A stretch of 64,000 nt of DNA. It comes from Liolophura sinensis. Lineage: Eukaryota; Mollusca; Polyplacophora; Chitonida; Chitonidae. Positions 1 through 64,000 of this stretch are shown piece by piece. Every line of letters begins with the position of its first letter. The first letter of the stretch is position 1. Below the pieces are notes generated by a model. The model was not told where the DNA came from. It ran no database searches and worked only from the letters and a program-made list of their open reading frames with translations. The position numbers and the translations under genes were made by a program. The DNA lies in the NCBI RefSeq assembly GCF_032854445.1, contig NC_088305.1:31213645-31277644 (forward strand). The letters are read 5' to 3'.

Positions 1-535
1 GCCTCTCACTAATGTGGTCGTTGTGAGTTCAAGTCCAGCTCATGCTGGCTTCCTCATTGTCTGTTGTAAAATGGACTGGGTGACCTACCTATGTAATAAC
101 CATTTTTGCCTCTCACTAATGCGGTCGATGCGAGTTCAAGTCCAGCTCATGCTGGCTTCCTCATTGTCTGTGGTAAAATGGACTGGGTGACCTACCTATG
201 TAATAACCATTTTTGCCTCTCACTAATGTGGTCGATGTGAGTTGAAGTCCAGCTCATGCTGGCTTCCTCATTGTCTGTTGTAAAATGGACTGGGTAACCT
301 ACCTATGTAATAACCATTTTTGCCTCTCACTAATGTGGTCGTTGTGAGTTGAAGTCCAGCTCATGCTGGCTTCCTCATTGTCTGTTGTAAAATGGACTGG
401 GTAACCTACCTATGTAATAACCATTTTTGCTTCTCACTAATGCGGTCGATGCGAGTTCAAGTCCAGCTCATGCTGGCTTCTTCATTGTCTGTGGTAAAAT
501 GGGCGGGGCGGCCTACCTATGTAATAACCATTTTT
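1..535 (+). repeat. 107-bp tandem array derived from a SINE body, five copies
   Basis: Five near-identical units start at 1, 108, 215, 322 and 429, each opening GCYTCTCACTAATG. The first ~55 bp of each unit is the SINE body segment with the tRNA-like B-box region (GTGAGTTCAAGTCCAGC). The rest is a non-SINE spacer ending in CCATTTTT. The array runs off the left edge, so the true copy number is unknown. Confidence 0.9.
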
Positions 536-720
536 GCTACTCACTAATGAAGTCCAGCTCATGCTGGCTTCCTCATTGTCATTGCTGGCTGAACTTCCCA
601 CGGATGGTCGTGGGTTTGCCCCGGGCTCTACCTGGTTTCCTCTTACCATAATGTTGGCCGCCGTCGTATAAGTGAAATATTCTTAAGAACGGCGTAAAAC
701 ATCAATCAAATAAATAAATA
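536..720 (+). mobile_element. SINE family 1, 3' part following the tandem array
   Basis: After a last truncated array unit, the sequence continues into the SINE 3' half (GGTCGTGGGTTTGCCCCGGG, then GCCGCCGTCGTATAAGTG) and ends in (AAAT)n. The arrangement indicates that the array grew inside an inserted SINE. Confidence 0.8.
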
Positions 721-3700
721 GCCATTTTTTTAGCTCGCCTGCATGAAGTACTGGCATAGCTTATGTCGTACTTTGAGTATCGGCGTCTAATAATAGAGAA
801 AGCAATGTTAGGGGTGGTATCCCAAAAAGTCCTGGATGTATTGAGTTCAGGCTCACATGTAGAGGACAGTGGTACGATCGTTGAGCGGGTACGTGCGTAT
901 TAAACACCGTAAATTACTGAATACCTGACAGTGTATTTTGTATAAGAATCGCTGATGTTAGCGTTGGTATTTTATGAAGTATTGTATGTACTGACCCAAA
1001 ATTTTACATGCATATAAAGTTCAGTGACACAAGGAGGATGTACCGTCGCTGATGCTCTGTGGGCATATTAATTAGCGTAAATTACCAAATTCATGACTTC
1101 AGTTCTTTGTGCATCGAGCTTTTTGCATGAAGTTTTACATTGTGTGTTATACAGGTGAGGTCTTCGGTATGATTATTTATGATCAGAGTTTCTGGTATTG
1201 CCTTTTATAGAGGGATTCATGAAAACACTGTTTTGTGCTGTGTTTTGCATTAATATCTTTGTTGGTGTTTTGTTCAACAGGTGGGTCTTGTTCTGCAGTG
1301 ATCTGATTGGACATAGGTGAAAGGATTGAGATGTGTGATAAAACTGTAAAGAGCAAAGGAAGTGAGAGAATGTGGGGAGTGATCACTTGGAAGGCAAAGT
1401 GGGGCAAGGCATCGAATGTCTGAGCAGGGAGAGACTGAGAAGCAGGTGACTACAGTACGCTGTGGATGGTAGCTTCATTACCGAACCGCATCATAGTGGT
1501 TGAAGAGCATTGTGACTGGCTCTAACAGGAACCACCAACCAGATCAGACCAGTTCGGACCAGTTCACAACGGCTTTACTTCCAGATTAAACCGGTGCAAT
1601 CAAAGCCCAGCGCAGCCAAAGCATTTGGCTGAGTATGCTAAAATAAGTGTCAAGAGATCGAAGATGTCAGAGTGATAGAAAGGAAGATTGGACAAACAGC
1701 AAGGACAGTTTACAGGGCGTGTGTGCGGATATATATATATAACTATTATGATGGCGGGTTGAAACAGAGAAACTTTGAAATGGAGTGATATAATGATGAG
1801 GATTTGTGCAAAACCAGCTGCTTCCCCATATGGGTGTTGTAATTAACCAAACCAGTTGTTGAAGATTGATAGTTATGTGAATGTGAGAATGTGTAAGTGT
1901 GGGAGAAAAAAAATGTGTCCAACATGTATCAAAATGAGTTTGTATGTGAGCTATGGCTGAGGACAATTCCTGCTGTATTTAACCCGAGTATTTCCGCACG
2001 CTCCCATCCATTTTCACAAAGCAGTCTTACATACTGTGTAGTTCTTTGACAATCTTGATCTATGATGAATTGTTTTTGTCACAGACAACATCACACCATC
2101 CATCTCCTCCACAATCTGAAGGCCTGATGCCATGGAGCTGTGTTAATCATAAATTTGCCATGTTGGATGAAAATATCTCATGTCCTCTAGTAATAACTGC
2201 ATGCAAGTAATATGAGCTTGAAAACTATCGAATTAACCAGAACCATTAACCAGAGAGTCCATTCAGCTCTCAAACAGCAGTCTGAATCCAAAAAAACAAA
2301 AAAAAAATACAGAGATATTTATTATCTAATCTAAGGTCACACTATACTTGAGAGCTCATGACTTTTTCACATTTCACATTCGGACATATCATAGTGTTGG
2401 CAAGTAATACTTACAAGACAGAATTAATTAGTATTTTGAAGGAGGCAGGTACAGGTGTGGTTTTATTAAACATTTAGTACGCATATCGTTATTGATCCCA
2501 TGTGAATCTATGTCAGTCTGCTACCTCATGAAATGTGATGATTTTCTTCTAGCCTAAACAACTGGTCCAGGGATTGCTGTTTGTTTATTGACGATGTTCG
2601 CCCGTCTAGGCACTCTAGCCCAAAACTCTGTTGTGGTCCAAAAATAGATACAAGCTCACAAAGATGTGACCTATGAACTGTGTGTCACTGCACATGGTGA
2701 AATATTTCTTTATTCAGACGAAAGACTCGAATGCATACCTGTGAACCAAATGTATGGATATTGCTTCTTAAAGGTGCAAGTTTTCCATAAGTTTTCTTGA
2801 GGCCTTTTCTGGTTATATCTGACTGCGACACTCAGCTGCTGGACTATCTGAATATGTATGTCCCCTCAGTGCCAGGCACTTATTTAGTGGGGTTGTAAGC
2901 ATGTGTAGTAAATTTTTAACATTTTAAGGGTATAAAATGTCAGGAATGGATCATAGCACAATGGTTAAGATGCTTATCATTCTGTGACTAGGAAACACAA
3001 GGTGAGTGTTCAGTACCATTCTAGAACCAGGTGGTGGCCTAGTGGTTAAAGGCCCTTAAATCGCCAGCAGACATGAGTTGGGAGTTGAATCACGTCTTTG
3101 AGTAAGGAATTTGTCTTATTCCACCCCCCACTCCTCGGCCATTAGTAACTCACCAAAGTTTAGTGGTTCACCAAGTTTTCACCACCCGTAATAATTAACT
3201 GTCAACATGCCTGAAAATTTCGTAAATGTGGCATTACACAGAAGTCGGATAAATCAAAATCTTAAATTAATCAGTGGATTTAGTAACAGAGCGGTATAAC
3301 AAAGGACTCTAGGCTGTGTACATGGAGGTCTTTCTGCTGTGGGTCAGCTATTTGGGGCACAATAATGAATGGCTCTATATACATGCATTTACGTACATGT
3401 ATCTGATCACAAAGATTTATGTAATCAGTGAAGTCATGTGGAAGCTTTCTGTTTTCTACATCTACCTGCTTAGGCTGTACATTAGCAGGTGTTTGTACAT
3501 GTACTACTTTAGGGTCTGTATGAAATGCATATTTGCTGACTGTGCAGGTAACAAATCTAAGACATAGACCATCACAAAGTCAGATAAGTAAAAACCTTCC
3601 ATTTACTTTCAAAGTTGTATTTCAAAAGTCAGTCAAAACCAGCTTTGTAAAACCATGCAAATCTTTTGTAACACCTAGTTAACTTTGATCATTTACATTT

Positions 3701-5116
3701 GGCGGAATTGCCCTCTGATTGCATGTCCAGTAGGCTTGCAGATTTGGTGGAATTGTCTGTAGTAAATCTTGTTCAACTTCCAGTCCTTATCAGGAACCGT
3801 AAAAATTTTTTTGTGGTTATGGATTGCTTGAGTTGATCATTTACATTGCTATACTTATCAAGTAATAATGTTACAATTTTGAATTAAGAGTTTTCACAAT
3901 GATCAGTGAAATATTATGTTGTGATATGCATAGGTAATTATTTATTTACCTTTATATTCATTGAAAGTCAAATACTTTTCAACAAGCTTAGAATCTGTAA
4001 TGTGAGTGACAGCAGCCTATCGATGGTATACTGTGGAAAAGAAAATTCAACATCCCAAAACTCTGTGTGCATGTACATTTGTGTGCACAACACTTGTTTT
4101 ATAAAGGAACTGAATAAACAATGAATCCTTTGATGGTGTCAATCGATTTTACAGGACTATTTCTAGGCTATGAATCGTGATATTGGTGCACATACAAATT
4201 TCAACCACATGTATATTTCATCATCTGTGGCTAAATAGTTATGATTTCATATTTCCCATTAGTGTGGTACAACAGTCGATGTGATGCTAATTCCACTGTT
4301 TTGCAATCCATACCAGTAACCTCCCCTTGCTGTCATCACATGGCCTCTGTATGCACATCTAGTTACTTCTATCTAAAAACAGGTTGGATATTTCCACAGC
4401 CTTTCTACTTTATACATTTAACTCCATATTGGTGGTCAGCATTTACAACAAATAAAAATTATTTCAACTGCCATGGATTTAAGTTCATCAGAATATGTTA
4501 TCTGGTAAAATTGCATTGAGGCTGGTGCTGAACAGAGGAAAGATAATGTCAGATAAAAGGTAGTTGTAGAATACTGATGATTATTGAAAAGTTGAATTGA
4601 CCAGTAAGAAATAAGAATCAGAATGGTGTATGTTTGTAGTACAATTATGTTAGTATAAAACTGCCTATGCAAAACAAGCCTAGTGAGTTTATCAGGGTAC
4701 CACAGTTAACTGAAATATTGTGGCATCATGGCTCTGTGCTTGCTCTAGTTTATTCAGGATACCAATGCACAGTCGTTATTTGTCAAATGGTCCAAACGCA
4801 ACACTTACATGTACCCACCTTAAAACATTTCACTGCACCCATGGAATCCTGGGTTCACTTGCACCATACTCTCGATTAAAAAACGTTTCTACAAGCAGGT
4901 TAACTGCCAAGGTGAGAGTTTGTCTAAAATGCTGATTTTCCTGGTTGGCCCATGTACATGTATGTAACACAAAAAGAGGGATCAAGGCTGAAACAAAGTG
5001 ATCAGAGGCCTGCTTGTTGAAAAGATAAGCCAAATTTAAATCTTAATAGTAGTCTTTGCTTAATACAAACTGCATGTGATTATAGTCCGGATACTGGGAT
5101 TAAGTGCTACAGCAAT
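721..5116. other. No gene recognised
   Basis: No conserved exon, RNA gene or full repeat was identified. Open frames here are under 100 codons and unlike any family I know. There is a short AT dinucleotide run near 1729. A weak tRNA-like A-box (GTGGCCTAGTGGTTAAAGGC, from 3033) may be a decayed SINE head. The stretch could be intergenic or UTR/intron of a gene to the left. Confidence 0.5.
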
Positions 5117-5319
5117 CCTTCAACCTTTTCACATGTTTGCAAGGTGTTAATTCAAGCATATTCTGAAGGCATTATTCTGGGTAGACTGATAAAATTATAC
5201 TGTTTGGGAAGCTGTGAAATTGGCCAATCCATCCTATGTAGTTTTGTCTCCCAAAATCAACTTCAAAATGTGCATGAATTGTACTGAAAAGTTGCTCTTT
5301 CAAATGCGAAAGGTCGAGG
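5117..5319. mobile_element. MITE-like element, copy 1
   Basis: The left end CCTTCAACCTTTTCACATGT and the right end GCGAAAGGTCGAGG form imperfect terminal inverted repeats. The whole element aligns with the reverse complement of 15254-15422: shared inner blocks include ATAAAATTAT, TGAAATTGGC and AAAATGTGCAT, plus a ~28-bp private insertion. It has no coding capacity and no clear target-site duplication. Confidence 0.75.
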
Positions 5320-6011
5320 TCAATGTCCATCAAGCCATACAATTATTCGCACGTCCTGATTTTCTGTCGTAGAGCAGCTCTTGTTTTGTACAGAAGCTAT
5401 GAAGCATGAATGGAGACCCGTGTGTATAGCACATCTCTTTGTTCCCTACTCTATCTACATGTACATATGTGTGTAACTTCCAGGGTAATGTATGATAGTG
5501 TAAAGCTTAACGACCTGGGACAGAGGACAGGTGAATCATTGAATGCGGGTATAACAGATACTGTATGAAGACATGGCCTGTGCTAAATAAAACATTCTTG
5601 TGAGGCTTTTATACCATTTTTATTTGTTTGAATCTTCCTTCTTCTGCTGTGAAATCTAGGTTTTATTTACTGTAAATTTTTATAAAGTTTACAATCACTG
5701 AAACACTTTTTCCAGTGGAGTTTATGCATGCAATTATGAAAGCAGTGCTAAAAATGCCTTGCTGGTGTCATTAAGGATGCAAGCTTCATAAACTTTGCAA
5801 ATTATTTCACAACCTTCTGTTGTACCCTCAGAATGTGTCAAAATGTTGGCTGCAGAGGTGTTTGGAAAAGGTTGAAGACTTAAGATATACCCAGTTTCCA
5901 CCCACAAACTAAACAGTTTTTCAACGACTTTCAAAGAGCTTGTATCTTATCTTTTCCACCACTTTCAAGGACAGTTCAGTTGAGAACCCGTAGTGTAGAG
6001 AAAGATGGAAA
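5320..6011. other. No gene recognised
   Basis: Plain AT-rich sequence with no conserved coding or repeat signal, apart from a stretch resembling the MITE right end (GGAAAAGGTTGAAG near 5865). Confidence 0.4.
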
Positions 6012-6891
6012 CAGATAATACAGTAGGACATTTACAGTGCGAGACTTGATTGGTGCAAATCCAATCAACTTTTTCAGATAATACAGTAGGACATTTACAG
6101 TGCGAGAGTTGATCAGTGCAAATCCAATCAACTTTTTCAGATAATACAGTAGGACATTTACAGTGCGAGACTTGATCAATGCAAATCCAATCAACTTTTT
6201 CAGATAATACAGTAGGACATTTACAATGCGAGACTTGATCAGTGCAAATCCAATCAACTTTTTCAGATAATACAGTAGGACATTTACAGTGCGAGACTTG
6301 ATTGGTGCAAATCCAATCAACTTTTTCAGATAATACAGTAGGACATTTACAGTGCGAGACTTGATTGGTGCAAATCCAATCAACTTTTTCAGATAATACA
6401 GTAGGACATTTACAGTGCGAGACTTGATCAGTGCAAATCCAATCAACTTTTTTAGATAATACAGTAGGACATTTACAGTGCGAGACTTGATCAGTGCAAA
6501 TCCAATCAACTTTTTTAGATAATACAGTAGGACATTTACAGTGCGAGAGTTGATCAATGCAAATCCAATCAACTTTTTCAGATAATACAGTAGGACATTT
6601 ACAGTGCGAGAGTTGATCAGTGCAAATCCAATCAACTTTTTCAGATAATACAGTAGGACATTTACAGTGCGAGACTTGATCAGTGCAAATCCAATCAACT
6701 TTTTCAGATAATACAGTAGGACATTTACAGTGCGAGAGTTGATCGGTGCAAATCCAATCAACTTTTTCAGATAATACAGTAGGACATTTACAGTGCAAGA
6801 GTTGATCAGTGCAAATCCAATCAACTTTTTCAGATAATACAGTAGGACATTTACAGTGCGAGACTTGATCAGTGCAAATCCAATCAACTTC
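6012..6891. repeat. 63-bp minisatellite, 14 copies
   Basis: The unit CAGATAATACAGTAGGACAT... continues through GTGCGAGACTTGATCAGTGC to AATCCAATCAACTTTTT. It is repeated 14 times with only a few variable sites (GATCAG/GATTGG/GATCAA and GAGACTT/GAGAGTT). Because 63 is a multiple of three, two minus-strand frames stay open for over 300 codons (21-residue repeats). This is expected by chance from one stop-free unit and is not taken as a gene. Confidence 0.95.
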
Positions 6892-6924
6892 AGTATGCAC
6901 CCGTCATTAGGCATAGTATGTTAT

Positions 6925-7800
6925 AGCCATTCTGTCTCCGTCAGTGTTCGTGTCCAAGAATTTTCCACAGAGTAGTAATTTTTGGTGGATACCTAGATAA
7001 ATAAATGGCAGTGTGTAGCAACTCACATTTGTCCATTTTTCACAGTTGTCATGGTAACCAGATACCCATTTTCTTTATATATACTATAAAAATAGATTTC
7101 GTGTCTAGGCTATAACTCCAACTGTTTTCTGCGTAGTGTTTTAATTTTTGGTGGATACATACATACACACATGCCGATGTATTGTGACTAAAATTTGTTT
7201 ATTTCCGCGGCTGTCAAAGTTACCAGATTGCCATTTGCCTATGTATACTATATAAATAGAAATGATTTTTTGTTTGGGCTATAACTCTGTTTTCCGTGTA
7301 GAGTTTTCATTTTTAATGGATACATACATAAACAGATGATGATGTGTCACGACTCACATTTGCCCATTTACCCAGCTGTCATGGTTGCCAGATTGCCTTT
7401 AGTATTTTCCCTATCTATGCTATATAAAATAGACATGATTTCGCGTCCCGGTTAAAATTCCAAGAGTTTTCCACACAGATTTTAATTTTGAGTGGATACA
7501 TCCATGTAGATACACAAACAACGATATGCCATGATTCATATTTGTCTATTTTTGCGTACATAGAAAGGTCTGCAGCAACCTCGATGGTTGAGGGTTCTCA
7601 CGGGCTGTGCCACTATTACGCTGGCAGCCGTCGTATAAGTGAAATATTCTTGAGTACGGCATAAAACACCAATCAAATAAATAAACTTTCGTAGTTGTCC
7701 TGGTAACCAGATGGCCATTTTCCTTATATATGCTATATAAATAGAAATGACTTTGTCTTTCTAGCTATAACTCCAGCTGTTTTCCGCATGTCAGCCTCAT
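6925..7800. repeat. Degenerate ~170-bp tandem array, about 4-5 copies, interrupted by a SINE fragment
   Basis: Recurring landmarks are TGGTGGATAC or its variants (near 6980, 7152, 7313, 7490), CATTTGTCCATTT, GTCATGGTAACCAGAT, CTATATAAATAGA and GGCTATAACTC. Spacing is about 160-180 bp. Copies differ considerably, so the array is old. The fragment at 7554-7684 sits within the fourth unit. Confidence 0.8.
7554..7684 (+). mobile_element. SINE family 1, 5'-truncated copy nested in the ~170-bp array
   Basis: It contains GGTCTGCAGCAACC, GCCGTCGTATAAGTGAAATA and ACACCAATCAAATAAATAAA. The tandem-unit sequence resumes directly after it (GTAGTTGTCCTGGTAACCAG), so the SINE inserted after the array formed. 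Confidence 0.85.
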
Positions 7801-8249
7801 CTGAGCGGATTACCTGGCAAAATTGGTAATAAAATTTGTAAAATTAATAATGCAGGTCACTTTATACTTTTGCCAAATTTTAGAATCATTTCACTAAATA
7901 GTAGAGGTACAATTCTGACATTTTCTGAAAGGTATTAACTTACACTATTTTTAGTAAACAGCGAAGATCTGAGTGGTCAATATGGATTTTTTACCCACGA
8001 TCTCTGGTAGAGCCTGGCTCTTACCAATAAAAACTCAACTGCTTGTACATTCAATGGACTTATCCCAAAATAAACTCTCACTAAAATAAAAAGGACTTTT
8101 ATCGTTTTAAAAACCTTTCAACAACTTTCAAGTACCAGTCCTCAATGCTCCCACCCAACTGCTGCTGAAACAACCTTGTGAAACAACATTGATTCAGGGT
8201 GAGGCACATTCCACGGTAAAGCCTCAAATCCTATCCGAATGTACTGGTC

Positions 8250-8537
8250 CCAATAGCAAAGTTGGTAGAGTGTCCGCTTCAGGAGGGGTAGACCCAGGAT
8301 CAATCCTGGGTCAAGGCACACCTAAGACTTTAAAAGAGGAAGTTGTAACTTCCTCGCATGGCGTTTAGCATAAAGGGGATAATGCTACTTGCATTGCTAC
8401 TGAAGGCTTACTTGCCTTCAGTAAGGTGTCTCAGTGAGGCGGCACTACATAATAGAGTGGTCGAAATCCCTCCTGCAACAAGGAGGCACATTACATGCAT
8501 TCTAATGATTCCTTCGTTTTCATATGACTGAAAAATA
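8250..8537 (+). mobile_element. SINE family 2 copy (tRNA-derived)
   Basis: The head resembles a tRNA promoter (AGCAAAGTTGGTAGAGTGTC, then GATCAATCCTGGGTC). The body carries AAAGAGGAAGTTGTAACTTC, CGCATGGCGTTTAGC, TGCCTTCAGTAAGGTGTCTC and AACAAGGAGGCACATTACAT, and it ends at CATATGACTGAAAAAT. The same order of modules occurs on the minus strand at 51466-51843. Confidence 0.8.
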
Positions 8538-9233
8538 GTGTGTTATTGGGGCCAGTAGAGGGTTAGAAGATTGGATTTAACACGCAAGCACACTGGTCAC
8601 GAACATGTTGTAACAAGTGAAAGTGATACCGGCACCTCAGATGATTCAGCCACTGGGAGCTGCGAGTTACTTGACGAGGAATCCATGTATGTAGACCTTT
8701 AAAGATTAAGGTTCAAGAACAATCAAAAACATTTTATATTTTTATTGCTGATATCCCGATAACAATGTTCGTCTCTTGGTGGTTATACCAAGGGTCAGCT
8801 GGGTTTTATCTTCTTCTTCAGGGGCTGACCCTCAGAAAACTGAAAATTAAAAAATCTAAATATAACGTTTCATTAAAAATTTATATGTAAATGAAAAATA
8901 CAGTAAAAAATATAGATGATTGTAAAATATTACTTCTCTGGTTGGGATAAAATTTGTGTATTTGTATTTTCAGTAGGATATGTCTTAGCTGCCAAATGAA
9001 AAACGTCTTTTTATCTTGAATAGAACTCATAATGAGAAACTTGCATAGTCATATTCAAAATTTTAAGTCAGCATGAACTTGTGCTATGATCTATACCATC
9101 AGAACTCTTCTGGTTACTTTCACTGAAAAGTTGTCATACACATAGAATCCTGTTTACACGTATCAAATCTACGTCCCAATAGGTACTAGTAATTTCGGGG
9201 CTGTCACATTTCTGAGAACAAACTGAGAGCTAG
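8538..9233 (-). other. Probable RBM48 3' UTR and downstream sequence
   Basis: This lies directly past the RBM48 stop codon on the minus strand. A minus-strand AATAAA (TTTATT at 8741-8746) is a possible polyadenylation signal that would give a UTR near 500 nt. Nothing else is recognised. Confidence 0.35.
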
Positions 9234-10024
9234 TTACGTCCTGATTACCTGAGTGAGTTTTCTCCTAATTTCCTGTACACTCTTGTTAACAGACACGTCC
9301 TCAGGGGGTAGAGGATCCTGACTGTGGACACGCCCATCAGGTAGCCTAGGCCCCTGGGCCTTGTCCTGAAGTGTCACCGCGTGACGCCGAATCTGCTGCC
9401 CCAGTTTGTCTGACTCTCCCTTCAAAACACTCTGGCCTAGTCGCTTCATTGCAGCTTCAGCTTGCCGAGGAACAAATTTAGGCACGGCTCCAGACTTTAT
9501 GAAATCTTTCACCACAACTTTAGTTTTTGAGTTGGCTAAATCACTTGGTACTGAAGCTTTACCACCCTCAAGCCTGTGCGTATCACCATCTCTTGGCTTG
9601 ACATCTGAATATGTTGTGCTGGGTTTATTGTTCTTTAGCTGTAAACTCTGTGTGGAGATATCCTGCTTGATACTGTCAACTGCTTTGGAACTACTAAAGG
9701 GAGATAACTCCTGCAAGCCAGGATTATGTTTTCTTGGATCATACCCATGTGGTAGAGTGGCATGTGATGATGGTGCACGGGCGTGATCAAATGTCCTGGG
9801 CTGGTACTGTGGGGGGAGACCCCCTGCATACATGACCTGAGGAGGGGGAGGGATCTGCAAGGTGAAGTAAGGCGGGGCTATCTGTGTGGGTATGAGCTCC
9901 ATTTTATGCTGTTCCTTCTGCTGAGCAATAGCTGGCAGGGCTCCTGCAGAAGTGGGCTGGTCCAGCTCTGGATTATTAGTTTCAGTTTCAGTTTGCTCAG
10001 CCTGTGATGAAGGATCCACAGAAC
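9234..10024 (-). CDS. RBM48: RBM48 coding exon 4 (C-terminal region and stop)
   Basis: The exon is 791 nt after acceptor GTGGTTACAG and contributes about 263 residues ending VIRT-TAA. It is mostly disordered, with Gln/Glu/Thr-rich, Pro-rich (IPPPPQVMYAGGLPPQYQP) and Lys-rich stretches. Family-conserved islands are FVPRQAEAAMKRLG and the terminal VQEIRRKLTQVI. It is open throughout without a splice signal that would improve the match. Confidence 0.9.
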
Positions 10025-13000
10025 CTGTAACCACAAGATCACAAAATTAGTGAAGAAATAAGCTGCTGCTGCTTTAACTCAGCAAGACACTCAATAACAG
10101 AAAAGTTACATGTGACAGATTTTATGTACTTTTCTTCTATGTACAATTCAATATAAAATATCATCGTTTGGCTTTACAACATCTGTAACTGAGAGTATAT
10201 AGCATGATGCAACATATGTACATACAGATTATCATCTCTAATTTCATGAAATCAACAAATCAGACACCCTTTGTATTAAGTTGGTGAAAAATCAAGTAAA
10301 ATTTATGTGGTTTACTGTTATCATATATACATGAAGCTTCTAAACCCACACAGAAGAGAAAATGGATTCTCATTCAAGAACCAAACCATTTGGGGAGCAA
10401 ACTTGATTGAAACTCTCAAATGTGGTGACATTTAGCTTGACAGCAAGCATCGTACATTACGCCATTGACTAAGTCAATTCTAAGAGTTCTACTGATGTTC
10501 ATTTGAAGGGTAAAAGATATTTTACTGGAAAATGTAAATTTCAACTCAAAATCAATATTTTATAATATTTATTTTCTCCTGAAATGCACTTCTGGGGGCA
10601 ACATTTTCGGTCATTTACAGTACCTGTCACTGGCATCAGGATCATTCACGACCGAGATGTGGTTAATCACAGCGACAAACACCACAGTTAATAATTTCGA
10701 CATATAAAACACATAAAATGTAACACTGGTGCTAAAAATTATGGAAATCTTTCAAAGCTGCATTGACACACAATGTGATTTGTGCTAGCTTTGTATATTA
10801 ATCCAGTGCTCTGAAATGAACTCTGTTTCACTTAAATGAAAAGAGGTAGATTTAACAGAGTAGGTAAATACCACTTGTTGCCAAGTACATGACAAACCCT
10901 TCAACGTGTTCAATGTATAGTAACCTGTCCTGTGTGAGCTGGATTCTAAAAACAATGGCTTCAACAAGAGAAAACTAAATATGTCTCACTGTTTGAGGTA
11001 GCTTCATGTTGACGTGTCTTCATTGCGATCACTTTGCGTCTCTCCTGAAGTTTCTCCCGGGTGTCCTCCAACGTTTCATACTCCGGGGCATAGCAGATGT
11101 GGAGCACCCCACCAAAGAAGGAATGGTTGTCCAATTTGCGTTTCGCAAATCTACGAACAGATAATTGCATGATGGGAGATGCTTTTATTACTATAAGTAT
11201 TAAAAATAACTATATTTAACAAACATGGAAATTTGCATCTGACATTCAACCGGTTTAAATGAACCAGGTGCATTGGTGAGTCTCTTTTACCCAGGTTGAA
11301 CCACTTGAATGGCATTCTATTAAACATGTATGTAAAATTCAATACATCTATTTAACAGTAGTATGCAGGATTTAAATAACAATAAATATCACACTCGCTG
11401 ACAGAATTCTGGCATGTCTATCGATCAAGACTACATCAGTCAAGATTAAGACAGGGATTAAGACAGTAATTTCAAAGACCACTTCTGTGGCCTAATGGTT
11501 AGAATATTCGCCTTAAAGTCCAAAGGCATACCAATGACTTTAAAAATCATACTTCTTGCTGCTTCGCTTAGCTCTAAGTACTGAGAGGTTATAGCACGGA
11601 AATGGGACTAGTTGACCCGGTATCAGTATAATGTAATTGGGCGAGGTGTCATGTTTGGTGTCTTCAACATGATACTTCATCATATGACTGAAAAATTGTT
11701 AAGTATGATGTCAAACCCACAAGCATTTATTCATTCATTCCAAAAACTTCAGAGTACGCTGGTTTACAAAGCCATCTCCCCTACCTGGCACTCTGGATTC
11801 TGGTAAACTTCACCCAGTATACTTCTGTAAACTTGTCAGGGGTGGGGTAGTCGTCTAAGACTCGATACTCCTCCACTGCCCCATACATGGCACACAGCTT
11901 AATAAGCTCTTGCCCAGCCCCCACGGCTGGCACTCCCTGGATCAGTAGGTACTTTGACTCATTGTTTACTGTGTACACCTGGGTAAAAGAGACATATGTC
12001 TTGCATAACGCAACTTTCCAAATATTATCAGAATGACGCCTTTTGGTAGACTTGAAAATGTCTATGACAAGAATCACAGTCAATTAAGCAATTTCCCACA
12101 GACTACAAAGCCTTACCGTTACAGCCTTACATGTTCTCCACCTCGGCAATATTTGATATCATTTTGCTTTACCTATGCAGTAGGCCTATATCTATCACAG
12201 TACATCTGTCATACTATCCACAGCGGTTCTAACCACTGTTTGTAATAAGCGGCTTGCTACCTCACATGTGGTGCATCACACACGTGTGTTGTGGCAGTAA
12301 ACTATGAATTGTGGACTGAGAAAATGTCAGATAGAAAACATTAAGGAGGTTCTTAGGGTCAACAGGAAACTACCCAGTGTAGTTACCCTGGGAAAGGGCC
12401 TCTCTAATACCCAGTACATGGCCAAATTTAAAACCACATCAAATTTGAACGGGTTTAAATCAAAGCCAGTTGTGAAAATGAATGTATTCACGACCATATG
12501 GTCAAGTTGGTTTTAAGCCAGTTCAGGCATTTGTCCGTTCACACGGTCACATTTAAGCCAGTTCAGGCACTTGTCCGTTCACACGGTCACATTTAAGCCA
12601 GTTCAGGCATTTGTCCGTTCACATGGTCATGTTTAAGCCAGTTCAGGCAATTGTCCGTTCACACGGTCACATTTAAGCCAGTTTAGTAATTACAACGTCT
12701 TCCTGGCCTCTACATATCTGTTGCATTTAATCCAGTTAACGTTCACACGACACAGACAAACCGACACAGATAAACCAGGAGCAAACAAACCACATTAATG
12801 ACCCGATCTGCGTTCACACCAGCGACGTCTCAATGCCACTTTCGGATCTAATCTAGTTTTACTTTGCCCGTGTGAACAGGATATTAGACGTTTTATCTTC
12901 AGCATGATTGAGTGTCTTGGCAAGATCCCCATACATGATTATCAAAGGAAACCAATATAGAAATATTTGTGTTTTACAAATGCAACATTCTGGCATACTT

Positions 13001-13094
13001 TGACGGCTTTGAGCTCCCTGCCTTGTCTGTACGCTGGTCGTGTTGTACAGAACTCCCTCTGCACATGATGAGCAGGCACGTTGCTGTCCTCCAT
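9234..13094 (-). CDS. RBM48: RBM48 homologue, complete gene model, four coding exons, 413 aa
   Basis: The coding exons are complement(13094..12999), (11978..11785), (11150..10990) and (10024..9234), 1242 nt with the TAA stop. Introns are GT-AG, and the phases (0, 2, 1) agree at every junction. Exon 1 carries HHVQREFCTTRPAYRQGREL; exon 2 carries the RRM RNP2-like strand YLLIQGVPAVGA; exon 3 carries the RNP1-like FFGGVLHICYAPEYET. These match the vertebrate RBM48 order (recognised from memory). The long last exon is low-complexity, proline/glutamine-rich, and ends with the family-typical FVPRQ and IRRKLTQVI segments. In the family, RBM48 pairs with ARMC7 in the nucleus, contacts the capped 5' end of U6atac snRNA and is needed for minor-intron splicing. 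The protein is somewhat longer than the ~367-aa human one, the excess lying in the C-terminal linker. The start is the first ATG after an in-frame stop. It sits divergently from DCAKD. Confidence 0.93.
10990..11150 (-). CDS. RBM48: RBM48 coding exon 3 (second half of the RRM)
   Basis: The exon is 161 nt between acceptor TTCGTAG and donor GTGAGA, phase 2 in and phase 1 out. It encodes FAKRKLDNHSFFGGVLHICY and then the charged helix of residues EDTREKLQERRKVI, as in RBM48. The split codons rejoin to Arg (with exon 2) and Ser (with exon 4). Confidence 0.93.
11484..11736 (+). mobile_element. SINE family 2, decayed copy in RBM48 intron 2
   Basis: It has a tRNA-like head (TGTGGCCTAATGGTTAGAAT), then TGCTGCTTCGCTTAG, GTTGACCCGGTATCAGTATA and a conserved tail CATATGACTGAAAAATTGTT, followed by a TTCATTCATTC-type simple repeat. 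The orientation is opposite to the host gene RBM48. Confidence 0.75.
11785..11978 (-). CDS. RBM48: RBM48 coding exon 2 (first half of the RRM)
   Basis: The exon is 194 nt. The acceptor TTTTACCCAG precedes GTG-TAC (VYTVNNESKYLLIQG), and the donor GTAGGG splits an Arg codon (phase 2). It encodes beta-1, helix 1 and beta-2/3 of the RRM, including AMYGAVEEYRVLDDYP and FTEVYWVKF. Confidence 0.93.
12511..12687. repeat. 40-bp tandem repeat, four and a half copies, RBM48 intron 1
   Basis: The unit TTTAAGCCAGTTCAGGCATT continues GTCCGTTCACACGGTCAC and repeats at 12511, 12551, 12591 and 12631, with a partial copy after. Each unit contains a short hairpin-capable motif around CCGTTCACACGG. Confidence 0.85.
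12999..13094 (-). CDS. RBM48: RBM48 coding exon 1
   Basis: This exon holds 32 codons (residues 1-32), beginning MEDSNVPAHH and ending in a Lys codon before the donor GTATGC, phase 0. The ATG at 13094 is the only in-frame Met after an upstream in-frame TAA. The pattern HVQR.FC.TR..YR.GR is the RBM48 N-terminal signature that precedes the RRM. Confidence 0.9.
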
Positions 13095-13327
13095 GATGTT
13101 TACATCTGTTGCCGAAACCAAAACAGAGATAGCTTATGATTGGTCAGCTATTGTGATCTCCTATTCAGTAGACCAATGAATAGTCGGCTTAGAAATCTGA
13201 AGCTAAAGCAGACGATAAGCAACTTCCGGTTTTATTCACGACATTTAGAAAGGGAAAAGCTTTGATGAAATTTTTATCCATAATCCATTCATTCCATAAG
13301 GCGCTTTCGCCGTGAAACTTATGTGGA
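13095..13327. promoter_or_regulatory. Putative bidirectional promoter between RBM48 and DCAKD
   Basis: Only 233 bp separate the two divergent start codons. Visible candidate sites are inverted CCAAT (ATTGG, 13139-13143), CCAAT (13173-13177) and an ETS-type ACTTCCGG (13222-13229). No TATA box is evident near either start. This layout is typical of CpG- or ETS-driven housekeeping gene pairs. Shared control of the two genes is inferred; transcription starts are not visible. Confidence 0.6.
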
Positions 13328-13439
13328 ATGTTCCTTGTTGGTTTGACAGGTGGTATAGCTACCGGCAAAAGCACAGTCAGTGAAATCTTTCGAGATCTTG
13401 GCTGTTGTGTGGTGGATGCTGATCAGATAGCCAGAGAAG
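13328..13439 (+). CDS. DCAKD: DCAKD coding exon 1 (P-loop)
   Basis: This exon holds 37 codons plus one base. It encodes [16 protein letters not shown] and the following helix [19 protein letters not shown]. The exon ends in G before GTTTGA, a weak donor outside the usual GTRAGT. The join to exon 2 rebuilds a Val codon (EVVKPG), exactly where the family has VVxPG. Confidence 0.9.
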
Positions 13440-16400
13440 GTTTGAAGCTGTAACTTTTCCTGAGCCTTAGAACATTGCGGATTGTCTTTGATTTTAAACA
13501 GTTCAGCATGTTTTAGTGATACACTAGTTTTTGGATACATTTCTCGTGACGTATAGCACGATAATCAATTCTGAAAGTTCTGAAAGCAAAATCTCTTATA
13601 AAAATTAAAACGATTGGGGAAAACATCATAAATTCCAGTTGGTGTCATCGTAATGTTCTCGCCGTCCATTTAACATGCTCATTTATGTAGAGAAATAAAA
13701 CGTTTTCCTGCCTTTGCATTGTTTGCGTTGTCCGGATCAGTGATGTCAGTTAAATTGAAAGAGAGAGTTCTGCCCATTTACCATTTTAGAATGAAGGGAA
13801 TTGGTGTTAATGTCTCTTTCACAACGAATGTAGCATAAAAAATGCCCATAGTTTGCACTATATGCTCCTCGAGGTATTTGAATGTATAGACAGGGCACGT
13901 AAAAATGATATAAGCAATGCAAAAAAAAAAAAAATTGTTTGTATATGTACGGTATATGTATTAACTCCTCTAACTTTACCAGTGGTTTGTATAGGCATTA
14001 TGTTTAAAACAAAGTTTGTAAAGAACACCTACAGTTAACAATAAATTCAAACATTTCTGTGAAAACAGATGGCCCCGAAGATGTTCGTACATGCATGATA
14101 GACATTTAGGCACAACAGGAGACCAGTTCTGCAAACTTAATTCACTTCTAAATGTTAATAGTTGCAGTTATTAAAGCCGAGAACATACTAGAGTTTTTTC
14201 CACTTGTACCAACAAACTAAATCGCCGGCGAAATACGCTGATGATATTCGCAGCACACTTGCAGATACACTGGGCAAATTTTTTCTTTGAATGTGGTCAG
14301 TAGGCAGGGTGTTCAAAAAGGGCAAGTAGCAGGCTGCAGACAGCTGTCTACTGCTGTCCCTGTAGCCGTCTACTTTGAATATTCTTACTATTTAAATCAT
14401 TAGTAATTGTGTCATAATTACTTTCAATTCAGCTGCCTACTGTTGAACTCTGACCACCTTCTCCAATTCAAAGTGAAAACCCAGAATAGGTTATATCGTG
14501 GGACCTAGTAAACCATGTGATGCAAACAAAATGTCAGGTCAACACAAAGTAAAACTCATTTGTACTTTCCTTTATTACGTCACGATTATCGGTGTAGGCA
14601 TGATCGTAAAACATATATGAAGTACACACGCATGGCAACGTCACAGAAGAAAACGCCTGTAGGAGTGAAAAAACTGTCAAGTGTGAGTGCACATGTGCAT
14701 GTATCTATTGTGTAGGTAAAGGAATGAGTGTAGGAATATGCGATACAATACACCTATAGGCATGTATTTTAGCATTTAGTACATGTAAGTATAGATCAAA
14801 GTGGAAGCTAGACCTGATTCATGAGGCTTTGTGACTGTATTAGATTAAGTATTGGTTGAATCCATGTCAAGGAGTAATACTCTGCTATATTATACACGAG
14901 AGTAGGGAGTGGTTATTTTTCCAAATTTTTTTGACAGTTGTGAAACCTGGAAGAAGGGCTTGGAAAAAGATCAGAGGAGAATTTGGAGATGGAGTTTTCC
15001 TGTCAAGTGGTGAATTAAATAGAGAGAAACTTGGTCAGATTATCTTTGCAGATTCTGACAAAAGAAAGTTGTTGAATTCCATCACACATCCAGAAATTTA
15101 TAAATGTATGGCATGGGAAGTTTTGAAAGCATTTTTGTCAGGTGGGTGTAATTATTTGTTGTGTTATATTATAATTTGAATTGTATCAGGGTTCTCTTTG
15201 TGTGGCTTATGCATGTATCTACATGTACACCTACATCTACATGTACCCGAATTCCTCAACCTTTTCACATATAAAAGAGCAGCTTTCAGTGCAATTTATG
15301 CACATTTTTGATTTGATTTTGTGGACAAAACTGCATTGGTTGGGTTAGCCAATTTCAGCACTTTACAAAAAGCATAATTTTATCTTGATCGAACACCTTG
15401 GAAACGTGCGAAAAGGTTGAAGAAATACAGTATGTAACAGTGCAAATTCTGGCAATTTGGCAGAATAACTACATATAACTTGGTCATTGAGATACTGTGC
15501 ATTTCAAGTACATTTTAGTATGTCGTTTAAGATGATTTTCAGTGTAATGGGATAGAGAATTTATGGAGTACCCAACTTTCACTATTTGTGAGGCCTTGGT
15601 GACAGTGGTCAGTTGATAACAATCCTTGAATGTTTGTCTTGCACTAATATGATGTGTGTATGTCACATGTGGCATAGTAAGAGTCTAAGCTACAAACAAA
15701 TAAATAAATTACGTAGGGAAAGTTATTCAGCTACTTGCCAAAGGGTGGTGGATTACCCCAGACACCTGTTTCCTCCAGCCCAAAAAAGACTGTCATCGCA
15801 TATTCAAGTGAAAAACTCTTGAAGTACATATCCAGTATGGATGGCCATAAATAACAGTCAGAGACTCATTATACATGAAGAAATGAAGAAATAAATCAAT
15901 TAGAACATATTACAATTTTCTGTGTAATGTTGCCCACTATAAAAATGAACTTGATGAAGACAAGCAGTAACCTGAGGGTGATTGTTTTGTGCTAAAATGT
16001 CTTCCTTATATTCGTATTATTGTTGTAAACTACATGTACTGTAAAACCTTCCTGATTTTGTTCAAGGTAAGCACATACATGATAAGTGGAATTCGAGTGA
16101 AATGTGATTGGTTCTAAAGGCTTAATGCCCTGGTGTCTATAGTGTTATATTGAAGCAACGCTGTAAATACAACTTACGTATATGTCTGCATCTCCGTGGC
16201 TTAGTTGGTTAGCGCACTAGAGCGGCATGATGACCCAGGAGCCTCTCACCAATGCGGTGGCTGTGAGTTCAAGTCCAGCTCATGCTGGCTTCCTCTCCAG
16301 CCGTAAGTGGGAAGGTCTGCCCGCAACCTGCGGATGGTAGTGAGTTTCCCCTGGGCTGTGCCCAGTTTGCTGCCACCATAATGGTGGCCACCGTCGTATA

Positions 16401-19400
16401 AGTGAAATATTCTTGAGTACAGCATAAAACACCAATTAAATAAATAAATAAATACATGTATGCATCAGCCGTGTCAGTGATATCGCTCAATTTGATTGGC
16501 AGAGTTTTGTCCCTTCAACTGTAGGACTGAAAGGAGGGTTCCATTGTCAAACTTTCATAAACTGTACTGCCTGTTGTATATGTAGGTATATGAATGCAGA
16601 ATGAACAAAGCATGTAAGATGATGTCACAAAATATTAAGTTAAACACAAAGCATGCAAAGAAAAAGTACAATCAACAAAAACTTCAAGCATCTGATGGTG
16701 AAAATGGTGAATAGATATATTGTATATATGCTGGCATTCCGACATAAATGTAGAGACACTTGATGAAAATAAATGTTGAAAGTGAAATCATGATTGAGCC
16801 TTCAGCTAACAAACAAACAATAAACTGGTTAACTTTTTGATCCCTGAATGCAGGTCATCAGTTTGTGATTCTGGACTTGCCATTGCTGTTTGAGACAAGA
16901 CAGATGCTACCTTACATCTCCTATACAGTCGTGGTGGCCTGGTGAGTTGTTTGTGCAGCACTTGCAGACATTACATTCAGACGTACACTATATGTATATT
17001 TCCACTAAGTTTATCATCATCACCGTTTAAAATCATTGATAACTAATAGCACCTTGGACAGAAAATTCCCAGTCTTTCCTGGCCTCTGTCATTCAGTAAT
17101 GACCCCTGCCTCCCTCTCTCCCATGGCCTCTGCCTCCCTTCCACGGCCTTTTTCCACCATCCCATGACCGCTGTGTTCCTCCCATGTCCTATGCTACCCT
17201 CCCATGGTTGTCACCCTCTCATGGCCTCTGCCTCCTTCTCTTGACTGCTGTCTCCCTCACAAGGCCTCTTCCAGCCTTTCCTAGCATCTGCTTCCCAGTA
17301 ATGGGCCCAGTCTCCCTTTCATGCCCTATTCCTTCCTCCCATGTCCTGTGACAAGCCTCACATGGCCTTTACAACCCTGTCATGGTATCTGCCTCCCTCC
17401 CATGGCCTCTGCCTCTCCCCCTCCCTCCCGCCACTGTGTCAATAGCTGCCAAATTCTCATCATGGACTCCCTCCCATGTCCTTTGCCACCCTGTCATGGG
17501 TTTGCCTCTCTCATCTTGCCTGCCATGGTCTCAATTGTCAGCCAGTAATCTGACATCCTGGATGTATCTTTTCTTATTCTCACATGGCTCCTTACAAATC
17601 TGTTGTTGCCCTGTGCCATACTGTTGTTGTTGCCCTGTGCCACACTGCTGTTGCCCTGTGCCACACTTTTGTTGCCCTGTGTCACACTGCTGTTGTCCTG
17701 TGTCACACTGCTGTTGTCCTGTGCCACACTGCTGTTGTCCTGTGCCACACTGCTGTTGCCCTGCGCCGTACTGTTTTTGTTGCCCTGTGCCACATTGTTG
17801 TTGTCCTCTGCCATACTGTTGTTGCCCTGTGGTTGCTGTTGTTGCCCTATGTCATACTGTTGTTGCCCTGTGCCACATTGTTGTTGCCCTGTGCCACACT
17901 GCTGTTGTCCTGTGCCACACTGCTGTTGCCTTCTGCCAAACTGTTGCTGTTATTGCCCTGTGCCACATTGTTGCTGTTGTTGTCCTAGGTCATACTGTTG
18001 TTGCCCTGTGTCACACTCTTGTTGCCCTGTGTCACACCACTGTTGCCCCTGTGCCACACTCTTGTTGCCCTTAACCCAAGCCTGTTGGACCTTTGTGAAC
18101 TGTCCATAGCTGCTGTGTTGTGCATGTGGCTTTAACCTACCAATATTACTAATAGTACCTGTTATGCAGGGTTAGTGGAGGTACAATTGGTTGGTGATTT
18201 AGTTGCGTACAAGGTACTGTGCGTTTTACATGTATCGTTTCAAATTTTCTCTGATTTAATAGTGTGATAATTCTCACAAAGTGTAGTGAGACTTAGCCAA
18301 AATATTGCTGACAGTGGCTTGTAATCTGAAGACGCAAACAAACCCTTGACATTGTCTGTTGATTAAAACCAGGCTATATTGTAAGCACCATCTAAAACAG
18401 GCCTCATTCACAAGAAGAAAATCAGACTAAGATATTTTGTGAAATTGGCTCAAGATCTGAAGGAGATAAGCAGATAAATAAGCCAGTTTTGTGTAATCAC
18501 CATCAGAGATTTTGTCTGCTACAACCAGGCATGGCTGAAGTATTGTGTTTCAGGTGTGCCATATGTTCTGCTAGATGAATATTATGTGACAGAGTCCTAT
18601 TTATAAAAGTCATTGAAGATGTTCTGTGTGTGCCCTATATGGTAATCAATCTGTCACTTACAAATTACAGGATGCCTGGAAATAAATGTGATTTTAATCA
18701 ACTGACATTGTGTTCATCACACCTTGTCTGTGGAAAAAAGAAGACAAAAAAATAAACTGGTGTGAACAGAAGTGCTAACCAGTTGTAGCATTTATCAGAG
18801 AGAAAATTGTGACCTGTAACTTTCTCCAAAAAGTAGATAATACAAATGGTTTTTTGTATCTTCCTTAGGGAGGAAAAACTACTGCAATGCTTCATCATGA
18901 TCATCCAGTACTTTACCATGGTGGTGCAGTCTAGAGCTAGCAGTCAGGATGCCTATTCATTACTTATTCCAGTCATTCATTAACCTAAGATTGTCTTGTC
19001 CCCCAATAATTACCTCCCTTGATTGATCACTCAGTATTAATTGGTTGAGTTAGCTTCAGTCACCCCTCTCATTTATCTCCACCTTTTTGCCGTTTTATTT
19101 CATTACATTTGTCAACCAATTCTGCCTTTTCCATGTACAACTCAAGCAAGCGTCCTTTCATGTTGTTCTTTATTGGATTAGTTTTCCGCAGGTCTTGAAG
19201 ATTTACAGGCATCTCTTATATCTTTGACTGAACGTTTCGATATGGGTTTTCATGAGATGCAAATCAAAGTGTGGTATAAAGCAGTGATGCAGTTACATAA
19301 CATGTTTTTACTGTGTTTCCTGTCGCTGCTCAGGTTGTGGATTCTAATGCCAGTTTGTCCAAGGTTTTGATACAAATATATTTTTATTTGATTGTTCTAT

Positions 19401-22400
19401 AATACCAAGCTCAAGAATTTTTTACATTGGCCTCCTGTGTTGTGGACTGAAGACACCAAAGTGATCAGGTTAAACCACCAACCTTTGACGAGTTACTGAA
19501 AAACTTTTCTACACATCACATTGGTGCTACATGTGGTCTAACGTGGCTTCATAAGTACCATGCATAGGCCATCCATCTCGACAGCTTGTTTTCACTGAGG
19601 CTTTACGAACAATGAGAGGTGGGGAAAATTTACAAACTCCAAGTTTAAGGCCTGGACTGAACCAGTGCCTTGTGTGCCAATGGGAATGGTAGTTATGAAC
19701 TACTTTCGATAGAAATGACTAATGAGTTTTTTTTTTTGTTTTGTTTTTTTGTTACCATCTTCTCTGCTAACTGTGTGGAAGGATTCTGTCAATCCTTTCC
19801 AGTGCTTTTAATTTTGAGCAATTAAAGATTCAAGAATTTACACACCTATGGTTTTGGCATTTCTAAAAATGAATCAATGTGTTAAAACTTTTTCGTCTTT
19901 TGGTGAGATATTGAGACTCCACATCATCCAGAGACAGCTAAAAGTATCAGGAACACATGGTGCCGGAGATAACTAATCCCCAGGGTCTGGGTGTCTTAAT
20001 TTGCATAAAAGTTATTTAACAGCAAGCATCACTCTCCCTTCATGACTTAGAATATAAAGCACTTGAATAAAGATGTTAAATTTTTAAATCTCTAAATGTT
20101 GTGCATCATTCAATATTTTGTGACACAAAGAAAATTTAATTTACACCTAACTTTGTGCTATATCTGTGAGTCAGTTGCAGGTGATAGCCGTAGAAATAAG
20201 CTACGTGGAAAAAGATGTGTTTAGACATAAAACTGGCATTAAACACCAGAGGCTCGCGGAAAAGATGTGTTTAGACATGAAACTGGCATTAAACACCAGA
20301 GGCTGGTGTCAAGTTGTGATTCCTGTGTGTTTGTACGTGCATTAAACACCAGAGGCTGGTGTCAAGTTGTGATTCCTGTGTGTTTGTACGTACATTAAAC
20401 ACCAGAGGCTGGTGTCAAGTTGTGATTCCTTTGTGTTTGTACGTACATTAAACACCACAGAGGCTGGTGTCAAGTTGTGATTCCTGTGTGTTTGTACGTG
20501 CATCAAACACCAGAGGCTGGTGTCAAGTTGTGGATTCCTGTGTGTTTGTACGTGCATCAAACACCAGAGGCTGGTGTCAAGTTGTGATTCCTGTGTGTTT
20601 GTACGTGCATTGAGCAGACAGTAAATCTTCATTCCTTCTGTCAGGGACTTGTTACTCTTCTCCTGACAACAGTGATGAGGTATTCACCCTTTTTGCTGCG
20701 TCCTCTCCTCTGTCCGATTGATCTTTCTTATCAGTTCATTTCCTCATTGAGAGCTATGTATGAGGTGACTGCCATGGTGTTTTGCACTGATCACACCTCT
20801 TCAGTTTGATTACAGGGTGAATAATTTGCTGATTAATCTGTGGGTCAGGTTTTTTTTTTTAACAACAGAAGCTACAAATGTAGGTCATATTAAACTGTTA
20901 CATGTTTGTCACTGCACATTCTCTCTCTCTCTTTTTTTCTCTCTACAATAAACAGCTCTGTATTAAAGTCACTGCCTGTTGATTAGTCAAACTGTTAACA
21001 TCTTATCATTTGACACGGGACATTCACGTGGTGAGAGGCCTGACAACAAGAGAGCAAGACAACAAGAAACCAGACTGGATTTACTGTAGACTGTAGCAGC
21101 GAGTGCCAATTTGAGACTTTTTTGATTTATAGTACCATTTATTTAGTCAAATATTAGTTTTAGTTTCAGTCAAATATTCTAATATTTTAGGTACCAACTG
21201 GAGTGACTAAAGCTTGTTTCAGACAAATGCTGTAATGTTTTTGGCACCGCCTGGATTGGCTAAAACTTGTTTCAGACAAATGCTGTAACATTTTAGGTAC
21301 CAGCTGGAGTGGCTAAAGCTTATTTCAGACAAAAGCTGTAACATTTTAGGCTTCACCTGAAGTGGCTAAAGTTTATTTCAGACTGTAACAGATTAGACTT
21401 CACCTAGAGTGGCTAAAACTTGTTTCAGACAAATGCTGTAACATTTTAGGCACCACCTGGAGTGGCTAAAGTTTATTTCAGACAAATACTGTAACATTTT
21501 GGGCACCACCTGGAGTGGCTAAGGTTCATTTCAGAGAAGTACTGTAGCAGGTAAGGCTTCACCTGGAGTGGCAAAAACTTGTTTTAGACAAATGCTGTAA
21601 CGTTTTAGTCACCACCTGGAGTGGCTAAAACTTGTTTCAGAGAAATGCTGTGTGATCGAAAGATATTGAACAACACTCTTCAGCGGTAAATGCGTTGAAG
21701 ACTTCATGTTTACAGTATCATTGGCATTCCTTTGAACGACTGTAAGCCAGTCTTTCTGTATATGTAGTTGCCGTGTTTTGTCGGTCAGTATGGCTTTCCG
21801 ACCTTGAGGATGATATCAATAAGCTGCTGTACAGCCGATGGGACTTTCCTTGATTCACCAAACTGGCTTGCGAGACTGTATAAATCAGGCCTGCGAGGAT
21901 GTATAGATGAAAATTAATTCTCTCCTGGTGTGGCTGAAGAAATAGTTATAATACAAACATTTAGACGTCTTCACAGAACTGTTGAATATGAGAACTGCTC
22001 ATCCTCAGGGGATTTATTAAAATTCATATATTGTCAAAAACAGAAGCAAGTGACGTGCTAGTTCCAGCTAACAACTCCCTGCGGACGGTAAACAGATTCG
22101 GGAGTGTTTCCCTCCCTATTTATCACAATTTACTCGCGTAATTTCCACAATATGAAAAAATTTGCCAAAGGAAAGAAAGCGCTAAATTATTCACTAGTTT
22201 TAAGCCTCCATTATCCTCAGTAATGAATTTGCACTGTTTTTGTGTCCGGAAAGAAATGCAATTTAAATATGTATAATTAAGAGATCTCAAGAATGATTCA
22301 CTTTTGTGTTTACCGTGTCTTCAGATAGGATATCATTGTTTGTTTTTTTGTGTCACCTCTCCTTTTCGCCCGATAACATTCTCTGTTAGCGTTTTCTGTG

Positions 22401-24195
22401 ACTCGTATACATCTCAGATTTAATTGCTTAAGGGCGACTGTAATTGTTTCGTCTTTCTCTACCTCCGTACATCTGTCTTTCCTGAGAAAGAACCACATAG
22501 GCCTACAGAGTTTGAAGACTAGTCTGTTTCCTTTAACCTGTCCTCTATATTCAGGTCTGTAAAATCACGCATACCGACCGCGTAAATGATCTTTCGTCAT
22601 TGACATGTAACTTTACACATTGTTGGACGATATGTTGGATGTTCATTTTATTGCAAGAAGCATGAAGTTAGGACACTTTGCCTGTTCATAATGATAAGCT
22701 CCATAAAGTTATTTTCCAGACGAAGACTCCATTGCCTCTGGTGACATCATACTTATTCCAAAAAAGGTGACATGGACGGAATGGTGTGTTTTGAGGGAGA
22801 GTGACAAGTTGTCATCGACCTCTAAACCTAATTTGTGACACTACAATCAGAATGTTCGAAATTGTTTTCAAGTTTAGCATAATACAACCTTAAATGAAAT
22901 TTATCTCCAGTGGCTAAATGATCTCGCGTCAGATTACTCTCCAGCTGTTTTGCAATAATTATGGCGTCACCGAAGGCAATAAATTCTTGACATCAGTAAC
23001 AAGTTTATGGTGTTCAGTATTATGAACTGAAAAAAATATTCTAATTGTATTAGCCTATTCCTGACACTAATATGGACGTCCGAGCTCTTGGTGTTATCCG
23101 TCAGTGGTGTAGTGAGTATGAGTGATTTAACAGATAGCTGGAAATATGTGAGAAGTTAAAAGTAACGGATTTTAGTCATGCATTTCAGATATTCTTAACA
23201 GATATCTTTGATTCATGTCGCTGAAAAGTCCGGTAAAGAATAAATCACTTGTCTATGTTGTACATGTAGGCATATGTAGTCTGGTTGGTGTCTGTATTTC
23301 CATGTGATTATCATAGGCTTTTCTACTGTATAAATAATGCCCAAACACCAGCCCATCTTCCCGCGCCTCAGATAACTTTCCAGAGTTCTCAGAAAGGAAT
23401 AATAGCGACTCAGCGTCTGAAGTTCTCTGCATTTTCCTCCAGCGTAACAGGGCTTGTTGCTGGTCTAACCATCTCAATGCATACATTTTGGTAGTAGGCC
23501 TACCTTTTAGAGCAACAAGCGTTAAATCCATTACCCGCACTGCTGTACGTGTGGTATATGTTGTCTGTCCTTCGAGCAAAGCATTGGTTACGGTTAGGAG
23601 TACGGAAGAGATATCTCCCACAGAAGTGTCTCAAAGGAAAGAGCACTAACAGTTAACAGCACCCATTTCGTTAGTAATAAATGTCCAGTAGGCACATAGC
23701 AGAAATAAAGACGATGATCATCGTTTAATTCATTTTTTATATCCTCATTTACTTTATGTTGTACGCCCTCTAATACTAGGTTTATCTGTATAAAGATCAA
23801 TGATTGACGATTCCTTCCAATAAAACCTGCTAAAGACTCGTATAAATGCGTTGTTTGTAAAAAAAAAATGTTTAAAAATTTGTCACTGACACCACATAGT
23901 ATATATGTTTCTAAATTTCAGCTCTGCTGAGGATCAGTTGGATCGGCTAATGAAGAGAAATGGCTATGAGGAGGACGAAGCCAGGAGGAGGATTGATGCC
24001 CAGATGTCATTGGCGGAAAAGGTTCGACGCGCCACCTATATTGTCAACAATGAGGGCTCAAGGGAGGCAACTCGTCAGCATGTGGAGCAGCTTCATTGCC
24101 AGTTGTGTGCATCACGTGCTCAGTGGAAACTGCGACTTGGGCTTGTTACTGTTATCGGACTGTTGACGATAATAGGGATTTATGCATTGGGATAA
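13328..24195 (+). CDS. DCAKD: DCAKD homologue (dephospho-CoA kinase domain protein), complete gene model, four coding exons, 225 aa
   Basis: The exons are 13328..13439, 14938..15141, 16854..16941 and 23922..24195, 678 nt with the TAA stop. The phases (1, 1, 2) agree at all junctions. The protein opens [16 protein letters not shown], with a Walker A P-loop (residues 8-15, GGIATGKS) at the extreme N-terminus. It continues with [17 protein letters not shown], the family motif [27 protein letters not shown] and a hydrophobic C-terminal segment (about residues 204-224) that can span a membrane. This order and length match animal DCAKD (about 231 aa). The fold phosphorylates the ribose 3'-OH of dephospho-CoA with ATP, the last CoA step; in animals COASY does this too, so the in vivo role of DCAKD is less certain. 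A mitochondrial association is known for the family. The neighbour is RBM48, divergent. Confidence 0.93.
13440..14937 (+). other. DCAKD intron 1
   Basis: 1498 bp. The only landmark is a 14-A run near 13921. No gene or clear repeat is seen. The donor (GTTTGA) is non-consensus; the acceptor has a good polypyrimidine tract. Confidence 0.7.
14938..15141 (+). CDS. DCAKD: DCAKD coding exon 2
   Basis: The exon is 204 nt between the pyrimidine-rich acceptor TTTTTTTGACAG and donor GTGGGTG, phase 1 on both sides. It encodes [31 protein letters not shown] and [12 protein letters not shown], the substrate-binding lid region of dephospho-CoA kinases. Confidence 0.92.
15254..15422. mobile_element. MITE-like element, copy 2, in DCAKD intron 2
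   Basis: The ends CCTCAACCTTTTCACAT and GTGCGAAAAGGTTGAAG are imperfect inverted repeats. The body is the inverted counterpart of 5117-5319 at clear but diverged identity. Confidence 0.75.
16191..16454 (+). mobile_element. SINE family 1, full-length copy in DCAKD intron 2
   Basis: A tRNA-like head has A-box CTTAGTTGGTTAGCGC and B-box GAGTTCAAGTCC. The conserved middle is followed by CCGTCGTATAAGTGAAATAT and an (AAAT)n tail. An imperfect 11-bp target duplication is visible: ATGTCTGCATC before and ATGTATGCATC after. The order of modules resembles the MetaSINE-type elements known from molluscs; the superfamily label is an inference. Confidence 0.88.
16854..16941 (+). CDS. DCAKD: DCAKD coding exon 3
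   Basis: The exon is 88 nt between acceptor GAATGCAG and donor GTGAGT, phase 1 in and phase 2 out. It encodes [20 protein letters not shown] and then a beta-strand TVVVAC completed by exon 4. The DxPLLFE motif is a hallmark of dephospho-CoA kinases. It is too short to stand out as an open frame on its own and was found by the motif. Confidence 0.93.
17060..17550. repeat. Pyrimidine-rich degenerate repeat tract in DCAKD intron 3
   Basis: Many imperfect repeats of CTCCCATGGCCTCTGCCTCC-type units (about 30 bp), strongly C/T-biased on the plus strand. It lies just upstream of the next array and has no coding signal. Confidence 0.7.
17590..18075. repeat. ~24-bp minisatellite in DCAKD intron 3
   Basis: Roughly 20 copies of CTGTTGYCCTGTGCCACA, 18-30 bp apart, G/T-rich on the plus strand. 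Periods that are multiples of three keep three plus frames and one minus frame open. These give low-complexity Cys/Val/Leu or Asn/Ser/Gln-rich peptides that I regard as spurious. Confidence 0.9.
20228..20610. repeat. 53-bp minisatellite, about six full copies plus related flanks
   Basis: Unit CATTAAACACCAGAGGCTGG then TGTCAAGTTGTGATTCCTGT, with starts at 20341, 20394, 20447, 20502 and 20556. Two preceding half-related units share only CATTAAACACCAGAGGCT. Confidence 0.9.
21180..21650. repeat. Second 53-bp minisatellite of unrelated sequence, about nine copies
   Basis: Unit GCACCACCTGGAGTGGCTAA then CTTGTTTCAGACAAATGCTG. Landmark AGTGGCT occurs at 21308, 21361, 21408, 21461 and 21514, mostly 53 bp apart. 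Copies vary more than in the array at 20.3 kb. Confidence 0.85.
23922..24195 (+). CDS. DCAKD: DCAKD coding exon 4 and stop
   Basis: The exon is 274 nt after acceptor CTAAATTTCAG, phase 2 in. It encodes [33 protein letters not shown] and [19 protein letters not shown], then the hydrophobic tail [18 protein letters not shown] before TAA. The C-terminal hydrophobic segment is a feature of animal DCAKD and is absent from bacterial CoaE. Confidence 0.93.
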
Positions 24196-24674
24196 AATTC
24201 ACTGTTGTCCACACATGTAGCAGTCTTATCCGGGATACTTTAGTTCAATTATTTTACCATGAAGGGCCATCCATAGGAAATGTGCATTGCCCATTCATGT
24301 TTGGTAAAACGTTGATAGAGGTGTACTTGGTTTAGAAGCTATATCGCTTGGAGATGAGCACCAGTTTAAGAAAACTCAGTCGGTGGAAACAGCATGGAAT
24401 ATACAATGGCGAATCGTCCAACGGCAGATAGTTCTACTATATTTTTGTCATGTATGTAGACCACTTTACATAAATATCTAATTCAGACATCTGTTTTTTT
24501 TATATATATATAACATATACATGTAAAGTGTACTGTTTTTATCATACAGACAGGATTCAAAATGTGGCTGTGTATACATGTGTTTATATAAAATGGAGTC
24601 AGTCTTGTATTTTCCTTTGTTTCTATTTCTTTTATATTTATTCTCTGAACACCAGCACCAATTTTTAACAGCGG

Positions 24675-25355
24675 GTTAAGAGACGTACCGTGTGAGTCAG
24701 AAGTCAGAACCCTATAGGAATGGAAAGCTGTCAAAGCGATGTGACCTACGATATGAGTAATACTGAAAAAGACAAGAGGAAGGTCTATATCCGCCTATGT
24801 CCTATAAGAGACGTACCGTGTGGTTCCAAGTCAGAACCCTATAGGAATGAAAAGCTGTCAAAGCGATGTGACCTACGATATGAGTCATACTGAACAAGAC
24901 AAGAGGAAGGTCTATATCCGCCTATATACTATAAGAGACGTACCGTGTGGTTCCATGTCGGAAACCTATAGAAATGGAAAGCTGTCAAAGCGATGTGATC
25001 TACGATATGAGTAATACTGAACTTCCAAGTCAGAACCCTATAGGAATGGAAAGCTGTCAAACCGATGTGATCTACGATATGAGTAATACTGAACAAGACA
25101 AGAGGAAGGTCTATATCCGCCTATGTCCTATAAGAGACGTACCGTGTGGTTCCAAGTCAGAACCCTATAGGAATGGAAAGCCGTCAAACCGATGTGATCT
25201 ACGATATGAGTAATACTGAACAAGACAAGAGGAAGGTCTATATCCGCCTGTATCCTATAAGAGACGTACCGTGTGGTTCCAAGTCAGAACCCTATAGGAA
25301 TGGAAAGCTGTCAAACCGATGTGATCTACGATATGAGTAATACTCATAAGAGACG
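24675..25355. repeat. 127-bp tandem array about 0.5 kb past the DCAKD stop
   Basis: Five units beginning GAGACGTACCGTGTG and containing CCCTATAGGAATGGAAAGCT, GATGTGACCTACGATATGAG and AGACAAGAGGAAGGTC. Between the third and fourth full units there is a ~72-bp partial unit lacking the first part. Units are only a few per cent different. It could lie in the DCAKD 3' UTR, since no AATAAA was seen between the stop and the array. Confidence 0.9.
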
Positions 25356-25359
25356 TCGT

Positions 25360-26945
25360 GACTTTAGTCAATGGGCTTTTCACCAGCGGTCTGTATCCAT
25401 TTCACAGTCGACAAACGGTTTTGAGGTCGAAGCTCGTCAAGCCTTCAGACGACCAGAAATCCGTGTATATCAGGGCGTTATTTGGCCTGGGCAGTAACCT
25501 GCTGTCTGGCTTAAGCTTCTGGGACCGGCAGAGTATTACCATAGGGTTTATTGAATATCGCCCATCCGGTCAAAGTCTCCGGCAAAATCTGACCGGAAAT
25601 TGACGCACAATACTGTCGATGACACTGATCTTCCTGGATGTATAAAGGCCAGCGTCTCCTGATTATGAGAAAGTACCATGTTCAACTACCTTAGAAAACT
25701 TGGGTCATCTTCTGCATATTTTGTTGAACGTTCACCATTCAGGTTGGAAACTGAGGGTCTCCACTCTTGTATGCGCTTGGGCTAGTTTTATGCATAAGCT
25801 TTTCTGTTCGTATCTAGGATACGGTGTAGGAAAATGAAAAACGTTTATGATTAGAAGGGTTAACGTGTGGACAAGAAATACATTTTATACCTGGGTATGT
25901 AAACATGGACTTGAGAATGCTTTGTTTGTTTATTTAACCCATATGACTACCAAATGTCCCTTGGCACATGTATCCGACTGCATTATACTGGTTTAATGGC
26001 ATAATGCTGAAGAGAGAGAACTGAAAAGATTGCTTTTCGGTAAATGATTCAGTTTGACCTCGTGCAGTCAGTTTTAGTTGTAGGCCTTTTTCAGTTGCCT
26101 ACGACGTCCCCTGATTCCGGTGGAGATGGCTCATGGCCCATGTAGTTGCATGTTCAAATCCACTCTCCGTGCAGGCTCTGACTTTATATCAACCGATTCG
26201 TGAGATACCTGATAAAGGGACTTCGTTTATATTCCTTGTATGTTGAATCGAGGAAAAAAGTATACAGATTCATATTTTTACAGATATCCTGGTATGGAAA
26301 AGTTTACTCGGTTACTTTTTGCTATTGTTAGGAGATAGTCGATGTTCATATACAAAGGGTTTAATTATCATACTTGCGCATGGTTGTTTTTCTCCCTCGT
26401 TTTCCGACTACTGTTCGCCATGCAACTGTCTGTTACCTAATTTTATTATGTATATGCCCATGAACCAGGTGGCCTAACACAATAAAGATGTATATGAACG
26501 GCTCTAGAAGTGAAATATTTGGCGTGAAACAAAAATGGTGTTAAAAATGTAAATCTGTCAATAAATTTGCCACACTTTTATATTTTTAGCAGACTAACTT
26601 ATTTATTACGGTGAACAGATATCAGTGGAGCGGGGCTCATTTGTAACCATAAAGTGTGCAGTGTGGTTGGCGGAAACTAAATATCTCATGCAGTGTGAAG
26701 AACAGAATAATATTACTGCGTGTTGTTCCCTTGGGTCTTGTGTAAAAAGTTGAATACTGCTACGTCGTTATAATAAATGTATATTCTTGTATTTCTTTGG
26801 TAATTCTAAAACCACGCTGCTCTCCGATCCCACTGTCGCATTCAGTGGTCAGATCTTGTAATGGACACCCTCGTAAATTCTCGATTTTTATTCGTAATTA
26901 CGAGCTTTCTTTGTGGGTAATTTTCTAGAATGTATTCTGTTACTA
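25360..26945. other. No gene recognised
   Basis: No conserved coding, RNA or full repeat signal was seen. An AATAAA occurs near 26480 and could end a long DCAKD 3' UTR, but this is speculative. Confidence 0.4.
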
Positions 26946-27190
26946 TAACATAATGGCCTACTGTGTCATATTCAACAGAATGGCCTACTGTGTCATATTC
27001 AACATAATGGCCTACTGTATCATATTCAACAGAATGGCCTACTGTGTCATATTCAATAGAATATCCTGTTGGTCTAACAGAATCTATGTTGAATTAATAA
27101 AATATTATATTTGACAGAATAATCTGTTGGTCTAACAGAATCTATGTTGAATTAATAAAATATTATATTTAACAGAATAATCTGTTGCAA
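26946..27190. repeat. 27-bp array (four copies) followed by 58-bp array (two copies)
   Basis: The first unit, AACATAATGGCCTACTGTGT then CATATTC, recurs at 26946, 26973, 27000 and 27027. The next unit, CTGTTGGTCTAACAGAATCT then ATGTTGAATTAATAAAATAT, recurs at about 27066 and 27124. The second unit seems to have grown from the end of the first. Confidence 0.85.
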
Positions 27191-28229
27191 TATAAGAATA
27201 CTTTCAAGCATCACTCAAACAACAGACTTTGTCAGAATTAAAAGATAAATTTTTTAGTGCAAAGGCTTCAAAATGAATATGGCGACGATGGCTTTAACGG
27301 ACTTCATCTATTATATATATAACGAGGTTTCTAGGAATCCAGTGAAAGCCAATAAAGTGGATGTCCATAAGAAAAGATCGAGCAGTTTTATCGGTATGGC
27401 GTGATAAAGGACTTGTTTATTTACCTTACACGGACGAAGGATGTGGGTTATTTAGACTAAAACATGTGACCATATCTTCAGATACATGTATGTATACTGT
27501 TTTTCGTAGGCACGCTGAAATATAGCTGCCAACAGCAGGTCGATGTTTCTTTTTCGTCTACTGTTTTTTTTTGTTTTTGTTGTTTTTTTATTTGTTTTTT
27601 TTTTAGATTAAGGCTGGATTAAAGTGTTTCCATTCTCGTTGTCTGCCACACCACTGAACCGGAAGTTTAATATCTAACTGAAGAACGTGTAGCCAGAAAT
27701 GAATTGTGAAGACGGCTATAGACTCTCGTGTGCTGGCTTCAGTACCACAACAACATCGAACAGGGGGTAATTTCTTCACACAAATAACACACTTTTATCC
27801 GATAAATTTAAGGCCGCAAATGATCACCCCTTTTTTCATTCAGAGAGGTGTTATACTGTTGATAATTTATGGAGATGAAACAAGAGCCATGGTTATTCTG
27901 TGTGTTTCCCTCGGTATCCCATTCCCCAGTGCAGAACATAACCATAGTGTATTACGCAATAAAAATACAGCCCCGAGGCTGGATCAGGTTCAGGTTTTAA
28001 TGAAATCACCGTGCTGGTGTGTTAGAGAATATTGACCGAGGCTATAATTATACGTGCCTGAGCCGCGATTACCTTAAATAAGGTGAGGAAGATCCGCACA
28101 TATAACCTGGTTACATATGGAAAATACTGGCCGTAAACATCTCAGAGAAAGACAAAAAAAAACAAAAAACAATACAATTGTCGACAAATCGGAAAATATG
28201 AGTTTCATCGTAGAGCATATACCCGTCCT
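27190..28229. other. No gene recognised
   Basis: Contains a poly-T-rich stretch (27540-27605). A 109-codon plus-strand open frame (27706-28035) is similar to nothing I know and has no supporting context. Confidence 0.4.
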
Positions 28230-28245
28230 TACTACGCCCTTAGTG

Positions 28246-28483
28246 GGCCTCCGTGGCTCAGTTGCTTAGCGTGCTAGCGCTGCGTATGATGACCCTGGAG
28301 CCTCGCGTCAATGCGGTCGCTGTGAGCCCAGCTCATGCTGGCTTCCTCTCCAGCCAGGTCTGCGAGCAACCTGTGGATAGTCATGTGTTCCCCCCGGGCT
28401 CTCCCCGGTTTCCTCCCACCACCGTCGTATAAGTGAAATATTCTTGTGTACAGCGTAAAACACCAATCAAATAAATAAATAAA
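28246..28483 (+). mobile_element. SINE family 1, near full-length copy with target duplication
   Basis: Head GCCTCCGTGGCTCAGTTGCT, B-box region slightly deleted, tail CCGTCGTATAAGTGAAATAT and (AAAT)n. TACTACGCCC flanks it on both sides (28230-28239 and 28484-28493), a 10-bp target-site duplication. Confidence 0.88.
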
Positions 28484-29339
28484 TACTACGCCCCTCAATC
28501 AAATAAATATATTGTATATATTTTGCTTAATTTGCTCCAGAAGTCAGCTTTAGGAATACATAGTGTCACATAATCAAGAGAACAGTGAAAAATACACACA
28601 GTTCCACAGGATCTAGAGTGATATCAGACATTCCATTCACAGAACAACGAACCGTAGAGCTTAACATACTTAGACAAAACAGTGACGTCGACAACTACTG
28701 ATGGCTTCTCCCTGTAACAACACTGTCAGCTGTCAATTTTCCTGTTTGTTTCACCCTTGGGAGCATAATTTCAACTGACATCTACGAGTGCTTCTTTGTA
28801 ATGTTGACATTCTCTTTAAATTAAGTTTGTCTTCCTTCTTTTATTGATGTTTTATTTGTGGTAAGACATAAAGGGACGCACCTCTAGTGGTATATCCAAG
28901 GTTTCTATTTGAAAACAAAAGGTGTTTTTTCGAGTTTCCGTCAACGTTTCACCAAGGTGACAATTTTTTTAACTTCATCAGTGAATTCAACAGAAGGTTA
29001 TAAAGCCTACTAATCGGAAATGAAGACTGACTTACAACTCACAGTAAGTTATTCCCAGGGGTGAGGCTACTTGTTTATATTCTGTTATGATGAAGTACAA
29101 ATGCGTGTGCCAGATGAAGAACGCTGATGTGAGTGTCATATTTGTTCTACGCTCGAAGAAAAAGGACAGTCAGTATTTTTCTTTTTGGTAAATTAATTTC
29201 CTATTAACAGGAATGAGAGTTTTCAGCTGATATGTTGGGAAATAAGGATACCTGGGACCCAAATGGCCAAACTAATAGTTTTACTAATGGAGGTCAGCTA
29301 TATAGTCTATTTCTTTTAGTGAGTCGCCTACACTCAGCT

Positions 29340-29558
29340 CCCCGGGCTAGCGCGCTAGCGCAGCGTAATGACCCAGGAGCCTCTCACCAATGCGGTGGCT
29401 GTGAGTTCAAGTCCAGCTCATGCTGGCTTCCTCTCCGGCCGTACGTGGGGAGGTCTTCAGCAACCACTACCCGGTTTCCTCCCACCATAATGCTGGCCGC
29501 CGTCGTATAATTGAAACATCCTTGAGTACGACGTAAAACATCAAATAAATAAATAAAT
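29340..29558 (+). mobile_element. SINE family 1, 5'-shortened copy with target duplication
   Basis: It starts within the tRNA head (CCCCGGGCTAGCGCGCTAGC) and has an internal deletion after CAGCAACC. The tail is CCGTCGTATAATTGAAACAT and (AAAT)n. ACTCAGCT flanks it on both sides (29332-29339 and 29559-29566). Confidence 0.85.
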
Positions 29559-30215
29559 ACTCAGCTGTCTGTAAAATCAGTCATATTCGCTACCAAAATT
29601 GTCTATAGTCAGTGTCTCGTAACCACACAAACAAAATGAAATTAAAAAACTTTTTTAATTCTTAAAGTTAAAGAATGTAGGCGACTGGCTAGAAGAAATA
29701 CACTATAGCGGAAGAAATTTCAGCTAATTTTTCATGGACAAGATTCTTCAAACTGAAGCTTTCAGTGGACCAAGAGCTGGATTCGAACATGTAGCCTAAC
29801 TGATAATAACCGGGTTTACTGCGCGCTGTAGTGTAAAAGTCGCCGTCTCAAGGAAGGAAACAGGAGCAAGCCTATACTAGGATGGATCCGAAATATTATA
29901 CATGTCCTCTTCTTGCAAACATGATAAAGGTGTTAAAAAGCTAAGGATGGGAAGGTGTTAATTTGTGAAAGTTTCTTACAAAAAAAATACCCCAAAAATT
30001 ACACTTTTTACCGTTCTTTCAGTCATTCTTATTCTAAAGTGATCAACAGAGATCGCCTTTTTTATCAGCGTGCTCAACGTTATTGTTCATTTCGTCCAAA
30101 GAATCGATTGTCTAACTGATTTTATCTCTAGCTTTGTAATGTGTAAAAATTTTGAATTTATGTTTCACAAGAGCGATAAAGTTATCGCCACCTGTATTAA
30201 CCAGCCCCTAGCCGA

Positions 30216-30445
30216 CGTATTCCACTTCCGGTTTTCTCAGGTTTAATTTCCGGTCTGTGTGTCGGCAGAAGCAGCTGCCTTAGTTTATTATTGATTATTA
30301 TAAAATATTTGCGTGGCCAATCGATCAGCGCTTTATGATATCTCTCAACACAAAAGTCTTTATCCGAACGAGAAACGACAGGCACATGAACGTTTATTAC
30401 ATCGTAATGTCGATTTATATTTGCCCATCAATAATTTAAACACTT
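30216..30445 (-). repeat. Inverted copy of the conserved non-coding core
   Basis: Read on the minus strand, this aligns along its length with 39290-39545 and 52675-52930. Shared blocks include TGTCGTTTCTC, CTGATCGA, CACGCAAAT, CTTCTGC and two CCGGAA sites 22 bp apart (plus-strand TTCCGG at 30226 and 30248). Identity is roughly 70-75% by eye. It is outside the tandem blocks. Confidence 0.7.
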
Positions 30446-33400
30446 GCAGGAAACAATTTCTAAATATTTAACTCTATCGGGTGTGGAGAGAAAGTTCTGA
30501 ATAATATCTATGAATAACAAAGGACGTTGTTTGTCGCTCGGATTTTACTCAGAACCCACATTTAGCCGAAATGGTGAACGAGAAACATAAATTCGTAATC
30601 ACTTATCAACGAGCGCACCGTCTACATTAGGATGTAAAGGGGTGCCAAGGCCATGGGTGAACAGCCCATAAGGGTCATAGAAATAAACACCAAGATTGTT
30701 TGTGTTGGTTCATTACGGTTAATGAGATGGTCCGTGATGCTCTCTGTCGTGGAGAAACGCTCGCCATGTTTTCTGTTAAACATCTCATTGGTATCAACTT
30801 AAGTTATACATAAAGCGAGGAGGTGCCCACCTTTGTTGAGTCTCATTCAGCGGCACAATGACAAAAGGTTAGTTTCACATACTTTATGAAATCGAAAGAG
30901 GGACTTAAAGACTGAGTCTGGACCAAGTTGCCGATTTGGAACGACATAGAAAGAGTCAAACCACAATTTCGCAAGTAGGCATGGCTTCCCAGTGACTTGA
31001 CGGCCTACTTTCAAAGTGACACTCAATCGATGCTATAACAGACATTCGTATACCAGTCGTCAACCAAGATTTACGTTCCAGGTCAATAATTACAAGGCCA
31101 ATGCCCAAAATGACGTTTAACACAAACTACCAAAGAACTAAGAAAGTACATATAGTCCGAAAGTAGGACGGAATCATACAAAGAGAAGCGGTTAACACTT
31201 CTCATTGATGTTGGAATGACGAAACACGACTCTCCTGGATTAAGGGATACAGATATGGTGTCATGCACTCGGTACGGTTTCCGTAAATTAATGTTACAAT
31301 AAATTTAACACGTTTGTTTTTAGAGTGCAAGAGCAGTAAATATTCTGCTGTTGTGTAGACTTGGGTTTGGTGTAATGCCGGCTTACATACTGCATCACTG
31401 AGGTCCATATGATATTTTGTGCTTATAACTGTCTTGTTACACTCTTGTCTGCCACAGCCGCCAAGCTTTCCTGTCTGTTACACGTCAGGATGTTCACAAT
31501 CTGTCTTGTCAGCGTGCCAATCTGTGACGTCATCCGCGTTTCGTCTGCGATAACCGAAGTTGTCAGAAGATGACGAGTTGACTTACATCACCACTGACAT
31601 TTGTTTTTACAAATCCGACAGGTTTAGGTTTGTTCTCTGTAACTCTTCTACAGGCTTTTTATTCCACGAGTTCGGGGTGAATGTTCGGTGTTATGTAAAC
31701 GACGTGGTTTTATGAGACTTGGAGCTGTCTTCTCAAACACCCAGAGCTCTCGGCTCAACTCTGATATGAACCAGACTTCAACAAGGAATGACGCGCCTTC
31801 AGGTTAGGCCGGTTCTTGAAAAAAAATCCAGCCGTTCACTTTTTCTGCCACCCGGAGATTCTTCTTCTGCGAGACGTTCAAGCATGAGTATATAACATAC
31901 ATGTTTTTATAATAAAACTTAAAAGGTCTACATTTGCGGAATATATTTTCCGCTGTAGATAACTACCATTTCTGGGTAACGTTGCCATTTGTATAATTGT
32001 GCCTGTGTAATATTTTGGTGACATCTTTTTAGAAATTCATCAAATTTGTCGCAAGCAATATGGCAAAATAATCCACAATGGTCCTCTCAGGTAAATAGGA
32101 GATTGTTTTATGGAAAATAATGTTATGTTTGCACTATGCAGCTTTCATACGGAGGGAAGCTTTGTAACACAAAAAACAAGTTCATCCTCGTTCCCGCCAC
32201 TGTCGTCCGAGGGAAAGTCTGCCAGCAGCCTGTGGATGTGCGTGGATTTCCCGCCATAATGCTGGCCGCTTTTGTACATTAATAAGTGATATTTTTTCAG
32301 TACGGCGTAAAAAATCCCTGAAGGTAGTTACCATTCCGTGCACCATACGCTCAGGTGTAAGCTTTATAATTACCTTGTATTGTTGAACTCTGCTTAGTGA
32401 TTGGTTTACTTTCATTAAAAGTGTGCGCACTTGGATTTTAATTTCTTCCCTTAAAGGAAAAGACCTCTAAAAATCGAGGTAGGCATCATTAAATAGACCA
32501 CTTAAACCTATGAATAAATATACTTTCATTTATTTTTTAAAAATTTTTGTGAATAGATGCAAAAGGCGTTCAAACATTTGAATTCTCAGGTAGGCCTGAT
32601 GGACCATACTATCCTGAAGAGGTTAGGAACTCTGACATCACAGGAAGTTTACCCAACTCTAATCCCGACATTAAACGTTGGTTAACTCTTTTCACCCATG
32701 AATAAAAGATTACTGAAATAATGTTCCCAAAAATGTCTTCCTTCTGATGAACATCATCAAAAAAAGTCATGAAAGCCCATCGTAGTATGCAAATATTAAA
32801 ATGCATTTCAAAAGTCTTTAAAAATGAATAGTATATTTACGCATAGTTTTTGATTGTACGTATGATGAACCTTACTTCATATTTTAGCTTTATTTTACTT
32901 TAAAAGGATTCTGTTTTAAACTTCGAAGAAAAAAAACAACATTCATATGACATTGCGTCAGGAGAATTACTTTGAGAAATACTTAACGTTATGGTGACGT
33001 TACATTGGGAGATGCAAAAAGCATTTAACCGTTTATAGTCACTGACTTAAGCTGCAAAAGTTTTGAGATATTTTGTCACTCTTTTGGATTTTAGATCAAA
33101 TTTATTTCGGGAATACGTTTAGTTTCATCATCCCATTGAACTGACAACTTTCAAAATATTGTTAAGGGCGGCGTAAAACCATCGGTTAGCTGGAACATTC
33201 GGCATTCATATCGAATTCATGTCGAATACAGCAGAGACAAGTTATAAACCGATGAAAGAAAGTTTTGTCTGTTTAACACAAGGTAGGTTCAGACCGCATG
33301 GATGTTAGACATCTAACGAGGCCTGGTGTTATATGACTCTCTATAAGACATAAACAGAAACCTTTTCTCCAACGAATCTTCCGGCCTCCCCGGAAAAGAA

Positions 33401-33500
33401 AAGTTGAGCCTGGTTTAGGAGCTGTCCATCAAGCTGATGCTGGTTCTGACATGCACTCTCGTGACAGACTCTTCAGGCTTACAAATAGCCCTTTTTGATG
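30446..33500. other. No gene recognised; one solitary 73-bp-array unit and a SINE fragment
   Basis: 31036-31110 matches one unit plus right flank of the array at 54661-55265 (CAGACATTCGTATACCAG, then GGTCAATAATTACAAGGCCA). 32190-32316 is a decayed SINE fragment. The rest shows no coding signal. Confidence 0.5.
32190..32316 (+). mobile_element. SINE family 1, decayed fragment
   Basis: It contains GTCTGCCAGCAGCCTGTGGA, CCATAATGCTGGCCGC and AGTACGGCGTAAAA with internal deletions; no head, no (AAAT)n tail. Confidence 0.7.
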
Positions 33501-34286
33501 CAGTGATGATTGTTGTAAAACAAAGATATGGCAAAATGGAATAGACACAAGACTATTCTTATGAATTTATTGTTTATTCCACAGGCTTTATCTTTCCGCA
33601 TGTGGTTTATAAATGAAGGTTTAGACGGGAGATAAAACGCATGCTGGAGACAATCGAGGGACGGTCAGGGAATATGGCGTTATGGCTTTTGGTAGCCAGA
33701 ATAAGCTGACAGAGAATAAAACTCTTTGTCATACTGTGGACACTGGCAGAGGCATTATGTTATGAAACACAGAAGAACACGCAACCTCAGGCACATAAAC
33801 CAAAAGCCATTTTACTGTGGAGCTATATTTCTGACTCAACTTTTTATTTACATGTAGTTCCGATGAAGTTCTAGTGCAATGATGGCCTTAACCGACTTCC
33901 GTAGTGGATCGATACATAACGGTATCTTCCGAGTAATGATTTCCAGATAAAAGAAATGTAAAACAGCGCGAGAAGGCGGATTGCACGTTTAGAGCCTCTA
34001 CACAGGCGGCACGAATTCAAGACTCCTTCCAGTATCCCTGCTTGGCGTTTAAATCAAGGCAAAACTTTGGATCTGATATTGAAGCTTTCCATTGAAATGA
34101 TGGTATATAGAAAAAGGGGCTAATACAGTTAAATACCCTTGTTATCGTGGTTGTCAAAAAATCAATACGTTGATACGGTGTGGTAAACACATTTGTTATA
34201 CACACGCAATTTATCAGATATCTACGTGTTACTTATAAATTTATTGGAAATAGCACTCCCATACCTTGTGCAGATTCCAAACGTGG

Positions 34287-34372
34287 AATGGTCCGTCAGC
34301 AACCTGTGGATAGTCGTGGGTTTCCCCCGAGCTTGAGTACTGCGTAAAACTCCAATCACAAAAATGAATATA
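34287..34372 (+). mobile_element. SINE family 1, internally deleted fragment
   Basis: GTCAGCAACCTGTGGATAGT is followed by CGTGGGTTTCCCCCGAGC and jumps to TTGAGTACTGCGTAAAAC. Confidence 0.7.
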
Positions 34373-37300
34373 GCATATCAGATACAACAGGATTCGGTGT
34401 AAAACGGGACACTGATAGGAATTTTTCTTCAGACCCTCTCAGCAAGAAAAAGGATTTCGACAATGGAATTTATAGCGTAGGCAATCGATATTGTCAGACA
34501 AAAATAGCCAAAACGCCATTTTGCAGAGAAGAATTTCCATTCCAGATTTGAAGACTACGACAAAATGTTTGTGAAGTATAATCGTCATTGGCACCAACAG
34601 AATTGACGGATACACTTTCGTTAGTTTATGCCATATTCCTTGGCCAATAATGGGGCCAATATCTTTCGCATCGAGATATAATTTCCCTCTAGACAATGGA
34701 AGAAACCATTTAAACTGCTGGGACATTCCAGCGTGCATAGTATTTTCTGAATAAACCAACAAAAATTTGCAAACATAAACTTGTCAACACGTCATGTTGA
34801 CATGAAGTATTGAAGCGAAAGAGCCTGATGACTGAAAATTTTTAATGAGTCACGGCAATTTGTGTTGATCTAAACGTTACGTTAGTGTTCGGGATAGCCA
34901 TAGTGGGAAATAGATCGATCTACACAATAGTGTGTATTTTGTCTTTCAGGGTTATAATACCTACGTAATTTTCTTCCCTTCTATTTTATCGAATGATTCC
35001 AGGAAGTTTGTGGTAATAACTGTTTTTTTTTTTATTTTTGGCCGACAAGTTGTGATTTGAACAGTTCAGATAACAAATGGCTATTTTCACAAAGGTTTCA
35101 AATAAAATTCCTAAAAATGTTTAGGTCTATAACTTTAGAGCGTGCATGTACAAACTTTTAGACGTTAACTTGTGTCACACAGGAACGAACCTGCCGACAT
35201 AGTGATGGAAGCCTTATGTCGGGAGACGGGTTGATTGGTCTCACTGATTGGTTGCTTTCCATCTACATGCTAAAACAGATTTGCATTGGATAAACTTCCT
35301 ACTATATCTGGCTTGAAATCAAGTCATGTCACTGAACGTGTGTGCATTGCTTAACAGTGAGAAGCTAACAATTCCACGAGTTACGTGTTCCTCTCTTCAT
35401 CTGACAAGACACGAGTCAGGGAGCAGACCTTATACCGATGCAGTTGACATCGGGTTTGATTACGTCGTGACTTCCGCCCCGCCATTGACAGCTCTCTGAG
35501 TCCTTACCCGTCCATGTGCTCATTTGATTGACAGGTGATAATTTCAGATGTCAGCGGAAATTTTTCTGAGGGCGACACAATGCAGCTCTGGCGAGAACCA
35601 CAAGGAAAACGCCTCTTGGAGTGTTAGATATGGGGTTTAATTAAATCGTTACCCTACCTTATTTACCAGATGCACAGACAAGCTTCGGATATGTCACCTG
35701 TTTTAAAAGTCAATGGAACGCTGACAACTCTAAAATATGTGTCAATCCTTGCGGACATCTGAATGGAGACACTTCGAAAAGAAGCATCACTGAAACGAAG
35801 ATTAACTCAAATCTGAGATAAATCAACATTAGTCCCTCTTGGGAATTGCTTGTATTCTGTCAGACTTGTAATTTAATAAAGTTTCCATCAGTACAAATTC
35901 TGCGAATGGTCTAGGAGGAAACAGTTAAACAGTCGTGCCTACCTCAGTATGATCACATGGTGGCACGGACGAGTGTACAGATGAGTGTAATGGACGTTAT
36001 AAAAAGCAAGCCAGTTCGAACAAAATCTCTTTTCAACTGATGTGTAAAATACTCACTGGATAAGCAGTAAGATTTATATAGTGAGATATTTGCAAGCGGT
36101 ATTGTGAAGCAAACTGTGAACACGCACCCGCATATCCCCAGCGTACAACAACAGCAGTCCGTTATTCACAGCGTGAACGTCCTGTTTTTGTTATGCACCG
36201 TTTCGACACATAGATTCCAATATGATTTGCCAAACCACATGGGCTACTTTACTACTTAAAGCCTCAGAATTGTTACCCAAAATTTCAGATTCTTAGGTAA
36301 ATCGGTACAGATTCGAGACAAGTAGAATAATAACAAACATAGCGAATACAACAGGGTTTCAAGTAATGCTTTGGATCCGCTAATAAACCAAACATGAGAA
36401 TTTAATCTGTCTTGATATGCATATGTGCAAAGAAAATTTTACCTTTAAAGTTAATGACTCGATGGGGTTCCAGACAGTGAAAATGAAAACATTATCACAA
36501 GATCTAAATCGCTGAAACTGAAAGTGCAGAGATTTAATTTGATTTCAGATGATCAGACACCCAAGCCTTCGTGAAAGCAAGATGTTACAACGACAACGCC
36601 TGAACAACGCAGTGGTAAGGAAAGCTCCCATGAAGGTGTGGATGAAACTCCGATTAGGAATTACAATAGACGTAAAAACCCCGAGGTCTCTTGATAATAT
36701 AATGGGGTTTCTACGCAGAATATTTAACGAATTATACAGAAAACGATAAAATGGCACGCGCTTTTTTGGTCAGGTGGGAAATGAGAGCGGGTAAAATCGG
36801 GATTAACAAAAGCAAAGCTTTTAAGCAATTATTACAGTATGGTTTTGAAAAAAAGTAATTTGTAGACACATTTCAGAGAAACAGTGATAGGCTTCCCATA
36901 AAGAAGACATATTAGTAATGCCGACTAATTTTATTTGTGGAAACATGACAACTTTGATAAATATTACATGGTAACCCGTTATAAGTGGTTATCTAGCTAA
37001 CCTGTTTAAACTGTCGCTAAGTGTGATACTGTTATCTGTACCAAATTTCACATCATATGTTTCTCAATGTTCTCCGAGTATGGCATCAAGAGTACACACA
37101 ACATCAAAGCTGACAACACACCCGTTTAGAAGTGTTGGTGTCACTACCCTCATTGAGCGTCTTATCCACGAGCAGGTTAGCAGGCCTTTACTCTCTCAGG
37201 CTTCTATCCTCACCTCACAGAGACAAAGGAAACGTTATCCCCTCTGGCCAGTCGTTTTGTTCTTAGTAGTAATACAGTTTGTAACCAATTGATTCCTTCT

Positions 37301-38465
37301 TTAGAAGCTTTCCACGTGCAGTAATTGCCGTCCCATTCGACACCGGAGCGAGATGATCTAAAATTGACACTCGAAATATTTGACCCATATATTTATACCT
37401 GTTTGAGACTAGTGTTGATACGAATTACCACTTCAGGTTACAAAAGACTCATTTTGTGCAGCCAAAACAGTTACTATGAATCTCAGTACAGATAGCCTGA
37501 TTGTTCATTTGTTTGGCAGCGACAGTCTGCTCACGGTAACAGGACATACTGGGCAAAGTGGAGTGATTTCATTCAGGAACGCGGAATCCACTTTCTGCTC
37601 AGTAATTGAGAACCCTTAGCCAGGGTTTTTTCCTCTCTGGGCGCCGACAGTCTGTCTCTCAAGAACATATCAGATTCGATAACATTTAGCTGAGAATTCT
37701 CCTTACTTCAAGCCGCAGTCCAATTCATGAAAGGGAGATCTATTTATAGAAGGTGAAATGATTGATTTATTGGAGGATTTAGCCGTTGGTAAATCAAAAC
37801 CCATACGTTCATAACAATTCTAGTCGTTCAGAATGAAGGATCGACTGGGCCTGTCATTTGCTGTCTTCCACCGTAGACTACATCCTGGCCTATTTTATAT
37901 TCGCTGCATGTCATTGCAAATGTGTTTGCAGAAATAAATAGGATGTCTGTAATCTCTAACTTCAGACAATGATTAGTACGTCTTTTCCTTGATTTTGAAT
38001 TGACTTGCCTCATTTCCACATTTTCCAGCCCATTCTGTCGCCGGACATACCTCTCATTTCTATTACAATCAAATATCCCCAGATAACATTCGCATTAGAC
38101 TGTCGGATTTTTCGACCGCTCGCCTACATATCTTCTAGCAGGGAAATTCCACGACATTCTGCACGGCTAAATGTTCAGTGGCGAGAAATATTCAGCCAGA
38201 TCTTCTTGTTAACCTGTTTAAAACGGTAAGGACCTAACAATTTCTGATGCTCATTTCTCCAATAAAGCTTGAATTTAATCCATTTCTCCGTAGACGTCGT
38301 TCACCCACATTTAATGTACCCGTATCAATATTTTGTCGCCTATAGCTCTATGAGAGCTGTTTAATTCCTGGGAACAGTTCTAAGATGATGAGATATTAAT
38401 ACTATCTCAAGATCTTCGTCAGCTGTGTACACCAGATAAAATATGCAGATAAATTATTGCAGGGA

Positions 38466-38537
38466 CAGGATTTATTATTTATTTATTTTTTGAGTGGAGT
38501 TTCACGTCGTACTCAAGAATATTTCACTTATATGACA
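38466..38537 (-). mobile_element. SINE family 1, 3'-end fragment, reversed
   Basis: The plus strand shows TTTATTTATTTTTT then CGTCGTACTCAAGAATATTT and CACTTATATGAC, the reverse complement of the family tail. Confidence 0.75.
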
Positions 38538-38967
38538 TGTACCACGGCGGTAACGTGAATTCAAATACAACCAGTCTTACAAACCAAGGTCGAAAAATTT
38601 CTACTCGAATATTTGTAGTTGTAGAGTGATAAAAACTGACTAGGCAACTGAACAGTTCAGCAAAATAAATAACAACATCATAAGTGACACTAACGCAATT
38701 AATATTTATGATTATATTACAGCATTTCTTCGAAATTTCGCCAAAAGAAAAATGCACTTTGGCTAGTTGGAAGATGACCTTCGCGGTTTTTGATATATCT
38801 ATTTTGATATATATTGAATATCTTTCGATATAGTAAACAGATGAATATTAAACTGCTGTTTCGTTTAGTTGATATTTTATGATACATCGTCCACCACGGC
38901 ATGTATGAGTAGGTCATAATCTAACCCAATCCGTGCATTTATTTCTCGGGCAAATCTTAAATTCATC

Positions 38968-39140
38968 ATCTTCCTCTCCGGCCGTACGTGGGAAGATCTT
39001 CCAGCAACCTGTTGATGGTCATGGGTTTCCCCCGGGCTCTGCCCGGTTTCCTCCCACCATAATGCTGGCCGCCGTCGTAAATGAAATATTCTTGAGTACG
39101 GCGTAAAACACCAATCAAATATAAAACAAATATATAAATA
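38968..39140 (+). mobile_element. SINE family 1, 5'-truncated copy, private to duplication copy 1
   Basis: It starts at TTCCTCTCCGGCCGTACGTG and runs to GAGTACGGCGTAAAACACCA and an A/T-rich tail. The equivalent place in copy 2 (about 52640) lacks it, so it inserted after the duplication. Confidence 0.85.
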
Positions 39141-39289
39141 AACAAATTTATCATATCAGTACAACACTTAATCTTAACAAACCTTACGTGTCAAACAATA
39201 TTCTTTGTTATTTGCGGCCAAGAATGATGTAATCCATTATCTCTCAACAGCATTAAATAATAAGACAATTTCTTTTGCGGCTAACATCA

Positions 39290-39600
39290 CTGTTCTTTGA
39301 AATTATTTATGGAAAGTGGAACTCGTTATGATGATGTAATAAATTATCATGTATCTGTCGTTTCTCTTCCTGATTAAGGCTTTTATGTTTACTGATGATC
39401 ATCATCATTTTATGATCACTGATCGACGAGCCACGCAAATGTTATACTATAACCAATAACAAAGTTAGATAGCCGCTTCTGCTGAACACCAGGTCGGAAA
39501 TGGAACCTGCTTTTACCGGAAATGGAATTAGTGGACTTAAAATTGGTGTGAAATGATGGACACATTGATAGTAAATATACATTTATTTTCCTTTTATTAC
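39290..39600 (+). promoter_or_regulatory. Conserved non-coding core, copy 1 (candidate regulatory element)
   Basis: About 94% identical to 52675-52985 by eye (about 18 differences in 300), although the surrounding duplication is far more diverged. It holds CCAAT (39453-39457) and a paired GGAA site (TCGGAA at 39494, CCGGAA at 39516). No shared open frame. Function is inferred only from conservation. Confidence 0.5.
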
Positions 39601-40758
39601 ACTTTAACGTACCTTCAAACTATTTATGGGAGTTAGACGAGATGTCTAAGGAGCGGGCTTAATGTGCCCGGAAGTCACCAGAAGATGTGTTCTTATTGAC
39701 CTGTGACACTGGACACTGGACACTGGCAATGTGCACTTTCTTGTCATAGTTAAATGGCAAAGTTCTAGCCATTAATTATGATGTTTTTGTCTCTGTTATA
39801 GTTGACTGGAAGGTGAACTAACAGCTCTTCAGGTCTGAATGAAGCGCCACCTATTGTGTTATCACGAATAAAACACGATAAAAGGAGGAAAGCCAGGCAG
39901 ATCTGATGATAGTATCGAGATTACAAAGAAGCTCTGGTGAATGTCAGTTGACATTAAGCAAGACTCAAGTGAATGAGGAGTATTGGCAGGTGACAGCTTT
40001 GATATACCACATTAATATCTTAAATCAATGGTTTGTCGTTTTCTTATTTTGTACTTTATCTATATGGTGACAGGCATTGTTACTCCTTATTCTCTGCCAG
40101 AGTTTTCGTTCTTATCGCCCTATGATCACGTGACCAAAGTGTATATATGCACGCCTAATTGATTCGATAATTTTAAATCGTATTTGATGTTTTTCTTTGA
40201 TCAGTTGTTGATCATAAGGTAGCTACGCCCTGACATCAGCTGGGGATCACTGTCTTGCCGTCCCATAAAGTTGCGCCTCACGTGCTTTTAACACAGTCTG
40301 TTTAATTTGTTTGATCCGCATGTTTGATGTTCATGATATGTACACGACCGCAGTATGGAGAGTTATTACATTTTAACTGTTCAAGGGAATGCTAAGTAGC
40401 ATAGAAGCAACGTACACATTCCCTTGCACCATGGTTTACAGAGAATCAAGTAAAAACATAATAGTGATGATAATAGAAATGTATTAGACTTTACTGCTGA
40501 TTACTCCGTACTCCAAATGCTGTGTTGTTGTCACATTTAACGAATACCAGACACATTGCTGGCACAATTACAACATGGAGCTCGTGAACACAAGCCTAAA
40601 TGTGGCTTAATTGTTCATGGACAACAAGAATATACTGTGACAAAATGGCACTTTTTTTGTTCTAAATCTTCACCGTATTGGAATCTGCCATCGATTTTGC
40701 GCTGAATGATTTGGAATGCAAATTCAAATTTATGCACATCTTTAAAATATGAAACGAT

Positions 40759-41046
40759 ACGCTCTTAGGCACAGTTTTACATACGCTGTTAGGCACAGCG
40801 TTAGATACGCTGTTAGACATAATCTTAAATACGCTGTAAGGCGCAGCTTTAGATACGCTGTTAGACACAATCTTAAATACGCTGTAAGGCGCAGCTTTAG
40901 ATACGCTGTTAGGCACAGCCTTAGATACGCTGTTAGGCGCAGCTTTAGAGACCCTGTTAGGCACAGCGTTAGATACGCTGTTAGACACAATCTTAAATAC
41001 ACTGTAAGGCGCAGCTTTAGATACGCTGTTAGACGGAGATTTAGAA
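40759..41046. repeat. 24-bp minisatellite, 12 copies, private to duplication copy 1
   Basis: Unit ACGCTGTTAGGCACAGCGTT then AGAT. Two variants (GTTAGACACAATCTTAAAT and GTAAGGCGCAGCTTTAGAT) partly alternate, giving a 48-bp higher-order pattern. The unit length and lack of stops leave several frames open on both strands; no gene is inferred. Confidence 0.92.
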
Positions 41047-42058
41047 TGATAAATCAATGAGTCAGAATCAAGCAAAATATGTCACATGAAATATGCCGGA
41101 CTTCAGGTGAAATACAGCAATTAAGGACACCCTGTTGAGGAGAAAACTTTAGACACCAATATGAGTCACACAGGGACTCAACTTTACGCACAACGTTGGA
41201 AGTTGTTAGACACAGATGTAGAGAATTCAAATATTTATTCTGGAAACCGGTCATCAGCGATCAAAGACACGCAATTTGCATAGAGATGGATTTGGTGTAT
41301 GCATTGATAAACGTTTTAGACATTTAAAGTATACGATACTGTAAAAGACGTACGGCATAAAGAGTAAATCCAGAGGAGGGACAACAGTGTGACAGTTGGC
41401 AAATGATCACTTGTAACCGGTCAAATCTGGCCTCTTGATAATTTTACCTCAGTTAGGGTTTTATTCTATGGTTCATGTATATGTCTAAATAGAACCAAAT
41501 TACACACCTCTCTAGCACCATAGCTTAAGCAGAAGTAGCTAAAAAAAATGCAAAGATGTTAATTGCGAATTATTAGACGTAACTGGTCTAGAATTCCTCA
41601 AAATGCTGTGTTGACACGACAGGAACAACTTTTGTACAGCCTTGCGTTCCTCCACAGACACAAGTACAAACTGACAGCATGGACTCACCAATACGACAGC
41701 CAAATTTTTTATTAAACATTTACATCTTTTATTATAGAGCACTACATAACTGACTTCTTTGTCTTCAAGAGTTCGTCTCAGATTTATTGGCATTAACTTG
41801 GAATGACCCGCTCAAGCTTATTGCAGCTTTTGAAACTTAGACGACTCCGCCCACACAGTTAAATAATTCATTTTAGCCGCTGAAAGTAGTTTGTTCTATC
41901 ATAAAAACTAAGTTTATGTCGCTTGACGATTTTTCAGTGTTATTGGGAACGTTACGTGCATTCTTGCATTAGTAAAGCCACTCATGAAAAAGCTGTTTTG
42001 TTCTGATACCTGCCAATTTTCAGAAAAACATAGGTAATGGAAGTAATTAATCAAAACC

Positions 42059-42538
42059 TGTTAATGTCATGCATGTTCGTGTGTTTGCACAGATACACTG
42101 TTAATGTCATGCATGTTCGTGTGTTTGCCCAGATACACCGTTAATGTCATGCATGTTCGTGTGTCTGCACAGATACACTGTTAATGTCATGAATGTACGT
42201 GTGTTTGCCCAGATACACTGTTAATGCCATGAATGTATGTGTGTTTGCCCAGATACACTGTTAATGTCATGCTTGTTCGTATGATTGCACATATACACTG
42301 TTAATGTCATGCATGTACGTGTGTTTGCCCTGATACACTGTTAATGCCATGAATGTACGTGTGTTTGCCCAGATACACTGTTAACGTCATGCATGGTCGT
42401 GTTTTTGACCAGATACACTGTTAACGTCATGCATGTTCGTGTGTTTGCACATATACACTGTTAACGTCATGCATGTATGTGTGTTTGCCCTGATACACCG
42501 TTAATGCCATGAATGTATGTGTGTTTGCCCTGATCTCT
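42059..42538. repeat. 40-bp minisatellite, 12 copies, private to duplication copy 1
   Basis: Unit TGTTAATGTCATGCATGTTC then GTGTGTTTGCACAGATACAC. A SINE fragment follows it. The homologous place in copy 2 (near 57000-57110) is unexpanded. Confidence 0.92.
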
Positions 42539-42651
42539 GCTCGGTTTACTAACCATCATAATGCCTGCCACCGTCGCATAAGTGAAATATTCCTGAAGAC
42601 GTAAAACATCAAGAAGTAAAACATCAATGAAATAAATCAATAAATACATCA
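42539..42651 (+). mobile_element. SINE family 1, 3'-end fragment
   Basis: CCGTCGCATAAGTGAAATAT then GACGTAAAACATCAA twice and AAATAAATCAATAAATA. It adjoins the 40-bp array. Confidence 0.75.
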
Positions 42652-43375
42652 TCAATGTGTGAAAATAACCCTTTACGAGTGTGAGGGCTTGAAGTATTGT
42701 TCTATCACAATTCCTTATCACAAAATAACACCTCTGAAAAAAGGGCCAACTCATCCCAATCTAAAATGCTTGAAAAAAGTGATGATCTTATAAATCAAAT
42801 TTACCCTCACATCATGTCGTGAGTTGAGGCCAGCAGATGAAAGAGTTGTCGTTTTCGGCGCTCTTTTCGGATGCTGTCTTTCTGCACTTGGGCACCTTCT
42901 GGTTAACTAAGAGAGAGTTTCCATAACGCAGTACTTCTTCCGCCTCCGGCAGGTAATCGATATGCAGTTGTAAAACAAAGTAGAGTGAATTATACCTGTA
43001 TCATGGGATCCTTAACTTTGATTTTGACAAGAGGCCCTCCTTGATATGGAGATATTTCAACCTGTCTACAGAGAATTATAAATATCTCATCAAGTGCATT
43101 AACCAAGTGAACTTACTTTCTAGATCCAACGAATGTAATATTGGGCCCATTAAGTTTTTCTAACGTGTGTGCAGCTAATGGACTAGATGAGGAAAATTGG
43201 GCCTTTACATTGCTTTTGGTGAATTTCCGGTATCAAGATTGCCTTAAGGATAAAAGTTTTGTTTTCCGGTGTTTATATGATGTTTTATTGTCTGATTTGG
43301 TCTTAAAATATGACAATCATGGGTCCCTTTCGAACACGCTGATTACTAACGGCTTTTGTGCACTATCAGGTGATG

Positions 43376-43534
43376 AATGAGATCGTGGGTTCAAGTCCAG
43401 CTCTTGTAGGTTCAACTGCGATTTTACTGACTCTGGAGGATTTTGTCTGTCAGATTCCTTCCACACATAAACCACACACATGTCATATAGAGTAAGTGAA
43501 ATATTTGGGCATAAAACAGAAACCAAATAGATAA
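43376..43534 (+). mobile_element. SINE-like element, duplication copy 1
   Basis: A B-box-like GTGGGTTCAAGTCCAGC near 43386, then a non-family body, then AAGTGAAATATTTGGGCATA and AAATAGATAAATA. Its counterpart in copy 2 is 57780-57926, so it predates the duplication. Confidence 0.6.
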
Positions 43535-45061
43535 ATATATTCAGAAACATTTCTGATAACTGATAACCCAGGATTGTTCATGAGCTTATTCGTCTTATTA
43601 CATCCACTTCATGACCAGTAAACACGGAAACAATTAATGATGCAAATCTGTGAATATACATACACCAGTACCAGCAGATACAGTCTTCGAAGCTTTCATC
43701 TACATATGTAAATATCACGGAGACAATTGTTTCCCAGCTACAAGCCTACGACGGAGAGCTAGTGGGCTAGTGTGTACTCGATGTAAGAAGCCTGGCTTAA
43801 GAAAACATGTTGATACTTGAGACTGACGATTATCCACCACGCAGAGAAGAAATGCCTTCTCGAATTGTCGGCGCTGAAAAGGCCAGACGGATTTTTCATA
43901 TCGTTTTTGGCAGCGGCAATCTACTCCGAATTACCCGGCATGTTCTACAAGCAGAACTGATTTCCTCCGGGCACGCCGATTCCCCTCTTCACGGACTAAC
44001 TGTGAACACTTAGTGCTAACGTACGTCTCTTCTGGTGTATCAACAGACGATGTGGTGAGTTTTAAGCGGTCTGTGTCACTACAAACGGCAATCTGAGCTC
44101 TTGTGAAAGCAGATAGACCTGATTCCATTTTCATTTCCCTTGAAGGACGCTCGTAAAAGACAACACAAGAAGCAGTTCCATAAAACCACTTGCGTTACCA
44201 ATCCTAAGTCGACATAATTATTCAACTTTCGGAATTCCCAGGTACTTTTTCCGGTCTGTGCCTGGACAGAAACATTTTTTTGTATAGTCTTTATTTTGTA
44301 ATCTTTGGGAGCACGATAAACCATGACTTATACTGTGACCCATTTAGTGAATACAACAATTTGACATATAAATAACTGTACGTGTGTATATTTGTACAAT
44401 GTAATCAGACTAGCGAATTACATGTGCAAGAGATAGTGCTTTTGGTGGGAGCGTGCAGTGCCAAATAGGTTACATATCAACAGTTCAAAATGGACGATAT
44501 AATATAGACATGTGCGTGAATAAATAGGAACGACAGATATGTAAGAATAATATTTTGGAAAGTTTCCTAAAATTACACAGCTAAATATGCAAATGGGATT
44601 ACAGATGTTTTTGTCTCTTGGAGTAAAGGTTGAGACCGATGATATAAATATACAATGCTTAATTAAATCTCCGGCTCTCATTAATAAAGCAACCCACATG
44701 TTGCATAATTATTTCATTCGATATTGCCGGAAATGTGTTGTTCCCAAAAAGTAACGTAACTGGCGTAATAACACCAGTACAGCCCGACACGGTAACACCA
44801 TCCATTAGTTTTACCCTCTGTGCATCATACAGATGACATTTTCACAGGTAATGTTCCGCATTTTCATACTTGTGCCCACAATCACATTTTGTAGAATCAG
44901 GCAGGAAGTTGTCAAATAGATCGCCATTGAGATTACTACGGCCATTAAAATGTTTGTCAATCTAGATTCTGAGTAGTACTATGGAGGTGGTTTGTCGACT
45001 GGAACAATAAATTGAGCTTAGATTTAAAATGGGCTGGATCACTGAGTTGTTTCACATGGAG

Positions 45062-45079
45062 TGGGGGGGGGGGGGGGGG
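45062..45079 (+). repeat. Long G homopolymer
   Basis: A run of about 17-18 G after GGAGT and before AAGCATTCC. It can form a G-quadruplex, and its exact length is error-prone in sequencing. Confidence 0.85.
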
Positions 45080-48000
45080 AAGCATTCCAATCTCGAACAG
45101 TGCGAAGGAAAAATGAATCCTGAACTGTTCATTAGAAACATCAGAGTTATTATGTTCTCGGTAATAGTATACATTTGTGTGGCGAATCGACTAATGCTGT
45201 CTGATGTCTCAGTGATTGACAGAAATCCGCAATGGTATGCATATTACCATTTAATACCTCATCATGTCGAGGTTCATTCTCAGTACTAGCCATTATAGCG
45301 GAAAGCAAGTTCCTTAATGTTTTAACTATCAACACAGCATAAACAAATTTCAAAGTTGTTGCCATAAATTTGGCCACAATATTGTTTTAGCTATACACTG
45401 ACCATAACGTATTGCCAAGATATACATGCACATATCCGATGGATTATCGTGTACTGCCAAAGGTAATGTATTACCTTACGGTTATAGAGTACAATGACTA
45501 TTATACCTACATTACTTCCATTGTGATATCTAATTCACCAAGCGTCAAGATTTTGTTGCGTTGAGTATGTTAATGACGTCTTTAGATTTGGGCTGAGCGC
45601 AGTAGTACTGGATTACAATCTGATAATGTAGATTAAACTCTCTACTGGCATAATAAGACTCGAAAAGTTGCAACAATTGCAATTTCGTCGCTTACGTAAG
45701 ACCATTTGCCTAATCGATCACTATTACACTATTGATCTGCCACAACATTGTTTGTTACCGATTTGGTGATCTAAACGAATTGCCAAGATATACGCCATGT
45801 ACTGCGAAACGGTTTTAAGACATAAAGCAAATTATGCAGAAAATACCTCCAGTGGGATATTCAGTTAAAGTAGTGTCAAGTTATTATTTTGTTGAGCATA
45901 TGACTGGGGTGTTTAGAGATGGTCTGTATCGGGTAGTGCTGAGTTACAATTTTACATTATAAGTTAATCTTTCTACTGATCATGCTGGTAAAATAAGACT
46001 TTCACGGCTAACGACCGCTCTCTTACGTTCACGCCCTCTGACTGCTCCCCATACCCCAGTCCTGTGTATTATTTTCAACTGTACAGAATGGTGACTAGCA
46101 AATACTAGTACAAGTCTAACCAACTGTACTTGGGTACGGTACAGTGATTTACGCACCTCGTAACTCTTGTGGATCACAGACAGGTGCGCAGATTTCTTTG
46201 GTGTGACACCACAGATACCTTTGATATACCATTCCATGAAATAGTTCCCGCGACGAATTATTGATACATTAAACATGGGTAAAAGACTTTTAACCATGGC
46301 CGGATTAAATGCGAGCTTTATTGGAGAGAAGAGCGTCAGAAATTGTCAGGTCATTACCGTTTTAAACAGGTTAGCGTGAAGATTTGGTGGCTGTAACAAG
46401 CTTTTCCGATCATAACCTGTCACGTGACTACTAGCCACCGTCGGCGAGAATCTCGTGAAATTTCATTAGAATCCCGTTATCAGAAAGGAAGGCGAGGGGT
46501 GGCTTCTAAAGTTATATGATAAAAACCTCGACAGACAAGCGCTTTTAGCCTAATGCGATTGGCACCTCTGGGTATTTGATGGTAATAGGAATGAAATGCA
46601 CCTGTATACAGCGACAAAATGGGCAGGAAAATGGGGAAATTAAACAAATCAAGTGAGCAGTGAATAGAGAAATGGTAACTCAGAGTGAAAATCACGATTT
46701 GTAATTAGTCATTATTGTCATCCCATTATAATTGAATATATTTAATTCCCATTTAAATAAATCCCATATTTGCTATCGTATCGATTTGCAGATATACCCG
46801 GATGTACTACAGATTCGAAGATGACATTTGAACAGCCTCATTCTGCCCTGTATTCAGAACAAGTAGGAATACCAGATGGGTTAGGATTTTGACTTTATAC
46901 CCGCCCAAAGAAAAAAATTCTAACGTTTTTATAAGAGAAATGTTTCTGATAACTAACATTTTGTGATGAACAAAACACCTTCGCCCATTCCTTGTCAACA
47001 CAAACATACATATATTTTACAGCCATAAAAGTAAATCTCATAATATATAAGGCAGACATTTCACGTCGTGCTTATTCATTCCTTTTGTGTACACGACTGG
47101 CTGATGGTTGATGACGAGCATACCAAGGTCTGAGAAGACTATACCTGTATTGCTTTTAATAGTTCGGCCGTACCCTCAAGTAAGGAAAATTGACGGTACC
47201 TGACACAGGGCGTTGGATTGTTTCAATCACAGACTGACTCACATATTGTTAAAAATCTGCTTGCACCAAAACCTACCTGAAGGAAATTGACAAAAACACG
47301 GAACCAGTGACACTGTCGTCTAGACGGGCTTTCACAAGGACAGACTACTTGGCTACTTCCCATCATGACGCAAAAGTTGATTCCACTGGATACGTTTTCA
47401 GGGATACATGTAGAACTATTGCGGGAACTACGTCTTCCTGTCTTCATCTGACGAGGGATAAGTCAGTGATCAAACTTTGTGCACATGCAATTGACATCCA
47501 GTTTGATTTCGTCCTGACTTACCTCAGTCTGTGCCAGTTCTTGTGAAAGTTTATTTTAATATTTACAAAGCTTTACTTTAGAATTGTTAAAAGGAAAGTT
47601 AACTTGTATCTCCGAGAAATAGACGTAGTGAGATTTGTCAGTCGTTGTAATGAGTCACTTCAATAAACTGAGTAAAACAGTGTCACTTGTTCGAATCCAG
47701 CTCTCACTGTTTTGACTACGGGTTTAAATCCGGAGATTTGTCAGTTATCTGGAAAGGTAGTTAGTTTCTTCGGGTGCCTCCATCCTCTATAAAGCTGACT
47801 GCCGTCATTGAAATGAAAAGGCCTTGAACTCGCCCGAGGTCTTAAACATTTTTATACCGTCCAAATATGTGCAGTTTTGTTGCATTCTTATTCGTTCATA
47901 AATGCCGAATTTGCATTTGGATTTATTTTTAACATGCCATCCGCGCGTTTCTTGGACTTCATATTTCAGTATCAGCAGGTTATGCCGGGTAGTTTATGAA

Positions 48001-51000
48001 GATGAAGATTTCCAAGGATTTCTACTTTGATGTTATCCAATATGACCACCAAACAATGTGTCTAAGACAAACTTTTTTAGCCCATTCGTTTAAGACAGCA
48101 AGTGGATTCAGTGCCCTGAAACATTTTTTTAGTTATTTGATTGTCTTTACGCCCTTCTCAAGAATATATACACCGAAAGAATATCAACGTTATACTTCTG
48201 ATTACACAATCCAATATCATTTCCCAGACCACGTGACTTACATTATTATGTTTTATCTCCTGACATAACTTTTACCAACAATTACAGATTCCAAGATGTA
48301 GGATAGAGGCTCGGCAAAGAGAATAATAATAAGGATAGCAAAGACAACAGAGTTTTAAAAGTAATACTGCTTAATATCATCTAGAGTTGATAGGTTTATG
48401 TGTAAGAAGACATGCACAGTTAGTTAATGGAGTTAGTCACCAAAACAGTGAAAATGGAACATTATGACAAGCTTTCAATCGTTGAAATTGACAGCATGTG
48501 GCAATTAAACCTGATTCCGGGCGTTCAGGCCAGTAGCCGCCGTAAAACTAAGATGTTACAAGGAGAGCGCCTGAACAACGCCATGGTCACTCATGTCCTC
48601 CATGAGGACATAGGGTAAAGAAAGCTTACATTCGCCTCATGAAGATTAAAGATCACAGAAAGGTAGATCTGCACTCGAATTCCACACATGACGTCACCTG
48701 CCATATTATATTCGGGCCATACGTGAGGCATACAAGACAAGAAACCCTTTTTAAGGTAAACGTAAAAAACCCGATTACACGTGATAATGATATTTCGACG
48801 CAGACATATTTAATGAAATATACAGAGAGCTGTGAAAAGGCATGTGTTTCCCGAGGCAACGAGCTGTTTAGCAGGTCACGTGGGTCGTGACGAGAGCGGA
48901 TAAAATCGATACTAACAAGATCAAAGCTTTTAAGCAATTATTACAAAATAGTTTTAAAGAAATGCATTTTGTGGACACTTTTAAGAGAAATAGTTATGTT
49001 TGCCATAGAAGATATATTAGTAACGCATTCCATTGTATTTGTGAAAAAAAGACGTGCAGCATTGAGATATACTAAATGGTAATTCGTAATAAGTGTTCAT
49101 CTAGCTGACGAGTTTCAACCGTCAATTACCTTAATACAGTAATCTAGAACACATTCCACACCATATTTTTCACAATATACCCCTTGGCTCGCGTCAACAG
49201 GATACACAACGGCAAAGCTGACAACAGTCCCGTTTAGAACCGTTGGTGTTATTACCCTTACTGAGTATCCAATGCACGATCATCGTAGCAGACATTGGTC
49301 TGATTTGCTGGATCAAGCTCTTATCAAAGTTCACCTCACAGAAACAAAGGGAACCCAATCAATAAATACACCCTCCTGTTTGATTAGTAACACAGACAGG
49401 CAACCAGTCGATACCTTCCTCACAAGATGCGTTCCGGGCGCAGTTATTACCATCCCACTTCTGATACCAGAGCGAGTTGAATACACACTCGTAACACTTA
49501 ACCTGTATATCTGTCTAAAATTGAGACTATTCTTCCAGTCATAGACGATGTAGGGCCGGTATGATACTTGTGCCGGATATAAAGAATGTAAATTACTTCC
49601 CTGACAAAATATGTTTGTACTTCAGTTTACCAAAGACCCATCTTGTGTACCTAAAAAACTCCTAAAAAGCCAGTGTTGATGATTGGTTTGGTAGTGATAG
49701 TTTATAGATGCTTACAGGGCAGATTGTACAAGGTGGAGTGATTTGCTTCAGGGCGGAGTCCACTTTCTTTGCCCTAACTGGGAACACCTCACGATGGCTT
49801 TCTCATCTCTGAGCACCGGTAATTTGTCACTGAAAAAAATATAAAATTCATTAACATGTACCTCAGAAGCCTTCTTACTTCAAGCTGCACGTGACATGTA
49901 GATGAATGCATATATGCTTGTACATCAATAGTTTTGCAGGATTTAACTCCACAAACTTCCCACATTTTCATGCTCATTCTGTTGCCATGCACACATATCA
50001 TTAATATTACCCCTAAATACTTCAAAGTGACAATGGCATTAGGCTTGCAACATCTTGCCCTCGGATTTTTCAACTGTTCGCCTTTACAGGTCGGGATGAT
50101 ATTTCACGAGATTCTCGTCGACGATTGTTAGAAATCGGGTGTTGAGCAATGACCAGGAAAGCTTGTTACGGCCGCCAAATCTTCAAGGTAACCGGCTTAA
50201 AGGGTAAGGACCTGACAATTTCGGACGCTCATCTCTCCATTAAAGCCTGAGTTTAAAACATTCATCGGTACAAGTCTATCACCGGAATTTCAATTATCAA
50301 TATTTTTCTCGACTACAATACAATGGAAGGTGATTATCTCATGGGAACAATTCAAAGTGATGAGATGTTAACACTATCTCAAGTGTCGTCGTCTGCGGTA
50401 TAAGCCATAGAAATTTACACAAGTCATTGTAGGGAAAGGTGTCATGTTTACATGTCTTGGCTGAAACCAGTAATTTGTATTCGAATATTAAACTTATCCT
50501 AGAATCCAAAAGTTCAGCTGTTTTCATGCTCAGGTGTGTATACCAGAAGTTCAATTTGGTGGACTTTTGGTTTTCAGCTTTGTTGAAAAGGACTTGGTAC
50601 GGTAAGGTGGAGAATCGGCCTCAGACAGGTACGATGAGAAGGTGCAAGCTTCAAAATCCCAGTACAATTCTGTAAATTTTCAAATCGAAGCATAAAACTT
50701 GATCAAGCCACCCATAAAACTTATATAGTCATAAAAGAAATGATTTCTTAATTCACCCTCGATCAAAAACGCCAATTTTTCGTTAAAACGAGGCACCATG
50801 TTCTTAGTTTACAGTATGAAGATCAACGTTAACCAGAAAAACATTTCTATTGAAACTTTCATATGTGTATTTTTAGGTGCTGTCAAAGTATAGTTTTGGT
50901 TAACGTTTGTCTTCCTGTGTAAAACATAAACTTTATAATGTGATCAGTTTTGTCATATTTTGGCAAGTTTAAAATCTAAATTTCTGCCATAGTCGGTCAG

Positions 51001-51465
51001 GTATCCATCCATAGAACAATGAACAAACGTAGTCGCTGTGGAGAACAGGTTGCATCTCTATTAAAAGTTTGAATCTTTGTGGTTCTGTTTTCTTTCTTTG
51101 GAACCATACTTTTGTTTAAGTCAGACATTGGCCTTTTAGAAATGATAACTGCTAAGATATGGTGTTACGTAACGTGTGACAACCGTATAGAAACCATACG
51201 TGAATCCTTGTCAGCACATGCGCCGGGGTTGTCTAGCTGTCATTAATATTAACATGCGGAGCGGAAGTATAAGTGAAAGTTACATTTGTTATATATTTTT
51301 TATTTGATTGGTGCATAGCTCAAGGATTTTTCCGAAAGTTACATTTGTGGTGCATTGATTTTCCCACCCCATAGTGTCCAATGCAAAAAAGATATTTCAG
51401 TGTGACTGAAGTAGGATACCATTTTTCGATTTTTTGGACAAAAACATGGCTTCAGTGCTTGTTTG

Positions 51466-51843
51466 GAGTAAGTGAGTGATTAACTGCTAAGGTTTACCGT
51501 CGTACTTAACAATTTTTCAGTCATATAACGACGAAGGAGTCCTTGGAGTACATGAATATGTAACGTGCCTCCTTGTAGCTGGACGAATTTCCACAACTCT
51601 TTTCTCTAAATGCTGCTTTACTGAGACGACTTACCCGAAGGCAAGCTAGGCGCCCCACCCGAACTATTATACTGACACGGGTCAACCGAGTCGTTGCACT
51701 GTCCCCTTAACGCAGAACGCCAAGCGAGGAACCTACATCTTCCTCTTTAAAGGTCTTAGGAGGTGTGACGCCGACCCAGTACTGACTCTGGATTACCGCT
51801 CCCAAAGCAGGCGCTTTACCAACTGAGCCATCGGGACCGATGC
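51466..51843 (-). mobile_element. SINE family 2, near full-length copy
   Basis: Read on the minus strand: tRNA-like head GATGGCTCAGTTGGTAAAGC, then AAAGAGGAAGATGTAGGTTC, CTCGCTTGGCGTTCTGC, GGTTGACCCGTGTCAGTATA, AAGGAGGCACGTTACATATT and the tail module ATATGACTGAAAAATTGTTA. It lies in the copy-2-specific insertion. Confidence 0.88.
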
Positions 51844-51885
51844 TTGTTTGGAGCTTTATAGGTAGCATGCCTGTCATATAATAGG

Positions 51886-52160
51886 AAAAGAGCGAGTGAG
51901 TGAGTACTTGGGGTTTAACGTCTTACTCAACAATTTTTCAGTCATATGACGACAAATGTATGTAATGTGCCTCCTTGTTGCAGAACGGATTTCACCCAGT
52001 GCTGCTTCACTGAGACGCCTTACCGAAGGCAAGTAATCCGCCCCCGCCCGAGCCATTATATTGACACGGGTCAACTATCCCCTTCATGTTGAATGCCAAG
52101 CGAGGAAGTTACAACGGTAAGTTTCTTGCCTTACCGTACCAGGCCCTTTGACTCTGGGTT
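51886..52160 (-). mobile_element. SINE family 2, second copy in tandem orientation
   Basis: The plus strand starts GAGTGAGTGAGTACTTGGGG then CAACAATTTTTCAGTCATAT and continues through the family body to GCCAAGCGAGGAAGTTACAA. The head is missing or decayed. Confidence 0.85.
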
Positions 52161-52674
52161 AAGTCTGGGATGCCATATCACATCCCTCGTTAACCGTAGA
52201 GCAGTAAATGTAAATTTTGATCAGCTTTGCCCAGCCAAATCCTGGACTGAAACTATACAAGCTGATGCCATCGCATCAGCTTAACTCTCTTTGCAGAACG
52301 GGGTAGAGAATGAGAGGGTGTCCCGTGAAGGGCGTCCCGTGAAGGGCGCCCGTTGGATATTGTTTGCTTTTGTCAAGATGTTATAATGACGATTTATACT
52401 GTATACTTTAGCACTGAGCCAACAGCAAACAGAAAAGATTTTCTCGCATGTCGTTTGTTTTGAAAAATGCGGATGAGTACATTGAGAAGAAAAAGGAAGA
52501 CTACAGCACGTGACAAATTCAAATACAACCAGTCATGAAAGACAATCCTTCGATATAGTAAAGAGATTAACGTTTAACAGTTGTTTGCTATAGTTGATAA
52601 TTGATGAGTACATCATTATGTAACTCAACCCGTACTCAGGTATTCCATTATATTTCCTTTTGCTTCTAACATCA

Positions 52675-52985
52675 TCCCTAAATTATTTATGGAAAGTGGA
52701 ACTCGTTATGATCATATAATAAATTATCATGTATCTGTCGTTTCTCTTCCTGATTAAGGCTTTTATGTTGACTGATGATGATCATCATTTTATGATCACT
52801 GATCGACGAGCCAGGCAAATATTATACTATAACCAATAACAAAGTTAGACAGCCGCTTCTGCTGAACACCAGGCCGGAAATGGAACCTGCTTTCACCGGA
52901 AATGGAATTAGTGGACATAAAACTGGTGTATAATGATGGACAAATTGCTAGTAAATATACTTTTATTTTCCTTTTATTACACTTT
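52675..52985 (+). promoter_or_regulatory. Conserved non-coding core, copy 2 (candidate regulatory element)
   Basis: Counterpart of 39290-39600. CCAAT at 52833-52837; CCGGAA at 52874 and again at 52896, 22 bp apart as in the other two copies. No preserved reading frame. Confidence 0.5.
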
Positions 52986-53776
52986 AACGTCCGTTTAAAC
53001 TAATTATGGAAGTGAGACGAGACAACGTCTGAGGAACGGGAATAATGTGCCCGGAAGTCACCAGAAGATGTGTTCTTATGGACTTCTCAGGTCTTCTTTA
53101 CACGATAGATTATTGACTGGTATACAGTCATCTATAATGTACCTGACAAAGGCAATGTGCACTTTGTTGTCATGTTGAGATTCCAACGTTCTAGCCATTA
53201 ATTATTATGTCTTTGTCTGTGATGAAGGTGATATTAGAACAGGAGCGTCCCCTATCGTGTTAATACGAATAAAACACGATGAAAGAGGGAAAGCCCTGCA
53301 GATCTGATGAAAGTATCGACGTTGTAAAGAAACTGTTGTGAATGCCATTTGACATTATACAAGACTCAAGCGAATGGGGAGTATTGACAGTTGACATCAT
53401 TGATATACCACAATGATAACTTAAATCAATAGTCTATCGTTTTCTTTTGATCATTTATACTGTTTTCAGATTTTCAGCCGGCATTTTTGTTTTATCGTAT
53501 TTACCGTCCTATGATCATGTGAGCAAAGTGTATACAGACACACCTTATTGGTTCGGTAATTATAAATTGTCTTTGATGGTTTCCTTTGATCGGTCGTTGA
53601 TCATGACTACTGTTACATGTATTACTGGCCAGCCACCCTTACAGATCATTATCTTGTCGCCCATCATATATGATACATTTCGCGGAACTTGTTTACTTTG
53701 TTGTACCTGAACGGTTGATGTTCAGCATATATACACAACTACAGCCTAGCTAGTTTATTTATTTAACTTGCGAATC

Positions 53777-53899
53777 CCCTTACACTATGGTTTCCAGGAG
53801 AATCAAGTAAAACCATCCCCTTACACTATGGTTTCTAGGAGAATCAAGTAAAACCATCCCCTTACACTATGGTTTCCAGGAGAATCAAGTAAAGCCATA
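53777..53899. repeat. 41-bp repeat, three copies, private to duplication copy 2
   Basis: Unit CCCCTTACACTATGGTTTCC then AGGAGAATCAAGTAAAACCA. Copy 1 has a single version (from about 40423), so expansion followed duplication. Confidence 0.9.
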
Positions 53900-54660
53900 T
53901 AGTGACGATAATAGCAATTTGTTGGACTTCCCTGACCTGGAATTACCCGGCACTCCAATTGCTGTGTAGTTGTCACATTTAACAAATACCGGACACATTG
54001 CTGGTGCAATTAAAGTATACACCTCGTAAAAACATGGCTTGGCTTAATTGTTCATGGACAACGAGATATACCGTGACAAAATGGCATTTTGTTTGTTCTA
54101 AATCTTCACCGTGTTGGAACCTGCCATCGATTTTGCGCTGAATGATCTGGAATACAGAGAATACAACGTCACACTTCATACAGAGCTTTAAGAGATACAA
54201 CAATACAGCCATGTATACAACTTTACAACATGTCTTTTCACACTATTTTAGAGCAAGGAATGTTACCGTCTATACAGATTTAAGAACAGCAATTAAACAT
54301 TTAAATTTAGAGTATTGTTGGACATTAGTTAGACACAGACTTGAAGAAAATAAGAGTACAGCTCGAAGCAAATAGTAAAAGTTTTTCAGTACTTATTTTC
54401 AGCACCAGCTTTCTGGCGTGGCATTTCAGATTTTTAACTGTAGAGTTAGAGATTTATTTGGACTAACGTTCAGACAGTGGATTTGAGATTTCAAGTCCAA
54501 ACGTCTTGACTCAGATTTTGAGTTTGCAAATAATGATGTGTCTGATGCCAAACGTTAAGTTTTTAATATAAGAAATTTACCAATCCTGAAAAAACCTGTA
54601 AATTTGCCATATAATGTACACAAATCAGTCAGAATCAAGCAAACTGACACTTTTAAAATG

Positions 54661-55235
54661 TTGAATCTATGCGTGGAAACAGACATTCGTATACCAGCCG
54701 TCAACAAGTATGGACGTTCCTGTGTGAAATGTGAGGAATCTGTGCGTGGAAACAGACATTAATATACCAGCCGTCAACAAGTATGGACGTTCCTGTGTGA
54801 AATGTGAGGAATCTGTGCGTGGAACAGACATTCGTATACCAGCCGTCAACCAGTATGGATGGTTCCTGTGTGAAATGTGAGGAATATGTGCGTGGAAACA
54901 GACATTCGTATACCCGCCGTCAACCAGTATGGACGATCCTGTGTGAAATGTGAGGAATATGAGCGTGGAAACAGACATTCGTATACCAGCCGTCAACCAG
55001 TATGGACGTTCCTGTGTGAAATGTTAGGAATATGTTCGTGGAAACAGACATTCGTACACCAGCCGTCAACCAGTATGGACGATCCTGTGTGAAATGTGAG
55101 GAATATGAGCGTGGAAACAGACATTCGTATACCAGCAGTCAACCAGTATGGACGTTCCTGTGTGAAATGTTAGGAATATGTTCGTGGAAACAGACATTCG
55201 TATACCCGCCGTCAACCAATAAGGACGTTCCAGGT
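54661..55235. repeat. 73-bp minisatellite, about eight copies
   Basis: Unit GCGTGGAAACAGACATTCGT then ATACCAGCCGTCAACCAGTA, TGGACGTTCCTGTGTGAAAT and GTGAGGAATATG. The last unit runs into GGTCAATAACCGCAAGGCCA. A solitary unit with the same right flank lies at 31036. Confidence 0.92.
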
Positions 55236-57779
55236 CAATAACCGCAAGGCCAATTCCCCAAAATGACGCATAAAACAAATGATCGAAGTGAAATCAGTAT
55301 TCAAATCGTGCATTACACTAGAATATCAGTTGTTGGTAACAAAATAAAGTTCATAAAACTCAACCCGATGAATGTATAGACCCTAGCCCCGGGTTAAGCG
55401 GAGTTAAACACAGTCATGAAGCAGAGTGCCAGATATTCCATATGTACTTCAGTTTTACTCATTGGAAAACGTAAGAAACTTGGAGTGAAGGCGTTTGATG
55501 GAATAACCATGACATTCCAGCTTTTGCAGTAATAACTTGTGATGTTGGTTAAAATCATCACATAACACAAGGGATCTAACAAATGCTACAAGGCGCTATG
55601 TGCACATGTCATATGCAGGACCTTCGGTATACTGCTATTTAAATAAGGATAATTTACAATGTCAAAATTGAAAATACCTCTCTAGTCGTAAAGTCTGCAA
55701 GAGAGGAAACCGCTTTGGTCTGTGTGCAAATATAGGTCCAGATAAGATGTACCATCTGGGAAGTCTGTGGTTTCCTTTAAATCCAGTGAAGGTGGGTTTA
55801 AAGCCAGCAAACATCAACATACCGTCTAGTGAATAAGAAAGATCGGGTCTGGCGAGAATTACTCCTTACTGGTTTCTGCATATGGTTGTGTTCATGAGAA
55901 CAGTTATAGGTCGGCCGAAGGGGGCACAATCGGAATGCCTGTACACTGTTGATATATAAACATCCCATAAATGTAACCCTTGTATGTGGGAGAACTGAAC
56001 AAGGGTTTGTTGCCTCAGTTTGTTGACGTCAATATAGCGCTGACCGGTTTCATTAAACGCCGAAACAATTAGTGATGAAATTCTATTTATTAAATCCGTG
56101 CGAGGAATCCCAAATAGATATGTCCTGATACGGCATGTATATTAGAGCGTCTAGTTCTTAAATGGGGCGTTCTTAAAAAATCAGGATTTTTAAATATCCA
56201 CATGCAGTTGACGTCTGATTTTTTGCCATTGCACAACAATACTTGTTCCAAAATGACAGTGTTTCTTGTAGTGCTTTGGTTAAGAGAGTTGATTTAAGTT
56301 TGTTGGCACAGCTTTTCGACATTGCAATAAGTGAAATACATGAATTAAATATATCTGTTCAGACACAGCTTTAGAGAGTGGAAGCACAAAAACAGGACAC
56401 CAAGTTATATCACAAACAGTATGGACTCAACTTTAGACTTAATGTTGGACGTTGTTAGACACAGCTGTACAGCACTGAAACATTCCTTTTTAGAAACAGC
56501 TCTTCAGTGTTAAAGGACACACAAGTAGAGATGGATTTCCTGTATGCAATGATACACGTTTAGACATTTGAAGAACACAATAAGACACTTTTGGTCACAA
56601 ATTTATAGTTAGCAGGAAAAAAACTTGTGTACACCTTTAATATAGTCCTGCACAGACACAGGTGTAAAATGATGGCAACGACTCGCCATAACTATGCTTA
56701 ACAGTCGCTATTTTTTGTCGAGTTTGTCTTCATGGTTACCTCTCAGATTCAATGGTGCTAACTTGGAATGACACCCTGAAGCTCATTGCTGAGGTGAAAC
56801 TTAGATAAGTATGTAAATACATTTGAATAATTCATTTGAACTGCTGGGAATAGCATATGTTAAAACAAAATGCAGAAATTATGTTACATTCCAACGATTA
56901 ATTTTACGCTTGTTGACAGTTTTATTGTTTCTGATAACGTAGCATATTGCGTGCAAACTTGCATTAGTAAAGTCAGCCCTAAAAAGAAGTGTATTCAAAG
57001 TTTTGACAATCTTCGAGAAAACATCGACAATGTAATTAATTCATTGAAGCCGTCTCGATCCAGGACATCAAATTTCCCTATTCATAGGGCGATTCACCAT
57101 AAATGCGTTGATATGACCCCTTACAAGTTTGAGGTCTTGAGAGGCATTCTTCAGTTACAATTCATTACAAAAAATGACACCTCTGAAAAAGGCGAACCAT
57201 TTCAGTTTGAAACACTTGACAAAACAAGTAAAACAAATTCACCCTCAGATCTTGTCGTGTGATAAGGCTAGCAAATAACAGTGTTATCATTTTCGCTTCT
57301 CTTTTCTGCTGCAGGCGTTCAGCATTTGAACATCTTTCGGTTAATTAACGAGAGAGTCCAAGAGGCATGGCTTCTTCCGCCGCCGGCAGGCAAGCAGTAT
57401 GCATCTGTGGACGTCAATGTCAGTCTGAAAACACTGTAGAGTGAATTATACCTGTATCTTGGGATCCTTTGATCTTGACAAGACGCTCTCCGTGTTATGG
57501 AGATATGTCAACCTGCCTATAGCAAACTATATAGGCCTCTCATCTCTCGGATACATTAACCATGTGATCACACTTTCTAGAACCAGTTTATGTTGTATCT
57601 GATCCTTGCAAATAGCTAATGGACAAGATGAGAGAAATTAAGCCTTACTTTGCTTTTGGTGAATTTCCTGTGTCAAGATTGGCCTCAAGATACAAGTTTT
57701 CCTGTGTTTAAATGATGTTTTATAATTTGGCCCTAAATATGACAATGATGTGTCCCCTCTGGACAAGCTGACAACAGGT

Positions 57780-57926
57780 GAGGAATGAGGTCATGGGTTC
57801 GAATCCGGCTTTTGTAGGTTCGACTGCAGCATTAAATCTGTTGTTTTTATGTCAGATTTTCGATACCTATTAACTGAACCCATGGCATACAGTGTAAATC
57901 ACCAATCAAGCAGATAAATAAATTTA
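57780..57926 (+). mobile_element. SINE-like element, duplication copy 2
   Basis: B-box-like GTCATGGGTTCGAATCCGGC (a good tRNA B-box, GGTTCGAATCC), a short body, then GTGTAAATCACCAATCAAGC and AGATAAATAAAT. The A-box head is not clear. Confidence 0.6.
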
Positions 57927-59030
57927 TAAATATTTAGGAAAATAATGTTGCGATCGTTACTTCGTGGCATACAGATACTTTCGGTGATATTATCACATCG
58001 GTTTATGGTCCAGGACAATTCATAAAAATGTTCGTCTTATACCATCCAATTAATGTAAAGGGTGACCTGTAAATACCGGTTCAATTAATGATGAATTTCT
58101 ATAAATTCATTCTGTGAGAAATAGTAGTATAGGTAGTAGAAAATTCCGAAGCGAAGAAGTACACAAGTACCTGATGCTTACATCTTCACATGTAAATATG
58201 ACAGAGTCAATTATTTCCCAGCTATACATGCTTAGGGGGAAGAGCTGATAGGGTAGTGTGTACTCCATGTAAGTCTGGCTTAAGAAACCGTGCTGTCTGG
58301 AGGTAATCCACTATTCAACAATAACAGGTCCAAATGTTGCTCATTTGTTAATCGACAACAAGAATTATAGATTATTGAATGAATACGGGCTGATGCAGAC
58401 GACTTCTATTTTACGTGGCGCCGAAGCGTGAACGAGCAATACATCAAATATCAAAATGGAACAGAAAAAAGGATTAAACTTTTGGATTTGTTGGCGATTC
58501 CTGGATATCGCCTGTGGTTTACGTGGACAGGGAACAGCTGTGTGACGCCTGGAGCTCCTTATTTTATTACAACCCCGTCTATTGATATGGCGTTATGATA
58601 GTTCCTGGAAGCCAGAATGAGCTGAGGAAGGTTTCTGTCATTCTCTGTTTAGATACATGGAGAGGCGTACTACTTTCCGCCGCTAAAACAAAAGGCATTT
58701 TACAATAGTGTTCCACTCCTTAGTCATCTATGTGCGAATGTGTTGGTGTTACGTTCACTGAGCGGTACATATAGTATTGATCATCAGAAAAGACAACTGG
58801 AAATCAACACAGGAACGAGGCTGGCGTGACATGTTCAGGTCCTCTGGACAAGATACATAAATACAGTTTTACCCAGGCCACCCGCAGATAGACAACACAG
58901 ACGTCTCCACCTGTAAATGTCATCTTTTTTAAGGGGTTTTCATAAGAAGGATAATTCAGCCAAAGGATAATAAATGCTGGGGAGGCAGTATTTTCTACGC
59001 ACTAGGCTACTTGTTTTAATGTGTAACATA

Positions 59031-60683
59031 CAGTCATGGAAAAAATTATTAGACCACCCTTGCTTTCTCCCATTTCTTGTTCATTTTAAAACCTTGCACA
59101 ACTGAAGGAACATTTGTTTGGGCAAAGAAAGTGATGAAAACAGAAATAGTTCATAAGGGTTTTATTTAAGAGGTGATATCTATCAGTTCTCTATGACTTT
59201 CTTGACAATGACCAAAATCACTTCATACATCTGTAGATGTGGCAACTGTATTCTCAAAAACATTTTGGCATTTCATTTTTTCTCCTGTCTCCTAGTCACG
59301 TAGTCACATGACTCTCAGTCTCATACGGGAGTTAGTACTTGATTGCATGCCCATTGTTTTTGATGACTGCAGCCATGCACCTTGGCATGCTCTCCACCAG
59401 TTTGTTACATTGCCCTGCGGTCACAGCAGCCCATTCCTGTTGCAAAAATTCGAACAAATTTGCTTTGTTTTTGGGCTTGTGGTTCTCCATTTTGAACTTG
59501 ATAATATTCCACAGGTTTTCAATTGGATTCAGATCAGGTGACTGAGCAGGCCAATTCATGGTTCGAATGTTCCGGTTCTCTATCCAGGTTTTAACTGACC
59601 TTGCCGTGTGGCAAGGGGCATTGTCTTGTTGGAAAATCCAGTCATTCGAGCCAGGAAAGAGTGTAACAGCTGATGGAAGAAGAGTGTTTTCAAGAGTAGC
59701 TCTGTATGTGACTTGGTTCATTCTCCCTTCACACAACTGCATCTGTCCTGTTCCACCCATACTGAAACAACCCCAGATCATCACTGATCCACCCCCATGC
59801 TTTACAGTAGGAGCAAGGCAGTCTGGTTTGTAGGCTTCCCCAGGCTTCCTCCTAACCAGTAAGTTGGCTGGAGTAGGCATCAACTCAAAATTGGATTCAT
59901 CACTGAAGAGAACTTTAGCCCAATCATCAACAGTCCAATTCTTGTGATCCCTCGCAAAACGCAAGCGGGCCTTCCGCTGCCTCTCGTTGATGGAGGGCTT
60001 CTTCCGCGCCCTGTGCGACTTTAGACCAGCTTCAAGAAGTCGGTTTCGAACTGTTCTTGCTGAACAAGTCACATTTGTTGACAATGCCCACTCATTTCTA
60101 AGGTCTCTGGAGGTCTGACGACGATTCTTGATACAGGACCGGATGAGTGCTCGGTCATCTCGTGGGGTAGAAAGACGTTTCCTGCCTCGACCAGCTAGCA
60201 GTTTTGTAGTACCATGTTCGGCTTGCTTTTTCTTGGTGTAATGAACTGCTGTCTTAGAGATCTTCAGTTTTTTGGCCACTCGTCGCTCGCTCAATCCAGT
60301 ATCCAGCTGTGCCAAGATGGCTGCCTTTCTGGCTCCACATAATTCTTTCGTTTTAGGCATTATGGGAGCTGACAACTACCGAGTTGTGCTGCGTCTTAAT
60401 ATATAAACAAGAGACCCCTATTTATGTAAGCCTACATGTAAACAGGAAACCACTCTTTATGTAAGTCTGCATGTAAATGGAAAGCATGAAATTGCCTCGC
60501 ATACACCCTAGGAATACAACTGACCTTAAAGCATATCAAATACGACAAAGTATTATGGAATCAGCTGGATTTTTGTCGTATTCATTGTAATCTTGGGTTA
60601 ATACACCTTTAGGGTTGCCAGGCATTAAAATGAACAAGAAACCAAAGAAAATATGAGTGGTCTAATAATTTTTTCCATGACTG
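59031..60683 (-). mobile_element. Complete Tc1-like DNA transposon
   Basis: The 27-bp outer terminal inverted repeats (59031-59057 and 60657-60683, starting CAGTCATGGAAAAAATTATT) are perfect. A second 16-bp perfect block (59073-59088 and 60626-60641) is at the same distance from each end. TA flanks both sides (59029-59030, 60684-60685), the target duplication of this superfamily. One full-length transposase frame lies inside. The size of 1653 bp is normal for Tc1. Everything needed for movement appears present, so insertion is recent. Confidence 0.96.
59332..60375 (-). CDS. Tc1-family transposase, intact, 347 aa
   Basis: The enzyme cuts out and reinserts the surrounding element at TA sites in the nucleus. 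The N-terminal half holds paired helix-turn-helix domains (about residues 10-55 and 75-120) with the linker motif GRGRKR (62-67). The catalytic core is DD34E: D159 in FSDESNF, D251 in QQDNAPCH and E286 in PDLNPIENLW, with exactly 34 residues between the last two. The glycine-rich WGCFSMGGTG box (201-210) is present. The length matches the family (about 340 aa). The frame starts at 60375, but Met6 (MPKTKEL) resembles the usual Tc1 start and may be the real one. No stop or frameshift is seen. The plus-strand open frames over it are shadows. Confidence 0.96.
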   Translation of the reverse strand: MSAPIMPKTKELCGARKAAILAQLDTGLSERRVAKKLKISKTAVHYTKKKQAEHGTTKLLAGRGRKRLSTPRDDRALIRSCIKNRRQTSRDLRNEWALSTNVTCSARTVRNRLLEAGLKSHRARKKPSINERQRKARLRFARDHKNWTVDDWAKVLFSDESNFELMPTPANLLVRRKPGEAYKPDCLAPTVKHGGGSVMIWGCFSMGGTGQMQLCEGRMNQVTYRATLENTLLPSAVTLFPGSNDWIFQQDNAPCHTARSVKTWIENRNIRTMNWPAQSPDLNPIENLWNIIKFKMENHKPKNKANLFEFLQQEWAAVTAGQCNKLVESMPRCMAAVIKNNGHAIKY

Positions 60684-61799
60684 TATCTCTGGTAGCCTCG
60701 ACATCGACGAGCCTTACTTCCTTTTTTAGCGTTCTGTCACTTTAAATGAATGTCTTCCCACATAGACCTTCCATTGGATGACAACTGTTGGCCGGATATT
60801 TAAAAGTCTGTGATTATTTTAATCCTATATAATCCGGTTAATTACCATGATGAAATGTGTCAGTTGAAGATCAGATGCTGATATGAAGAGAAATCTGAAG
60901 AGAAAGACTTTGAAAGAAAGCTTCGCCACGTCACTGCATTTGTCCATTACCGGTGCGACATGTTCCTCTGATAAGGGACGAGTCATGTGTCAAAACTTGT
61001 ACAGATGCAACTGACTTTCGGTTTTATTACGTCTTGACTTCCTCCATTCCACTCAGAGCGTTATGTGTCTTTTCCTATTCATGTGGCTTTTTGATTGACA
61101 GTTGGTAATTTCAGAAGTCACCAGAAATTTATCATGGGTTCGACATAATTCAGTTGGGAGTGGGAATGACATAGACCCAGTGAAAACGAACGTCTGAGTG
61201 TTATATATGGAGTTTAATTATACCCTAGCGTTATTCAGCTGATACCGAACACAGGCGGACTTCAAATAGATGTCAGTTTTTATGGGCATTATTTTTATGG
61301 GTATTAGAATCGAGACATTTTAAAAGGAAAGCAGCAGTATTGAAACTCATATCGTGTCAGTGACAGTTGACCTTCAGCGAAATTACTAACTGAGATTTTG
61401 GTAATTCACAGTAGGGCCTATGGCATAATTTACACGTAAGTTTCTGATCTTGTCATTTTGGGTAATTCTAGGCCATTGACGTCGACTATCAGGTAAATGC
61501 CATCACTGTATATTTTATGTAGCTAGTTCCGCTAAACCATGGCGCTAATGGACTATATTTCGGGCATATTATACACGAGCAGTCGAAATAAAACCATTAC
61601 TGAGTTAAATACATTTGACAATTTGCCAGTTATCCCTGGTCTGGTCACTGAAAGCTCTAGACTGCTTCTCTCTTCATGAAATCCTTTCTGATTTCTTACT
61701 TTAAGTTTTTTAGTCAATTTGTAGTTTGTGGTTTGTTTGGAAACTGGTTCAGAAATGTTGGTTGAGGCTTCGTATACAAAAGTCTGATTCAACGTTTTG

Positions 61800-62500
61800 A
61801 TTATGACCGTGAAAATGAAAAATTGTGACAAAGAAGTTGAAATATTATGACAACAAGACGAAACATGATGACAGTCCACGAGACATTATGACAGTGAAGG
61901 TGAGACATTATAACAATGATGATGAGACATTATGACAGTCAAGATGAGACATTATAACAGCAATGATGAGACATTATAACAACGAAGATGAATATTATGA
62001 CAATAAAGATGAAACATTATGACAGTCAAGATGAGACATTATAACAATGATGATGAGACATTATGACAACGAAGATGAAATATTATGACAATAAAGATGA
62101 AACATCATGACAGTCAAGATGAGACATTATGACAGTGAAGGTGAGACATTATAACAATGATGATGAGACATTATGACAGTCAAGATGAGACATTATAACA
62201 GCAATGATGAGACATTATAACAACGAAGATGAATATTATGACAATAATGATGAAACATTATGACAGTCAAGATGAGACATTATAACAGCAATAATGAGAC
62301 ATTATAACAACGAAGATGAATATTATGACAATAAAGATGAAACATTATGACAGTCAAGATGAGACATTATAACAATGATGATGAGACATTATGACAGTCA
62401 ATATGAAACATTATGACAGTCAAGATGAGACATTATAACAATGATGATGAGACATTATGACAGTCAATATGAAACATTATGACAGTCAAGATGAGACTGT
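61800..62500. repeat. 22-bp minisatellite, about 30 copies
   Basis: Unit GATGAGACATTATGACAGTC then AA, with variants ending AACAATGAT, AACAGCAAT, AACAACGAA and a 21-bp form GATGAATATTATGACAATAA. Variant order repeats in blocks of several units, so higher-order duplication occurred. It ends at an AT-rich palindromic stretch (62503-62522). Confidence 0.92.
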
Positions 62501-64000
62501 TATAATATATAATATATTTACAATGTTCTGGTGCTGTCGCATTCAATGCTCACAAAGCTGACGCACATGCGCGTCGTAAAGAAGACCGTAAAGCTTTAAT
62601 TCATATAACAGTGTCATTTCACCTGCCAGGTTTTCTTCTGTCGGAATTTCTCGTTAGGCCTAGGTTCAAAAGTGCCCACGATTCGAATATAACTCAGTCG
62701 AAAAGAAACGGGGCAAGATAAGCCCCCAGGACAAATCCTAAATTGATATAGTAATCAGATTTTCACACAGAAATATTTATCGATAATGAAGTAAGAAGTA
62801 AACGGTAAAATACCAGCCATTTCCTGGGGCCACGAGCTTTTCCATAGGTCACGTGAATCATAATGAGAGTGAACAGAGCCGATATTTATAAGATCTAAGC
62901 TTTCAAATAATTATTATACGGTGGCGTTTTAAGGAAATGCAATTTGTGGAGACACTTTCGAGAAATGGTCCATGGTTAACACGAACCACGTGACATATAT
63001 AAGTAAAGCAGGCTATAAATATGAAGAATTCATTTTTAATCCAAATAAAACTGGTGAGAGGTCAAGATAAGCATCAATTCCAACATCCGTACCCAACTCT
63101 TAACCATGAACACGCGGTCAAAGTCCATAATCGTAAGAGCCATTACACATAAAATGTGTAAGAAATAATATATAAATAGTAAATAAATGTGGTAAAACGT
63201 AGAAGGTAATTAAGCATGGAAGGCAGTCGATAATCTATGGATATCGATTGTCATTCAATTCAAGTTTCAAACTCGTAGTTCGTGAGTAATTTCACGGTCG
63301 AATACACATATAGGTATCTTTGTCGCACGTGTCTTGCTAATGTTCATGAAAGAATGCTTTTACCACCCATAGTCCAACGCCAACCGGAAGTAGAAACAAC
63401 TAAAGCAACCATGGAAACAGGTCGCCAGAGGTTTGAAAGCTCTGCAGAGATTCTCGACCATAACTCGTTTATCTGAGAAATGATGGTAATGTATCTTACG
63501 TGCATTTCAGCAGACTTAGGCCAGCTTTATTCTATCAAGGTCTTGTATAAATTCGCATCTCGCAATCCATACCCTCCGGTCAATCGTTATTTGATTAGTA
63601 ATACAGCTCTTAACCAATGAATGCCTTCCTCACAAGACGCGTCAGACTTGTTGTGATTACCATCCCACTTCTGACACCGGAACGAGCTCACCTAGACTAG
63701 ACATGGAAAGACTTATATATTTATATGTCATTGAGACTATTATTCTAGACACAAACTACAGGGCGTCCACTGGAGCGGATGTTCCCGCTATAATGAATGG
63801 AAATGTCTTCTCGCCTAACCAAGTAGCTGCCCAAACAGCGCTTAGATTACCAGCCTGAATGTTTGTTTGTTTGGCAGTGACAGTGCACTCACGCTTACAG
63901 CTCATATTGTACAAGGTGGAGTGATGTCTGCGCACTAATTGGGAACACTTAGCGATGGCGTTCTGCTCTCTGAGCACTGACGAGTTGCTATTTAAATTCA

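Follow-up and report, generated by a model that had tools for sequence, protein, structure and literature searches.

Why are two same-direction GGAA sites held exactly 22 bp apart in copies of a noncoding element that have otherwise diverged widely? The question comes from a window of 64,000 nucleotides on chromosome C11 of the chiton Liolophura sinensis (NC_088305.1, 31213645-31277644; 609-Mb assembly), for which the initial annotation described an inverted third copy of a core element, at about 70-75% identity to two cores further along. The reverse complement of 30219-30440 aligned with 39297-39528 (copy I) at 71.4% over 234 columns, and that of 30219-30438 with 52679-52908 (copy II) at 72.0% over 232 columns (blastn), with E values that ranged from about 1e-24 to about 1e-28 between searches. 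The described identity is borne out, and the resemblance of the inverted copy, copy O hereafter, to copies I and II is real and far beyond chance.

The copy at 30.2 kb is real, yet the description of it as the third copy was incomplete, since six intact and two decayed copies were located. For this purpose 80 kb of neighbouring DNA was added to the window, to which window-equivalent coordinates are given, and the whole 144 kb was searched with an nhmmer profile of six copies. Inside the window lie copy O (30216-30445, minus strand; aligned core 30219-30440), copy I (39297-39532, plus strand) and copy II (52679-52912, plus strand), all three found by both blastn and nhmmer. Past the window end nhmmer placed copy III (window-equivalent 64460-64560, plus strand), copy IV (68822-68922, plus strand) and copy VI (88000-87901, minus strand). 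Please note that the six intact copies themselves built the profile, copy O included, so that their E values of 3.6e-27 or better (3.6e-27 for copy O) should be read accordingly. The two decayed copies, at 44219-44274 on the minus strand (E 1e-5) and at window-equivalent 76977-77036 on the plus strand (E 2e-5), are called the 44-kb and 77-kb relics. The six copies form three lineages, i.e., {O}, {I, II} and {III, IV, VI}, with core identities of 62-73% between lineages. Copy O is the most isolated; copies I and II are sisters (95% in the core), and high conservation between them extends over about 300 bp (39,310-39,610).

The paired sites are of ETS type. On the minus strand of copy O, CCGGAAATTA starts at 30253 and CCGGAAGTGG at 30231 (pair 30226-30253), which appear on the forward strand as TTCCGG at 30226 and 30248. 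Copy I has TCGGAA at 39494 and CCGGAA at 39516 (39494-39521, plus strand), and copy II has CCGGAA at both 52874 and 52896 (52874-52901, plus strand), with CCGGAAATGGAA repeated at its two sites (12/12). Coordinates and spacing in these three copies are just as first described. The copies at 64.5, 68.9 and 87.9 kb were unseen when the pair was picked out and all three hold it at 22 bp, so that they serve as an out-of-sample confirmation of both the sites and their spacing, with no variable spacing among them; they belong to one lineage, and just three deep lineages exist overall. YCGGAA and CCGGAA thus stand in the same direction exactly 22 bp apart in 6/6 intact copies. The 44-kb relic has CCGGAA at 44254 and a degraded CCGAAA at 44232 (minus strand), still at 22 bp, so that the spacing is constant in 7/7 copies in which both site positions are retained, this relic included; in the 77-kb relic a GGAA pair was sought and not found. 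The spacing is 1 bp off two helical turns (multiples of 10.5 bp). A genome-wide search with a strict pattern (two extended sites, the second preceded by 9-11 free bases), which skips copies O and I by design, gave 4 matches, all in the array, and the same pattern read backwards gave 0. CCGGAA/TTCCGG sites are also frequent at 30-93 kb, with 37 against about 17 expected from base composition; by manual count, 21 of these belong to the pairs of the core and of a second island, S6b, described below.

Are the sites specially conserved? The pair had been called the most constrained feature of the core, a claim that depends on the copies considered. Among O, I and II, CTGTCGTTTCTC is the longest run without change, 12 bp located upstream of the paired sites (39355-39366 in copy I, plus strand), which exceeds either 7-bp GGAA block; GCTTCTGC, CTGATCGA and AAATTATT, 8 bp each, are invariant in these copies as well. 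With three copies, therefore, the claim does not stand. With six it does, in the sense that the unchanged hexamers are solely those overlapping the two sites, while one-change hexamers exist elsewhere; the pair ranks top here only because the CTGTCGTTTCTC block was not seen at the aligned place in III, IV and VI (alignment by eye). When changes are inferred on the three-lineage tree of the six copies, the 12 columns of the two hexamers account for 1 change in all, compared with 0.75 per column elsewhere. Equal conservation is reached by 28 of 4465 non-overlapping hexamer pairs, a count that includes the site pair and its shifted versions, and by 1 of the 79 pairs at spacing 22, namely the GGAA pair. 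Copies III and VI agree at 27/28 positions of the 28-bp pair interval, versus 75.3% in the remaining aligned stretch, and III and IV have one substitution located between the two sites. For the sisters I and II, the interval (26/28) does not stand out from the 105-bp core around it (95.3%), and conservation is similar over about 300 bp. The alignments were anchored on the paired-site stretch, which favours conservation there. Across three deep lineages, the two sites show excess conservation.

The contrast originally drawn with a CCAAT box, as kept in two copies and lost in copy O, is not supported. CCAAT is confined to copies I and II, the 95% identical sisters, and the others have TCAAT or TGAAT; a gain in the ancestor of I and II is no less likely than two losses, and the argument from CCAAT fails. 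A reverse CCAAT (ATTGG) stands at 39542-39546 in copy I (plus strand), 26 bp past the start of the second site, and at about 26-30 bp past it in I, III, IV, VI and both relics; it is absent from O and II (by eye). CpG enrichment is inconsistent, being high in 2/6 copies and under the array median in another 2/6, and a CpG-island promoter was rejected on this disagreement.

We tentatively prefer the reading, quite possibly correct in our judgement, that the core is a noncoding and probably promoter-proximal cis-regulatory element, which would have been copied together with a roughly 10-kb noncoding unit via local tandem and inverted duplication. The two same-direction CCGGAA sites would lie on one face of the helix and be occupied side by side by an ETS factor, for which the GABP alpha/beta tetramer is the likeliest candidate, and the occupied pair would drive or enhance transcription of the unit. 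Protein binding, the identity of the factor, the activity of the element and a regulated target are what we infer from the core, which carries the sequence grammar of a GABP-tetramer site. The closest parallel that we found is the human TERT promoter. In a study of that promoter (PMC9481613), the GABP tetramer binds promoters with hotspot mutations and promoters in which a duplication sets two GGAA motifs at a distance of 22 bp, and insertion or deletion of bases lowers the activity, which is regained near three turns. The chiton element shares with it the same-direction GGAA pair at 22 bp, i.e., about two turns; in contrast, the TERT change is somatic and human and affects a known gene, whereas the chiton element is germline, is repeatedly duplicated and lies where no gene is known. 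A GABP-alpha domain is encoded in the chiton genome, where PF11620 matches twice at C1:69.35 Mb, with scores of 45.4 and 37.7 bits against a cut-off of 26 (the second match read through one TAG), and 14 control genomes gave zero PF11620 matches. From the TERT parallel and this domain we take the core to be promoter- or enhancer-like, with cooperative binding of ETS factors, probably GABP.

Promoters of the GABP/NRF-2 type have tandem in-phase ACCGGAAGTG-like sites with CCAAT-type boxes nearby. The chiton core likewise has tandem, in-phase, ACCGGAAGTG-like sites and CCAAT-type boxes near them, but the locus has no housekeeping gene found and its CpG enrichment is, as said, inconsistent. Tandem gene clusters such as the clustered protocadherins share promoter elements, and the recurrence of one short element across duplicated units is similar here; the chiton units differ in that no coding exons were found in them. 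A limited literature search found no paper describing a conserved ETS promoter in a duplicated noncoding cluster of a mollusc and, judged by title, none on the locus itself. Provided that binding to the pair is cooperative, the array would be a natural replicate series of six copies, up to about 38% diverged yet with both sites and their distance retained, in which the two-turn ETS (GABP) rule, derived from somatic changes of human TERT, could be tested in germline evolution outside vertebrates.

Plain common descent is a serious rival to this reading, and one that we consider somewhat unlikely. It holds that the copies are functionless decaying duplicates in which, by chance, no indel fell within 28 bp, and that the best-preserved stretch was then chosen for attention. 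The copies lie within larger noncoding units that are duplicated in tandem and inverted, mostly 66-84% alike, with one recent unit pair at 96-98%; the array spans 30-88 kb of the window coordinates on one chromosome and continues beyond the window end. Its outer part is a mirror image, with inverted pairs at 31.4/101.5, 33.4/96.3 and 35.4/92.9 kb (about 70-74%), i.e., from 31.4 to 101.5 kb (window-equivalent) the array is a roughly symmetric, old, large palindrome with tandem copies inside. Common ancestry of this sort would often leave a spacing over 28 bp free of indels. Indels are indeed few (O vs III and O vs IV each have one 3-bp gap in 98 columns), the independent lineages number three only, and two copies have visibly decayed. 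Several further conserved islands exist in each unit besides the core, many of them likewise 70-80% identical. One of these, S4b, is found in unit I at 40125-40211 (87 bp, plus strand) with TCACGTGA and one CTTTGAT box, and in unit II at 53514-53600 (plus strand) with TCATGTGA and two such boxes. The partners of the unit I island are 53514-53600, 65152-65238 and 69514-69600, with 80-82% identity between I or II and III; TCACGTGA recurs in III and IV, and both of these have two boxes.

Four observations speak against plain descent. The sole change-free hexamers of the six copies overlap the sites, with one-change hexamers occurring elsewhere, and the sites were foretold from three copies and are intact in three unseen ones. 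When the stretch of 20.0-31.5 kb, which surrounds copy O, was compared with units I, II, III and VI, it aligned at the core, at a 106-bp stretch 1.4 kb off, and at repeats only. The fourth comes from island S6b, which also has a GGAA pair. In unit I (43085-43280, plus strand) TTCCGG is located at 43225 and 43264, a spacing of 39 bp, with the sites on the strand opposite to that of the core; in unit II (57600-57730, plus strand) TTCCTG is located at 57665 and 57699, a spacing of 34 bp. In the six located units the S6b spacing is 39, 34, 40, 40, 40 and 40 bp, which indicates that GGAA-pair spacing can drift in this array and that the core pair has not done so.

A less likely rival, rather improbable in our view, is a generic ETS-type promoter or enhancer that depends on the sites but for which the 22-bp spacing is irrelevant. 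Its variants include independent binding, another ETS factor, and a composite of ETS/IRF type that includes the upstream GAGAAACGACAG block, which we take to resemble such a motif. The 12-bp CTGTCGTTTCTC run, the longest invariant one in O, I and II, is what it would expect, as is the tolerance of the S6b pairs for spacings of 34-40 bp; in III, IV and VI this block was not seen, however, and the spacing of the core pair is constant in all seven copies with both site positions, even where one site is degraded.

Genome-wide spacing of ETS pairs speaks to both sides. Same-direction CCGGAART pairs were found at 78 places with spacings of 14-25 bp and at 84 with spacings of 26-44 bp, and these 162 listed pairs were reduced to 120 after removal of the five array copies and after repeat families, tandem duplicates and overlapping triples had been collapsed by eye. 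Spacings of 18-22 bp (5 bins) account for 36 of the 120 pairs, compared with 26 for 14-17 and 23-27 bp together (9 bins). On a 10.5-bp phase, 70 of the 120 are in phase where 45% are expected (P 0.016 against a uniform-spacing null); periods of 11-12 bp give a marginally closer fit (R 0.20-0.21 vs 0.19), which suggests that the phase signal is loose and much of it simply the peak at 18-21 bp. Outside the array there is no enrichment at exactly 22 bp, with 4 pairs versus 5-11 at each spacing of 18-21, and this absence of a preference favours the generic element. The pattern read backwards as a control gave 89 matches at 14-25 bp and 833 at 26-44 bp, compared with 78 and 84 for the pattern itself. 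We take these control matches to be repeats; since the controls outnumber the pattern, a clean background is lacking for the pair-spacing comparison. The genome thus appears to favour two-turn ETS pairs, with a peak slightly under 22 bp, and the preference is weak. For 22 bp as a spacing of ETS pairs, the part of the initial idea that survives is the excess near two turns (18-22 bp), which argues against an irrelevant spacing, and the part that does not is any enrichment at exactly 22. Weak as it is, the preference makes the spacing rule directly checkable across molluscs.

Returning to the preferred reading of a GABP-type paired site, a bolder extension can be drawn from the unit layout. In units I-IV and VI, the core and S6b are inward-facing GGAA-pair islands about 2-5 kb apart. 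The array might then consist of noncoding transcription units bounded by the core (22 bp) and S6b (34-40 bp) and driven by GABP-type tetramers, an extension that we regard as quite doubtful. If it were true, the array could be, for example, a source of long noncoding RNAs or of small-RNA precursors, and the two-turn ETS rule of TERT would be an ancient grammar common to molluscs and mammals.

It is very unlikely that the core lies within a transcribed exon, protein-coding or of a structured RNA, with the GGAA repeat being incidental. A short frame around the sites does give similar peptides in II and O (38 aa, 58% identical), but by eye the frame has an in-frame stop in I, III, IV and VI, and the gaps between O and I/II are 1, 4 and 7 bp long, i.e., not multiples of three. 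Coding potential was low throughout: among similar pairs of at least 80 bp and at most 90% identity with starts at 30.0-78.6 kb (except those that begin in the minisatellite at 65.6-66.1 kb or in the repeat at 38.5-39.1 kb), z never rose above 2.7 in any of the six frames. The top score of 2.7 belongs to a core pair, O/III, as the exon would predict; that frame holds a stop, however, and the other pairs score at most 2.5. Most of the best frames hold stops, and the stop-free ones have at most 51 codons and z of at most 2.1. A stretch common to 95.8-96.2, 33.5-33.8 and 58.4-58.7 kb also scored low (z 1.1-1.4). Similar peptides arise from numerous frames of both strands, which is what DNA similarity by itself would produce, and a coding exon was rejected. 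As to structured RNA or microRNA hairpins, likewise rejected, five islands gave only weak consensus folds, whichever strand was folded (alifold energies from -1.6 to -15.3 kcal/mol, without shuffle control), and an Rfam search of the window and the next 30 kb found nothing in the window and one weak tRNA match downstream. When 20 ORFs were searched against Pfam, two were above the cut-off, an exon of a dephospho-CoA kinase gene (14844-15179, plus strand; CoaE, E 7e-17) and a Tc1/mariner-type transposase ORF of 347 aa (59332-60375, minus strand; HTH_Tnp_Tc3_2 and DDE_3); the transposase is the sole array ORF above the cut-off, and one other array ORF was sub-threshold (E 0.11). The ORF, Pfam and coding scans of the array found no gene starting at the element and no target gene.

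A low-copy transposable element or its remnant, which would account for multiple diverged copies in both orientations, is extremely unlikely and as a dispersed element unsupported, because the copies are embedded in larger collinear and mirror-image duplications and genome searches with core copies I, O and III and with S6, another part of the unit, found the family at C11:31.24-31.31 Mb only, bar two 50-60-bp S6 matches on other contigs, in a search that was non-exhaustive, as the copy O query did not list copies I and II, and that could have missed diverged copies elsewhere.

Several smaller observations were made along the way. Minisatellite arrays occupy 6012-6890, 42058-42534, 54663-55231 and 78683-83908 (window-equivalent), the last being more than 5 kb long with many repeat offsets at multiples of 48 bp. 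A dispersed repeat, about 70-90% alike, is present at 16192-16455, 28249-28486, 29345-29559 and 38970-39135 and is also frequent up- and downstream of the window. At about 16 places in the genome (by eye; e.g., C1:5644118 and C7:42772042) we noticed a composite near CCGGAAGTGACGTCAGCAAACCGGAAGT, made of an ETS site, a CRE-like TGACGTCA and another ETS site at a spacing of 19-21 bp, which is a dispersed repeat or else a promoter module that recurs. In the genome eight PF14830 (hemocyanin) matches stand in a row, all above the curated cut-off; the best PDB matches of one hemocyanin unit are hemocyanins, KLH1 among them, and the type is presumably molluscan.
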